Of a DNA stretch of 47,948 bases, positions 1 through 47,948 are shown in pieces (within the stretch, counting starts at the first letter, position 1; each line of letters begins with the position of its first letter). The translations under genes and the position numbers were made by a program. Below the pieces are notes generated by a model. That model saw nothing but the letters and a program-made list of their open reading frames with translations, searched no databases and was not told where the DNA came from. This stretch comes from a virus: IMG/VR virus record IMGVR_UViG_3300029990_000012, positions 1 through 47,948 of that record; one strand, 5' to 3'.

Positions 1-620
1 ATTAGACTGGCCCCTATGGGGCTATATAGCCATATGTGTAGATCATTATATATATGCTAATGAGTGTAGGACATGCCCCGTTAGGGGTTATATGTGGGCA
101 TGTAATGCAGTGTTATGACTGGCTGCTATGCAGCTATTAACACGCGCCTATGGCGCTATATGTAATGACTGATAACAGTGTTATACGACGATGCGTGATA
201 CATCTATAGCAGGTTAATAAGCGATAACTTAGTTGGTATCTTGATGCAAAGCATCTATTGGTTAAACCCCGTTACATTACACATACCCTACTACTATACT
301 ACACTATATTAACTATTATTACATAACATATTCATTAATCATAGATTAATATTAAGCCTTAGCATTACAGATAATATTAAACACAATAACAGTTAATGTT
401 ATACACACGGCCCCATGGGGGCTAGTTCTATCCTATGCGAAGCATAGAGTATATCTATCATATGCTTATAGTTACATTTAACATAATGCTAGTTATACGT
501 AGTTCAATGGTTACGAAGTAACAGACGATTGATAGCGCCTATGGCGCAGGGGCATGGTCGCCATGCGACAAGGTATGTCTAACATTAAACAATATTAGTC
601 TATTGATATTTTGGCTTTCA
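1..620. repeat. Micro-hairpin island 1 (non-coding)
   Basis: No convincing gene lies in the first 720 bases. The stretch is AT-rich but studded with short GC-rich perfect inverted repeats with loops of two to four bases: GCCCC-TAT-GGGGC at 10-22, CCCC-GTTA-GGGG at 76-87, GCTGC-TAT-GCAGC at 122-134, GCGCC-TAT-GGCGC at 144-156 and again at 535-547, GATGC-AAA-GCATC at 243-255, GCCCC-AT-GGGGGC at 410-422, CTATGC-GAA-GCATAG at 433-447 and GCATGG-TCG-CCATGC at 552-566. The same type recurs at 2277-2662 and 13800-14240. Function is unknown; RNA processing, replication or recombination roles are only guesses. Confidence 0.7.
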
Positions 621-676
621 TAAGGGATTGCTTATATAGGGTAGGGCGTGGATAAGCCACAACCCAGATAGATAAC

Positions 677-700
677 AAAATAGCCCTCTTTTGAGGGCTA
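677..700 (-). terminator. Rho-independent terminator of the leftward nuclease gene
   Basis: An 8-bp stem (TAGCCCTC / GAGGGCTA, loop of four) lies just beyond the stop codon of the 722-2185 gene. Read leftward it is followed by a TTTT run, as expected of an intrinsic terminator. Confidence 0.75.
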
Positions 701-721
701 TTGATATTGTTACACATGAAA

Positions 722-2185
722 TTACTTAAGTAATGTTATACTGTTACCCTCCAAAAATTTTTCAATTAAAATAGCAATCTCCGGAGGAGATGTTCCAACA
801 AATGTTTCAGAACTTCCGTCAAAGATTTCGCTTGGTTGTTTATATTGCTGCCTTAGCAGCGTGAGTATTTCGTGTTCTGCGAACACAGCATCTTTGCCAA
901 TCATGTTCCAACTCTTATAACACTTGAATAGAAACATTGCCCTTGTGCTCTTATGTATCTGTCTAATACGCCCCTCCGGGGTTTGATGAGTAATCCCAAC
1001 TTTTACATACCCATTATCTGCAAGAAGAATATACAAGTTAGTTGGCCTACTTAGAGATAGTCCGTACTTAGCACAGTAAGGACAACCAACACCTTTGCCG
1101 TAGTTCCCATTGATATGACCGGCAGCAGCTTGCTTGTAGGTATTCCCACATTCCTTGTGGGTAATCGTTACCTTCTCTCCAATAGACAAGTAGTCAGAGT
1201 ATGAGTAGGCATCACCATGCACAGCGAAAGCCCGCTGCTTGAACACATCAAGTGTTACTCTCTGTTCTGGGACACGAAGCACAAAGGGGCTGTTTGTTTT
1301 CTTCTTTAAATCCGTTATGTTGTACGTCTTAATCTCACCAGTAGTAGTGTCTAAAAGTATATACCTATAATCCTCAGTAAAACCAAGGACTTCAACACCT
1401 TGTAGTATCTCCTTTTTCTCTTCTAGTAGGGCCAATCTCCAATCAACCAATTCACATGTTGGACATTTTCTTCCTTCAGTTAGTGACCTAATACTGCCTT
1501 CAAAGCTCCCGTGTTGTTCGCAGGTTGCAGCGACACATTGGTCTATTTCCCTTGTTCTTACTGAGTCTCTATCTATCTTGTATTGAGTCTTAGAGGATAT
1601 CTCTCCATAGAAAGCATCTACCTCACTTGTTCTTTTACAGCTACAATGGCCTCCTCCGTTCATATGTAAAGCAGCATTGACAGAATAATTATTACCACAG
1701 TAGTTACAATGTATAAGAATGTCCTGGTGATTATAAGGCTTCTCCTTGACATTTGAATAGTCATACCTTCCACTGTGTTTCTTGGTTGCGGTTTCTTTCC
1801 ACCTCTCAAGTGTCCTTACGTTGTAGAAATGTGGTGTTACCAACCCTCTTTCGATTGCATTCATTTGAGCAGTAACAAACTCATCGGGGTAGTCAATAAA
1901 CTGTACTGTCACTTTCTTATTGCCTTCGTATTTTGTGATGACTACCTTCCCAAATCTATTGGTATCATATACATCTCCTACTCGAACCTTTACTACAAGA
2001 TTGTTATCGTCGGGATGACAAGGAGGCCACAGTTTAAGAGTATTTGTTTCTCTATGGATTTCAACATCATCTTCAAATCTAATGACCACATCTTTACATC
2101 CATTATATTCTGTGATCTTACACTTCCTTCCCGTCTTAGATACCAATTCCATTCCCAACCAATAATCTCTAGCACTCTTTCCCAT
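722..2185 (-). CDS. GIY-YIG homing-type endonuclease with DUF723-like zinc repeats
   Basis: A 487-residue protein. Residues 15-55 and 65-118 look like two small SH3-like beta repeats (pattern KxTxYxGxxxVxVxF). Residues 125-183, 188-244 and 312-371 are three degenerate units of the DUF723/treble-clef type, each ending in a Cys-x2-Cys or similar pair. Residues 383-475 are a GIY-YIG/T5orf172-like nuclease domain with LYILLADNGYVKVGITH. The family is known from free-standing phage homing endonucleases that cut DNA and spread by gene conversion; that activity is inferred here. It has a private promoter (2219-2247) and terminator (677-700), so it is a self-contained transcription unit. The start is an ATG preceded by AAAAAGAGG. 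Confidence 0.85.
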   Translation of the reverse strand: MGKSARDYWLGMELVSKTGRKCKITEYNGCKDVVIRFEDDVEIHRETNTLKLWPPCHPDDNNLVVKVRVGDVYDTNRFGKVVITKYEGNKKVTVQFIDYPDEFVTAQMNAIERGLVTPHFYNVRTLERWKETATKKHSGRYDYSNVKEKPYNHQDILIHCNYCGNNYSVNAALHMNGGGHCSCKRTSEVDAFYGEISSKTQYKIDRDSVRTREIDQCVAATCEQHGSFEGSIRSLTEGRKCPTCELVDWRLALLEEKKEILQGVEVLGFTEDYRYILLDTTTGEIKTYNITDLKKKTNSPFVLRVPEQRVTLDVFKQRAFAVHGDAYSYSDYLSIGEKVTITHKECGNTYKQAAAGHINGNYGKGVGCPYCAKYGLSLSRPTNLYILLADNGYVKVGITHQTPEGRIRQIHKSTRAMFLFKCYKSWNMIGKDAVFAEHEILTLLRQQYKQPSEIFDGSSETFVGTSPPEIAILIEKFLEGNSITLLK

Positions 2186-2218
2186 TTATATTAAACCTCT
2201 TTTTATTAGTAACGTTTA

Positions 2219-2247
2219 ATTATACCATACAAAGCTGCTAAAGTCAA
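2219..2247 (-). promoter_or_regulatory. Sigma70 promoter for the 722-2185 nuclease
   Basis: On the minus strand: TTGACT, 17-base spacer, TATAAT, with a TGG extended -10. The -10 lies 34 bases upstream of the ATG at 2185. Confidence 0.75.
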
Positions 2248-2276
2248 CAAGAGATTGTAAAGTTACTTGATATTCT

Positions 2277-2662
2277 TACCCTACGGGTATATCTAAGGCC
2301 GCTTAGTGGCCCATCCCAAAAAAAAATTATTTTTTAATAAATTATGAATACGCCACAACATAAGTAATAGTCCTGTAAGGGCCAGTAATATCTTCCCTAG
2401 CGCATACGTATATTGAAATGCCTATAGCCGCATAGCGGCCTGTTGTATAGCCCCTATGGGGTCAATTTAATAGCGCATAGCGCCTTACACACAAACATGT
2501 CTTACGACAAGTAAAGTCAAGAGCGAAGCGGGGCTGTGCTGAGTTTTATATTTAGTAGTTCTCCGTAGCCGAAGGCTGGCTAGGAACAGAGGCGGCTTAC
2601 ATGGCGCGAAGCGCTCATTAGGCTGGCTGCTATGCAGCTATAGTCGCAACGTGGCGAAGGCC
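2277..2662. repeat. Micro-hairpin island 2 (non-coding)
   Basis: The gap between the nuclease promoter and the methyltransferase terminator holds no supported gene. It contains TACCC-TAC-GGGTA (2277-2289), GGCCGC-TTA-GTGGCC (about 2298-2312), GCCGC-ATA-GCGGC (2427-2439), CCCC-TAT-GGGG (2451-2461), GCGC-ATA-GCGC (2473-2483), AGCC-GAA-GGCT, GCGC-GAA-GCGC (about 2604-2614), GCTGC-TAT-GCAGC (about 2626-2638), GTGGC-GAAG-GCCAC and GCGCT-TAC-AGCGC. An A-tract and T-tract lie near 2318-2340. The style matches islands 1 and 3. Confidence 0.7.
2513..2566 (+). repeat. Dispersed repeat, copy A
   Basis: About 54 bases closely resemble 14023-14075. Shared blocks include GTCAAGAGCGAAGCGG at the left and ATTTAGTAGTTCTCCGT at the right, with a diverged middle. 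Both copies sit inside micro-hairpin islands and both carry the GCGAAGC heptamer. Function unknown. Confidence 0.75.
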
Positions 2663-2727
2663 ACCTCTACTGGCGCTTACAGCGCTATACAAATGTCCGA
2701 AGAAGGTATAGACAAAATGGACACACA

Positions 2728-2755
2728 AAGAAATAGCCCCTCTCACGAGGGGCTA
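2728..2755 (-). terminator. Terminator after the cytosine methyltransferase
   Basis: A 9-bp stem TAGCCCCTC / GAGGGGCTA with a four-base loop at 2734-2755, followed leftward by TTTCTTTG. It lies six bases past the stop codon of the methyltransferase gene. Confidence 0.85.
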
Positions 2756-2761
2756 TGCTTG

Positions 2762-3688
2762 CTAGACTTCTTCTACAACATCCTGCAATTGAATTGTTTC
2801 CAGGAATGCCTTCTCCTTGTCTGTAACAATCCCTTTCAAGATATGTGCAATTACATCTACTGTCCAACCATTACCAATTGACTTATACCTCTCACGAGTG
2901 TGCACAGACATTGAATAATTATCCGGTAATGTCTGAAGTCTTTCATACTCAACACAAGACAACTTACGATATTGCCCATTTTTCTCAATGTAATTACAAT
3001 TCCAACTAGCATCACTTCTTGCCGTAAGACACGCTGCCTTAGTAGGGTTGATATTAGCATACCTCTTTGCGACACATGCTTGTCCCTTGTCACTTAGTAG
3101 CCAACGAAGCCTCCCCTCCGTTAGGATGCTTTCTGCTCCTGGCCAACTGACGAGAATATCTACAAGATTCGGAGAAGTTACTGGATATTTATTAGAGACT
3201 TCAATGTTTGTCCAATACAACCTGGCCCTGCTCTGTGCAGAGAACAATGATGAACAAATCTTAATTGGCTCTACACCAACAAGCCTGGATATTTCATCTA
3301 GTGAGGATTTCTTACCAACAACATTCTCAAGTAGAAAGTATTTAGGATTTACTTCGTTCTTAATGCGTAGCCAGTGATAGAACAATCCACTCTTACCCTC
3401 TAGCCCTTCTTTGTTGCCTAGATTACTAATCGACTGACAAGAACTCCCTCCTAGTACAAGATCAATCTTTCCAACATTGTAATTCCCGCTCTCGGTGTAT
3501 AATACACCGTCTTTATATGAAACTTTAGTCACATCCCCAATGTGGATAATGTCTTTCCAATTATCTTTGCTTACAGCAATTGCATGTTTGTCAATCTCTG
3601 AAGCATAATAATTATCTACTTTGATGCCAGCCCTATCAAGGGCCACCCTCCCACAACTAATGCCATCAAACAACGATAGTACATTCAA
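2762..3688 (-). CDS. DNA C5-cytosine methyltransferase
   Basis: A 308-residue C5-MTase that would transfer a methyl group from S-adenosylmethionine to cytosine in DNA. Motif I is LSLFDGISCG at the N-terminus; the catalytic Cys84 lies in GGSSCQ (motif IV); motif VI is ENV at 121-123; motif VIII is QSRAR at 152-156; motif X is IGNGWTVDVIAHIL near the C-terminus. Motif IV reads SSCQ where the family usually has SPCQ or PPCQ, but the cysteine is kept. The start is TTG at 3688, supported by AAGGAG seven bases upstream. No partner restriction enzyme is nearby, so self-protection against host restriction is the likely role. Confidence 0.92.
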   Translation of the reverse strand: MNVLSLFDGISCGRVALDRAGIKVDNYYASEIDKHAIAVSKDNWKDIIHIGDVTKVSYKDGVLYTESGNYNVGKIDLVLGGSSCQSISNLGNKEGLEGKSGLFYHWLRIKNEVNPKYFLLENVVGKKSSLDEISRLVGVEPIKICSSLFSAQSRARLYWTNIEVSNKYPVTSPNLVDILVSWPGAESILTEGRLRWLLSDKGQACVAKRYANINPTKAACLTARSDASWNCNYIEKNGQYRKLSCVEYERLQTLPDNYSMSVHTRERYKSIGNGWTVDVIAHILKGIVTDKEKAFLETIQLQDVVEEV

Positions 3689-3699
3689 TATGTTTCTCC

Positions 3700-3825
3700 T
3701 TATTTGTAGTATCCATACAAAATCCTCCGGGCTAATTCAGAAGCATTGTGTGCCTCCCCAAATTCTGCATACATCAGATTCTTAAGTTCACTACCACCGT
3801 AGTCTGCTTTAACCTTCGTAACCAA
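3700..3825 (-). CDS. Possible 41-residue small protein
   Basis: An open frame between the 69-residue gene and the methyltransferase, ending two bases before the methyltransferase Shine-Dalgarno sequence. The product would be hydrophilic and helical, ending ARRILYGYYK. The only early start is TTG at 3825, overlapping the upstream gene by 17 bases and without a clear Shine-Dalgarno sequence, so translation would rely on coupling. Its fit into the operon and sensible composition support it. Unrecognised. Confidence 0.4.
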   Translation of the reverse strand: MVTKVKADYGGSELKNLMYAEFGEAHNASELARRILYGYYK

Positions 3826-4018
3826 TTTTATTAGAGAGATATTCATACATGTATTCTAGCCCACTAATTTCTGATTGCTGTTGCTCAATATAATCAGCAG
3901 CCTCTTCAAGCAAATCAGCAATCTTATCTGGCTTTCCTTCTTGTACACTCTTACGTGTAGAAATGCTTCTACGTATATTTGCACGGATGCGTAAGCGTTC
4001 AACTAGAGATTGTTCCAT
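3809..4018 (-). CDS. Small hypothetical protein, 69 aa
   Basis: A basic N-terminus (MEQSLVERLRIRANIRR) is followed by an acidic helical part containing ADLLEEAADYIEQQQ, a pattern common in small phage proteins of unknown role. The ATG at 4018 is chosen over an upstream one because AAGGAG lies seven bases ahead of it. It is the first gene after the promoter at 4051-4079 and leads into the methyltransferase. Confidence 0.7.
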   Translation of the reverse strand: MEQSLVERLRIRANIRRSISTRKSVQEGKPDKIADLLEEAADYIEQQQSEISGLEYMYEYLSNKIGYEG

Positions 4019-4050
4019 CTTATTTCTCCTTAGTAAATTAGACAGAACAC

Positions 4051-4079
4051 ATAGTCTCATACATTTCATCGTTTGTCAA
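4051..4079 (-). promoter_or_regulatory. Probable sigma70 promoter for the methyltransferase unit
   Basis: Minus strand: perfect TTGACA, 17-base spacer ending TGA (extended -10), and a weak GACTAT -10. It sits just downstream of the terminator at 4089-4122, as expected for a new transcription unit. Confidence 0.5.
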
Positions 4080-4088
4080 GCAATATGT

Positions 4089-4122
4089 AAAAGAAATAGC
4101 CCTCTTCGTGAGAAGAGGGCTA
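4089..4122 (-). terminator. Strong rho-independent terminator
   Basis: An 11-bp perfect stem TAGCCCTCTTC / GAAGAGGGCTA with a four-base loop (4097-4122), followed leftward by TTTCTTTT. It lies directly after the stop of the 63-residue membrane gene and ends the ClpP/PhoH transcription unit. Confidence 0.9.
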
Positions 4123-4127
4123 TAACA

Positions 4128-4319
4128 TTAATTGTCATCAGCTATTGCGTCTGCAATCCAAATTTTAACTTTTGTCAATTGCCATATTCCAAATGTAGGA
4201 ATACGTAGAATGTAGCAACCAAGTATATAACGAAGTGTGCTAGTCTTCAGATACAGAATTATTAGTCTTGCTGCAAGCCATGCCACAAGAACAGCTAGAA
4301 GTTTCTTTAGCAGCCTCAT
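4128..4319 (-). CDS. Small membrane protein, 63 aa, overlapping the protease gene
   Basis: The start ATG at 4319 has AAGGAG seven bases upstream, which is unusually good for a gene beginning inside another. It overlaps the last 80 bases of the ClpP-like gene in a different frame. The product starts MRLLKKLLAVLVAWLAARLI, a positive N-terminus followed by a hydrophobic segment, with a second hydrophobic stretch further on, so it is probably an inner-membrane protein. It is unrecognised and is the last gene before the terminator at 4089-4122. Confidence 0.65.
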   Translation of the reverse strand: MRLLKKLLAVLVAWLAARLIILYLKTSTLRYILGCYILRIPTFGIWQLTKVKIWIADAIADDN

Positions 4320-4932
4320 TATTATCTCCTTGTTGCATCTTGTCTACTTTAGCTTGTCGATATTCTACCATATTCTTAAAGCGATCACAAAATTCTTTTG
4401 AGTCCATCCAATGCTCATATCCTTGGTCAATGATCCGGGTAATCTCATCTTCTGTCAGAAATCCCTCATAATAATAATGAAGCATACTATCTGCTTGCTT
4501 ATGCATGAAATCCACTTGTTGCTTTGTCTCCGACATCTTCCCTACAGCACCAAAGGAGGCGGAGTGGCAAAGTAGAACACAATGAGGGGAGATTTCAAAA
4601 CTATCACAATTAAGAAGTATAAATGTTGCAAAAGAAGCAATGCACCCACTTGCTTGAATATGCACCTCGGCCTCACAATTATTCATTGCTAACATAATTG
4701 CATCACCAACATAAATAGACCCACCTAAACAGTTGAGATGAATTGTAATATGATCCTCTTCTTTAGCTGTCCCTAGAATAAAGAGCAAATCTTCTACATC
4801 AGAAAGGTTTTCAAGTGTGTCCCAAACATCGCAAATGTAGTGATTGCTCACTTCTTGTGTTGCACGAACACTAAATGGAACAGACATTTCTGATAGCTCT
4901 GCCCCCATTCGTGGTTGTTTGTATTTATTCAA
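4240..4932 (-). CDS. ClpP-like serine protease
   Basis: A 230-residue protein with the ClpP/crotonase fold pattern: HITIHLNCLGGSIYVGDAI (oxyanion region) around residues 61-79, a nucleophile Ser100 in CIASFA, and a His123 in LLCHSASFG. The acidic third residue is not certain. The C-terminus is Cys-rich (SCSCGMACS), which is unusual. The start chosen is TTG at 4932 because AAGGAG lies six bases upstream; an ATG at 4950 has no such site. It sits with PhoH rather than with capsid genes, and a separate S49 protease lies at 26091, so a role in host or early-protein proteolysis is more likely than prohead maturation. Confidence 0.75.
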   Translation of the reverse strand: MNKYKQPRMGAELSEMSVPFSVRATQEVSNHYICDVWDTLENLSDVEDLLFILGTAKEEDHITIHLNCLGGSIYVGDAIMLAMNNCEAEVHIQASGCIASFATFILLNCDSFEISPHCVLLCHSASFGAVGKMSETKQQVDFMHKQADSMLHYYYEGFLTEDEITRIIDQGYEHWMDSKEFCDRFKNMVEYRQAKVDKMQQGDNNEAAKETSSCSCGMACSKTNNSVSED

Positions 4933-4942
4933 TATGTTCTCC

Positions 4943-5164
4943 TTATTCATGCTTGCAACCAGGACATTTACTCTTGACGAACTCATGTAGAATTTGTGAG
5001 GTGGAAATCTTCTGCTTATCTGTGTCAACGATAACACTTGGATTAAATTCAGCACCTTTACAAAATCCAAGTTCTGTCGCAAGAGTAAGAATCTCCTCAT
5101 AATCACCTTCCATATCATACGATTCCCAAGTTTCTCCTACTGTGCGTTCAATTTTTAGTTTCAT
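4943..5164 (-). CDS. Small hypothetical protein, 73 aa
   Basis: A mixed alpha/beta small protein ending KSKCPGCKHE, so it may bind a metal through C-x2-C-x-H. AAGGAG precedes the ATG at 5164. Its last codons overlap the Shine-Dalgarno sequence of the ClpP-like gene, suggesting coupled translation. Not recognised. Confidence 0.7.
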   Translation of the reverse strand: MKLKIERTVGETWESYDMEGDYEEILTLATELGFCKGAEFNPSVIVDTDKQKISTSQILHEFVKSKCPGCKHE

Positions 5165-5173
5165 TGGTTCTCC

Positions 5174-5899
5174 TTATTTTCCATGTTGCTCTGTGTATCC
5201 AGTACCGAGAAGGTTTAATCGGCGAATATGAATATCTCGCCACTCTTCAGCAATGAAAGTAGCATACTCCAAACCCCACTTCTTTATAGACCATGATTTA
5301 GTAATAGGTTTTCCATCTAAACCATATACAGACGCATTCATCGTCTCCGTTCCAAAAGCGTTCGTACTGCACCAAACGCCGGTTATACCAGAGACGTTGT
5401 TCGCTTGTTTCTTCCTGTTTCTAACTTGCTGTGGAGGAGTTGCCTACCTTAAATTTCCTATTTCATAATTTTTTGTGGTATCAATTCTATCCACACTCCA
5501 CTTAATTTCATTGTCAGGAGGGTTCCCAAGATGACTACACCACAACTCTGGATTTGATCTAAGTTCGTCAGACATCTTTATACCAATACCGCCGTACCTT
5601 TTATATTCCGGGTGATTTTCATTGTAACACCTTTGTTTGGCATCTGACCATGCTTGATACGCCTTGGTTCTACTCATATTATGTTTCGCAGATTGTCTAC
5701 CTAGTTCTGATGCTCGTTCTTTTACTAGGCACCCACAACTTCTAACACCTTTAGATGACAACTCCACGGAAGCCTTTACACAAGTATTTCCACAGGAGCA
5801 TATGCAATTCCACAGAACTTGCCCCCGAACGTTTCTGCCATTTTCAGACACTACAGTTAATCTGCCAAATACCTTTCCAATCAACTTTAATTTACTCAT
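5174..5899 (-). pseudogene. HNH-type homing endonuclease interrupted by an amber codon
   Basis: The frame runs from ATG 5899 to TAA at 5174-5176 (241 codons) with one TAG at 5444-5446. Before it: GRLTVVSENG, zinc-binding cysteines (CICSCGNTC, SCGC), YQAWSDAKQRCYN, YKRYGGIGI and VDRIDTTKNYEIGNLR. After it, in the same frame: ATPPQQVRNRKKQANN and a further ~75 residues ending GYTEQHGK. The intact paralogue at 31647-32342 has KW at the corresponding place (NCKWETRKKQARNR), so TAG most simply replaces a tryptophan TGG. The family joins a zinc-binding N-terminus to an HNH-like core and an AP2-like C-terminus. Its ATG overlaps the PhoH stop (ATGA). Confidence 0.85.
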
Positions 5900-6732
5900 T
5901 GCTTATAGTAGTACAACTTAGTAAGTGCCTTAACCATAGGACTACGTTGTACATCATCGAAAGTGAAGTGCGTGATTGCTACGTTATTGATAAACTCGTA
6001 GAGGTCATTTTCATCTAAGTAGTCTGGAGGAGTGTTCTTACGCACATTATCCAACATATTGAGGGTAGCCACCAATCCAGAAGTCCCACGCATGTCGTGC
6101 TGCGTTTGATCCCCTGTGAAGATCATCTGGCAATTCTCCCCAATACGGGTAAGCATCATCTCAAACTCATCTTCTGTAAAGTTCTGAGACTCTTCCGTTA
6201 TGACTACGCAATCTTGAAAACTCATGCCACGCATGTGCTCAGCAGCGCACAACTCGATAATCTTCTTACTCAGACAGTAACCAGCAAACCCCTTACCAAG
6301 AAAACTCTCGAAATGATGAATGGTTTGTAGGAACCAAGGAAGCAACTTAGAATGCAAATCGCCCGGAATTAACCCGTTTGTCTTGCCACAAGACACAGCG
6401 GGGCGTACAAGATACACCTTATCAATCTTCTTTGATTTAATCAGATTACTGGCATGGTATGCTGCCAACATTGATTTTCCTGTTCCCGCAACTCCAACTA
6501 GATAATTAATTTGCTTCCCGCTTTTTAGTGCAGTGAGTGCTTTTCTCTGATTCTCCCCTCTCGGGTCAATATTAAGACCGTTAGAAGCCTTTGGAATAAT
6601 ATCCTCGATAAATTTCTCCTTAATAACAGGGGGCAGTTCCTGCTTAACTTTTACTGCCCGAGTCTTCTTACGGCTTCGCCGTGGCTTGCTACTCCCCAAC
6701 ATTTCACTATCCAAATCATTCTCATAAGCCAT
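5896..6732 (-). CDS. phoH: PhoH-family ATPase
   Basis: A 278-residue protein with a basic N-terminal tail (residues 15-30 rich in Arg/Lys), then the PhoH P-loop ATPase: Walker A GVAGTGKS at 80-87, VYLVRPAVSCGK, and a Walker-B-like stretch VVITEESQN followed by MIFTGDQTQHD, all diagnostic of the family. PhoH proteins are common in phages; an RNA-helicase/nucleotide-stress role has been proposed but the function remains unsettled. The ATG at 6732 is chosen because GGAGG lies upstream. Confidence 0.92.
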   Translation of the reverse strand: MAYENDLDSEMLGSSKPRRSRKKTRAVKVKQELPPVIKEKFIEDIIPKASNGLNIDPRGENQRKALTALKSGKQINYLVGVAGTGKSMLAAYHASNLIKSKKIDKVYLVRPAVSCGKTNGLIPGDLHSKLLPWFLQTIHHFESFLGKGFAGYCLSKKIIELCAAEHMRGMSFQDCVVITEESQNFTEDEFEMMLTRIGENCQMIFTGDQTQHDMRGTSGLVATLNMLDNVRKNTPPDYLDENDLYEFINNVAITHFTFDDVQRSPMVKALTKLYYYKQ

Positions 6733-6772
6733 CAGCAATTTCCTCCATATAATTACAGGAATACTACACACT

Positions 6773-6790
6773 AAAAGCCGCTAACGCGGC
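6773..6790 (-). terminator. Micro-hairpin acting as possible terminator
   Basis: GCCGC-GTTA-GCGGC (read on the minus strand) followed by TTTTAG, between the 107-residue gene and phoH. The stem is only five base pairs. It has the same style as the island hairpins, so they may sometimes serve as weak terminators or RNA end-protectors. Confidence 0.45.
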
Positions 6791-6799
6791 GTCGTACAA

Positions 6800-7123
6800 T
6801 TAGTCCTTCGTAATCGTTTGCAACGCTTCAGCAGGAAGCTTGCTACGCAAAGCCTCTTTAGCCTTATTGCTCTTAGTGTAGACACGCTTAGGAGTAACCC
6901 CTTGTTGTTCCTGAGTAGTGTCTTCAACAACGACAGTGGAAACTTCATCATCAAGGAGTAGCATGGTTGCCGTGAACAAACCTAGTTGCCATTGAGGGCA
7001 ATGCTTATTTGATACATCCAAAATATATCCTTGCGAAGCAAGTTCTACAATTTCCTGCGTATAAGTAATAAAACCATTGCAGACAACTTGCTTTAAGTCT
7101 TTAATTTTCAATTCTTCAGCCAT
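6800..7123 (-). CDS. Hypothetical protein, 107 aa
   Basis: An alpha/beta N-terminus is followed by a Thr/Val/Glu-rich linker (VSTVVVEDTTQEQQG) and a basic C-terminal segment with KRVYTKSNKAKEALRS. The ATG at 7123 has GGAGGAG upstream and immediately follows the stop of the 78-residue gene. A basic tail after an acidic linker could contact nucleic acid, but no family is recognised. Confidence 0.75.
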   Translation of the reverse strand: MAEELKIKDLKQVVCNGFITYTQEIVELASQGYILDVSNKHCPQWQLGLFTATMLLLDDEVSTVVVEDTTQEQQGVTPKRVYTKSNKAKEALRSKLPAEALQTITKD

Positions 7124-7360
7124 TTATTTCTCCTCCTTAATGTAAATTTCATCTTCCAACGCTTTTGGCAAAGCCAGCCCATGTTTATCATAAAGATGAA
7201 CAAGAACATCAGTCATTTGACCAGTGTTGCTTTGCATATTTGCTACTTTGTCTGCAAGGAAGTCTACTAGACCTGCTACCTTCCCCTCAACTTCAAAGTT
7301 TTGCTCAAGACAAGTTACTGCTAGTAGATCAACAACAATAGATAAATCAGTAGGATTCAT
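7124..7360 (-). CDS. Hypothetical protein, 78 aa
   Basis: A helical acidic protein beginning MNPTDLSIVVDLLAVTCLEQ. An AAAGGAGAGATA ribosome binding site precedes the ATG at 7360. It is the first protein gene after the tRNA pair and is probably cotranscribed with it from the promoter at 7561-7589. No family recognised. Confidence 0.75.
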   Translation of the reverse strand: MNPTDLSIVVDLLAVTCLEQNFEVEGKVAGLVDFLADKVANMQSNTGQMTDVLVHLYDKHGLALPKALEDEIYIKEEK

Positions 7361-7387
7361 TATCTCTCCTTTGTTATAAATTATTGA

Positions 7388-7468
7388 AGCGGGTTTGCAG
7401 AATCGAACTGCGGCTTGCCAGCACCCCTTCGGATTAGGTATCCGATGCTCTCCATAAGCTAAACCCGC
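7388..7468 (-). tRNA. Atypical tRNA, anticodon CCU by position (Arg?)
   Basis: Cloverleaf on the minus strand: acceptor GCGGGTT/AACCCGC (7 bp), TA, D-arm GCTT-ATGGA-GAGC, anticodon stem TCGGA/TCCGA with loop TACCTAA, 16-base variable region, T-arm CGCAG-TTCGATT-CTGCA (one mismatch), discriminator T, CCA not encoded. Numbered canonically the anticodon is CCU (Arg AGG codon), but position 33 is A rather than the near-universal U. The long variable region resembles class II tRNAs, whereas arginine tRNAs are class I. It may be a decayed or specialised tRNA. Confidence 0.7.
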
Positions 7469-7474
7469 ATTGTT

Positions 7475-7549
7475 TGGTGGTCCGCCACGGTTACGATCCG
7501 TGCCCTACGACTTATGAGGTCGTTGTTCTCACCAGTGAACTATCAGACC
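7475..7549 (-). tRNA. tRNA-Met (CAU), or tRNA-Ile2 if lysidine-modified
   Basis: Acceptor GGTCTG/CGGACC with a mismatch at 7-66, D-arm GTTC-ACTGGTGA-GAAC, anticodon stem ACGAC/GTCGT with loop CTCATAA (anticodon CAU, U33 present), T-arm CACGG-ATCGTAA-CCGTG, discriminator A and an encoded CCA. The T-loop begins A rather than T. A promoter with perfect consensus boxes lies just upstream (7561-7589). Confidence 0.88.
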
Positions 7550-7560
7550 AGTAAAACTAC

Positions 7561-7589
7561 ATTATACAGCAACTTTCAGAGCATGTCAA
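7561..7589 (-). promoter_or_regulatory. Perfect consensus sigma70 promoter for the tRNA genes
   Basis: Minus strand TTGACA, exactly 17 bases, TATAAT; the -10 ends 12 bases from the tRNA-Met 5' end. It overlaps the 3' end of the 65-residue gene. Both boxes match consensus at all twelve positions. Confidence 0.88.
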
Positions 7590-7773
7590 CCATCTTCATA
7601 TTAATCTTGTAATAACGATTATTCGATTGCATATCTGCCTTAACATGTAGCCAAGCATTACGAAATACATTCTTCTGTGCGTGTAACACATCCATGATAT
7701 ACACAAGGGGCATGATAGCAATACACAAGATATAGGCGATGTGTATTTTTATGCGTTTAATTTGTTTGTTCAT
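7576..7773 (-). CDS. Small membrane-anchored protein, 65 aa
   Basis: A positive start (MNKQIKRIKIH) leads into one hydrophobic segment (IAYILCIAIMPLVYIM), then a polar C-terminus: an N-in single-pass topology. It starts directly after rtcB (ends 7775) and its 3' end contains the tRNA promoter. No family recognised. Confidence 0.6.
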   Translation of the reverse strand: MNKQIKRIKIHIAYILCIAIMPLVYIMDVLHAQKNVFRNAWLHVKADMQSNNRYYKINMKMVDML

Positions 7774-7774
7774 G

Positions 7775-8914
7775 TCAACCCTTGATATTAATAATAGGTT
7801 TTACGTGCGTAATTACTTCAACAAGTGGTTCTTGCAATCGTATTACATCGAAGATATTTTTATATGCAAAAGGTGCTTCGTCTAGCGTATCCTTCGTAAC
7901 AAGCGCAGTAACTTGTCCCATTGTTGCACAAAAGTCTTCCATGTTCAACACACGTTGAGCCTCTTTACGTCCTAGCACGCGACCCGCACCGTGAGACGAA
8001 GAGTACAGCGAGGCGGGATTGCCTTTTCCGCACACAATAAACGAGCCATCGCGCATGTTGCCGGGGATCACGCCCATCATGCCCTCTTCAGCGTGCGTAG
8101 CGCCCTTACGGTGAATCCAGACCTCGCAAATCACATCGGGGAGTTCGATGGACGTACATTCCGCATGGTTGTGATTGCGATTAATTGTTTCATCAAACAG
8201 TGCAGAACCTTCGCAAGTACGTTGTACAGCCTTTTCTACACGTTGTAACATTTCATAACGATTAGCAAGAGCAAATTCGAGGCAGAAATTCAAATCCTTG
8301 ATGTAATCCTTACCGTCTTGAGTGTTTACATCAAAGCCAAAGAACCCTTCTCGTGCTTTTCCGTCTCCAGAAGCAAGGCGCATATAATGAGTTGCAACAG
8401 CATGCCCAATTCCACGAGAACCTGAGTGAATAATAAACCACACTTGACCTTCACTGTTTGCACCAACTTCAATAAAGTGATTTCCTCCCCCAAGTGATCC
8501 AAGTTGTCGAAGCCCATTCTTTGCAAAGATTTTCTCTGTTGCAAGAGAACGTTCAATCCCCTCCCAATTCTTCCAGGGAGTGTCTTTCTGGTTGTGGGAG
8601 AATCCAACAGGAATATCTCGATAAATCTGGTCAAATATTTGCTTTGCATTGTTGCGAATGTCTTGTTCATTGAACGTGGTAGGAACAGCACACATGCCAC
8701 AGCCAATGTCATAGCCAACCATTGCAGGAAACACCGTGTCTTTACACGCAACGACAGCTCCAATGGGCAACGTGTAGCCTGCATGGGCGTCGGGCATTAG
8801 TGCTCCTTGCACAACACAATCAAGTTGCATTGCTGCTTCGAATTGATTGAGAGCTTCTTGCTCAATTACTTCAGCAAAGATATTGTACGGCTTAGTTGTA
8901 TTAATCTTTAGCAT
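7775..8914 (-). CDS. rtcB: RtcB-family RNA ligase
   Basis: A 379-residue RtcB, slightly shorter than the usual ~400. RtcB joins RNA 2',3'-cyclic phosphate or 3'-phosphate ends to 5'-OH ends using GTP and Mn2+. Visible motifs: MVGYDIGCGM (metal ligand Cys72), GSLGGGNHFIEV (His146), IHSGSRGIGH (His163), and SSHGAGR with the guanylylated His308. All key residues are present, so the enzyme is probably active. The ATG at 8914 has AAGGAG upstream. It lies directly upstream of two tRNA genes on the same strand, which suggests repair of tRNAs cut by host anticodon nucleases. Confidence 0.95.
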   Translation of the reverse strand: MLKINTTKPYNIFAEVIEQEALNQFEAAMQLDCVVQGALMPDAHAGYTLPIGAVVACKDTVFPAMVGYDIGCGMCAVPTTFNEQDIRNNAKQIFDQIYRDIPVGFSHNQKDTPWKNWEGIERSLATEKIFAKNGLRQLGSLGGGNHFIEVGANSEGQVWFIIHSGSRGIGHAVATHYMRLASGDGKAREGFFGFDVNTQDGKDYIKDLNFCLEFALANRYEMLQRVEKAVQRTCEGSALFDETINRNHNHAECTSIELPDVICEVWIHRKGATHAEEGMMGVIPGNMRDGSFIVCGKGNPASLYSSSHGAGRVLGRKEAQRVLNMEDFCATMGQVTALVTKDTLDEAPFAYKNIFDVIRLQEPLVEVITHVKPIINIKG

Positions 8915-8923
8915 ATCATCTCC

Positions 8924-9034
8924 TTAAATAGTCATAAACGCTCTATAATCGATTTGTTTAGTCCTCCCTATACACACGTAGCCACAATGTTGTAATAAGC
9001 GCTTACAGCGCGTTTCTGTGCGTTGTAGAGGCAT
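8924..9034 (-). CDS. Possible 36-residue basic peptide
   Basis: An open frame filling the gap between the 94-residue gene and rtcB: it begins four bases past the upstream stop and its TAA overlaps the rtcB AAGGAG. The product is basic with three cysteines (TRCKRLLQHCGYVC). There is no clear Shine-Dalgarno sequence. The segment includes a GCGCTGTAAGCGC micro-hairpin, so it may instead be non-coding leader. Confidence 0.3.
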   Translation of the reverse strand: MPLQRTETRCKRLLQHCGYVCIGRTKQIDYRAFMTI

Positions 9035-9037
9035 ATT

Positions 9038-9322
9038 CTATTCTTTATATTGCTTCAATGTTCTCAGCACATCAAGAAACGCCTCATGTTTCCAATTATC
9101 AGCAATTTCTTCCTGTGTTGCTTTATCTCCACGTTTCCACTCAATATCTCCGTTATGATGATTCTCTCCATCATAGAGATACCAATATCCGTCTTTGCTG
9201 ATGTGTGAGTAGCCATCATATTTGCTTGGTGCTTTATAATACAATTTCTCAATTGCGTCAACAAGTTCATAAGCAGATACGTCAACTTTTACATTAGTTG
9301 TTTGTTTTCCTGATAGTTGCAT
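9038..9322 (-). CDS. Hypothetical protein, 94 aa
   Basis: A soluble alpha/beta protein rich in aromatic residues in the middle (DGYWYLYDGENHHNGDIEW) with an amphipathic C-terminal helix ending LRTLKQYKE. AAGGAG precedes the ATG at 9322. It is one gene of a run of small early genes; no family recognised. Confidence 0.75.
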   Translation of the reverse strand: MQLSGKQTTNVKVDVSAYELVDAIEKLYYKAPSKYDGYSHISKDGYWYLYDGENHHNGDIEWKRGDKATQEEIADNWKHEAFLDVLRTLKQYKE

Positions 9323-9331
9323 AATTACTCC

Positions 9332-9652
9332 TTAATTATACGGTGAATACTGTGTATCAATAATCTCTACAACATCTCCAACTTTACGACACAAAATAGC
9401 GCAATATTTATCTCCATGGGCGGTCTTATCCCAATCAATAAACATTCTAACATCCGACTTCTCTGCAACGTTGAGTTTCTTCTGCAGATCATCAATTTGT
9501 GATTGCATGTATTTGAGGTGTTGTTGTACTGCTGCAATGGTTTTATTAGAGATTGCGGCGTGATCGCCGCGCGCCTCATCATATCCACAACTATAACTCT
9601 CGTTAAGAGCATTTCCAACAATCTTAATAATATCTTGATGGTCGTTATACAT
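9332..9652 (-). CDS. Hypothetical coiled-coil protein, 106 aa
   Basis: Residues 36-66 form a heptad-like helix (AAVQQHLKYMQSQIDDLQKK), followed by a beta-rich C-terminal part with VVEIIDTQYS. The ATG at 9652 overlaps the end of the upstream gene by eight bases, so the pair is translationally coupled. No family recognised. Confidence 0.75.
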   Translation of the reverse strand: MYNDHQDIIKIVGNALNESYSCGYDEARGDHAAISNKTIAAVQQHLKYMQSQIDDLQKKLNVAEKSDVRMFIDWDKTAHGDKYCAILCRKVGDVVEIIDTQYSPYN

Positions 9653-9878
9653 TTTGCTTATTCCTTTCTACAAGCATTGCATCTGCCATCGCATAAGCGT
9701 CTTTTGCAACTCCAATTCGCCAGCCTTCAACATATCCTTGAATATCTGCGTCCTTGCAATAATCAGAATATACGGCTGGAAGAATCTTAGCAGCAAAATA
9801 ATCACGAATTGTAATCTCGTCAGTATTACTTTCCTTGGCCTTCTTAATTCTTGCAAAGGCTCGTTCATCAATGTCCAT
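9645..9878 (-). CDS. Small conserved-type phage protein, 77 aa
   Basis: It contains ITIRDYFAAKILPAVY followed by VAKDAYAMADAMLVERNK, an arrangement I recognise from small phage early proteins of unknown function. The ATG at 9878 is preferred to an upstream GTG because GAAAGG lies seven bases before it. That Shine-Dalgarno sequence can pair with an upstream CCTTTC (see 9887-9928). Confidence 0.7.
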   Translation of the reverse strand: MDIDERAFARIKKAKESNTDEITIRDYFAAKILPAVYSDYCKDADIQGYVEGWRIGVAKDAYAMADAMLVERNKQNV

Positions 9879-9886
9879 ATTTAGCA

Positions 9887-9928
9887 CCTTTCGAGATGTT
9901 AATCGAGAAAGGAAGTGACGAATGTCAC
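9887..9928 (-). promoter_or_regulatory. Structured leader that can hide a ribosome binding site
   Basis: On the transcript a hairpin GTGAC-ATTC-GTCAC is followed by CCTTTC, which can pair with GAAAGG, the Shine-Dalgarno sequence of the 9645-9878 gene. A near-identical design precedes the 11165-11362 gene. Translational control is an inference. Confidence 0.45.
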
Positions 9929-10269
9929 CCCTCCATATTCAGTTGTTCAATGCAGCCATTATTCGTTGTGTAGAAGACGTGCTCTATGCCATATTGCTTG
10001 ATCGCCTCACAACACACAGGACAAGGCATAGCATTCATCATCTTTCCTTGCTTATTGTAACGGCTTACGTGTAAAGTATGAATAGATTGTCCTCGTGAGC
10101 GAATTATAGCAGAAATCTCAGCATGAAGATATTGTTTAGCTGGAAATCCTGCTTTACAAGCAAATAGTTTCTGCAATGGGTGCGTCTTGCTATAAGAATT
10201 AGTTGCGCTAGACAACAACTTTCCATTCTTGCTATAGCATTGTGCTGAAAGAATATGTTTTGTGTTCAT
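9925..10269 (-). CDS. Zinc-dependent nucleotide/nucleoside deaminase-fold protein
   Basis: A 114-residue protein with the cytidine-deaminase signature: LHAEISAII (zinc-binding His and proton-relay Glu) and PCPVCCEAI (the PCxxC zinc cysteines), followed by GIEHVFYTTN. Members deaminate cytosine or adenine in nucleotides, nucleosides or tRNA; the substrate here cannot be told. It starts with ATG overlapping the NADAR stop codon (ATGA), so the two are translationally coupled. Confidence 0.85.
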   Translation of the reverse strand: MNTKHILSAQCYSKNGKLLSSATNSYSKTHPLQKLFACKAGFPAKQYLHAEISAIIRSRGQSIHTLHVSRYNKQGKMMNAMPCPVCCEAIKQYGIEHVFYTTNNGCIEQLNMEG

Positions 10270-10688
10270 TGCTCTTGCAGAAACTTACGTTGTTGCATTA
10301 GCAATTTACCAAGATTGTTACTACCTTTTCCGTTGCACACGCCCCAAAAGGTGTCTCCCCAACGGTTGCCTTCAACAATATTTACATCTCCAGTAGCAAT
10401 CAGCTCCTTTGCAAGAAGGCTTCCTACTTTAAACTTCTGTTTAATCAAATCTGACATTACTTGAAGTTTAACTTGTTCCCACTCGGGCCTCATTGGAACT
10501 TTACGCCCGTCGCGCTTTGACTGTCCAGCAGTGCACCAAACAAAGTCTTCCCTATTTTCTGCGGAAGTCTTAGCTGCTTGGTATGCATTTTCTATGGAAG
10601 GGAAAGTAACTCCGTCAAGCTCTACACAGGCAGGCCAGAAGTTACTAAGCCAACGAAATTCTCCTTGAAACTCTTCAATATCTTTCAT
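10266..10688 (-). CDS. NADAR-family (YbiA-like) protein
   Basis: A 140-residue protein with the NADAR/DUF1768 hallmarks: FRWLSNFWPACVELDG at the N-terminus, FPSIENAYQAAK, RPEWEQVKLQVM and a C-terminal NRWGDTFWGVCNGKGSNNLGKLL. Characterised family members act as N-glycosidases on ADP-ribosylated or riboflavin-pathway substrates, and some remove ADP-ribose from guanine in DNA. In a phage this fits NAD metabolism or counter-defence, but the substrate is not deducible. It overlaps both neighbours by four bases (ATGA). AAGGAG precedes the ATG. Confidence 0.9.
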   Translation of the reverse strand: MKDIEEFQGEFRWLSNFWPACVELDGVTFPSIENAYQAAKTSAENREDFVWCTAGQSKRDGRKVPMRPEWEQVKLQVMSDLIKQKFKVGSLLAKELIATGDVNIVEGNRWGDTFWGVCNGKGSNNLGKLLMQQRKFLQEQ

Positions 10689-10861
10689 TTCTGTTCTCCT
10701 TCCGTTCCAACATTATCTAGATCCGCGTCTTCTTTAAGTGGCCCCATATAGTCCTCCCCAAAGAACAATTTATCTTGACAATGATATTTAGACGTAATCC
10801 ACATATGGAACAAATATGGAAGGACAACAAGCAATGCAATTACAACAATGAATTCAAACAT
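10685..10861 (-). CDS. Small membrane protein, 58 aa
   Basis: One hydrophobic N-terminal segment (FEFIVVIALLVVLPYLFHMW) is followed by an acidic cytosolic or periplasmic tail (DYMGPLKEDADLDNVG). The ATG at 10861 has CGGAG upstream and nearly abuts the stop codon of the 25-residue peptide gene. Not recognised. Confidence 0.7.
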   Translation of the reverse strand: MFEFIVVIALLVVLPYLFHMWITSKYHCQDKLFFGEDYMGPLKEDADLDNVGTEGEQK

Positions 10862-10862
10862 T

Positions 10863-10940
10863 TTATTTACTCCGTAGAATACTAAGTTTAACAATTATAA
10901 CTCCGAACGATATTCCGACAATAAAAGCAATTGCTGTCAT
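10863..10940 (-). CDS. 25-residue transmembrane mini-protein
   Basis: The frame encodes MTAIAFIVGISFGVIIVKLS then ILRSK. It has a good ribosome binding site (AGAGGAATAAC before the ATG), a single membrane-spanning helix and a positive end. It is tightly packed between two other genes with gaps of one base, which argues that it is real despite its size. Function unknown. Confidence 0.6.
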   Translation of the reverse strand: MTAIAFIVGISFGVIIVKLSILRSK

Positions 10941-10941
10941 G

Positions 10942-11163
10942 TTATTCCTCTTTAATAGACATCATAACAGGAAACTCTGACATTGAATAGTCGTATTCAA
11001 CACCGACATCCATTTGTGGTGCTATATGGTCGTAATGCCCATGTGGATACGCCCAATTAAAACAATAGCGCTCAGCATCTTCCTTTCGGTCAAATGAATC
11101 TTGTTCCCATGAAGAGTACCCATAGGACGAACAACGTTTTCCATCTTGATAGCATACAAACAT
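10942..11163 (-). CDS. Hypothetical protein, 73 aa
   Basis: An aromatic, acidic small protein (CSSYGYSSWEQDSFDRKEDA) that looks like a compact soluble domain. The ATG at 11163 is chosen because AAGGAG lies upstream; a longer frame starts at 11184 but lacks one. No family recognised. Confidence 0.7.
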   Translation of the reverse strand: MFVCYQDGKRCSSYGYSSWEQDSFDRKEDAERYCFNWAYPHGHYDHIAPQMDVGVEYDYSMSEFPVMMSIKEE

Positions 11164-11164
11164 G

Positions 11165-11362
11165 TCAACTCTCCTTGTTAGCAATGTATTCGTTAATGTG
11201 TGCAGTAATCTGCAAGATTGTATCTTCTCGCAATTTTACCAGTTTGTCAAGTGTTTCATCTTGTCGTAGAGAATCTCCTTTGTCACATGCAGCAGCCATT
11301 TCAACTCCAAGATATGCTGCTTGACGAGTTGCTTCATGTACAATTTGTTCCAATGTTTGCAT
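11165..11362 (-). CDS. Hypothetical helical protein, 65 aa
   Basis: An all-helical small protein beginning MQTLEQIVHEATRQAAYLGV. The ATG at 11362 has GAAAGG eight bases upstream. Longer frames could start at an in-frame ATG 15 bases further upstream (11377) or a TTG at 11404. The ribosome binding site is embedded in an inverted repeat (11368-11391). Confidence 0.65.
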   Translation of the reverse strand: MQTLEQIVHEATRQAAYLGVEMAAACDKGDSLRQDETLDKLVKLREDTILQITAHINEYIANKES

Positions 11363-11367
11363 GTTAG

Positions 11368-11405
11368 AGCCTTTCATTTCATGAAAGGGCTTGGCTACCG
11401 CCAAG
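11368..11405 (-). promoter_or_regulatory. Structured leader that can hide a ribosome binding site
   Basis: The transcript contains CTTGGC-GGTA-GCCAAG followed by AGCCCTTTCAT and its partner ATGAAAGGCT. The second stem pairs the GAAAGG Shine-Dalgarno sequence of the 11165-11362 gene. Same two-hairpin logic as 9887-9928. Confidence 0.45.
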
Positions 11406-11414
11406 TCTCCTTAG

Positions 11415-11900
11415 TTATTCAATATTAAACGACGTTGTAACACTTCCTTCAGGAACAACCATCTCGATTACTTTGTGATTCCTGTTGGCCTTCATGTCAA
11501 TAAGAGTAGTCCACCAGTTGACAACTACCTTCTCGTATTGAATAGTGACATGTGGAGTAATCTTGTTGTCTTCAATAATTGTAACAGGGCTTGCGTCAAA
11601 TGTATACTTCTTTTTACCATTTCCACTTTTAATGAACGTCGAATATTTATCAACGGAGTTGATTGAGCCACTTCCGAATACAAAGTTGCCATGCAGTTGG
11701 TCTTTTGATGTTGCTGAATAAATATCAACAGTGTAATATCGTATGGTTGTTGGAGTTGTAATATATACAAGGCTCATTACCACAATTAGTAATGCTGCAC
11801 CAATGAGAATACCAAACCCTACCCCAAAGAACAATCCATCATATCTGTTGGCATAAACAAACCACACAACAAAAATAATGTACAAACTAATCCAAAACAT
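11415..11900 (-). CDS. Membrane protein with extracytoplasmic beta domain, 161 aa
   Basis: Two hydrophobic segments at residues 2-18 and 24-48 are followed by a ~110-residue polar, beta-rich domain (TIRYYTVDIYSATSKDQL, VTIQYEKVVVNWWTT). Topology suggests an N-terminal membrane hairpin holding a soluble domain. It has its own promoter at 11931-11959. AAAGGAA precedes the ATG. Superinfection exclusion or another envelope function is possible but unsupported. Confidence 0.7.
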   Translation of the reverse strand: MFWISLYIIFVVWFVYANRYDGLFFGVGFGILIGAALLIVVMSLVYITTPTTIRYYTVDIYSATSKDQLHGNFVFGSGSINSVDKYSTFIKSGNGKKKYTFDASPVTIIEDNKITPHVTIQYEKVVVNWWTTLIDMKANRNHKVIEMVVPEGSVTTSFNIE

Positions 11901-11930
11901 ATTGGTTCCTTTCGTTATACGATATGAAGC

Positions 11931-11959
11931 ATTCTATATGATTATTTGTGCTGTGTCAA
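11931..11959 (-). promoter_or_regulatory. Sigma70 promoter
   Basis: Minus strand TTGACA, 17 bases, TAGAAT. It lies at the end of the 11956-12126 gene and drives the 161-residue membrane protein and genes further left. Confidence 0.65.
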
Positions 11960-12126
11960 GAGGAATGTTGCATCATGTAATATGCAAAGAACAATACTAG
12001 ACATATTGAAGCAGAGTGCATACATCCGATAAGTGCACAGAGAAATGGATAAGTGTCATCAAGACTATTAAACATTAAGACCGAAAGGGTTGCTGCTATA
12101 ATTATAAACAAAGCAATCCATATCAT
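11956..12126 (-). CDS. Small two-helix membrane protein, 56 aa
   Basis: Two hydrophobic helices (IWIALFIIIAATLSVLMF and ASICLVLFFAYYMM) are separated by a short polar turn. The ATG at 12126 is chosen because AAGGAG precedes it. Not recognised. Confidence 0.7.
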   Translation of the reverse strand: MIWIALFIIIAATLSVLMFNSLDDTYPFLCALIGCMHSASICLVLFFAYYMMQHSS

Positions 12127-12154
12127 AAAAATCTCCTTGTTAAAATGTGGTTTC

Positions 12155-12310
12155 TCATTCAAACAATCTAAACGACCATTCGTCACACAATGGACATGGC
12201 TGTATTACAGCTTGTTGATCCGTTAGGATACGTTGACAGAAGGAACATGTCCATTCTTTGTCTAATTGTTCGTCTGCTTCGCTATCATGTTGGATTTGGG
12301 AGGATTGCAT
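12155..12310 (-). CDS. Zinc-ribbon mini-protein, 51 aa
   Basis: The frame encodes an acidic N-terminus, then WTCSFCQRIL and PCPLCDEW: two C-x2-C knuckles 16 residues apart, a rubredoxin-like zinc ribbon. The ATG at 12310 has AAAAAGGAG nine bases upstream. It overlaps the end of the 12262-12777 gene by 49 bases in another frame. Zinc binding is inferred from spacing. Confidence 0.65.
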   Translation of the reverse strand: MQSSQIQHDSEADEQLDKEWTCSFCQRILTDQQAVIQPCPLCDEWSFRLFE

Positions 12311-12777
12311 GTTAGGGCCACTCCTTTTTGCGTTAGTAAATCAACTGCTTCGTCTTCATCCACAGCATTGTCACCTGAAACAATAATCTCGTCAACATAT
12401 TCAAGAAGATCGTGCTCATCTGCAATTCCACCACTAATTACCTCATCACAAGACCTAAACATATTGCTCGGACACGTATATTCTTCGTAATAATATCTTT
12501 GGGAATCTGCATCTTTATGAAAAGACCACTTGTTGCCGTCTGCGATAAAAACAACGTTCGTGTCTCTAATACGGAGTAATACTTTCGTCTTAAAGCATTC
12601 CTCATTGAGTACAACTTGATTTGACGACAATCCACCGCTTGAAAATATAATAGAAATTCTCTTACCACAAGATGAGCATACCCAGTTGTACTCAACACCG
12701 CAGGAATGAGGCCCAACAACAAAACTTAGTGTTTCTTCGTTGCATTGTATGCAGTTATGAGTGTAGGTCGTTCTCAT
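12262..12777 (-). CDS. Putative zinc-binding protein, 171 aa
   Basis: The N-terminal 40 residues carry two C-x2-C pairs (NCIQCNEE and WVCSSCGK), a zinc ribbon. The rest is acidic and mixed alpha/beta, with DEDEAVDLLTQKG near the C-terminus. The ATG at 12777 is chosen because AAGGAG precedes it. No family recognised. Confidence 0.7.
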   Translation of the reverse strand: MRTTYTHNCIQCNEETLSFVVGPHSCGVEYNWVCSSCGKRISIIFSSGGLSSNQVVLNEECFKTKVLLRIRDTNVVFIADGNKWSFHKDADSQRYYYEEYTCPSNMFRSCDEVISGGIADEHDLLEYVDEIIVSGDNAVDEDEAVDLLTQKGVALTCNPPKSNMIAKQTNN

Positions 12778-12793
12778 GTTATTCTCCTTAATT

Positions 12794-13324
12794 TTAAAAT
12801 GGCAAAACCATATCATCGTTTGAGTAGTTGTACTGTTTAACTCTCTTTGTAGGCAGTTCAGAGGCTGTCATATACCCTTGGTCACTATCTTCCAGTGCTT
12901 GCACTATTTCAATATCCTCTTTCACAGGCTTCGTACCAAATGCCCTAGTTTCAATCTCTGCAAACAGTCTGAAGTTGCTATTCAACACGTCCACAGCAGA
13001 ATACACGTTCTTCCATGTGTCGTCAACTCTTTTCTTTGTCTTCACAACAAGCCCAACATCCTCAAGCTTCTTGATAGACCTGTTCACAGTCTTTCTGTCG
13101 AATCCTAACGTCATCGCTACAGAATCTTGGGATTCAAACATGTCTTTCTTATTAACTTTAAACCAATTCGATTGCTGGTAAATATAAGAATACACCATCT
13201 TATCATGGACTGTTATTTCGCACTCAATTCCAGTATCTGTATTCAGCACAATACCAGCCATCAGAATTGGTTCATAGATTCTTATATAATTGTTTGCTAC
13301 TACAACCTTCCGCTTCTTTTCCAT
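12794..13324 (-). CDS. Winged-helix/HTH DNA-binding protein, 176 aa
   Basis: After a basic N-terminus the protein has a helix-turn-helix of the replication-initiator or MarR type: DSVAMTLGFDRKTVNRSIKK followed by LEDVGLVVKTKKR, the recognition helix and wing. The C-terminal 50 residues are polar and probably disordered. The ATG at 13324 has AAGGGGG upstream; a longer frame from 13375 lacks a site. Near the start of the leftward operon it may be an early regulator or a replication protein; both remain open. Confidence 0.75.
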   Translation of the reverse strand: MEKKRKVVVANNYIRIYEPILMAGIVLNTDTGIECEITVHDKMVYSYIYQQSNWFKVNKKDMFESQDSVAMTLGFDRKTVNRSIKKLEDVGLVVKTKKRVDDTWKNVYSAVDVLNSNFRLFAEIETRAFGTKPVKEDIEIVQALEDSDQGYMTASELPTKRVKQYNYSNDDMVLPF

Positions 13325-13451
13325 CTTCTGCCCCCTTATGTGAGCCATCCATCTCTTTTTGTACAAGTTCAACAATGAAAGTGTGAATACTTCTATCTCC
13401 GCAGTTCTCTTTAAGCCACAAGAACATCGGAGACTTAAATTTTACTTGCAT
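13272..13451 (-). CDS. Small hypothetical protein, 59 aa
   Basis: The frame begins MQVKFKSPMFLWLKENCGDR and continues with SIHTFIVELVQKEM, a short beta strand then a helix reminiscent of ribbon-helix-helix folds. The ATG at 13451 directly follows the upstream stop codon, suggesting coupling. It overlaps the HTH gene by 53 bases in another frame. Confidence 0.5.
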   Translation of the reverse strand: MQVKFKSPMFLWLKENCGDRSIHTFIVELVQKEMDGSHKGAEDGKEAEGCSSKQLYKNL

Positions 13452-13452
13452 G

Positions 13453-13674
13453 TCAGTTTCCCTCCAACATTTCTTTCTTTAGTTGATCCGCTTTAAGTAT
13501 GATACGATACTTCTTTGCTAACTTTCTTGCCTCAATAATCTTATCAACAACCTCTCTTTTACCAAGCCTCTTGTGGTACTCAAGTTGAGAGTATGTGTTT
13601 GCTGCTGAAGTTGCAGCGATGTGCCAAGCACACTGTTCTACATCAGAATTTATCCAATCAAACAATTTAGTCAC
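13453..13674 (-). CDS. Small hypothetical protein, 73 aa
   Basis: The first gene of the leftward early operon, just after the promoter at 13696-13724. It is helical and basic, starting MTKLFDWINSDVEQCAWHIA with a C-terminal run ARKLAKKYRIILKADQLKKE. AGGAG precedes the ATG. First-gene position suggests immediate-early expression; function unknown. Confidence 0.7.
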   Translation of the reverse strand: MTKLFDWINSDVEQCAWHIAATSAANTYSQLEYHKRLGKREVVDKIIEARKLAKKYRIILKADQLKKEMLEGN

Positions 13675-13695
13675 TCCTATCTAAGTAGTACAACC

Positions 13696-13724
13696 ATTAT
13701 ACACCTTCTTCGTATTAAAGTCAA
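13696..13724 (-). promoter_or_regulatory. Main leftward early promoter
   Basis: Minus strand TTGACT, 17 bases, TATAAT, 22 bases upstream of the first leftward gene. It is divergent from the rightward promoter at 14284-14312, with micro-hairpin island 3 between them. Confidence 0.8.
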
Positions 13725-13799
13725 TACCGGGATAAAAATAAATATGTGTCAGCAAGTACATAGTACCAGAAAAGGACTATGTATATTTATATCAATAGT

Positions 13800-14240
13800 A
13801 CCTCACAGGTACCTTAGAAGTTAACGCGCTTACGGCGCTATGGAATAGCCGCTAAGCGGCCAGCATAAGGCGCTTCAGCCACGCACAGCGCTAGAAGGGA
13901 AGCCTACTAAATTATTGTGTACCAAACCACCTACGGGTTTGACCTTAACATGCGCCTATGGCGCTAGTAGTAGACTGGCCGCATAGCGGCTATATGCACA
14001 AACACATAGCTTCGCTATAATTAAGGTCAAGAGCGAAGCGGTCTGTGGAGCATTAGTAATTTAGTAGTTCTCCGTGGATACGTAGTATCAGTCTGAGACA
14101 CCGAAGGGCTAACGCGCTTACAGCGCATGTTGGAATACCGCTACGCGGTTATTGTTGGCCGCTAAGCGGCTAGTATACAATAGATATTGTGCAAAACAAG
14201 CGCAAGCGCGTTAGTCTATTGTTGTGTGCAAAGCGAAGCA
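13800..14240. repeat. Micro-hairpin island 3 in the divergent control region
   Basis: The 13675-14401 gap has no supported gene. It holds GCGC-TTACG-GCGC (about 13827), GCCGC-TAA-GCGGC (about 13849 and again near 14158), GCGCC-TAT-GGCGC (about 13952), GCCGC-ATA-GCGGC (about 13978), TAGC-TTC-GCTA (14007-14017), GCGCT-TAC-AGCGC (about 14114), CCGC-TAC-GCGG (about 14139) and GCGAAGC at 14033-14039 and 14233-14239. It is a good candidate for a replication or regulatory region, by position only. Confidence 0.7.
14023..14075 (+). repeat. Dispersed repeat, copy B
   Basis: Counterpart of 2513-2566. Shared blocks are GTCAAGAGCGAAGCGG and ATTTAGTAGTTCTCCGT, with a few changes between them. Flanking sequence is also loosely similar (ACAAACA to the left in both). 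Confidence 0.75.
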
Positions 14241-14283
14241 AGAGCATTCACGTTGGGCTTTAATAATAGATATGCCAATCTAC

Positions 14284-14312
14284 TTGCTATTATAAGCAAA
14301 GTGTGATATAAT
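14284..14312 (+). promoter_or_regulatory. Rightward promoter for the late block
   Basis: TTGCTA, 17 bases, TATAAT with TGA extended -10. An inverted repeat TTGCT/AGCAA overlaps the -35 and spacer. It is 90 bases upstream of the first tail-fibre gene. Confidence 0.75.
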
Positions 14313-14401
14313 AATAGTATGAGAAAATAGGCTGATGCCTATAAACTCTTCTTTCCTACTAATCTCACATAATAAAACACAACAAAGAGAAAAGGAATAG
14401 T

Positions 14402-15148
14402 ATGTCGATAGTTGTTAGTAGGTCTGTGCCAGTCAATAGTTTGGGTGAGGTCGTAGTACAAGTTGGTGTTGGCACACAAGAGGTTACAGGAAGCTTGTCT
14501 AGTGGATATTTCCCCGTAGACAGTGAAACACAACGAGTTGTAATGAATCTTCCATCTAGCGGAAGTAATGATGTCGGAGATATTACAAAGCTAGAAACAA
14601 ATAATAAAGATAACGTTGTTGGGGCTATCAATTAGTTGAAGACAGATATTGGCCCTGGAAATATCTGGCAAACATATCTACCAAAAATCACAGCACAATA
14701 CAATCCTGTTATAGATGCTAATGAAGAAATCAAGGGGGCGTACAAAGTAATTGGGGATACGTTGGAGTTGAATTTCTCAATGACCATCAAGGCTCCCGGA
14801 TCAAATTCTGGAAGCGGGGCATATCTTATTGGAATACCTTCCGGTCTTAGAATCAATACAAGTGTTTCTGGTTATTTCAACCCAATTGGAGCAAGACTAT
14901 TAGACTATATGGGAGAACACTCAATACCGCTTGGTACTGCAACAGTTTTTGCTGCTGTTGGAACAGGAATAACAGTGCACAACGCTTATGTTTTATCTGT
15001 TGATGAAACACATGTTGCAATCTTCATGGGATACTATACAGACTCAACAGGACTTCATCCATACAATTCATTGTGGAGCGATACTGTATTCCCACTAAGT
15101 ACGCAAAATGCGGTAATTAAGTTTACAGCAAAAATCCCAGTTTACTAA
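14402..15148 (+). pseudogene. Tail fibre/receptor-binding protein with in-frame amber
   Basis: The frame is 248 codons long with one TAG at 14633-14635. Before it: an N-terminal ~50 residues (RSVPVNSLGEVVV, GSLSSGYFP, VVMNLPS) like those of the next gene, then NNKDNVVGAIN. After it in frame: LKTDIGPGNIW and a beta-rich C-terminal domain of ~160 residues ending VIKFTAKIPVY. Phage fibres often read DNVVGAINELK or AINQLK at this point, so TAG probably replaces GAG or CAG. AAAAGGAATAGT precedes the ATG. Without suppression only a 77-residue anchor fragment is made; reinitiation at TTG 14636 is possible but lacks a clear site. Confidence 0.75.
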
Positions 15149-15164
15149 TTAACAAGGAAAAGAA

Positions 15165-16412
15165 ATGGCAGATACATTAGAACAACGTGGTTTTCCAGTT
15201 AACTCAGATGGCGAAATTGTAGCAGAAGCAGCAAGCGGAGATGATGTTATTGTTGGATGCCTTGCATCAGGATATTACCCAATTAATCCAGCAACAGGAA
15301 AGATGCCAATTAAACTTCCCGATACAATTCCTCTTGCATTCGTAACACAAGCACAACGTCAAGCCCTCACTCCCGACGAAGGAGATGTTGTCTATCAAAC
15401 AGATGCTGTTGAAGGAATGTACACCTACGAAGCCTCTGCATGGACAAATAGGCAAGTCCTTCCTGCTGATTATGTCTATGTCGCTAAGAATGGTAGCGAT
15501 ACAACAGGTAATGGTGCAGCAGGAAGGCCATATCTCACTGTTCAGCATGCAATTGATGTTGCTAATGCAGGCGATACAATCTTTATTTATCCTGGCTCAT
15601 ATACTGAAAGCATTACATTCAAAGCTGGCGTTAATCTTGCTACAACAGCAAAATATTCTGTAACAATTACAGGTAATCATATTTGTTCTTTTAGTGGAAC
15701 AGTTATGGTATATAACATTATTCTTACTTCTGCATCGGGTATTACATTGCAGACTTCAGGGGCCAATGTTTATAACTTGCAATTGAATGGTAGTCACATT
15801 AACTCAATTAATGGTGATGCTATTAATTGGGCAGGAACAAATGCTTCTGCTAAGATGCAAGTTGTAGACGGAAACATTGCTGTTGCAACAAGCGGAGCAT
15901 CTGCTAGGGCATTTTATAGCACGACAGGAGCCGCAGGCTCAGTTATTCTTAATCGTGCAAGTGTTTCTGTAAATAATCCAAACAATGTTTGTATGTCAAT
16001 TGGTGGCACAGTTTCTTTGACGCATACAGCAGATTCTGTTGTAGGTCAAATGGTTGTATCAGGAACAGCATCATTAACTTCTGCTATGGTAACACATACA
16101 ACGACATCTGTTCCTGTATTGACAACTAATTCATCTGGTATGTCAATGTTCCTTAACTGTGTTGATGTTACGACAGCAACTCCTGCTATTACTGGTGCTG
16201 GAGCATTCGCGTATTCAGCTATTGTTCTAGGCTCAACAGGCGCTGGAAGCGCATCAACATTGAACGGAGGTATTGGCTCTATTTGCTTGCAAATGGCTCC
16301 ATTTAAACTTCGTTCAGGAACATTGAAGCCCGTTCCGCAGGATGGGCTATTTGAATATGACGGAACACACTTGTATTTTACAATTGGTTCTACTAGAAAT
16401 ACGTTAGTTTAA
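15165..16412 (+). CDS. Tail spike/fibre with right-handed beta-helix
   Basis: A 415-residue protein. Residues 1-55 match the N-terminus of the preceding fibre (GFPVNSDGEIV, LASGYYPINP, KLPDT) and probably anchor it to the tail. Residues ~105-330 show the pectate-lyase-like start YVAKNGSDTTGNGAAGRPY, TVQHAIDVANAGDTIFIYPG, then many short repetitive strands rich in Asn, Ser, Thr and Gly typical of a parallel beta-helix. The C-terminus may drive trimerisation. Such spikes bind or depolymerise host surface polysaccharide. AAGGAAAAGA precedes the ATG. Confidence 0.8.
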   Translation: MADTLEQRGFPVNSDGEIVAEAASGDDVIVGCLASGYYPINPATGKMPIKLPDTIPLAFVTQAQRQALTPDEGDVVYQTDAVEGMYTYEASAWTNRQVLPADYVYVAKNGSDTTGNGAAGRPYLTVQHAIDVANAGDTIFIYPGSYTESITFKAGVNLATTAKYSVTITGNHICSFSGTVMVYNIILTSASGITLQTSGANVYNLQLNGSHINSINGDAINWAGTNASAKMQVVDGNIAVATSGASARAFYSTTGAAGSVILNRASVSVNNPNNVCMSIGGTVSLTHTADSVVGQMVVSGTASLTSAMVTHTTTSVPVLTTNSSGMSMFLNCVDVTTATPAITGAGAFAYSAIVLGSTGAGSASTLNGGIGSICLQMAPFKLRSGTLKPVPQDGLFEYDGTHLYFTIGSTRNTLV

Positions 16413-16466
16413 TAACTAAATGGGACGGAGGTTATCTCCGTCCCTAACAATAATAAGGAGTGTATT

Positions 16467-16724
16467 TTGAATGACAAGGTTACTAATAGCGCCACATATG
16501 CTGGTAGCTTCGTAACAATTTTTGGTGGGGTCTGGTCCCTGAACGAGTTTGCCATCGTCGGGGGCTTCCTCGTTGCCCTGATGAGTTTCCTCTACACAAT
16601 CTTCTATAAAGAGCGACAAGCTCGTTCTGACAGAGAATATAAACAAGCACTCTTGGCAGAGATTAAGCACAAAGATATTGTTAGTCTTGCCACAGAGATT
16701 GCCAAAGTTAAAGACGAGGAGTAA
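16467..16724 (+). CDS. Holin
   Basis: An 85-residue protein with hydrophobic segments at about residues 13-26 and 30-48 (FAIVGGFLVALMSFLYTIFY) and a long charged C-terminal helix (KERQARSDREYKQALLAEIK). Size, topology and position just before the endolysin fit a small class II/III-type holin that times lysis. The start is TTG at 16467, supported by AAGGAG six bases upstream. Confidence 0.8.
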   Translation: MNDKVTNSATYAGSFVTIFGGVWSLNEFAIVGGFLVALMSFLYTIFYKERQARSDREYKQALLAEIKHKDIVSLATEIAKVKDEE

Positions 16725-16730
16725 TGCCTA

Positions 16731-17297
16731 ATGGAAGTCAAGAAGATGCTCCTTCCGTGGATCGCCGCAGGAGCAATCGTAGCAGGAGGGAGTGTCTATC
16801 AACCAACCGATAGGCAGCTTGATTTTACATCTACATATGAAGGTTATGCGTCTGTCCCATATAAAGACATAGCTAATCCCGCAATTCTTACAGTTTGTCA
16901 CGGATTGACGGATGCAGCAGCGGGTAAAGGGTGGGTCGTTAAAGATAAGCACTATACAGAAGATGAATGTAGGAACAAGGAAATTGAAGTTATAGGAGAT
17001 ATTGCAAAAGAAATGCAACCACTAATTAAAGCCGATCTTGCCCAAGAGCAATACGAAATGTTAGTTGATTTCTCATTTAATCTTGGTGTTCCTAAGTTGA
17101 AGTCATCTACATTGTTAAAGAAGATCAATAAGAATGATTGTTTTGGTGCAGCAAATGAGTTTTCAAGGTGGGTAAGAAGTGGGAAGATTGTTTATCGTGG
17201 ACTTGTTGTTAGGCGTTCTGCTGAGTCCGATAACTTTACTAAGTATTGTTTGCCCAATGGAACCTTTCCAACGAAAGGATTAGAATATGGAAATTAG
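16731..17297 (+). CDS. SAR endolysin, glycoside hydrolase family 24 lysozyme
   Basis: A 188-residue lysozyme. The N-terminus MEVKKMLLPWIAAGAIVAGG is a weakly hydrophobic, Gly/Ala-rich signal-anchor-release segment. The catalytic region is TYEGYASVPYKD (Glu and, nine residues on, Asp as in T4 lysozyme) followed by LTVCHGLTD. Such enzymes are exported by the host Sec system and activated on release from the membrane when the holin or pinholin collapses the potential. GAGGAG lies upstream, and the 3' end overlaps the spanin gene. Confidence 0.92.
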   Translation: MEVKKMLLPWIAAGAIVAGGSVYQPTDRQLDFTSTYEGYASVPYKDIANPAILTVCHGLTDAAAGKGWVVKDKHYTEDECRNKEIEVIGDIAKEMQPLIKADLAQEQYEMLVDFSFNLGVPKLKSSTLLKKINKNDCFGAANEFSRWVRSGKIVYRGLVVRRSAESDNFTKYCLPNGTFPTKGLEYGN

Positions 17298-17817
17298 GAC
17301 AATGCTAATTGTTGCTGCTGTAACATGTTGCGCGGTAGCGCTTACAACAGGAACATTGACATATAAATATACAAGCCAACATTATGAATTGCAAATTAGC
17401 AATGAACATCTTAAACAGCAAACAGAGTTGGCTAATTTGAATGCTAAAGTTGTTATTAAGGAGAGAGATAATGCTAATATTAAAACAAAACTTGACAATT
17501 TGGCTATTGAATATGGCAAAGAAGTCGAAAAACTTAATGCTAGTCTTGCTAAGTACAAGTTGTCTAATGGTGGCTTGCTCATCAAGTCCACTCGTTGTGA
17601 AGCCAATGCAAGAGTTGCCAATCCAACCCCCGTCAGCAATTCTACAGGCACCTCCACAACTCCCGGAGGGTTTTGCGAGTTACAGTCAAGCCTTGGAGAG
17701 TTACTTACTAAAACCTTCAACGACGCAGACTCAATGAGAGGTAACTTGCTAATTTGCCAAGAATATGCTGAGGCTATTGACAAACAGCGTAAAGAGATAT
17801 ATAATAGTAAAGATTAA
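17287..17817 (+). CDS. Rz-like inner-membrane spanin subunit
   Basis: A 176-residue protein with an N-terminal transmembrane segment (MLIVAAVTCCAVALTTGTLT) and a long periplasmic helical, coiled-coil region (residues ~35-95). It would pair with Rz1 to span the periplasm and fuse inner and outer membranes at the end of lysis. Its start overlaps the endolysin stop by 11 bases. The Rz1 gene lies wholly within it in another frame. A consensus promoter for the next gene is embedded in its 3' end. Confidence 0.85.
   Translation: MEIRTMLIVAAVTCCAVALTTGTLTYKYTSQHYELQISNEHLKQQTELANLNAKVVIKERDNANIKTKLDNLAIEYGKEVEKLNASLAKYKLSNGGLLIKSTRCEANARVANPTPVSNSTGTSTTPGGFCELQSSLGELLTKTFNDADSMRGNLLICQEYAEAIDKQRKEIYNSKD
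17513..17737 (+). CDS. Rz1-like outer-membrane lipoprotein spanin, nested in Rz
   Basis: The +1 frame inside Rz encodes MAKKSKNLMLVLLSTSCLMV followed by AC: a positive start, a hydrophobic core and a lipobox (LMVAC). After the lipidated Cys the protein is proline-rich (MQELPIQPPSAILQAPPQLP), typical of Rz1. The 17513 start gives the best signal peptide. A start at 17471 has a better Shine-Dalgarno sequence (AAGGAG seven bases upstream) but adds a 14-residue hydrophobic extension. Confidence 0.85.
   Translation: MAKKSKNLMLVLLSTSCLMVACSSSPLVVKPMQELPIQPPSAILQAPPQLPEGFASYSQALESYLLKPSTTQTQ
17777..17805 (+). promoter_or_regulatory. Perfect consensus promoter of the 17909 nuclease
   Basis: TTGACA, 17 bases, TATAAT, all twelve box positions matching, inside the last codons of Rz. 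Its transcript would begin near 17812 and carry the structured leader before the nuclease. Confidence 0.85.
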
Positions 17818-17908
17818 TAAGAATATGGCGACAAGAGGTAGCTCCTTTTCCTACACTGCATTGTAGGATAGCCATGCAATTTTCTATGCAGAGGGGATAA
17901 TAATAAAG
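17815..17908 (+). promoter_or_regulatory. Two-hairpin leader of a homing endonuclease
   Basis: Order: GGCGA, CTCCTT, a hairpin TCCTACA/TGTAGGA, ATAGCC, a second shorter hairpin around TGCA/TGCA, then GAGGGGA as ribosome binding site and the ATG. The leader at 29015-29095 has the same order with changed stem sequences, so structure seems conserved rather than sequence. Confidence 0.6.
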
Positions 17909-19261
17909 ATGGGTAAGAGGGTTAGAGTAACGACAGAGATTTTCATTGAACGGTCTAAGGCAGTACATGGCGACAGATACGATTACAGCAAAGTTGAATT
18001 TACAAGGTGCAGAGACAAGGTATTGATTATCTGCCATGAGCATGGAGAGTTTTGGCAGACACCAGCGGCTCATATGGTTGGGCAAGGATGCTTCTTCTGC
18101 GCAGTCGCAGAAAATGCTAAGCAGAAAACAAAATCTACACAAGAATTCATAGAAAAGTCAAATGTAAAGCATAACAATAAGTATGATTACTCCCTTGTTG
18201 ACTACAAGCACAGTAAGCAGAAAGTCAAGATAATCTGCCCTAAGCACGGGGTGTTTGAACAAAAACCTAATTCCCACTTAGACGGAAGAGGTTGTGTTAA
18301 GTGTAAAGAAGAATTTATTGCAGACTTAAAGAGGATGACAACATCGCGGTTTATAGATAAAGCGAGGAGTGTCCACGGCGATACTTATAATTATGACTTA
18401 GTAAATTATTATCAGACAGAAGTCCCTGTTACAATAGTTTGTAATAAACACGGGGAGTTCGAACAATCCCCTCACTCACACCTTTCTGGGAACGGGTGTA
18501 TGCTATGTAGGAACGAGAACATAGGTATCCGTTGTAGGCACAACACGGAGTTGTTTATAAGCAAGGCAAGGAGCCTACATGGAGACTTGTTTGACTATTC
18601 ACTAGTAGATTATAAAACATCAAAAGACAAGGTTGATATTAAGTGTTTTAAACATGGATTGTTCCAGCAATCTCCTAATGCACACTTAGCTGGACACACC
18701 TGCCCCACTTGTTGTGATGAAAACTTAACTTATTTACTAAGAAGCAGCAAAGAAGAGTTTGTTGAAAAAGCAGTAAAATTACACGGCGAGAAGTATGATT
18801 ATTCTGAGGTTGAATACCATACAAGCAATGTAAAAGTTGCTATAAAGTGTAAAGAACACGGAGTATTTCTTCAAAGACCTGTGTCCCACCTAATAGGACA
18901 AGGTTGTCCATCTTGTGCAAAAATAGGGTTTGACCCATTGAAAGAAGGATTCGTATATCTTCTAGATTCTGATGATATTTTCAAAGTCGGCATAACAACA
19001 AAGCCAATAAAAGAAAGAATATCAAAGATTAGTAGGACGACAAACATAAAATTCAAAAGCATCTTTACGAGGAGAATGGAAGGCGTTGTGGCACAGGAGG
19101 TTGAAAGAAGAATGTTAAGATGGCTCAAGGAGCAGCACCGGCAACCAAAAGAAAAATTTGATGGTTATACTGAGTGCTTTTACAAGCATAGTGACACCAC
19201 AATTCCAAACATTGTTGATAAGATAATTGAATTTGAAAAAGAGGTCTTTAATGGAAACTGA
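17909..19261 (+). CDS. GIY-YIG homing-type endonuclease with five DUF723 repeats
   Basis: A 450-residue protein. Five units at residues 9-64, 77-132, 145-200, 213-268 and 281-336 each follow F-x-x-(K/R)-(A/S)-x3-H-x4-(Y/F)-(D/N)-Y ... C-x2-HG-x-F-x-Q-x-P-x2-H ... C-x2-C. Spacing is exactly 68 residues: Cys42, 110, 178, 246 and 314 line up, as do the C-x2-C pairs at 61, 129, 197, 265 and 333. Residues 348-440 form the GIY-YIG/T5orf172-like nuclease (FVYLLDSDDIFKVGITTKP). The repeats probably read DNA as a modular zinc array. It has its own promoter and leader and overlaps terS by 11 bases. Confidence 0.88.
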   Translation: MGKRVRVTTEIFIERSKAVHGDRYDYSKVEFTRCRDKVLIICHEHGEFWQTPAAHMVGQGCFFCAVAENAKQKTKSTQEFIEKSNVKHNNKYDYSLVDYKHSKQKVKIICPKHGVFEQKPNSHLDGRGCVKCKEEFIADLKRMTTSRFIDKARSVHGDTYNYDLVNYYQTEVPVTIVCNKHGEFEQSPHSHLSGNGCMLCRNENIGIRCRHNTELFISKARSLHGDLFDYSLVDYKTSKDKVDIKCFKHGLFQQSPNAHLAGHTCPTCCDENLTYLLRSSKEEFVEKAVKLHGEKYDYSEVEYHTSNVKVAIKCKEHGVFLQRPVSHLIGQGCPSCAKIGFDPLKEGFVYLLDSDDIFKVGITTKPIKERISKISRTTNIKFKSIFTRRMEGVVAQEVERRMLRWLKEQHRQPKEKFDGYTECFYKHSDTTIPNIVDKIIEFEKEVFNGN

Positions 19262-19655
19262 AAAAGAAGATAACCCCGAGAGTATTAAAATCGTTCCAGC
19301 AACGAGTATTAATTTTGATAGAAAAAATGATCTTATAAAAACACTTAAGAAGATTGATAAGTCTGTTGACAAATCAATTGAATTCCTTGAGCAAGTTATG
19401 CTAGATGGGAACAATGAACTAAAAGTTAGAGTAGATTGTGCCAAAACAATCCTTGACAAAAAACTACAGATTAGTGATAGTGTAAATAAGGATAACCTCT
19501 CTCGCCTAATCGCACAGTCTAGATTATTCATGGCCCAACAAGCAGTTAATAATAAGCGTATTAAAGATGTTGGGGGAGAGGACGAAGATGAGTATAGCGT
19601 ACCTCAGTACCTCCCATCCGTCATCCTCGACGCCTCAATGGTAAAGTCTATGTAG
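19251..19655 (+). CDS. terS: Probable small terminase subunit
   Basis: A 134-residue protein, helical and charged, with KNDLIKTLKKIDKSVDKSIE then KVRVDCAKTILDKKLQ, which resembles the central oligomerisation helices of small terminases. There is no obvious N-terminal HTH. The assignment rests mostly on its place before terL (separated by an RNA gene and a nuclease) and on its size. The ATG at 19251 lies inside the end of the nuclease gene with AGAGG upstream. Confidence 0.6.
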   Translation: METEKEDNPESIKIVPATSINFDRKNDLIKTLKKIDKSVDKSIEFLEQVMLDGNNELKVRVDCAKTILDKKLQISDSVNKDNLSRLIAQSRLFMAQQAVNNKRIKDVGGEDEDEYSVPQYLPSVILDASMVKSM

Positions 19656-19677
19656 CAAATAAATTTACATATAGCTA

Positions 19678-19706
19678 TTGACATTGTAGAAAAGTAATGA
19701 TATAAT
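19678..19706 (+). promoter_or_regulatory. Perfect consensus promoter of the large ncRNA
   Basis: TTGACA, 17 bases ending TGA (extended -10), TATAAT. No gene starts within 900 bases downstream, but a strong terminator follows at 20571-20602. Confidence 0.9.
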
Positions 19707-19712
19707 GGTTGT

Positions 19713-20600
19713 AAATGAAGTAAGAAACATGCAATCGTTATTGGGAGCAATCTCTATGTTCAGGTGTCTCTTCTACGAAGATAGTCCTGTCGATTGTTGT
19801 CTAAGCGTTTCTCCTTCGCTAAGGCACGTAATGTTCTCCGCGTCAGCGAGAACGATTGTCCAAGTCATAACTCGGGACATAAACAATAAGAGTATGCGTA
19901 GGTAGTCGACGTAATAAACTATCGAGGCGTGTGACCAACACAGCGTAATGGTGTTCCCGCATACGGTAAGCGGGAAGAATAACAGAAGCGTTGAGACATA
20001 TTCTTGTTATCTCAAGGCTGTTATATCGCGGAGTCATTCTCCGAAAGCTTATAACTTGGTTATCTCCCTCGTGTACATGACGGAATAACTCAAGTGGAAT
20101 TGAATATAAGCAAGACTGTACTTCCTTGGGACAGTCGCCTTCTCACGAAGGCTCTAACACATGCTAATTATTCAAGGGCGTAGCCGTAATCTGACGGTTC
20201 AATAGTTAGCAGTTGTTAGGCGGATGTGTAGTGATCCTACACGGCGAAGATTGTAAGCCAAGAGGGAAAGGCGCATGTAGGATGCTATCCGTAATGTAGC
20301 CCCTCGGTAGTCACTGTCTAATCTACTTGATTCGCAATCAGGTAATACGGACTACAGCAGGAATTAATCTCCTGTCACCTATTAATTTGCCATGAAAACA
20401 TTGATAGTGATGTGCTAGTTTTGTACACTAGATAAGACGCTGCAAGTTCGTCTCGTGGCTCCATGAGTGCAATAGTTTAGCAAAGTAAGATTAAACGTAG
20501 TGTGAGTACGTTGTTTCGTAATAATATAAACTCATAAAACAAGAAGCTCCGTGAGGAGACATTTCATTAGGGCTTCTTCCTTGCGGAAGAAGCCTTTCTT
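19713..20600 (+). ncRNA. Large structured non-coding RNA (about 890 nt), candidate ornate phage RNA
   Basis: Between terS and a small gene lies a stretch with no credible reading frame, bounded by a perfect promoter and a strong terminator. Local helices include GTTCT/AGAAC with CGC/GCG (19833-19853), CCCGC/GCGGG (19956-19974), TTGAGA/TCTCAA (about 19991-20015), CGGAG/CTCCG, GACTGT/ACAGTC, GCCTTC/GAAGGC, GCTAA-TATT/AATA-TTAGC enclosing CCGT/ACGG, GTGTAG/CTACAC, GTAGTC/GACTAC enclosing CTTGATT/AATCAGG, CAGGA/TCCTG, CTAGT/ACTAG, AGACG/CGTCT, ACGTA/TACGT and CTCC-GTGA-GGAG. Size and phage setting recall the GOLLD and ROOL classes; membership is untested. Confidence 0.82.
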
Positions 20601-20602
20601 TA
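20571..20602 (+). terminator. Terminator of the large ncRNA
   Basis: A perfect 10-bp stem GGCTTCTTCC / GGAAGAAGCC with loop TTGC, followed by TTTCTTTATT. It ends the RNA that starts near 19713. Confidence 0.92.
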
Positions 20603-20617
20603 TTGTAGGAACATATA

Positions 20618-20833
20618 ATGAATATTCGTATTGTATCTGAGAACGGCAAGCATAAGTTATATTACGTAGAGTATAACGAGGATGGTTACGTGGAGAATAT
20701 AAAAGACGAGGTCACCTTCGTCAGTAAAGAGTTTTCTGTATTTAGACAGATTCTAGCCGCAGCATCTGCTGCAATTCTGCTACCTGTCATAATGGTGAAT
20801 TCCTGCAACAAAAAAATGCTAATGAAACAATAA
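20618..20833 (+). CDS. Small membrane-associated hypothetical protein, 71 aa
   Basis: A polar, beta-rich N-terminus (MNIRIVSENGKHKLYYVEYN) is followed by one hydrophobic helix (ILAAASAAILLPVIMV) and a short charged end. AGGAA precedes the ATG, which lies 16 bases after the ncRNA terminator run. It leads into the nuclease at 20836. No family recognised. Confidence 0.6.
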   Translation: MNIRIVSENGKHKLYYVEYNEDGYVENIKDEVTFVSKEFSVFRQILAAASAAILLPVIMVNSCNKKMLMKQ

Positions 20834-20835
20834 TA

Positions 20836-21951
20836 ATGCAGACTAAGATTAACGATGTGAAAATAGAAGTAGGGGGCGTGTACAAAACATGCGTTGATGG
20901 GGACATAATTGTATTGTCAAAGAGCGGTGAGTTTTCTAACATCATGTTTTTGGAAACATCCAATGAGTACTGTACGCAGACAAATAAAATAAAGTATGGG
21001 AATATAAAAGACAAAAATAAAGACAGAACCCCACACTTTATAAAAGATTGCGTGGATGTTCACGGTGAAAAGTACTCGTATGAAAAAACAGTATTTACTA
21101 TTCAATCAAACAACATAATTGTAACTTGTCCTATTCACGGTGACTTCGAGATTCGAGCGAGTTGCCACAAGCAGGGCCAAGGCTGCGCGGCTTGTGCTCG
21201 TGATATGCATTCTTCGAAAATCACTAAAACAACGGCAGATTTCATCGCCGCGTCTAAAGTTAAGTTCGGGGACAAGTTTGTTTATACAAAAACAGAATAT
21301 CAAGGGACGGATATACCTGTTATTTTAACATGCCCTGCTCATGGGGACATTGAAATAACACCAGCATCCCACAACAGGTGCATGACTGGCTGTTTGTTAT
21401 GCAGTTCCGATACGATGAGTGCTCGTAGGTCTATGGAGTTTAGTGACTTTGTAATGTTGTCAAAAGAGAGGTATGGTGACGTATACTCTTATGATCCTTC
21501 AACATATATAAATATGTCTAGCAAAGCATATGTTACCTGTAAAAGACACGGTGCATGGGGAGTAATAGCTAATAGCCACGTTCATAGGACTTCTGGTTGT
21601 CCACAATGCTTGGAGGAGAGGCGTGGGCATAAAAGAAATCGAAAATGGATACTATATCTATTAGAGTCTGACGGGTTGTTTAAGGTTGGAGTATCCAGCA
21701 GGGAAAGTGCTATTGGAAGGGTAAGAGAAATAAACTCATCAGCATATCCTTTGGTATTCAAGCACGTAATGTCGTTCCAGATGCTAAGGAATGACTGCCT
21801 TGATTTAGAGGGTAAATTACTTGCTAAATTTAGAGCGCTTGGGTGTAAAAATCCAGAGATGAAGTTTGGTGGGTACACTGAGACATTTAGTGGCCTTCCA
21901 TTGAATTATGTTATTAAGATATTCGAGGACACTGTAAGGAAAGAACAATAA
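20836..21951 (+). CDS. GIY-YIG homing-type endonuclease with three DUF723 repeats
   Basis: A 371-residue protein. Residues 10-55 form an SH3-like N-terminal unit like those of the 722-2185 protein. Three zinc units at about 66-120, 133-189 and 202-258 repeat every 68-69 residues (Cys98, 166, 235). Residues 271-365 are the GIY-YIG-type nuclease (ILYLLESDGLFKVGVSS). No ribosome binding site is obvious; translation may be coupled to the upstream small gene three bases away. Its TAA overlaps the ATG of terL (TAATG), so it sits immediately upstream of a conserved gene, the usual place of a free-standing homing gene. Confidence 0.85.
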   Translation: MQTKINDVKIEVGGVYKTCVDGDIIVLSKSGEFSNIMFLETSNEYCTQTNKIKYGNIKDKNKDRTPHFIKDCVDVHGEKYSYEKTVFTIQSNNIIVTCPIHGDFEIRASCHKQGQGCAACARDMHSSKITKTTADFIAASKVKFGDKFVYTKTEYQGTDIPVILTCPAHGDIEITPASHNRCMTGCLLCSSDTMSARRSMEFSDFVMLSKERYGDVYSYDPSTYINMSSKAYVTCKRHGAWGVIANSHVHRTSGCPQCLEERRGHKRNRKWILYLLESDGLFKVGVSSRESAIGRVREINSSAYPLVFKHVMSFQMLRNDCLDLEGKLLAKFRALGCKNPEMKFGGYTETFSGLPLNYVIKIFEDTVRKEQ

Positions 21952-23363
21952 TGGCTAAAAAGAAACTTCCTGTATATGGCCCTGCCTCTGAGACACAAAG
22001 ACAATTCTTAACGCATGAAGCACAGTTTGTAATATACGGCGGAGGAGCTGGATCAGGGAAGTCTCACTTAGCTTTGATGTATTCCCTAGCCTTCAAGGAT
22101 GATCCAGAGTTCCGTGCTGTCTACATCAGGCAATCTTCCGTGCAACTTTCACAAGCAGGTGGTTTATGGATGGAAATGCAATCCATGTATAAGCCATTCA
22201 ATCCAGCATTCCGACAAGATCGCATGTCTGCAACATTTCCTACTGGTGCATTCGTACAGTGTAAAACTCTTGGTGCTGACAGAGAAATTACTAACTTCGA
22301 TGGTGGACAATATAGCCTTGTAGTATTTGATGAGTGCCAATGGCATTCCCAAGAGCAGGTTATGTATTTGCTCTCTCGTATTCGTTCTAAGGCTAAAGGC
22401 CCACACAAACTCATAGCAACTTGCAATCCGCACCCCGATTCCTTCTTACTGAAATTTGTGACTTGGTATCTGGATCAAGAGACAGGTATTCCAATCCACG
22501 AAAGGTCTGGTGTAACTAGGTATTTCTCGCAGTACCGTGGGGATTTGGTATTTGCTGATACAGCAGAAGAAATGCTTGAGAAGTATCCAAATACAACACC
22601 AATGACCTACACATTCGTTGCTGCTAATATTTATAGCAATCCTGTATTAATGCAACGTGATCCAGAATATGTTCGTCGTCTTGAGAATCTTAAACGTGCT
22701 GAACGTGATCGTCTGCTTTTAGGATCATGGTTTGCTAGAGAAACAGCAAGCAAGTATTGGCAACGTGAATGGGTAGAACTTGTAGACTTTCCTCCTGATG
22801 ACGCTGTGCGTCGTGTTAGAGCATGGGACTTAGCTGCAACACTTCCGAGTGAGAGCAACAAAGACCCGGATTATACTTGCGGTGTGAAAGTATCACGCAA
22901 TAAATTTGGTGTCTATACGGTGGAGGATGCCTATCGCTTCAGAAAGTTATCCGGCGATGTCCTCGATGAAATTGTTAAAACAGCAAGAGATGATGGTGTT
23001 GATGAGGTTCAAGTAATGATTCCTGGGGAAATCGGCGCAGGCCGCTCTTGGTCACAGCACGTTATCCGCGTTCTATCTGAGAATGGTATTCCTGCAAGGC
23101 TCGTCCAAGTGTCGGGGCATAAAGGAAAGATTTCAAGATTTCTTCCATTCTCTAGCATGTCGGAAGTAGGTAATGTTAAGGTTGTTAGAGGTGACTGGAA
23201 TGATTGGTTTTATAATGAGTTAGAATCCTTTGACGGGGGTAGAAAAGGCCATGACGATGCTGTTGACGCATGTGCTGACGCTTTCAGCACACTTGCTAAA
23301 ACATCTGTGTTGCCAATGTTTATTCTCCCCTCCATGACAAAGGAGTCCCCTCTCGTCCATTAA
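21951..23363 (+). CDS. terL: Large terminase subunit
   Basis: A 470-residue packaging motor. The ATPase part has Walker A GGGAGSGKS at 30-38 and Walker B LVVFDECQ with Asp127-Glu128. The nuclease part has RVRAWDLAAT (metal-binding Asp) and a C-terminal GHDDAVDACADAF. It cuts concatemeric phage DNA and pumps it into the prohead through the portal. The ATG overlaps the stop of the preceding nuclease gene. It is unusually far from terS because of the ncRNA and nuclease insertions. Confidence 0.95.
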   Translation: MAKKKLPVYGPASETQRQFLTHEAQFVIYGGGAGSGKSHLALMYSLAFKDDPEFRAVYIRQSSVQLSQAGGLWMEMQSMYKPFNPAFRQDRMSATFPTGAFVQCKTLGADREITNFDGGQYSLVVFDECQWHSQEQVMYLLSRIRSKAKGPHKLIATCNPHPDSFLLKFVTWYLDQETGIPIHERSGVTRYFSQYRGDLVFADTAEEMLEKYPNTTPMTYTFVAANIYSNPVLMQRDPEYVRRLENLKRAERDRLLLGSWFARETASKYWQREWVELVDFPPDDAVRRVRAWDLAATLPSESNKDPDYTCGVKVSRNKFGVYTVEDAYRFRKLSGDVLDEIVKTARDDGVDEVQVMIPGEIGAGRSWSQHVIRVLSENGIPARLVQVSGHKGKISRFLPFSSMSEVGNVKVVRGDWNDWFYNELESFDGGRKGHDDAVDACADAFSTLAKTSVLPMFILPSMTKESPLVH

Positions 23364-23398
23364 CAACATAACACACAATTCATCATTATTCAATTATA

Positions 23399-23441
23399 TT
23401 TTCACTTACTACTTGCAATTTGGTGAAAAGTGTGTTATAAT
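23399..23441 (+). promoter_or_regulatory. Promoter with inverted repeat for the head operon
   Basis: TTGCAA (23413-23418), 17 bases, TATAAT (23436-23441) with TGT extended -10. A 7-bp inverted repeat TTTTCAC (23399-23405) / GTGAAAA (23423-23429) surrounds the -35, so it could be an operator. Confidence 0.7.
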
Positions 23442-23489
23442 ATTATGTATAAAGAAAATGAAATCATTTAATAATAAATAGGAGGCTTC

Positions 23490-24992
23490 TTGGCAAAGAC
23501 AACTAAACAAGATGCTACGCTAAACGCATCTCTGCTAACGCCAGATGCAGAAGCCCCTGCCTCTCCTCGTATTGCTCTAGGGGAACAAGGTTATCCGGGA
23601 TTGCGCGTAGCGCTAGGTAACATTACAGAAGAAGCAAATAGAAAACTTAGAATGCCTTATCTCGTAAGAGAAATTAACGAGATGAAGAAAGACTCAGCAG
23701 TTGCTGCTGCATTGTCATTTTATAAGACAATGTTAGGACGAGTCAAATGGAATGTTAAAGCCCCCGTGGGGGCAGATGATACACTTATTGAACGTACAGC
23801 ATTTGTTCGATCATGTATGAATGACATGGAACATAGTTGGTTTGATTTCATCTCTAGCATGATGTCTGTTATTGACTATGGCTGGTGCGTCAATGAGAAA
23901 GTATATAAGCGTCGTACTAAGAAAACATCAAAATATAATGATGGCTTAGTTGGCTGGAAAGCATTGCCTGTACGTGCACAATCATCTTGGTACAAATGGC
24001 GATTCACAGATGATGGCCGTTACCTTACTCATTTTGTTCAAGACTTGAATGCTCTTAATCAGAGCGGACAGTATAACACATTGATGGGCAAGTATGGGGC
24101 CTTCGTAGAGATTCCTCGTGAAAAATTTATGTTGTTTCGCACAAGTCCTGAGAATGGAAACATTGAGGGAGCACCAGCACTAAAGAGTGCATGGGTTGCT
24201 TGGCGATATAAGAAAGAAATTGAAACACAAGAGATGATTGGTATTGGGCGAGACTTAGGTGGCTTGCTGAATATTGAGATTCCTGCGGCATACATGTCTC
24301 CTGACGCATCTCCTGCACACAAGGCAGTTTATGAAGACTATAAGAAAGCTGTTCGTAATGTTGCTGTTGGTGAGCAGTCTGGAATTATCACCCCTTCGGA
24401 TGTGGATGAGACAACCAAGGCCAAACTATTTAAAGTTGATCTGCTCACGTCCCAAGGTGGTAAGAGCTACGACACTAGCACTATTATTCAGCGCTACACT
24501 AGCAATATCCTTGTTTGTCTCTTTGCTGACTTGCTTCAGCTTGGCAATAATTCTACTGGCAGTTTTGCTCTAGCAGGAAGCAAGGAAAACATTGTTACCT
24601 ATGCGCTAGACTTTAGGCTTAGAGAAATTAAGAATGTGCTAGATAATGATCTTATCAAGCAGACATTTGAAATGAATCAGTGGGACACTTCTGTGTTGCC
24701 TGAGTTTGTTTATGAGCCTTTGGATAGTGTAGATATTGAAAGTTTAGGCAAGTTTATCCAACAAACAATGGCCGTAGGCGCACTAGAAGCGAATCGTGAA
24801 GTCCTTAACATTGTTAGAACCACTATTGGAGCTACAGCATTTCCTGACGATAAAGAACCAATGTTGGAGTATATGAATAAGCCAACGTCAAGGGCCGGTG
24901 ATGGATATGCGACGGATACTGGTGGTTTAAATGGAACATCTGATTCTGCTCCAACAAAAGATAATACTGCTTCAAACAAAGCAAATAAATAA
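23490..24992 (+). CDS. Portal protein
   Basis: A 500-residue portal of the DUF935-like type: an N-terminal tail, YLVREINEMKKDSAVAAALS, a central WFDFISSMMSVIDYGWCVNE and LLQLGNNSTGSFALAGSKE near residue 355, and a Gly/Ser/Thr-rich disordered C-terminus. It forms the dodecameric ring at the capsid vertex that docks terminase and connectors. The start is TTG at 23490 with AGGAGG upstream. Its own promoter lies at 23413-23441. Confidence 0.92.
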   Translation: MAKTTKQDATLNASLLTPDAEAPASPRIALGEQGYPGLRVALGNITEEANRKLRMPYLVREINEMKKDSAVAAALSFYKTMLGRVKWNVKAPVGADDTLIERTAFVRSCMNDMEHSWFDFISSMMSVIDYGWCVNEKVYKRRTKKTSKYNDGLVGWKALPVRAQSSWYKWRFTDDGRYLTHFVQDLNALNQSGQYNTLMGKYGAFVEIPREKFMLFRTSPENGNIEGAPALKSAWVAWRYKKEIETQEMIGIGRDLGGLLNIEIPAAYMSPDASPAHKAVYEDYKKAVRNVAVGEQSGIITPSDVDETTKAKLFKVDLLTSQGGKSYDTSTIIQRYTSNILVCLFADLLQLGNNSTGSFALAGSKENIVTYALDFRLREIKNVLDNDLIKQTFEMNQWDTSVLPEFVYEPLDSVDIESLGKFIQQTMAVGALEANREVLNIVRTTIGATAFPDDKEPMLEYMNKPTSRAGDGYATDTGGLNGTSDSAPTKDNTASNKANK

Positions 24993-25000
24993 GGAGGAAC

Positions 25001-26098
25001 ATGGCTGAAGTTTATTGGATTCACTTACCAGAACACACAAACATGTTCTCTCAAGGATATATAGGAGTTAGCAATAGGAACGCGAAAATTAGGTACAATG
25101 AACACTTAAACCTTGCAAGACTAGGGCATACGAGTACGCTTTATAATGCTATGAGAAAATACGCAGACACGGTGTCTTTGAGTGTTGTCTGCGTGTGTGT
25201 AGAAGAGTACGCTTATTATCTAGAAGAGAAGGTTCGCCCAATTAAGCATACCGGCTGGAACATACAAAAAGGTGGATTTGCACCTCCTAGCCAAACTGGT
25301 AAGAAACGAGTTGCGCGTCGTAGAATAAAGGGCACTCCAGCACATAGACTTTCTGTTTCAAAAAGAATGAAAGAAATGTGGGCAGGAAGAACAAAAGAAG
25401 AAAGAATTAGTGCAACTTCCCACTTAGCAAAATATGCGGGAACACCAGATAATATTGCAAAAATATTAGCTTCTAAAAAGGGGTATAAAGTAACAGAAGA
25501 TACTCGTAAGCATATGTGTGCTGCACAGAAGTTACGTGCAGCTAGAGATAGGGAAGATGTTCTTCGTGTAATTAGTATCGCTAAACAAATGTCTAATAAT
25601 ACTCCTTGGCTAGTATCAGACGCAAGAAAAGACGTTTGGTCAGAAGCAAATGAAATATATAATATTTACTCAAATTGCCCTCACCCAATAAAAGCGCAAG
25701 TAGCAAAAGAACATGGAATATTTCGCGCCATTGAATTGTCCGCTTTATGGAGAAACTTTGTTGATGGGTGGGTTCCGGCAGAAGATGTGCTATGGCAGGA
25801 TTGGAAAAACTCATATAAGCTCCCTGCCAAGATTACAAGGGAAGATTCACCAAAACGAAAGTCTAAATGGGAACACCCCAATGCCAATGTAGAGGTGTGG
25901 GCAAAAGCGGATATTCTATTTGAAGTGTTTTCAGCAAAAAGTAGGTGTGGAACAAGGGCTTTATCAGGTGATTTTAATGGGTTAACAAGGAACTCTTTCG
26001 ACTCTATTCTAGATTCTTTTAAGAGTGGTTGGAACCCACTAATAGATAATAAATGGGCAGAATGGAAAGCCTCAATCAAATGGAGTGAAAATGCTTAA
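25001..26098 (+). CDS. GIY-YIG homing endonuclease with NUMOD-like modules
   Basis: A 365-residue protein with a different domain order from the DUF723 group: the GIY-YIG domain is N-terminal (VYWIHLP ... QGYIGVSNR, residues 4-90). It is followed by basic NUMOD-like DNA-binding modules (HRLSVSKRMKEMWAGRTKEE, VTEDTRKHMCAAQKLRAARD) and a C-terminal domain with repeated Trp motifs. This is the classical SegA/I-TevI-like arrangement. It is inserted between portal and protease; GGAGG precedes the ATG and its end supplies the ribosome binding site of the protease gene. Confidence 0.82.
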   Translation: MAEVYWIHLPEHTNMFSQGYIGVSNRNAKIRYNEHLNLARLGHTSTLYNAMRKYADTVSLSVVCVCVEEYAYYLEEKVRPIKHTGWNIQKGGFAPPSQTGKKRVARRRIKGTPAHRLSVSKRMKEMWAGRTKEERISATSHLAKYAGTPDNIAKILASKKGYKVTEDTRKHMCAAQKLRAARDREDVLRVISIAKQMSNNTPWLVSDARKDVWSEANEIYNIYSNCPHPIKAQVAKEHGIFRAIELSALWRNFVDGWVPAEDVLWQDWKNSYKLPAKITREDSPKRKSKWEHPNANVEVWAKADILFEVFSAKSRCGTRALSGDFNGLTRNSFDSILDSFKSGWNPLIDNKWAEWKASIKWSENA

Positions 26099-26939
26099 AC
26101 AACTGCTTAGATTTTCTTCACAAGTATTTAACCAACCTCAATTAATTACTGCTGAAGAATTCTCCCCCATTGTTGATTATCTCTCCAAACGAAATCTTGG
26201 AGAGATTTCTATGATGGAGGATAACGAGGGTGACTATCCAGATAAAGAAAACGAGATTGAAATTACTAACGGTGTAGCCTTCATTAAGATCGAGGGTGCG
26301 CTAAGTTACAAACCGGTAAAGATGATGTGCTCTCCAGAAGGCACAAGTTATGTTGGTCTTGTGGAGCAAGTTACTGAAGCAATCTCCGCAGGAGCAGACA
26401 CAATCGTGTTTGAACACAGTTCCGGGGGTGGTCAGGCATTGGGCTGCTTCCTCATGGCTAATGAGGTGCGAATGCTAATGGACGAAGCAGGAGTTAAGTC
26501 ATATAGCTACATTGACGAAGGAAGTTATTCGGCGAGTTACGCTTGGGCATGTATCTCTGACGAAGTGATTATCTCTCCAGAGGCATCCTGCGGCAGTATC
26601 GGATGTATTTGTGCAATGATCGACAACTCTGAGGCAATGGCTAAAGAAGGCTATCGTAGAGTTGTTATTTCAAGCACACCGGGCAAGTCTCCATATAATG
26701 AGGATGGCGGCTTCTCTGAGCAATTCCTTGCAAAGATGCAGGAAGATGTTACACGACTTGGCAATACTTTTGCGGAGCATGTAGCAAAATATACCGGTTT
26801 GCCGGTTGACGATATTCTTGCAATGGATGCTCAAACATTCTATGCAGAGAAGGCTCTTGAAATTGGATTAGTTAATTCAATCATGACACCAAGGGAGTTT
26901 ATGAATTATTTGATGACGAAGGGAAGTAACTATGCTTAA
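26091..26939 (+). CDS. S49-family prohead protease (gpC-like)
   Basis: A 282-residue SppA/S49-type serine protease. GVAFIKIEGALSYKP and TIVFEHSSGGGQALGCF match the lambda gpC family, and GSYSASYAWACISDEVI carries the likely nucleophilic Ser, followed by SCGSIGCICA. It would cleave scaffold and portal during head maturation. The ATG at 26091 is chosen over GTG 26085 because GGAG at 26082-26085 is then correctly placed. The gene overlaps both neighbours by eight bases. Confidence 0.9.
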   Translation: MLKQLLRFSSQVFNQPQLITAEEFSPIVDYLSKRNLGEISMMEDNEGDYPDKENEIEITNGVAFIKIEGALSYKPVKMMCSPEGTSYVGLVEQVTEAISAGADTIVFEHSSGGGQALGCFLMANEVRMLMDEAGVKSYSYIDEGSYSASYAWACISDEVIISPEASCGSIGCICAMIDNSEAMAKEGYRRVVISSTPGKSPYNEDGGFSEQFLAKMQEDVTRLGNTFAEHVAKYTGLPVDDILAMDAQTFYAEKALEIGLVNSIMTPREFMNYLMTKGSNYA

Positions 26940-27465
26940 GGCTGTAATGAAAGCGCTTGGCGCAGATACGGAGCAGGTTGCTCCTGTTGAAGCAAATCAA
27001 GATTTGACTAATTTGAATATCAATGAGCAACTTACTGTTGCCTTGGATGAGATTGTTGCTAAAGACAATATGCTTGGTGAATTCACTGCTAAGTTTGACA
27101 CTATGGCAAAAGAAATCGAAGGCTACAAGGAGCAACTTGCTAATTTGCAATCTTATGCAGATGAGGCGCAAGCCAAGGCATTGGCTGCTGCTGAAGAATT
27201 GAAGGCTAAGGAACTTAGCGATAAACGTGAGCAACTAGCCGATGTAATCGGCAAGGATAATCCCGGCTTCGATGTTACCTTTGCTGCGTTGCAATCGTTG
27301 AATGCGGAAGCATTCGGAGTTGTGCTTAGTGGCTTTAAGGCTTCATTTGAGACTGAAGCAAAGGGTGCCATGTTTAATGAAGTAGGCATTAGTGGCGAAG
27401 CAGAAGTTAAGGCAGAAGAAGAATCTGAAACTGCACGTATCATCAAACAAACTTACAATAAATAA
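26932..27465 (+). CDS. Probable scaffolding protein
   Basis: A 177-residue, highly acidic, helical protein with a long coiled-coil (MAKEIEGYKEQLANLQSYAD, residues ~60-105). Its place between the S49 protease and the decoration and capsid genes matches lambda Nu3-like scaffolds. The first ~15 residues are hydrophobic and basic. Its start overlaps the protease end by eight bases. Confidence 0.7.
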   Translation: MLKAVMKALGADTEQVAPVEANQDLTNLNINEQLTVALDEIVAKDNMLGEFTAKFDTMAKEIEGYKEQLANLQSYADEAQAKALAAAEELKAKELSDKREQLADVIGKDNPGFDVTFAALQSLNAEAFGVVLSGFKASFETEAKGAMFNEVGISGEAEVKAEEESETARIIKQTYNK

Positions 27466-27480
27466 GAAAAGGAATTACAA

Positions 27481-27900
27481 ATGACTGTTATTGCTACTCG
27501 TGGCGACATTTTTAGCGCAGTTTTCCAGGACGAATACGATCCTTCTAGCTCGATTACTCGTGACGTTGTTACCGTAAATCTAGCCGCAGGCGCTACGCTT
27601 GTCCAAGGAACTGTCTTGGCAAAAGTCACTGCCACTGGCAAGTACATTGTTCAAGACTCAACTCTTGGTGCTGGCGCTGGCCTTGAGGCCGCAGGCGTTC
27701 TTATTGGTGCTGACGAACTTACTTCAAGTGTTGTTTGTGCGACTACGACAGATACTAAAGTTTTGATGTTGGCAAGGGGGCCAGCAAAAATTGTCGCTGG
27801 AAAACTTGTCTATGGTGCTGGTACGACTACTGCTGCTCATAAACTTGCTGTCCAGAACACCCTTGCTGACAAGGGCATCGTCCAAGTTGCTGCGCTTTAA
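27481..27900 (+). CDS. Head decoration protein (gpD-like)
   Basis: A 139-residue protein of the lambda gpD/HDPD family, recognised by VNLAAGATLVQGTVLAKVTA, AAGVLIGADELTSSV and ARGPAKIVAGKLVYG. It would cap the capsid after expansion and stabilise it against DNA pressure. AAAAGGAATT precedes the ATG, and the gene directly precedes the capsid gene. Confidence 0.9.
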   Translation: MTVIATRGDIFSAVFQDEYDPSSSITRDVVTVNLAAGATLVQGTVLAKVTATGKYIVQDSTLGAGAGLEAAGVLIGADELTSSVVCATTTDTKVLMLARGPAKIVAGKLVYGAGTTTAAHKLAVQNTLADKGIVQVAAL

Positions 27901-27928
27901 TATAAAATAAGATAAGGAAATATAACAA

Positions 27929-28939
27929 ATGATTATCCGTAAATTTGGTAGTAGCTTTGAGGTAGCCGACTACACTGGTGAAGTGTTGATGATTCCGAAC
28001 CAGTGGGGGCTACTCAACCAGTCCGGTTTGTTCATGGATGAAGGGGTTAGTGAGTATTCGGTTCAATTTGAACAAACCACTAAAGACGGCGCGCTGATCG
28101 TTGACAAGGTTCGTGGTGAGCGCGCAAGCGCTGGCAAGGATTCTACCAGTAAACTGTTTAGCTGGGCAGTTCCACATTTCCCTTATGACGATGCAATTTT
28201 CCCACAAGACATCAAGGGTAAACGCGCATACGGCAGCGCGGATCAAGAAGAAACGCTCGCCGCCGTTCGCGCACGTAAGCTGGCACGTATTGTTCAAAAC
28301 CACGCTTGGACTCTCGAATACGCACGTTTTCAACTACTGACTGCCGGTACAGTCTACGCCCCAAATGGCACGGTGAGTATGAACTACTTTACTGAAATGG
28401 GTGTTAGTCAGACCGTTGTTAACTTTGATCTAGCTACTAGCACGACCGATGTTATCTCTAAGGTTGAGGCAGTTATTTCGTCTATCCAAGATAATGCAAG
28501 TGGTGAGAATGTACAGAGTGTTATTGGTTACTGTTCTCCTGGCTTTTTTGCCGCCCTAATTTCACATCCTAACGTTAAGGCTGCATATACATACTATGCT
28601 TCCACTCAAGACCCGCTTCGTTCACGGCTGGGTGGAAACACTGCTATGTATCGTACCTTCGATTACGCGGGTATTCAGTTTGTTGAAGTCCGTGGTAACT
28701 ACGCGGGCAATTTGTTCATTCCTGCTAAGGATGCAGTATTTGTCCCGGTTGGTACTTCCTCATTTTTGACTTTCACCGCGCCAGCAAATAAGTTTGACTT
28801 GCTGGGAACCGTTGGGGAGCGTGTTTACGCGTTCGAGTATCCTTCAGAACGAGGGGATAAGATTGTTATTGAGTCAGAAGCCAATTTCTTGAACGCATGT
28901 ACTCGCCCCGCTCTAATTGTGCGAGGATATACGGCGTAA
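27929..28939 (+). CDS. Major capsid protein (gpE-like)
   Basis: A 336-residue HK97-fold capsid of the lambda gpE family (Phage_cap_E), close to the family's typical length. Key stretches: FSWAVPHFPYDDAIFPQDIK, VRARKLARIVQNHAWTLEYA, GYCSPGFFAALISHPNVK and AKDAVFVPVGTSSFLTF. AAGGAAATAT precedes the ATG. A terminator at 28959-28979 follows at once, then a promoter for the inserted nuclease. Base composition is slightly richer in GC than its neighbours. Confidence 0.95.
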   Translation: MIIRKFGSSFEVADYTGEVLMIPNQWGLLNQSGLFMDEGVSEYSVQFEQTTKDGALIVDKVRGERASAGKDSTSKLFSWAVPHFPYDDAIFPQDIKGKRAYGSADQEETLAAVRARKLARIVQNHAWTLEYARFQLLTAGTVYAPNGTVSMNYFTEMGVSQTVVNFDLATSTTDVISKVEAVISSIQDNASGENVQSVIGYCSPGFFAALISHPNVKAAYTYYASTQDPLRSRLGGNTAMYRTFDYAGIQFVEVRGNYAGNLFIPAKDAVFVPVGTSSFLTFTAPANKFDLLGTVGERVYAFEYPSERGDKIVIESEANFLNACTRPALIVRGYTA

Positions 28940-28958
28940 TTAGATAGTCTGCTTTACA

Positions 28959-28979
28959 AAGGGGGCAAAATGCCCCCTT
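28959..28979 (+). terminator. Hairpin terminator after the capsid gene
   Basis: AAGGGGGCA-AAA-TGCCCCCTT, a 9-bp stem with a three-base loop but only a short T run. It may limit readthrough or protect the 3' end of capsid mRNA. Confidence 0.65.
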
Positions 28980-29006
28980 GCTAAAGTTGATTAATTATGA
29001 TATAAT
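28978..29006 (+). promoter_or_regulatory. Promoter of the 29096 nuclease
   Basis: TTGCTA, 17 bases, TATAAT with TGA extended -10, starting at the foot of the capsid terminator. Same type as 14284-14312. Confidence 0.7.
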
Positions 29007-29014
29007 GTTTGTTT

Positions 29015-29095
29015 TTAATGAATTGGGCGAACGGACTGATCCTCCTTCTTGTGCCACTACACAAGATAGCCCACCAATTCTTAGTGGGGAACAAT
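29015..29095 (+). promoter_or_regulatory. Two-hairpin leader of a homing endonuclease
   Basis: GGCGA, CTCCTT, hairpin CTTGTG/CACAAG, ATAGCC, hairpin CCCAC/GTGGG with loop CAATTCTTA, then GGGGA before the ATG. It parallels 17815-17908 element by element with different stem sequences. Confidence 0.6.
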
Positions 29096-29851
29096 ATGAG
29101 AAAGCTAACAAGAGAAGAGTTTATTGCAAAGGTGACTCTCGCAAACAAAGATAAAGGATATGACTACTCCAGTGTTGTATATGTAAACAACAACATAAAG
29201 GTAGAGATCATTTGTCCGATACACGGTTCGTTCATGTCTAGACCAGATCATTTAACAAAAGGGCGTGGATGCAAAAAGTGTTGTGATGCAGAACGAGGAC
29301 TTAATAATCGGCTCACTAAACAAGAAGGTATTTATAAGTTAGAGCAAGTTGTTGACCAAACAAAGTACGATTTATCAAAAGTAGAATATGTGACTTATGA
29401 CGAAAAAGTTATTGTAACGTGTAAAGTACACGGGGATTTTCTAATTGCCCCTAGAACACTACTTAGAGGCTGTGGCTGTAGCCTGTGTATGGATACTGGG
29501 TTCAATCCAGGCAAGCCAGCAAAATTATACATCCACAATATCGTAAATTGCCAGCACAGTTTCACTGGATTTGGTATAACAAGAAACCTAAAGGCTAGGA
29601 CGAGAAGCCACACTAAAAACTTAAATCGTGAAGGTTATTTAATTACAGAGTCCTTTGTTAGTGATGAAATGGATGGTAAGTTTATTCAGCAACTAGAGAA
29701 TACCCTGAAAGAGACATTCACAGCTGATTCTGCTACTTCGCATCTAGAAGGTTTTAAACGAGAAAGCACAACAGCCCCATACCACGAAGTAGTAGCATTC
29801 GTACAACAATACATAGCAAACAATAATAAGGAGCCACATGGCGACACTTGA
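29096..29851 (+). CDS. GIY-YIG homing-type endonuclease with two DUF723 repeats
   Basis: A 251-residue protein. Two zinc units at residues 5-62 and 77-131 (Cys40 and Cys109, 69 apart; HG-x-F after each) are followed by a short nuclease domain from residue 143 (KLYIHNIV ... GFGITRNLKARTRSHT). It lies between the capsid and head-tail connector genes. The ATG at 29096 is chosen because GGGGA precedes it and the zinc unit starts there; an upstream hydrophobic extension would run through the leader hairpins. It overlaps the connector gene by 14 bases. Confidence 0.82.
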   Translation: MRKLTREEFIAKVTLANKDKGYDYSSVVYVNNNIKVEIICPIHGSFMSRPDHLTKGRGCKKCCDAERGLNNRLTKQEGIYKLEQVVDQTKYDLSKVEYVTYDEKVIVTCKVHGDFLIAPRTLLRGCGCSLCMDTGFNPGKPAKLYIHNIVNCQHSFTGFGITRNLKARTRSHTKNLNREGYLITESFVSDEMDGKFIQQLENTLKETFTADSATSHLEGFKRESTTAPYHEVVAFVQQYIANNNKEPHGDT

Positions 29852-30302
29852 CCTAAGCACAGCAGAAGACAGGGTACGCCTTAATATTGGGGACACTTCA
29901 GATATTGCATTCTTAACTACTGCTGAAATTACGTACTCATTATCTGTAAATAACAACAACGAGAATGCAGCAACTAAGCAATGTGCACAATTTATTCTTG
30001 CCAGAATGGCCTACTCGGGCCATGAGCGCCTAGATAAGCTGGAATTTTATGGTGACACTGTTTTCAACCAGTATATGCGCTTCCTGAAGGAAGTAGTAAA
30101 CAACCCAACATATAATGCTACAGCAGGAATTTATGTAGGAGGCCAAGACCTTTTGGATGTCCAAGCCAATCTACAAGATTCTACCCTTGTACAAAAACGC
30201 ATCATCAATTATCCGAAGGATAGCTACCGTGATGATGATAAGTCGCTATACAATGTTCCCGACATCGAAGAAGACGGCTATAACTACTTCAGTAACTATT
30301 AA
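29838..30302 (+). CDS. Head-tail connector protein
   Basis: A 154-residue helical protein starting MATLDLSTAEDRVRLNIGDT, then FLTTAEITYSLSVNNNNENA and a helix KQCAQFILARMAYSG, typical of the adaptor proteins that bind beneath the portal. AAGGAG precedes the ATG, within the end of the nuclease gene. Order (capsid, connector, stopper, completion, terminator, tube) supports the call. Confidence 0.7.
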   Translation: MATLDLSTAEDRVRLNIGDTSDIAFLTTAEITYSLSVNNNNENAATKQCAQFILARMAYSGHERLDKLEFYGDTVFNQYMRFLKEVVNNPTYNATAGIYVGGQDLLDVQANLQDSTLVQKRIINYPKDSYRDDDKSLYNVPDIEEDGYNYFSNY

Positions 30303-30311
30303 GGAGACATA

Positions 30312-30704
30312 ATGCTTTCTAGTCTCTATAGAATGGTCTACGGTATCCTTGCAAGAGAAGGCGCTACAGCCACACTTACGCAACTTGGAGCCACAGGCAC
30401 CTATGACCCAACTACATCGTCCTACACGCCTGCTACGCCAGTTACAACCACTGTTAAAGTTGTCCTACTAGACTACTCTGCTACAACTAGCGGACTAACT
30501 ACTAGAGATGGATGCCTAATTGAAGACGGCGATAAACAATGTTATATGGATGCAAAAACTAATGGTGTTGACCTCACAGTTAAGCCCTCCCCTGCTGGGG
30601 ATACAATTACTGTTGCTGGCGTAGTCTGGAGGATTATGGGTGTTAAAGAGTATAACCCTTCGGGTAGTTATACAATTATGTACGACCTACTGCTGAGAAG
30701 CTAA
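30312..30704 (+). CDS. Head-tail joining (stopper-like) protein
   Basis: A 130-residue beta-rich protein with TVKVVLLDYSATTSGLTTRD, DGDKQCYMDAKTNGVDLTVK and WRIMGVKEYNPSG, resembling head-tail stopper barrels. AAGGAG precedes the ATG. It lies one base from the next gene. Confidence 0.65.
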   Translation: MLSSLYRMVYGILAREGATATLTQLGATGTYDPTTSSYTPATPVTTTVKVVLLDYSATTSGLTTRDGCLIEDGDKQCYMDAKTNGVDLTVKPSPAGDTITVAGVVWRIMGVKEYNPSGSYTIMYDLLLRS

Positions 30705-30705
30705 T

Positions 30706-31140
30706 ATGGCCTCAGATTTCTTTAGTGACATAAAATTGTGGACAGAAGAGGCTACCACAGAAGTAGCCGCAGAAGTTGCAGCCACAACAAGAACAATTTT
30801 CACCATGGTCATAGATAGATCACCAAAATTGACTGGTCGATTCTTAAATAATTGGCATGTTGGGCCAACAGATGTTAATTACTCTGTAATGGGGGTGTCC
30901 GATTGGGATGCAAAAATTGCGGAGATTAACGCAACAATCACCGCAGATTATTTCCTAACTCACAAACAAGCCTACTTAGTCAATAATGTATTCTACGCAG
31001 ATAAAGTTGAGTATGGCTGGCCAGGTGGTCGGATGGGATATGCCCCTGTGGGAGACACTATTATGAAACTAGCAAAGATTGGCGATGGCTCTGCTCCAGT
31101 TGGACAAACACTTGGGGCTATTATGGGAGGGATTGTTTAA
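30706..31140 (+). CDS. HK97 gp10-like tail completion/neck protein
   Basis: A 144-residue protein with the pattern of the HK97 gp10 or minor tail Z family: an N-terminal helix, MVIDRSPKLTGRFLNNWHVG, then ITADYFLTHKQAYLVNNVFYADKVEYGWP. The RSPVxTGxLrnsW and NNxxYAxxvEyG elements are diagnostic. Its stop overlaps the next ATG. Confidence 0.8.
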   Translation: MASDFFSDIKLWTEEATTEVAAEVAATTRTIFTMVIDRSPKLTGRFLNNWHVGPTDVNYSVMGVSDWDAKIAEINATITADYFLTHKQAYLVNNVFYADKVEYGWPGGRMGYAPVGDTIMKLAKIGDGSAPVGQTLGAIMGGIV

Positions 31141-31556
31141 TGTCTCAGTTAAATGTGCGTAATGCCTTGGAGACTAAACTAAAAGAATTTGCGCAATCAA
31201 AGAGTGTTGGCGTGTGTTGGGAGAATATAAAATTTATACCAACAGACCCTAAATTTCTAAGAGCAACAATATTTCCTTCTCCAACACAAGACCCCTCCTT
31301 TGGTAATAGGCATCGTCGTTACTTCGGATTGCTTAGAGTGACATATTATACTAAGGACTTCAATAGTGGAATGGGATCAACTATAGCATTTGTTGATAGC
31401 CTAGTAGATTATTTTCCAAGGGGTTTGCAAGTTACAGCGGGAACTCTTACTACCAACATAACTAACACCGCAAGTGTGACTATGCCTGGATATGAAGGTG
31501 CCTACATGTTTATTGTTGTAGACATCCCCTACCGAGCAGATGAGATTTCTGCATAG
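31140..31556 (+). CDS. Tail terminator-like protein
   Basis: A 138-residue protein of the gpU/DUF4128-like type: an N-terminal helix (LNVRNALETKLKEFAQ), a middle RYFGLLRVTYYTKDFNSG, FVDSLVDYFPRGLQV and a beta C-terminus ending PYRADE. It would cap the tail tube and join it to the head. It starts at TAATG overlapping the previous stop. Confidence 0.75.
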   Translation: MSQLNVRNALETKLKEFAQSKSVGVCWENIKFIPTDPKFLRATIFPSPTQDPSFGNRHRRYFGLLRVTYYTKDFNSGMGSTIAFVDSLVDYFPRGLQVTAGTLTTNITNTASVTMPGYEGAYMFIVVDIPYRADEISA

Positions 31557-31590
31557 CAATATCTTAATAATAATAAATTCTCTCACAGCC

Positions 31591-31634
31591 TTGACATACT
31601 GTTAAAGTTGTGGTATAATTGTTGTATAACAATT
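31591..31634 (+). promoter_or_regulatory. Perfect promoter with operator-like palindrome
   Basis: TTGACA (31591-31596), 17 bases with TGG extension, TATAAT (31614-31619). A palindrome AATTGTT-GTAT-AACAATT (31617-31634) overlaps the -10 and start site. The arms resemble those of the lac operator. It drives the HNH gene at 31647 and may be repressor-controlled. Confidence 0.8.
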
Positions 31635-31646
31635 GAAGAGGATGCC

Positions 31647-32342
31647 ATGACAAAACGTAAAGACTATGCCGGTAATAAATATGGCCGACTCACAGCAAAA
31701 GAGTTTTCTCATTCAGAGAATGGCACGACATTCTGGGTATTCGTTTGTGAGTGTGGAACAGAGGTTACGCGTAGAGTTAATAATGTAACCTCTGGAAATA
31801 CAACAAGTTGTGGCTGCTATAAGACAGAAGTTATGTCTGAATACGATAGAACAACCCACGGCCTTTACTACACACCGTTTTGGCATTGTTTTCATGGGGC
31901 TAGACACCGTTGTGAGAATACCAATGACACCGACTACAAAGACTATGGTGGTCGTGGAATTAAGTTTTGTTGGGAATCCTTAGAAGAATTTGCTGGAGAT
32001 TTGCAGGACACGTATTTTACAGGCGCAACATTAGAGCGTATTGATGTAGATGGGAACTACTGCAAAGAAAACTGTAAATGGGAAACACGAAAGAAACAGG
32101 CAAGGAATAGGAGGAAAACAAAGTCCAACACATCTGGAGTTACAGGTGTTGGCTTTAATGCAGAAGATAATAGGTGGTTTGCTCACTGGAGGTCATTAGA
32201 CGGTAAGCACGAATCAAAATCATTTTCTGCTAGGAAGTACGGTAATAACGTTGCCTTTGAACTTGCATGCGCTGCAAGAACACACGCAATTGAGAAACTT
32301 AATTCCGATGGTGCGGGATATTCTGAAAAACATGGTTTATAA
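31647..32342 (+). CDS. HNH-type homing endonuclease (zinc N-terminus, AP2-like C-terminus)
   Basis: A 231-residue protein. N-terminal YGRLTAKEFSH, VCECGTEVTRR and TSCGC make a zinc-binding module. A central PFWHCFHGARHRCEN, YKDYGGRGIKF, LERIDVDGNYCKENCKWETR is the HNH-like core. The C-terminal part has TSGVTGVGFNAEDNRWFAHW, an AP2-like DNA-binding fold. It is the intact paralogue of the amber-interrupted gene at 5174-5899. It sits between tail terminator and tail tube genes. The ATG at 31647 has AGAGG upstream. Confidence 0.88.
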   Translation: MTKRKDYAGNKYGRLTAKEFSHSENGTTFWVFVCECGTEVTRRVNNVTSGNTTSCGCYKTEVMSEYDRTTHGLYYTPFWHCFHGARHRCENTNDTDYKDYGGRGIKFCWESLEEFAGDLQDTYFTGATLERIDVDGNYCKENCKWETRKKQARNRRKTKSNTSGVTGVGFNAEDNRWFAHWRSLDGKHESKSFSARKYGNNVAFELACAARTHAIEKLNSDGAGYSEKHGL

Positions 32343-32356
32343 CAAAAGGAAATGAT

Positions 32357-33553
32357 ATGAGCATACCTTCCGGGGTCAATAAAAGCTGCATCTATAGTAA
32401 AGAAACTGTTTGGGGTACAGCCCCTCTTGCCAATTCAGGTAAGTACATTCGTCGTACAACTCTTGATCTTAATCTTACACGAGATAGTTTTCAGAGTGCT
32501 GAAATTAGCTCTACTGCGCAGACCTCTGATATGCGACTTGGTAGTGACAAAGTAGACGGCACACTAAATGGTGAATTGTCTCCTGGCAGCTATAGCGACT
32601 TCTTCGCGTCGCTTCTTCGCGGAACGTGGGCATCAGTTGTCACAGCTACAGCACTAACTATTGCGTCGGCAGCAACTGGCAATAAGTTGATTCGTAGCGC
32701 AGGTAGCTGGATTACCCTTGGCTTCAAAGTTGGTGACTTAGTTAATGTTAGTGGCTTTACAACTACTGCTGTTGGTAATAACAAATCTGCTCTCATTACA
32801 GTGCTTACTGCTACAGATATGTCGCTTGACATTAATAGTGTTACCCTTGTTACTAAAGCAGAGGGGGATAGTGTTACAGTAGCAGTTGCAGGTAAGAAGT
32901 TGATTGTTCCGCTTACCCCTTCGGGGCGTACTGACGAATCATACACTATTGAACAGTTCTATGACAACATTGGTGTTAGCCGCCTTGCTACTGGTGTGAA
33001 GATTAGCACTGCTGCTGTCAAGGTTGCACCTAATGCAATGACCACAGTCGATTTTGGACTTACTGGTAAGAATGTTGAATCCACCAGTTCTGCGTATTTT
33101 ACCACGCCTACTGCTGCTTCAACTACCTCTATCTTCTCTGGTAATTCTGGTTTGCTGCTGGTTGATGGTGTTCCACAGGCAGTTGTTACAGGTCTTAATT
33201 TTACCATTACAGGTAATACAGAGGCTGGTGTTGTTATTGGTAACCGTAATCCAGCAGCGATCTTCCTCGGTCGTGTTGGGGCAACTGGTGAATTTACTGC
33301 ATACTTTACAGACGATACTATCTTTACTAAGTTCAAGAATGAACAAGGTATCTCGCTTGTGTATAAGTTTGTTGGGGATACCAACGAGACAATGGTTATT
33401 AAGTTCCCACGAATCAAGCTCAGTGGATCGTCTGTTGACGATAAGGAAGTTGGTGGTTGTATTCAGACTATCCCATTCACTGCGTTGCTGAACAATGGCG
33501 TTGATACCACTATTGAACAAAGCACTGTCGTTATTATTGATTCTGTAGCATAA
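32357..33553 (+). CDS. Major tail tube protein
   Basis: A 398-residue protein of the Phage_tube_2 type: SKETVWGTAPLANSGKYIRR, TLDLNLTRDSFQSAEI, GTLNGELSPGSYSDFFASLL at the N-terminus, then repeated beta segments, possibly including an Ig-like insertion around residues 95-170. It ends with KFPRIKLSGSSVDDKEVGG and a hydrophobic strand. Its position between tail terminator and chaperone genes and the strong terminator after it fit a highly expressed tube protein. Confidence 0.88.
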   Translation: MSIPSGVNKSCIYSKETVWGTAPLANSGKYIRRTTLDLNLTRDSFQSAEISSTAQTSDMRLGSDKVDGTLNGELSPGSYSDFFASLLRGTWASVVTATALTIASAATGNKLIRSAGSWITLGFKVGDLVNVSGFTTTAVGNNKSALITVLTATDMSLDINSVTLVTKAEGDSVTVAVAGKKLIVPLTPSGRTDESYTIEQFYDNIGVSRLATGVKISTAAVKVAPNAMTTVDFGLTGKNVESTSSAYFTTPTAASTTSIFSGNSGLLLVDGVPQAVVTGLNFTITGNTEAGVVIGNRNPAAIFLGRVGATGEFTAYFTDDTIFTKFKNEQGISLVYKFVGDTNETMVIKFPRIKLSGSSVDDKEVGGCIQTIPFTALLNNGVDTTIEQSTVVIIDSVA

Positions 33554-33558
33554 CATTA

Positions 33559-33587
33559 TAGCGGGGCATTGCCCCGCTATTTCTTTC
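33559..33587 (+). terminator. Terminator after the tail tube gene
   Basis: TAGCGGGGC-ATT-GCCCCGCTA (9 bp) followed by TTTCTTTC. Confidence 0.88.
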
Positions 33588-33605
33588 TTAACATAAGGAG
33601 TAAAC

Positions 33606-33998
33606 ATGGACTTTAAAAAGAATTTTGATACCATTTCTGCCGCTGAAAAAGGAATGGACTATGTTGTAAAAGATTTCGATGAAATTGAGACAGATGTTGT
33701 AGTTTCAATTATCGGGGTTGGTAGTCGCGTGTTTAAGCAGGCCAAGTCAAAGATTGATAACCAAGAGTCCATTTATGCTCGCAAGGGCAAGAAAATGGAT
33801 GATGATGTTAGTAATGAATTGTGGGTAGAACTTTTGGCTAAATGTACTAAGGGATGGATCAATGTTGAAGAGGGCGGAAAGCCGGTGGAATTCTCTTATG
33901 ACAACGCTATTCATATGTACACTGCGTATCCATTTCTTCGTAATCAGATTCTTGCAGCGATTCACGACGTAAAGGCAATGCTTGAGGGAAACTCCTAG
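33606..33998 (+). CDS. Tail assembly chaperone, short form (gpG-like)
   Basis: A 130-residue acidic protein (MDFKKNFDTISAAEKGMDYV) directly before the tape measure gene, the place of lambda G. It ends MLEGNS with TAG at 33996-33998. A GGGAAAC slippery site four bases before that stop allows a longer product (33606-34342). Chaperones of this class bind the tape measure protein and recruit tube subunits. AAGGAG precedes the ATG. Confidence 0.85.
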   Translation: MDFKKNFDTISAAEKGMDYVVKDFDEIETDVVVSIIGVGSRVFKQAKSKIDNQESIYARKGKKMDDDVSNELWVELLAKCTKGWINVEEGGKPVEFSYDNAIHMYTAYPFLRNQILAAIHDVKAMLEGNS

Positions 33999-34342
33999 AG
34001 CTACGCCACTATGCTGAAGAGACATTCAAGATTCATAAAGCAGATAAGAGTGGCGTAGCCCCAATAGTAACCTTTAATAAAGTTAAAGAGATAACCAATA
34101 TTACACCTCCCGAATTACAAGAATACCTTGACTTAGAAATGCCTGTTGAGTTTCATTCTTATTGGGAGGACTTCTTGCAACTTACCAGCAAGAGGCATTG
34201 TTCTGAGTCTGGATTCTCTCCTATAACATTTGTTGATATAGCTGCTTGGTGTAGAGTTGTTAATGTAGAGGTTAGCCAGCTGTGGTTAGATGTTATAGAC
34301 GCCTTAGATCAAGTATGGCTTAGAGTGCAATCACAAAAATAA
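33606..34342 (+). CDS. Tail assembly chaperone, -1 frameshift form (gpGT-like)
   Basis: Predicted 245-residue fusion: 129 residues of the short form, then -1 slippage at GGGAAAC (33986-33992), then 116 residues from LLELRHYAEETFKIHK to DQVWLRVQSQK. The extension has no start codon or ribosome binding site of its own near its beginning and is fully open in the -1 frame up to the TAA at 34340-34342. A TrpTyr-containing C-terminal helix pattern resembles GT extensions. In lambda the GT form binds tube protein through its T domain. Confidence 0.85.
33986..34059 (+). promoter_or_regulatory. Programmed -1 frameshift signal
   Basis: Slippery heptamer G-GGA-AAC at 33986-33992 in the correct phase. 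After a 7-base spacer containing the TAG stop comes a perfect 11-bp stem, GCTACGCCACT (34000-34010) with AGTGGCGTAGC (34049-34059), loop 38 bases. Slippery site, spacing and stem together are a textbook signal. Confidence 0.92.
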
Positions 34343-34389
34343 ACAAGAATCTTGGAGATGCCTAAAGGCTTCCTTCGTAAAGGACTAAA

Positions 34390-37300
34390 ATGGACGTAAA
34401 GAAACTTAGTGTAGTTGTAGAGCAGACTGGTATTGCTCCTACAGCCAAGAATCTTGAAAGCCTTGCAAAAGCCTCCGATAACGCCGCCCCGGCTGTCGAG
34501 AGGCTTTCTTCTTCGCTAAAAGGGTTCAAATCAGTTAATATTGACTCTTTTGCTACGCAACTACAGCAATTAGCCACAGCAATTAAAGATATCAAGACAA
34601 GCACTTCAGGCATGGCAGATATTGCTAAAAACATTGGTGGTTTATCTGTTAACCTAACTAATATTGCAAATGCTACTGATCGATTATCTGCAAAGACTAG
34701 CGATGTGTCTGCATATGTAGCACAGATTAAAGCATTACGAGTTGAACTAGAGGGAATGAAGGGTCTTAGTGTAAATATTGGTAAGGTAACAACTTCAGGC
34801 TCTAGTTCTAGTAAAGCCTCCTCTGTTGTCTCTTCAGCTAATACTGAAGCAACAGACTCTTTGACTAAGGCACAACAGCGCTTGGCAACGCAGATTGAGC
34901 GAACTGCCATGATGGTTGGCAAGCAAAAGAGCGAGTATCTTGCTCTACGTGCTGCCCAAGAGGGCATTACAGATATCACAGCAAAACATATTACAACTAT
35001 TGCATCTGCTGAAAAGACTACTGGTAAATATGTAATGTCAACAAGGGAACTAAATGCGGCAATGCGCATGGTTCCTGCACAGTTTACAGATATTGCAACA
35101 CAGTTGGCGGGTGGACAGAGTCCTATGCTTATTATGTTGCAACAAGGTGGACAGTTGAAGGACATGTTTCATGGGCTAGGGCCAATGCTGAAGAATGTTG
35201 GCGGGATGGTGCTTAATTTTATAGTTAGTCCATTTACTCTTGCCATAGGAGCAATTGCAGGAGTCGTATACGCACTTTATACAAGTCAGTCTGAACTGTC
35301 TGCATTTAATAAAGTAATGACTACTACTAATGGAATCTCTGGTATGTCTACAGAGAATTTCTATAAGATGAGAGATTCAATTTCATCAGTTGCAGGAACG
35401 CAAGGAAAGGCATCCGATGCATTGCTTGCAATTGCTGGAAGCAGTAAGTTAGCAGGACTTAATGTGGAATCCATTGGCATAGCTGCCGTTAAGATGGAGG
35501 CATTAACGGGCCAGTCGGTTGAGGATACAGTAAAGCAGTTTGAGTCTCTTGGAGAAAAGCCATCAGAGGCAATATTAAAATTAAATGATAAGTATCATTT
35601 CTTAACAGCATCTACTTACGACAATATTACAGCCTTGGAAAAACAGGGCAATATGTTTGGGGCTACAAAAGCAGCGGCGCAAGCCTTTCAAGACGCTATT
35701 GATAAAATGACTACAGAATCAATTGCTAAGGCAGGCTATATTGAGCGCAGTTGGTACGCCATCAAGAAGGCAATCGTTGGTGCAAAGGATGCAGCCCTTT
35801 CTTGGGGATCAGACGATCCCAATAAGCCTATTGCAGCACTAGATAGAACTATTGCTAATATTCAGAAAAATATTAGTGAGATGAAAAGAACAGGTTCTGT
35901 AGAGTTATTTGGAGTTGGATTGAATGAAAGTGAATCTCAATTAGCCTCTCTTATGAAACAACGAGAGCAGTTGAGAATTAACCTGTCAACCCAAACGTCT
36001 ATGGTTAAGGCGCAGTCTGATGAAGTAAAAGAAGCCGAGAGAGCTAATAAATCACGCTCAGAGTTTGGCAAGATTACAGAATCAAACATGTCCAAAGAGG
36101 CAAAGAAGCTAAAAGAAATAAATGATCTTAAGAAGTCATATGAAGGACTTGGTAATAAAACCTCTCAAGACAAAACAGACTATCAAGCAAATTTAGAAGC
36201 TATCAACGAAAAGTATAAAGACAAGTCTACCTCTGGAGCTAAGAATGACATGGCCCAGATTTATTCTGCTCGTATAGCTGAAGCCAAAGATTATTCAGAA
36301 ACACAAATTAAGATTGTTAAGGATAGGCTCACAGAGCAGAAAATTACAGAAGAAACAGCAGCTAGTGATATTCTTATTCTTCAAACACAGTCCTCTGATA
36401 AGCGTGTAAAACTTCTTGAGGAGCAATACAGCAAGACTAAGGATATTGGAGACAAGGCAAAAATTAACGAAGGTATTAAGGCTGCTCTTAATGAGTCAGA
36501 AAAAGCATGGGCAGATTATACAGCAGCTTTAGCTAAAATGTCTAAAGAGTATCAATCATACCAGAACAGTGTTGTTGGCAATGCATCAAAAGTTGCAGAT
36601 AAGCTTGAAGAAGAAAATGATGCTATTCGCCTACAGATTGATAATCTGGGAGTTAGTGAAGCACAGCAAGGTAGGAATGAGGCCCAGAAGCTCAGGGTGG
36701 CCGCTGCTGCTGATTACGCTGCTGCGGCAATACTACGAGAGGCGTATGCCATTAGAGAGGCTACAGGGGCCTCTATGGAGGCTATTAGCCACTATCCTGC
36801 CCTTGCAGATGCTATAGAAAAAACTGGTGATAAGATCACAGCACAGGCTGACCTTCGTTTAGAAAAAGGAATGAAGGAAAACCAAGCAGAGATAGAAAAG
36901 GGCTGGAAGAAGACAAACGAAAAGATTTCTGACAATATCACGGATGCTTTAATGAAGGGGTTTGAAAAAGGAAAGACGCTTGCTCAGAATTTCCGTGATA
37001 CCCTTACAAATATGTTTAAAACGCTTGTGTTGCGACCAACTGTTCAAGCAATTGTTACAGGAGGTATGGGGCTAGTTGGTATGTCTACTGCACAAGCAGC
37101 AGGATCAACGGCGTCTACTGTTGGTGGTATTGGTAATATTGCTTCTATGGGGAATAGTGCTTGGGGAGCTTATACAGGTGGAATCGGATCGGCATATGGA
37201 GCTTTTGCTAACTCAAGTGTTGGGGCAGGATTAGGGCTGTCTACTGCACAAGCAGCAGGGTATATGGCCCCTGTGTACGGCGAAGGTGGGGCATTGCTGT

Positions 37301-39519
37301 CAGCAGGCACAGGGACTGCTGCTGGTGGATTGACAGGGGCTGGTGCAACGATTGGGGCAGCCCTCCCTTATGTTGGAGCAGCCTTAGCTGCTGTAACTCT
37401 TATTACTAGCCTAATGAAAAAAGGCGGAGGCCCGAAGACAGAAGGTGATGCCTACGCAACACTATCAAATAGTGGAATCTCATCATTGTCTACACAAGAT
37501 GCAAAAGGTAATAACTACATCACAGGAACAGGTAGCAATAATATTGTAGAGAGCCTTGTAACTCCGATTGGTAAATCTGTAGCAAGTTTAATTACTAGTC
37601 TTGGTGGAAATGCTGCCGGTATTGGCCTGAACTTGGGTTTTAGTACTGATCCTAAAGGTACAGCTAAAGACAATATCCAATCTGGTGTTATGGATGCTCA
37701 AGGTAATTATGTTTACCGTAATGGTAGAAATGCCGAGAGGGGCACATATGATACAGAGTTGCAACTAGAAACACAAAGAATGTTAGTGGCTGCAGTTAAA
37801 GCTTCTGATGTTTCTCAAGTGTATAAAGATGTAGCAAATAGTGTTGATTTATACACTGCCAGTGCTGAAGAATTGCAAACTGTGCTGTCTAATCTAACAG
37901 CGATCACCACATTAAGAACAGCCTTTGATACACTTGGTTTTGGTGCAGATAAGCTTTCTACATCATTAATCACTGCCGCTGGTGGTGCTGAAACTCTTAA
38001 TACCAATCTTAACAGCTACTATGATAATTATTATTCTACTGCTGAGAAGAATGCAAACATAACGAAGCAGGTAACTAAGGCTCTTAATGATGTTGGTGTT
38101 GCAATGCCTGCTAGTAAAGCAGCATTCCGAAGTGTCGTAGAAGGATTGGATTTAACAACTTCATCTGGGCAGGCTGCTTTTGCAGCAATGATGTCTGTCT
38201 CTGCTTCGTTCTCATCGCTTATTGATTCAGCAGCAACTGTAAAACAAGCCGCAGACGAAGCCGCGAAAACTTCTGCTGACCTACTAGCAACACGTATTAA
38301 GGCTTCTTATGATCTGGTTGATGCTGCATATTCTAAGTTGGAAGACTCGGTTACAGCACAGAAGAAAACATTGCAGGATGCTTATGAGATACAAGCAGCT
38401 ATTTACAAAAGTTCTATAGAGGCTGCAACAGCAACAAAAGAAACATTAACAAGTTTAAACGATGCACTTGAGACAGCAGTAAAGACAGTAGAGTTGGAAA
38501 GTGATACAAAGCTTGCATTGCTTCGTGCCGAAGCACAGGCTGCACTTAACACTGCATTAACTGCGTCAAAAAGTGGTTCATCATTAACCGCCTATAGTGA
38601 GAGTATTTCTACAGCTATTGAGGATCTGTCGAAGCCGTCCGAGCAACTATACTCTAGTTTTGAGGATTATGCAAGGGATCAAGGCAGAGCTAGTGCAACA
38701 CTCTCGGCACTCAAGACGGTTGCAGGATCACAGAAGAGTCTTGCTGAACAAACGCTTAATGAAATAACTAATGCAGCAGACTTAGCTGAGTTACAGAACA
38801 ATAGGGCACAAGACGCTTTAGATAAGATTTTAACAGATGCTACTGCTCAGATTAATGAGTTGAAAGGTATTAACACAAGTGTCTTATCCGTTGCAGCAGC
38901 AATTGCAAATCTTGGCTCTGTTATTGCTATGTCTAAAGCAGTAGGTGGGGGGTTAGGTGGCAGCATCTCCCAAGCAGGAACAATGGGTGCAGCAGCAGGC
39001 TACTCTACAAATGATGCCGGAGTTATCACACAGAAGTTTAGTGGCTCTTGGGATCAAAGTCTAGTTAAGGACACATGGGCTGCTAATCCTGGTGCTTATG
39101 CAGCCGTATATCAGTCAGCAGCACTTAATGGGCAATCTCTTGCAACTCTTGACACAATCTTTGGGCAACCTGCCGGAACAGCCGCAGCAGCGGCAGACAA
39201 GTATGGTCTTACAAAGTTTGCTGTTGGCACAAATTATGTTCCAGAGGATATGCTTGCAATGGTGCACAAGGGCGAACGCATTACGCCTGCTGGGGATAAT
39301 AAGCAACTAATAGGGCGGTTATCTACTCCGTCAAATAAGAGTGAATCGTTTAATGCTGAAGCTTTGTTGACAACGATGGAAGCCATGAAGCAGGAAATGG
39401 TTATGCTTCGTTTTGAAGCAAGAGCAATTGTTGTCAATACAAGCGAAAATGTAAAACTTATCAAGAGAGTAATGCCAGATGGCGATGCTATTTCTACTAG
39501 GGAGGCTGCACCAGTATGA
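34390..39519 (+). CDS. Tail tape measure protein
   Basis: A 1709-residue protein, the longest gene in the window. Residues ~215-265 carry the lambda gpH-like motif AMRMVPAQFTDIATQLAGG then LIMLQQGGQLKDMFHGLGP. A hydrophobic stretch (VLNFIVSPFTLAIGAIAGVV) follows near residue 280. Residues ~460-850 are coiled-coil. A Gly/Ala-rich region follows (about 890-1010), then more helices (AYEIQAAIYKSSIEAATATK) and a C-terminal YVPEDMLAMVHKGERI typical of such proteins. The length sets tail length and implies a long flexible tail. AAAGGA precedes the ATG. Confidence 0.95.
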   Translation: MDVKKLSVVVEQTGIAPTAKNLESLAKASDNAAPAVERLSSSLKGFKSVNIDSFATQLQQLATAIKDIKTSTSGMADIAKNIGGLSVNLTNIANATDRLSAKTSDVSAYVAQIKALRVELEGMKGLSVNIGKVTTSGSSSSKASSVVSSANTEATDSLTKAQQRLATQIERTAMMVGKQKSEYLALRAAQEGITDITAKHITTIASAEKTTGKYVMSTRELNAAMRMVPAQFTDIATQLAGGQSPMLIMLQQGGQLKDMFHGLGPMLKNVGGMVLNFIVSPFTLAIGAIAGVVYALYTSQSELSAFNKVMTTTNGISGMSTENFYKMRDSISSVAGTQGKASDALLAIAGSSKLAGLNVESIGIAAVKMEALTGQSVEDTVKQFESLGEKPSEAILKLNDKYHFLTASTYDNITALEKQGNMFGATKAAAQAFQDAIDKMTTESIAKAGYIERSWYAIKKAIVGAKDAALSWGSDDPNKPIAALDRTIANIQKNISEMKRTGSVELFGVGLNESESQLASLMKQREQLRINLSTQTSMVKAQSDEVKEAERANKSRSEFGKITESNMSKEAKKLKEINDLKKSYEGLGNKTSQDKTDYQANLEAINEKYKDKSTSGAKNDMAQIYSARIAEAKDYSETQIKIVKDRLTEQKITEETAASDILILQTQSSDKRVKLLEEQYSKTKDIGDKAKINEGIKAALNESEKAWADYTAALAKMSKEYQSYQNSVVGNASKVADKLEEENDAIRLQIDNLGVSEAQQGRNEAQKLRVAAAADYAAAAILREAYAIREATGASMEAISHYPALADAIEKTGDKITAQADLRLEKGMKENQAEIEKGWKKTNEKISDNITDALMKGFEKGKTLAQNFRDTLTNMFKTLVLRPTVQAIVTGGMGLVGMSTAQAAGSTASTVGGIGNIASMGNSAWGAYTGGIGSAYGAFANSSVGAGLGLSTAQAAGYMAPVYGEGGALLSAGTGTAAGGLTGAGATIGAALPYVGAALAAVTLITSLMKKGGGPKTEGDAYATLSNSGISSLSTQDAKGNNYITGTGSNNIVESLVTPIGKSVASLITSLGGNAAGIGLNLGFSTDPKGTAKDNIQSGVMDAQGNYVYRNGRNAERGTYDTELQLETQRMLVAAVKASDVSQVYKDVANSVDLYTASAEELQTVLSNLTAITTLRTAFDTLGFGADKLSTSLITAAGGAETLNTNLNSYYDNYYSTAEKNANITKQVTKALNDVGVAMPASKAAFRSVVEGLDLTTSSGQAAFAAMMSVSASFSSLIDSAATVKQAADEAAKTSADLLATRIKASYDLVDAAYSKLEDSVTAQKKTLQDAYEIQAAIYKSSIEAATATKETLTSLNDALETAVKTVELESDTKLALLRAEAQAALNTALTASKSGSSLTAYSESISTAIEDLSKPSEQLYSSFEDYARDQGRASATLSALKTVAGSQKSLAEQTLNEITNAADLAELQNNRAQDALDKILTDATAQINELKGINTSVLSVAAAIANLGSVIAMSKAVGGGLGGSISQAGTMGAAAGYSTNDAGVITQKFSGSWDQSLVKDTWAANPGAYAAVYQSAALNGQSLATLDTIFGQPAGTAAAAADKYGLTKFAVGTNYVPEDMLAMVHKGERITPAGDNKQLIGRLSTPSNKSESFNAEALLTTMEAMKQEMVMLRFEARAIVVNTSENVKLIKRVMPDGDAISTREAAPV

Positions 39520-40430
39520 TTGAACTGTCAACAAAGGTAATAAGCCCTATAGCATTAACAGATGCAATATTAATCTCTAGCACCGCCCCAGAAACAGATT
39601 ATGCTGTCTGGGCCGCTGCAACTGCTTATACACTAGGGCAGAAATGTATCAGAGTTTCAACACATAGGATATACGAGAGACTTATCGCAGGAACAACTGC
39701 TACTCCTCCTGAAACAGACCCAACTAATTGGCTAGATATTGGCCCAACAAACCGTTGGGCCATGTTTGACAATGTTGTTGGAACTGCTACAACAATTACT
39801 ACTCCTTTAACAGTTGTGCTTAAACCAGGAAGTATCTCTGGTTTAGCACTTCTAGAATTGGTAGGCAAGACCGCAACAATAACAATGAAGGAGTCTACAG
39901 GGGGGGCTGTAGCATACAACAAGGTCGTAACTCTGGATGGAACAATCATTACAAGTTTTTACGACTGGTTTTACACTCCGTATGCCCAAGAAGAATCAGT
40001 AGCCCTTACAGACTTGCCGTTTCATTTTCCTAATTGTGAATTAACAGTCTCAATATCCTCTACATCTGGTAGTGTTTCTTGTGGCGTGTGTAAATTTGGA
40101 GAGGTCATAGGGATTGGTGCAACAGAATATGGAGCTACTTCTGGTGCTATTGATTATAGCGTAAAAACAGTTGATGCCTTTGGGAGATATACAATTGTTA
40201 AGCGCGGCTACTCTAAGAAAATGTCTCTTAAGGTAATCACTGAACAAGTTGATTATCCTCGTATCTCGCGTGCCCTTGCCGATTTACGCGCCACGCCTGC
40301 TGTTTGGATTGCTACAGATGTTTATGGGTATGAGCCTTTGACAGTATACGGCTTTTACAAAGAGTTTTCCATAGAAGTGGCCTACCCAACAATGAATTAC
40401 TGCTCACTTGAAATTGAAGGATTAATATGA
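39516..40430 (+). CDS. Distal tail protein with carbohydrate-binding-like module
   Basis: A 304-residue protein overlapping the tape measure stop (ATGA). Residues ~28-70 (TDYAVWAAATAYTLGQKCIR, ATPPETDPTNWLDIG) look like a CBM5/12-type module often found in tail or capsid proteins. The remainder is beta-rich, ending MNYCSLEIEGLI. Position after the tape measure suggests a distal-tail or baseplate subunit; exact role inferred. Confidence 0.6.
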   Translation: MIELSTKVISPIALTDAILISSTAPETDYAVWAAATAYTLGQKCIRVSTHRIYERLIAGTTATPPETDPTNWLDIGPTNRWAMFDNVVGTATTITTPLTVVLKPGSISGLALLELVGKTATITMKESTGGAVAYNKVVTLDGTIITSFYDWFYTPYAQEESVALTDLPFHFPNCELTVSISSTSGSVSCGVCKFGEVIGIGATEYGATSGAIDYSVKTVDAFGRYTIVKRGYSKKMSLKVITEQVDYPRISRALADLRATPAVWIATDVYGYEPLTVYGFYKEFSIEVAYPTMNYCSLEIEGLI

Positions 40431-41431
40431 CAATTGCCACACTTCCATCCTTAGACAGAACATCACCTACATTTAAAACTGATGTAGATACGTTCTTCGC
40501 AACACAGTTGCCAACATTCTCTACAGACATAAATGCTCTACAGGTGGACGTCTCAGCTAAACAAGCAATAGCTACTAATGCGGCCAACACTGCTACAACA
40601 CAGGCAGGTATAGCCACTACGCAAGCGGGTTTGGCTACAACTAATGGGGCTGCTCAAGTATCGCTTGCAACAGTGCAAGCTAACAATGCACAAGGCTCAG
40701 CATATGCCGCAGCAGCAAGCGCAGCAAGCGCCTTAAACGCGCCAGGAACATCCGCAACAAGCACTACCAGTTTGCCTATTAGTTTAGGGAGTCACTCACT
40801 AACTATCCAAACAGGGAAGGCATATGCTGTTGGGCAGTTTGTTGTTATAGCAAATACTCCTACACCAAGTAATTATATGTTTGGGCAGATTACTTCATTT
40901 ACTAGTGGAACTGGAGCCTTGGTTGTAAGTGTATCTACTATAAGTGGAAGCGGAACATTTACGGATTGGACAGTTGCATTATCTGCGGTGGCAAGTAATA
41001 CGGGAGCAAGTTTAGGCACAAATACATTTACTGGTGCTCAAATCTACTCTGACCAGCAACTAAGCAGAGGGTTGATTAAAGATTTTGGTTATGTATTCCT
41101 TGACAAAGGAAACTCTGGAACTACTAATCAAGTAATTGACTATACAGCAGGGAGCCACCAAAAGATCACTGTAACAGGAAGCCACATTATTAGTACAACT
41201 AATTGGCCCCCAAGTGGGAATCTTGGGGATGTTCTATTAGAACTTACTAATGCAGGATCGGCCACTTTGACATTTTCTCTTGGGACAACTACCAATTGGA
41301 TTAAATCTGATGGTAGCTATAGTACAACATTTGCAGGGGCGGGTGTCACATTGCAAACATCTGGAACAGACTGGATTTGTATGTGGACAAGAGATGCTGG
41401 TGTTACTGTGTTTGTAAAGGTGATTAGATAA
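40427..41431 (+). CDS. Tail fibre/tip protein
   Basis: A 334-residue protein. Residues 30-105 are an Ala/Thr/Gln-rich helical repeat (ATNAANTATTQAGIATTQAG) of the kind found in trimeric fibre shafts. The C-terminal ~200 residues are beta-rich with SLPISLGSHSLTIQTGKAYA and end WICMWTRDAGVTVFVKVIR. It overlaps its neighbours at ATGA and TAATG. Likely a structural fibre at the tail tip. Confidence 0.65.
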   Translation: MTIATLPSLDRTSPTFKTDVDTFFATQLPTFSTDINALQVDVSAKQAIATNAANTATTQAGIATTQAGLATTNGAAQVSLATVQANNAQGSAYAAAASAASALNAPGTSATSTTSLPISLGSHSLTIQTGKAYAVGQFVVIANTPTPSNYMFGQITSFTSGTGALVVSVSTISGSGTFTDWTVALSAVASNTGASLGTNTFTGAQIYSDQQLSRGLIKDFGYVFLDKGNSGTTNQVIDYTAGSHQKITVTGSHIISTTNWPPSGNLGDVLLELTNAGSATLTFSLGTTTNWIKSDGSYSTTFAGAGVTLQTSGTDWICMWTRDAGVTVFVKVIR

Positions 41432-43359
41432 TGTTAAATAAACTATTATCTGCATCTAGTGGAGCACAAAAATTATACTCAGACGATGTTTTCAGTGCGT
41501 ATACCTACACCGGAAATGGCGCAACGCAGCCGATCAACAATGGGATTGATCTTGCGGGTAAGGGCGGGATGGTTTGGGCAAAACAAAGAACTTCTACTAA
41601 CTCGCATACTTTAGTTGACTCTATACGTGGAGTAGATAAGTTTATACGAACAAATACCACCGACGCACAACAGAGTTTTAGTGGTAGTGGGTTAACAGCA
41701 CCAGTGTTTCTAAATAATGGTTATGTCACAAGCAATTATGCAGGTGATAATGGTGCTTCCACAGGTTACGTGGGATGGACATTCCGCCGCGCCCCGGAAT
41801 TTTTCGATGTGGTTACTTATACGGGGAATGGTACGACACAAAACATTGCACATTCGCTCGGTATTGCACCGGGTATGATTATCGTAAAACAGACTAGCGG
41901 GGCTAATGCTTGGTACGTATATCATCAAAGTCTTGGAAACACGGGCTATCTTTTTCTTAACACTACAGCGGCGGTTGAAACAAGTGTTACAGGAAATGTA
42001 TGGGGGAATGGATCAATTCCTGTTTCCCCAACAGCAGCACAGTTTTCTATTGGGGCTGATGGGGGTTTAAACACTAGCGGACAAACCTACGTCGCCTACC
42101 TATTCGCCCACGATACTTCAGCAGATGGGATTATTCAGGCAGGCAGCTTTACTACGGATGCGAGTGGTAATGCTACGGTTAATCTCGGGTGGGAGCCGCA
42201 GTATTTGATGGTGAAAGATATCACCGTCGGTGGGTCTTGGCACATACTGGATACGTCGAGGGCATTTAGTCAGTCAGCGGAATTACGTATCACAGCTAAC
42301 TGGCCAGCGGCGGAAGTTAATGATGGAACAATATATTCAAGCCCGACAGCTACCGGGTTTGTGATTAGGAGTGGTTTGGTTTCAGCAGGATCAAATACGG
42401 TCTACCTCGCCATCCGTCGCCCCAACAAGCCCCCAACACTCGGCACGCAGGTTTATAACGCGATTGCACGAACGGGTACTGGTGCTGCTGCTGTGGTGAC
42501 AGGGGTGGGGTTTGCGCCGGATTTACTAGGAACTACTTCTAGGACAGGTGGATTTTATTCCTTCGTAGATAAAAACCGTGGGCATACACAATCCCTTTAT
42601 GCACATTCAAACACGACAGAGGCCACAAGTTCATCGTCACAAGATCTAGTCAGCTTTGATATGAATGGTATATCTGTTGGAGTTCAAAACAATATATATA
42701 TAAATGGAAGTGGTATTTCTCTTATTCATCATTTTTTTCATAGGGCCCAGGGGGTATTTGATATTGTTTGTGACACAGGTACTGGCATATCAAAACAGGT
42801 TGCACATAACCTCTCTGCCACTCCAGAATTGATCATAAGAAAATGCCGAACATTTGCCTATAACTGGCAAGTTTACTGCTCATACGCATCCGGGAATCTT
42901 GTGCTACAGCAAACATCAGCCCAAGCCGCTAGTATGAACTTATGGACAAATGGGTCAGTTAATATGACACCCTCCACGTTTTCAGTCTCTTCTATTGGGG
43001 AGATTAATGCTGGTTCTGACACTTTCATATCTTATCTTTTTGCATCACGATCTGGAATTAGTAAGATTGGGAGTTATGTGGGGAATGGTTCTTCACAAGT
43101 TATCAATTGTGGATTCACAACTGGTGCTAGATATATGTTTATAAAATCTATTGATAATGTAGGGGACTGGTTTTATTGGGACTCTGCACGTGGAATTATT
43201 TCTGGAGATGACCCGCACCTTTCATTAAACACCAGTGTTGCGGAAGTTACCACAGATGACAGTGTAGACGTGGATATCTCCGGGTTTATAGTTAATCAAG
43301 TTGCTGCTACCAATATCAATATTACAGGTGGTACTTATATTTTCTTAGCATTTGCTTAA
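41431..43359 (+). CDS. Tail protein with repeated DUF7483-like domains
   Basis: A 642-residue beta-rich protein with recurring units of the type (V/S)xxYTGNGxxQxIxxG(I/L) followed by a Trp-containing strand and YxA(Y/L)LFA: YTYTGNGATQPINNGIDL, VVTYTGNGTTQNIAHSLG, DIVCDTGTGISKQVAHNLS and SYVGNGSSQVINCGFTTG are clear. At least four units are visible. This domain is frequent in siphophage distal tail proteins and suggests a receptor-facing role. The TAATG overlap ties it to the preceding gene. Confidence 0.72.
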   Translation: MLNKLLSASSGAQKLYSDDVFSAYTYTGNGATQPINNGIDLAGKGGMVWAKQRTSTNSHTLVDSIRGVDKFIRTNTTDAQQSFSGSGLTAPVFLNNGYVTSNYAGDNGASTGYVGWTFRRAPEFFDVVTYTGNGTTQNIAHSLGIAPGMIIVKQTSGANAWYVYHQSLGNTGYLFLNTTAAVETSVTGNVWGNGSIPVSPTAAQFSIGADGGLNTSGQTYVAYLFAHDTSADGIIQAGSFTTDASGNATVNLGWEPQYLMVKDITVGGSWHILDTSRAFSQSAELRITANWPAAEVNDGTIYSSPTATGFVIRSGLVSAGSNTVYLAIRRPNKPPTLGTQVYNAIARTGTGAAAVVTGVGFAPDLLGTTSRTGGFYSFVDKNRGHTQSLYAHSNTTEATSSSSQDLVSFDMNGISVGVQNNIYINGSGISLIHHFFHRAQGVFDIVCDTGTGISKQVAHNLSATPELIIRKCRTFAYNWQVYCSYASGNLVLQQTSAQAASMNLWTNGSVNMTPSTFSVSSIGEINAGSDTFISYLFASRSGISKIGSYVGNGSSQVINCGFTTGARYMFIKSIDNVGDWFYWDSARGIISGDDPHLSLNTSVAEVTTDDSVDVDISGFIVNQVAATNINITGGTYIFLAFA

Positions 43360-43369
43360 AAGGAGTCTT

Positions 43370-43828
43370 ATGTCATACATCAATCTAGTAACAAAACAGT
43401 ATCCTGTCTCCGAACAGGATATCCGCAACTCTCTTCCTAACACATCATTTGCTACTCCATTCAATCCTGATGGGTATGCTTATGTGTTTCCGTCCCCACA
43501 GCCAACATATAACTCCTTGACTCAAGTTGTCCAAGAGACAACTCCCGTTCTTACGGTAAAGGGAACATATGAGCAGCAATGGGAAGTTATTAACCTTCCA
43601 ACAGATGTTGCAGCAGCTAATAAGAATAGGCAGAAATTAGCAGAACTCGCTACTCTTGCAGATGATTATAAAGCAACTACCACAAATTTGCAATTAACAT
43701 GGCTAACAGCAATGGTTAATGATGGAACGAGTGAAGTGGGAAAGAAGGCAATTGTAATGTCAAATATTGCAGCAGCAAAATCAAAATATACATCCGATGT
43801 TGCTGCTATTATCTCAAAATACGCATAG
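43370..43828 (+). CDS. Putative tail-fibre-associated/assembly protein, 152 aa
   Basis: Starts MSYINLVTKQYPVSEQDIRN, with YAYVFPSPQPTYN and a C-terminal helical part (LQLTWLTAMVNDGTSEVGKK) resembling fibre-assembly-type proteins encoded after tail fibre genes. AAAAGGAG precedes the ATG at 43370, which is why the longer frame from 43352 is rejected. Confidence 0.6.
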   Translation: MSYINLVTKQYPVSEQDIRNSLPNTSFATPFNPDGYAYVFPSPQPTYNSLTQVVQETTPVLTVKGTYEQQWEVINLPTDVAAANKNRQKLAELATLADDYKATTTNLQLTWLTAMVNDGTSEVGKKAIVMSNIAAAKSKYTSDVAAIISKYA

Positions 43829-43836
43829 AGGGAATT

Positions 43837-43998
43837 ATGGATACCAATGTCAATGTAGAAGTTCCAGAAGCTTCGGCTGTAAATTATCGATTTTGCCCAA
43901 TCTGTGCTGGTCAGATGTATTGGGTAGAGTCCCTTACGATGGTCCCAGGAGTTGCAGGGTTTGAATGTGAAGAGTGTTTCTTCTTTGAATTTACCTAA
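43837..43998 (+). CDS. Zinc-ribbon mini-protein, 53 aa
   Basis: The frame encodes MDTNVNVEVPEASAVNYRF, then CPICAGQMYW and, after a hairpin, CEECFFFEFT: two C-x2-C knuckles 22 residues apart. It is the last gene of the rightward block. GAGGGA precedes the ATG and the convergent terminator follows. Function unknown. Confidence 0.7.
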   Translation: MDTNVNVEVPEASAVNYRFCPICAGQMYWVESLTMVPGVAGFECEECFFFEFT

Positions 43999-44015
43999 TG
44001 TTTAATTAACAATAA

Positions 44016-44042
44016 AAGCCCTACGTCATTGACGTAGGGCTT
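44016..44042. terminator. Bidirectional terminator between convergent blocks
   Basis: A perfect 12-bp stem AAGCCCTACGTC / GACGTAGGGCTT with loop ATT, flanked by T-rich sequence in both directions (better leftward). It separates the rightward late block from the leftward genes. Confidence 0.9.
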
Positions 44043-44058
44043 ATTGCTTATCTACTAC

Positions 44059-44298
44059 TTAGTCATTCAAGAATTCAACAACACTTGCCTCATCAGATAA
44101 TGCCTTAACCTTGTCAGCAAAGAATGTCTTAAACGACTTGCCAATTTCCTTCTTTGACAACTTAGTTGTCTCTGCCGCAGCAGTAACAATTTCCTTATAT
44201 TGTTCCATTGCACTTGCTGCTTCAGTAAGACGCTCAATTGCTTCGTTACGATAACCTTGATAAACAGTCTTTTGTTCTGGACTAATTTGAATACTCAT
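44059..44298 (-). CDS. Small helical protein, 79 aa (DNA-binding?)
   Basis: Entirely helical and charged, starting MSIQISPEQKTVYQGYRNEA with TTKLSKKEIGKSFKTFFADK in the middle. It resembles small phage dsDNA-binding proteins of the T4 DsbA kind in size and composition, but the match is only impressionistic. AAGGAG precedes the ATG, and the terminator follows. Confidence 0.6.
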   Translation of the reverse strand: MSIQISPEQKTVYQGYRNEAIERLTEAASAMEQYKEIVTAAAETTKLSKKEIGKSFKTFFADKVKALSDEASVVEFLND

Positions 44299-44326
44299 TT
44301 GTGTTTCTCCTTTTTTAGTTAATAAA

Positions 44327-44893
44327 TTAGATTACGTCTGCTTCGTTTGCTTCTTTGATTGCTACAACTAAATCATTAGTGTACCACACATCTTCATCTG
44401 GATGCAAGAAGCCTCTAATTCCTTTTTGAATATCTTGCAATGCTGCAATTGTACTACGATCTTCTTCCCATGTTTCACTTTCATCTTTCTTTACGCTTCG
44501 CGTAGTTCCCTCTGCTTTAAAACTAGCCATGCACATAGCTCTAAAACCTGACTCACCCATGCCTTCAGCACTACTGCGTACCATATCATTTGCCAACTCA
44601 TTGTCTGTCTGAGAGTTAATACGTGCGCTCATGGAGAAGTTACGATTAGCCTTCCATTCTTTATCATAGCGCTCAGTACAAACATAACGATAGCCTGTAA
44701 CGATCTTCAAGTCAATTGTTCTATGGACGCAAGCCTGAAGCTTAAGTCCATTATCAACAAATCCTCCAAGTTTAAAAATATATGGGGCAACAATATTATC
44801 CATCTTTGGCTGAAGCAAATCAAATTGGCTTTCTGCAATAGTTGAAATTTCTGGAATCTTGAGAATATCTAGGAAGCTAAAATAGACTAGCAC
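44327..44893 (-). CDS. Hypothetical protein, 188 aa
   Basis: A mixed alpha/beta acidic protein; no motif recognised. The start is GTG at 44893 inside the end of the MazG-like gene, supported by GGAGGTGA six bases upstream. The middle contains TGYRYVCTERYDKEWKANRN and a C-terminal FLHPDEDVWYTNDLVVAIKE. Probably cotranscribed with the MazG-like gene. Confidence 0.7.
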   Translation of the reverse strand: MLVYFSFLDILKIPEISTIAESQFDLLQPKMDNIVAPYIFKLGGFVDNGLKLQACVHRTIDLKIVTGYRYVCTERYDKEWKANRNFSMSARINSQTDNELANDMVRSSAEGMGESGFRAMCMASFKAEGTTRSVKKDESETWEEDRSTIAALQDIQKGIRGFLHPDEDVWYTNDLVVAIKEANEADVI

Positions 44894-45393
44894 AAGTCAC
44901 CTCCAACATCATCAAGTTTCACTTTCGGCAAGATTCCTTTTGGCGTATAACTAGCAACAGAACACTTCTTGTATCCCGAAGGCTTCACAACTTTGCCATG
45001 TTCATTTTTGATTACAAACACATTATAATCAAGATTCTCTTCTCCATAAACCTTAATACCTTTGTCCTCAAATTCTTGAATAGTCAAGTTAGCAATATTA
45101 GCACTAGGCGTGAACTTGCTCAAATTATTAATGTTCACTTCATTGAACGCCCCAATAACATCGTACCCTTGTTCCTCAAGCATTTTAACAAAGCCATGAA
45201 TTGTTACAAGAACATCTACAGCTTCCTTTAGGATTTCATTTGGATTGCCTTCGGCTACCGCTTCAAGAAGTTCATTACCTTCTTCAGCAACAACTTTAGC
45301 TTGTGCAATAAGGCCTTCATGTGACACATTACTAAGATTACCAGCAATCTCGTTGAAAATTACTACTTGGTCAATACAATCATTGATATTCAT
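44887..45393 (-). CDS. MazG-like NTP pyrophosphohydrolase
   Basis: A 168-residue protein. Residues ~32-70 have the all-alpha NTP-PPase metal site: EEGNELLEAVAEGNPNEI then KEAVDVLVTIHGFV (ExxE ... ExxD arrangement). Such enzymes hydrolyse NTPs or dNTPs to monophosphates, and phage versions may clean the pool or lower (p)ppGpp. The C-terminal ~80 residues form a second, unrecognised beta-rich domain. Its ATG overlaps the stop of the 93-residue gene. Confidence 0.8.
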   Translation of the reverse strand: MNINDCIDQVVIFNEIAGNLSNVSHEGLIAQAKVVAEEGNELLEAVAEGNPNEILKEAVDVLVTIHGFVKMLEEQGYDVIGAFNEVNINNLSKFTPSANIANLTIQEFEDKGIKVYGEENLDYNVFVIKNEHGKVVKPSGYKKCSVASYTPKGILPKVKLDDVGGDLC

Positions 45394-45671
45394 TTGTTGT
45401 CTCCTTTAGTCCAAATAAATCCTTGCTCAGTATAATGATTGCCTTGTTTATACTGTTGCTTATCTTGATCTTCCCTCCAACACTTATCACACTGAGGACA
45501 CTTGAAGTTTACCCAATAACTATTGTCACTGCTGCAATAGTTGCCAGTGTTTGCCCCATACTCTCCAAGAAGCCCTTCATGAGTACACTGAGATTTAAGA
45601 AGTTCTTGTTTAGCGTATAACTTGTCCATTTGCTTTAACATCTTATCCATCTGTTGCTTAACAGTTGCCAT
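45390..45671 (-). CDS. Putative zinc-binding small protein, 93 aa
   Basis: An N-terminal coiled-coil (VKQQMDKMLKQMDKLYAKQE) leads to a C/H cluster: QCTHEG, YC, FKCPQCDKCW. The arrangement suggests one zinc site. AAGGAG precedes the ATG at 45671. No family recognised. Confidence 0.68.
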   Translation of the reverse strand: MATVKQQMDKMLKQMDKLYAKQELLKSQCTHEGLLGEYGANTGNYCSSDNSYWVNFKCPQCDKCWREDQDKQQYKQGNHYTEQGFIWTKGDNK

Positions 45672-45680
45672 ATATTCTCC

Positions 45681-45944
45681 TTAAATATCTTGCAGGCTTT
45701 CCCTAAGAACTTCCCTAAAGTAATCCTTCAACTCTGGATTATCTTCAACAATTGTCCAAATGTTATATTTGTATTCCTTTGGGCCAATACAAAGAGCATC
45801 ACGAGTCCAAGCAACCATATCTTGACCAGATTGATAATCAATGAAATTGCCATTTCCATGCTTCACAAAAAGGATTGCTTTGTTTTCCTTGTTGCAGAAT
45901 ACAGTAGCAGGCACCATTGGAAGATTACATTGTAAGGCTCGCAT
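45681..45944 (-). CDS. Hypothetical protein, 87 aa
   Basis: A compact alpha/beta protein with ILFVKHGNGNFIDYQSGQDM and a C-terminal helix DYFREVLRESLQDI. CAGGAG precedes the ATG by several bases. Not recognised. Confidence 0.68.
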   Translation of the reverse strand: MRALQCNLPMVPATVFCNKENKAILFVKHGNGNFIDYQSGQDMVAWTRDALCIGPKEYKYNIWTIVEDNPELKDYFREVLRESLQDI

Positions 45945-45964
45945 TTGTATTGGCTCCTGTTAAG

Positions 45965-46936
45965 TTAAGAAATCGTTGCCATCGTGACGTTGTTTCGTTG
46001 TTCCTTAGTTGTATTCGTCTTACGCCCACGGCTATACGCTCCACAATCCTCGCAACGATACAAGTCATAAACAGACAACGAAGTATGCCAATCACCAGAA
46101 TTACTCAAGTGTGTTCCACCACAGACACGGCACGTAAGTTGGTCACTACCTTGTGCCAGTGCGACATTAGGATGCTTGTTGGAGAAAGGCTTAATAATAT
46201 CATACAACTCTTCCAATGCCAAGACATCATGAATGTTGTATTCCTTCATCTCTGCCCATGCTTCAGTATTACCCTTCATTACTTCTGTCCACAAAGTATG
46301 TCCAGGGAACTTCTTGTGCAACAGTTTCTTATACTTCTTACACAGTTTGTCAGTCATGTACTCCAACTTATTTGACGTAAATCCAAACTCACGTTTTGCT
46401 ATTTCCAACGTGTCAATTACTCGTGAAGGCTTTGCTGGCGGAAGCCCATTAATAACAAAGCGAGCATTAATCTTCTTAAGGTCAAATTTTCGTCCATTTT
46501 GAGTTAAAGTGGCATCGCTTTGATTAAGAAGATCATAGAGAACATGACACAGATTGAAATCATCTTCAATATCTCGTTCATCAGATTGGTCATAGTAGAA
46601 TACTTCCTCTTCGCCATACCACTTAGCAGCGAATGAGAGAAGATGCCAATCCTTCTGCACTTGATTGAGTCCTACGCCGTGTTGCCAGATGCTCCAGAGG
46701 TCAGACACAAGCGGGGCTGTCTCAATATCAAGCACAAGGATTTTCATCTTGTTATATGGCTTTACAACAACCCCATTAAATTCTTTATCTCGCAAATAGT
46801 CTGAAACAGAAGACTTTGGAAGGTTCAACTTATATGCAACTTGTCGCTTTGAAAACCCCTTGACGAGTAGATCATCAATCTTATCTGCATACTCTTCAAT
46901 ATACGAAGCACGTTTTTGCGTAGTAATACTTACCAT
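45965..46936 (-). CDS. HTH / DEDD 3'-5' exonuclease-like / zinc-ribbon protein
   Basis: A 323-residue three-part protein. Residues 12-50 form a homeodomain-like HTH (LLVKGFSKRQVAYKLNLPKS). Residues 65-255 have the DnaQ/RNase-H fold: ILVLDIETAP (Asp70, Glu72), LTQNGRKFDLKKIN (second acidic site) and EYNIHDVLALEELY (third site). Residues ~268-300 are a zinc ribbon (CRVCGG, CEDCGA). All DEDD positions appear present, so 3'-5' exonuclease activity is likely. The HTH and ribbon would add DNA targeting. GGGAG precedes the ATG. Confidence 0.85.
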   Translation of the reverse strand: MVSITTQKRASYIEEYADKIDDLLVKGFSKRQVAYKLNLPKSSVSDYLRDKEFNGVVVKPYNKMKILVLDIETAPLVSDLWSIWQHGVGLNQVQKDWHLLSFAAKWYGEEEVFYYDQSDERDIEDDFNLCHVLYDLLNQSDATLTQNGRKFDLKKINARFVINGLPPAKPSRVIDTLEIAKREFGFTSNKLEYMTDKLCKKYKKLLHKKFPGHTLWTEVMKGNTEAWAEMKEYNIHDVLALEELYDIIKPFSNKHPNVALAQGSDQLTCRVCGGTHLSNSGDWHTSLSVYDLYRCEDCGAYSRGRKTNTTKEQRNNVTMATIS

Positions 46937-46951
46937 TAGTTTTGTTCTCCC

Positions 46952-47164
46952 TTATTGTACTGCATCAAAATTAAACAATGGATCATCAAAGTCTTCGTCG
47001 TCTAAATGGACAAGCTTTACATCAACTCCCATGAAGTTGAGCATGAACTCCCAATCGTGTAACGAGATACTGTGTCCTGATCGACCAACCATGTCATCGA
47101 TATACACACATGCGTAATCACCACTCCCTTTATTATTTGTAACAATCCTAACTTTGTGTTTCAT
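46952..47164 (-). CDS. Hypothetical protein, 70 aa
   Basis: A beta-rich start (MKHKVRIVTNNKGSGDYACV) and an acidic end (HLDDEDFDDPLFNFD). GGGAGAATAA precedes the ATG. Not recognised. Confidence 0.65.
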   Translation of the reverse strand: MKHKVRIVTNNKGSGDYACVYIDDMVGRSGHSISLHDWEFMLNFMGVDVKLVHLDDEDFDDPLFNFDAVQ

Positions 47165-47178
47165 ATTTATTCTCCCTG

Positions 47179-47442
47179 TTAATTCAACTTACCAGACATA
47201 GCCACAACACTAGGCGTAGCCGACATAATCATTTGCTTCAGTACATGCTCCACTTTCTCATTTGTAATATCAACAGATGCTTTATCAAGCATATCTCCAT
47301 ACTCATCAAAATGATAGCCTGTTGCATTAATAGCAAACGTTAATGCTTGAATGTCTTCAAGAATATACATGTAGCCTGCTGTAGCAATTCCGATAAGAAT
47401 GATATTACGCTCTTGTTCTGTTACGATGATGTTGTTAGTCAT
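47179..47442 (-). CDS. Hypothetical protein, 87 aa
   Basis: A helical protein with a hydrophobic middle (NIILIGIATAGYMYILEDIQ), probably soluble. AAGGAGAACAA precedes the ATG. Not recognised. Confidence 0.65.
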   Translation of the reverse strand: MTNNIIVTEQERNIILIGIATAGYMYILEDIQALTFAINATGYHFDEYGDMLDKASVDITNEKVEHVLKQMIMSATPSVVAMSGKLN

Positions 47443-47451
47443 TTGTTCTCC

Positions 47452-47775
47452 TTAATCTGGTTTCTTTGCAAGATAAATAGTCTTAGTGACTTCTTGTGGA
47501 AACACTTCACAGATAGTTGGCTCATCTCGTTCACTATCTGACCAATAACCACTATTGCTACGCGAACAAGTTACCTCGAAATAAACGCCGCCAATAAGAT
47601 ATACATTTGAATTATAAACTGTCTTATACTCTACAATATCGACTCCTGCATCTACACAAGTTATGTTATCTTTAACATAGTCTTGAGCATTATATGGGCA
47701 TTCCTCTTCTGCGTAATCATCAGCATACCACAAAACAATCTCAGCAATTTGCTTCTTAGTAAATTGTTCATTCAT
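47452..47775 (-). CDS. Hypothetical protein, 107 aa
   Basis: Acidic, beginning MNEQFTKKQIAEIVLWYADD; the centre has YLIGGVYFEVTCSRSNSGYW. AAAGGAG precedes the ATG. Not recognised. Confidence 0.65.
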   Translation of the reverse strand: MNEQFTKKQIAEIVLWYADDYAEEECPYNAQDYVKDNITCVDAGVDIVEYKTVYNSNVYLIGGVYFEVTCSRSNSGYWSDSERDEPTICEVFPQEVTKTIYLAKKPD

Positions 47776-47800
47776 GAGTTTTCTCCTTTATTTAAAGACG

Positions 47801-47902
47801 CTACTTAGCCAGATAGTATACACCAATACACATTGAAAGTATTAAACAAGAAATTCCGCACACTCCCATGGCTATAAAAACGTAGTGAAAGAATTCTCCC
47901 AT
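47801..47902 (-). CDS. 33-residue transmembrane mini-protein
   Basis: The frame encodes MGEFFHYVFIAMGVCGISCL followed by ILSMCIGVYYLAK: one long hydrophobic helix with three cysteines. GAGGGG lies nine bases before the ATG at 47902. It ends in TAG just before the next gene's ribosome binding site. Function unknown. Confidence 0.5.
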   Translation of the reverse strand: MGEFFHYVFIAMGVCGISCLILSMCIGVYYLAK

Positions 47903-47948
47903 GTTGATCACCCCTCTGCCAGCAGGTTAATGCTGCTACACATTTTCT

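Follow-up and report, generated by a model that had tools for sequence, protein, structure and literature searches.

GOLLD and ROOL, two large ornate RNAs associated with phages, are natural RNA cages, the former a 14-mer and the latter an 8-mer, and to our knowledge nobody can say what purpose these cages serve. ROOL itself forms RNA-only complexes and is encoded near tRNAs. Many GOLLD members exceed 800 nt; they are encoded by phages or prophages in the vicinity of tRNA islands, and some enclose a tRNA or pseudo-tRNA (PMC12286853, PMC6582537); in some cases the tRNAs are held in GOLLD linkers, and ROOL lies near phage tRNA islands as well (PMC12286853). Long ncRNAs outside any described class are also made by virulent phages. 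In the consulted sections of the respective reports, ICP1 encodes an unclassified ncRNA of ∼800 nt that is its most abundant transcript (PMC7567579), phage K carries the unclassified lnc001 and lnc002 beside tRNA genes (PMC9241854), and covariation is reported for none of them. The virulent Pseudomonas phage PAK_P3 produces two late, abundant ncRNAs, sRNA1 and sRNA2, the second of which is located between tRNA genes (PMC4933390).

The window studied here, a virus record of 47,948 nucleotides taken as a whole, belongs to a myovirus-like phage whose large terminase subunit is ∼43% identical to those of Pseudomonas phages KPP10 and PS24. A sequence-only reading had proposed that it contains a stand-alone large RNA gene reminiscent of GOLLD and ROOL, and the size, phage setting and covarying structure of the element bear this out. 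With terL and portal as baits, two homologous RNAs were found in the IMG/VR contigs L002 (6228-7023, of which 6234-7023, or 790 nt, is the RNA part) and L074 (1206-1975, with an RNA part of 764 nt at 1212-1975), both from metagenome 3300020045. The three homologous RNAs measure 764-891 nt, and each comes with a promoter, a terminator and the same downstream ORF. L002 and the window are close at the protein level (terL 93%, portal 83-84%, capsid within 84-93% identity), and the L074 portal is 83% identical to that of the window. The RNA of L002 is only ∼60% identical to that of the window and includes fully shared islands such as CCCTCGTGTACATGACGGAATAACT. The locus is organized as follows.

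19678..19706, + strand: sigma-70 promoter TTGACA-17-TATAAT with TG before the -10 element, exact (12 of 12 matches)
19713..20603, + strand: structured non-coding RNA gene of ∼890 nt, from folding, alignment and covariation with homologues
20569..20603, + strand: intrinsic terminator of 12 pairs (20569-20596), then the T-run TCTTTATT
20618..20833, + strand: 71-aa ORF (MNIRIVS...), 3′ of the RNA in all three phages
20836..21951, + strand: free-standing homing endonuclease, replaced in L002 by an unrelated HNH type
21951..23363, + strand: terminase large subunit (terL)

The perfect promoter and the terminator with T-run noted from the sequence alone are thus both real, although the promoter is not unique in this phage, where further perfect TTGACA-17-TATAAT copies are found at 7589-7561 (- strand), 17777-17805 (+) and 31591-31619 (+). 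Directly downstream of the first of these copies lie tRNA-Met and tRNA-Arg genes (7388-7549). Similar promoters precede the L002 and L074 homologues in the alignment. The RNA start was placed ∼7 nt past the -10 element and its end in the T-run. From a consensus sigma-70 promoter of this kind, strong transcription by the host RNA polymerase is expected, ending at the 3′ terminator. The ICP1 and phage K ncRNAs, as described in the consulted sections, may illustrate by analogy the kind of expression expected here.

The proposed position between terS and terL held on one side only. On the terL side it is correct, with the 71-aa ORF and the homing endonuclease in between; on the other side, family searches found no terS match for the gene just upstream of the RNA (19254-19655), and L074 carries a different ORF there. 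Homing endonuclease genes are found at 17909-19261 and 20836-21951 in the window, at 7271-8008 in L002 and at 2225-3334 in L074. Between the RNA module and terL there is a homing endonuclease in every case, but its type differs, which makes this gap an insertion hot spot. The terL gene itself is uninterrupted in the window; it is interrupted near the Walker A codons in L002 (8100-8345), L074 (3437-3660) and L004 (about 337-611). These inserts of ∼220 nt or more look like group I introns by eye, a search of L002 at the Rfam gathering threshold gave no match, and an apparent intein-like stretch adjoins the insert of L004.

Wider searches brought no further member to light. Comparison of the RNA with phages and plasmids by blastn returned only tRNA-like stretches and chance matches, scans of viral contigs for patterns of conserved boxes recovered the known homologues only, and one pattern scan of genome contigs gave no match. 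Model R1, applied to 84 sources and to 30 records in full, found the three known members alone, and it had no match in the ICP1 genome. Candidate homologues in L071, L072 and L151-L153 were rejected as chance matches in coding sequence or tRNA 3′ ends, and the matches of model R2 elsewhere look like similar terminator stems. When used as bait, the 71-aa ORF, for which family searches gave no convincing match, led back to L002 and L074 and nowhere else in the collections searched.

The absence of any credible protein within the stretch was confirmed. The longest frame opening with ATG, GTG or TTG on the + strand has 66 aa and lies outside the transcript, since its ATG falls within the -10 element; no reading frame is conserved in the homologues, where the shared stretches (at most 39 aa, all six frames considered) merely track conserved DNA. 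Folding energy was less telling. The full RNA has a z-score of -4.7 and its reverse complement -5.4, and three pieces of 300 nt gave -2.1, -3.4 and -2.7, values also reached by a number of windows within the coding sequence of this phage. Thermodynamic stability by itself is therefore weak evidence for structure and not exceptional in this phage genome. As the energy is only mildly above chance, the proof of structure had to come from relatives, in which the following elements could be aligned.

19803..19821, + strand: hairpin Pb, varying stem AAGCG/CGCTA, loop with conserved CUCCUU
19833..19853, + strand: hairpin Pc, GTTCTC/GAGAAC (CTTCC/GGAAG in homologues), loop YGCGTYARY
19857..19879, + strand: hairpin Pd, TGTCC/GGACA covarying with TGACG/CGTCA
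19937..19974, + strand: twin hairpins e1 (AACAC/GTGTT to TTGCC/GGCAA) and e2 (CCCGC/GCGGG to TCCGC/GCGGA)
20029..20043, + strand: hairpin Ph, CGGAG-TCATT-CTCCG, from the hand alignment
20047..20111, + strand: Pi, a long compound hairpin; its box CCCTCGTGTACATGACGGAATAAC is the same in L002
20114..20136, + strand: hairpin Pa2, GACTGT/ACAGTC (TTACAC/GTGTAG in homologues), conserved loop end CCTTGG
20154..20219, + strand: nested helices Pc2 (CTAACA/TGTTAG) and Pd2 (GCTAA/TTAGC), from the hand alignment
20226..20242, + strand: hairpin Pe with conserved TGTAGTGAT, from the alignment
20357..20386, + strand: hairpin Pf and its conserved tail CTCCTGTCACCTATTAATT, from the alignment
20542..20577, + strand: element Pz, covarying inner hairpin CTCC/GGAG (CCAT/ATGG in L074), outer stem AGAAGC/GCTTCT

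In all, 21 helices (114 pairs) were aligned by hand around conserved loops in the three sequences, two of which come from one metagenome. Compensatory change on both sides is seen in 57 pairs, 46 are invariant, six change on one side and nine include any mismatch. As many as 330 of the 341 cells are paired, a number that falls to 229-269 when the 5′ arm of one RNA is matched with the 3′ arm of another, so that swapping arms destroys the pairing. The claim of a highly structured RNA is thereby substantiated: it rests on covarying homologues and not on stability. The stems vary around the conserved loops CUCCUU, YGCGTYARY, TCATT and CCUUGG, and the RNA would fold into an array of such hairpins. 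The two outer pairs of Ph, for instance, read C-G and G-C, A-U and C-G, or G-C and A-U across the three sequences. Besides, the Pb loop (window 19808-19816, L002 6297-6305, L074 about 1274-1282, where it reads ACCUCCUU) resembles the anti-Shine-Dalgarno end of 16S rRNA and might make a contact with an mRNA or within the RNA.

With the whole unedited MAFFT alignment, RNAalifold gave a z-score of -7.9 against column shuffles (0 of 30 shuffles as good); by region, the scores were -4.6 for e1-e2, -7.9 for Pa2-Pe and -10.7 for the 3′ end including the terminator. The second of these regions contains Pc2 and Pd2, to which the nested GCTAA/TTAGC helices drawn from the sequence alone correspond. For the blocks Pb-Pd, Ph-Pi and Pe-Pf the signal was weak (z -1.0 to -1.7), to which the misalignment of their stems by MAFFT contributed at least in part. 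Since it relied on the same raw alignment, an automatic stem search was uninformative, finding two covarying stems only, which is the level of the shuffles. For some helices the computed probability of pairing is low in one sequence or in two.

These data bear directly on the view that the locus is decayed sequence, either a dying tRNA array or what remains of a mobile element with homing endonucleases on its flanks. Such a history would fit the broken tRNAs of the window and L074, as well as the endonuclease genes on both sides. It is nevertheless contradicted by the covariation, as compensatory change in half of the pairs points to selection and not to decay, and no intron or HEARO match appears in Rfam. 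We consider decay extremely improbable and the element almost certainly a real, previously uncatalogued large structured RNA of phages.

How this RNA relates to those already described is the next matter. An Rfam search of the stretch returned neither GOLLD nor ROOL, even at E-values up to 10, and the RNA matched no other known family, including riboswitches, leaders, HEARO and group I or II introns. The ROOL model (RF03087) matched neither the window nor any of 50 relatives; as a control, it found the known ROOL of plasmid pMP118 with 130 bits. In addition, no embedded tRNA is described for ROOL in the consulted parts of the literature. Likewise, the GOLLD model (RF02032) gave no match in the window and L002 records at E-values up to 10, nor in the 50 relatives at up to 0.01, the positive control being that of the ROOL model only. 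A divergent GOLLD missed by the Rfam model might be suspected from the length, the phage setting, the tRNA-array site and a tRNA placed between 5′ and 3′ domains, as in some GOLLD RNAs (PMC12286853, PMC6582537). Both the location in a phage at or near tRNA genes (upstream of terL, with arrays in relatives) and the internal tRNA, a trait of some GOLLD members only, are indeed found here. However, the Rfam model spans 416 positions and GOLLD has a universally conserved 3′ region in the literature, whereas the present RNA continues for just ∼140 nt past its cloverleaf in the window and ∼90 nt in L074. Its tRNA is thus near the 3′ end, and the gene is separated from terL, which follows closely downstream, by nothing more than a small ORF and a homing endonuclease. 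A hidden GOLLD therefore seems to us very unlikely, and we hold with high confidence that the family is distinct from both GOLLD and ROOL. The suggestion that it could be GOLLD, ROOL or a new class is accordingly narrowed to its last term. As for PAK_P3, its sRNAs are only ∼100 nt long, and KPP10 and its kin showed no link between them and the present RNA.

The 3′ part of the RNA holds a feature that the sequence-only reading overlooked.

20389..20463, + strand: tRNA-like cloverleaf with anticodon UGU (Thr) and encoded CCA, from the Rfam tRNA model

RF00005 matches the window at 20389-20460 with 35.4 bits (E-value 1.5e-6) for a cut-off of 29, although ARAGORN does not call it. The element keeps a full acceptor stem, U33, the anticodon UGU and an encoded CCA, but it is degenerate in its D loop (UGAUAGUG, which lacks G18-G19) and in its T loop (UGCAAGU versus canonical UUCRANY). 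A tRNA-Thr(UGU) is found within the homologous RNAs too (L002 6817-6892, L074 1807-1881), so that a cloverleaf with the same anticodon is present near the 3′ end in all three, and six of the seven acceptor-stem pairs covary in the hand alignment. The T loops of the embedded tRNA-Thr read AUCGUUG in L002 and AUCGUAC in L074, with A54-U58 instead of the usual U54-A58. L074 has a second tRNA-like element (1715-1796), whose T arm is good but whose anticodon arm is broken. To judge from these sequences, the Thr cloverleaf is retained even where its decoding features have decayed.

Ordinary tRNA arrays occupy the same genomic site in the relatives KPP10, Boevelstad, Y1-MI and L070, and the first member of the L070 array is a tRNA-Thr(UGU). 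The RNA is therefore located at a site of tRNA arrays, where it probably also originated. This setting, together with a consensus host sigma-70 promoter of the kind that the tRNA genes of this phage also have, leaves the suggested late role in packaging or the virion unsupported. It also raises the question of whether the transcript is simply a tRNA-Thr precursor, the remnant of an array reduced to one tRNA, whose long structured flanks are of little importance and are removed by RNase P and RNase E. The arrays of the four relatives, the cloverleaf with encoded CCA in each RNA and the same kind of promoter at the other tRNA genes of the phage all speak for it. However, the flanks of ∼700 nt are unlike spacer RNA, since they carry conserved loops and most of the covarying pairs (two-sided change in 48 of the 90 pairs outside the tRNA and the terminator). 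Moreover, it is the tRNA itself that is the degenerate part in the window, and model R1 matched none of the array spacers in the relatives. We thus regard a mere precursor as unlikely. In a large structured RNA in its own right, tRNA-Thr(UGU) or the tRNA-like cloverleaf would instead be an insert, with a large domain on its 5′ side and a short one on its 3′ side.

The constant neighbour at the 3′ side suggests yet another function, that of a very long leader controlling the 71-aa ORF, the endonuclease and terL by attenuation, with Pz (AGAAGC/GCUUCU) as antiterminator against the overlapping terminator. The small ORF has 71 or 72 aa in the three phages, always starts ∼15-20 nt past the T-run, and its first seven residues, MNIRIVS, are identical in all of them. 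Pz is present in the three RNAs, its inner hairpin covaries in three of four pairs, and in each of them the 5′ arm of the terminator (20569-20596) is also part of the outer stem, an antiterminator-like geometry. Yet this outer stem is invariant, its computed pairing probability is 0.00 in all three RNAs and the terminator is far stronger than Pz. Furthermore, nearly all of the conserved structure is found hundreds of nucleotides further upstream, and the Rfam searches matched no known riboswitch or leader family. Control by attenuation appears improbable to us on balance.

A second feature absent from the earlier description is a palindromic, kissing-type tetraloop.

20069..20080, + strand: tip of Pi, UCGU-GUAC-AUGA, candidate symmetric kissing loop, from the hand alignment

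In the window and L002 the sequence of the tip is UCGU-GUAC-AUGA, and in L074 it is AAUG-UGCA-CGUU; each of the four stem pairs is replaced by a different pair, and the palindromic tetraloop GUAC gives way to UGCA, again a palindrome. Such switching between palindromes has been taken as evidence for symmetric intermolecular loops in OLE and GOLLD in cryo-EM work (PMC12286853), and it is on this resemblance that self-association is proposed here. There are only two loop variants in all, and a palindromic 4-mer is expected by chance at about 1 in 15 positions. By analogy, copies of the RNA may self-associate through the kissing loop at the Pi tip, a proposal for and against which we see equal chances. 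A second palindrome, in the Pf loop, was dropped, as it hinges on whether a closing G-U pair forms.

Taken as a whole, we lean, if only slightly, towards a stand-alone large ncRNA that founds a new family of ornate phage RNAs working like GOLLD and ROOL. Its copies would probably join via at least one symmetric kissing loop, the Pi tip, into an oligomer made of RNA alone, on or inside which the cloverleaf would be held, and which may affect infection. A bolder version of this proposal, tentative and rather doubtful in its entirety, is that the new family self-assembles during infection into a closed RNA-only particle with one tRNA or tRNA-like cloverleaf per subunit, and that it evolved at a myovirus tRNA-array site independently of GOLLD and ROOL.

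If true, a further unrelated family would bear the same signs as GOLLD and ROOL, namely size, location at a phage tRNA-array site, an embedded tRNA and a palindromic kissing-type loop. Such a recurrence would speak for convergent evolution and, in turn, for a real need that phages have in common. Finally, as the shape of the cloverleaf is kept while its decoding features decay, the structural role that an embedded tRNA may play in these RNAs becomes directly testable.
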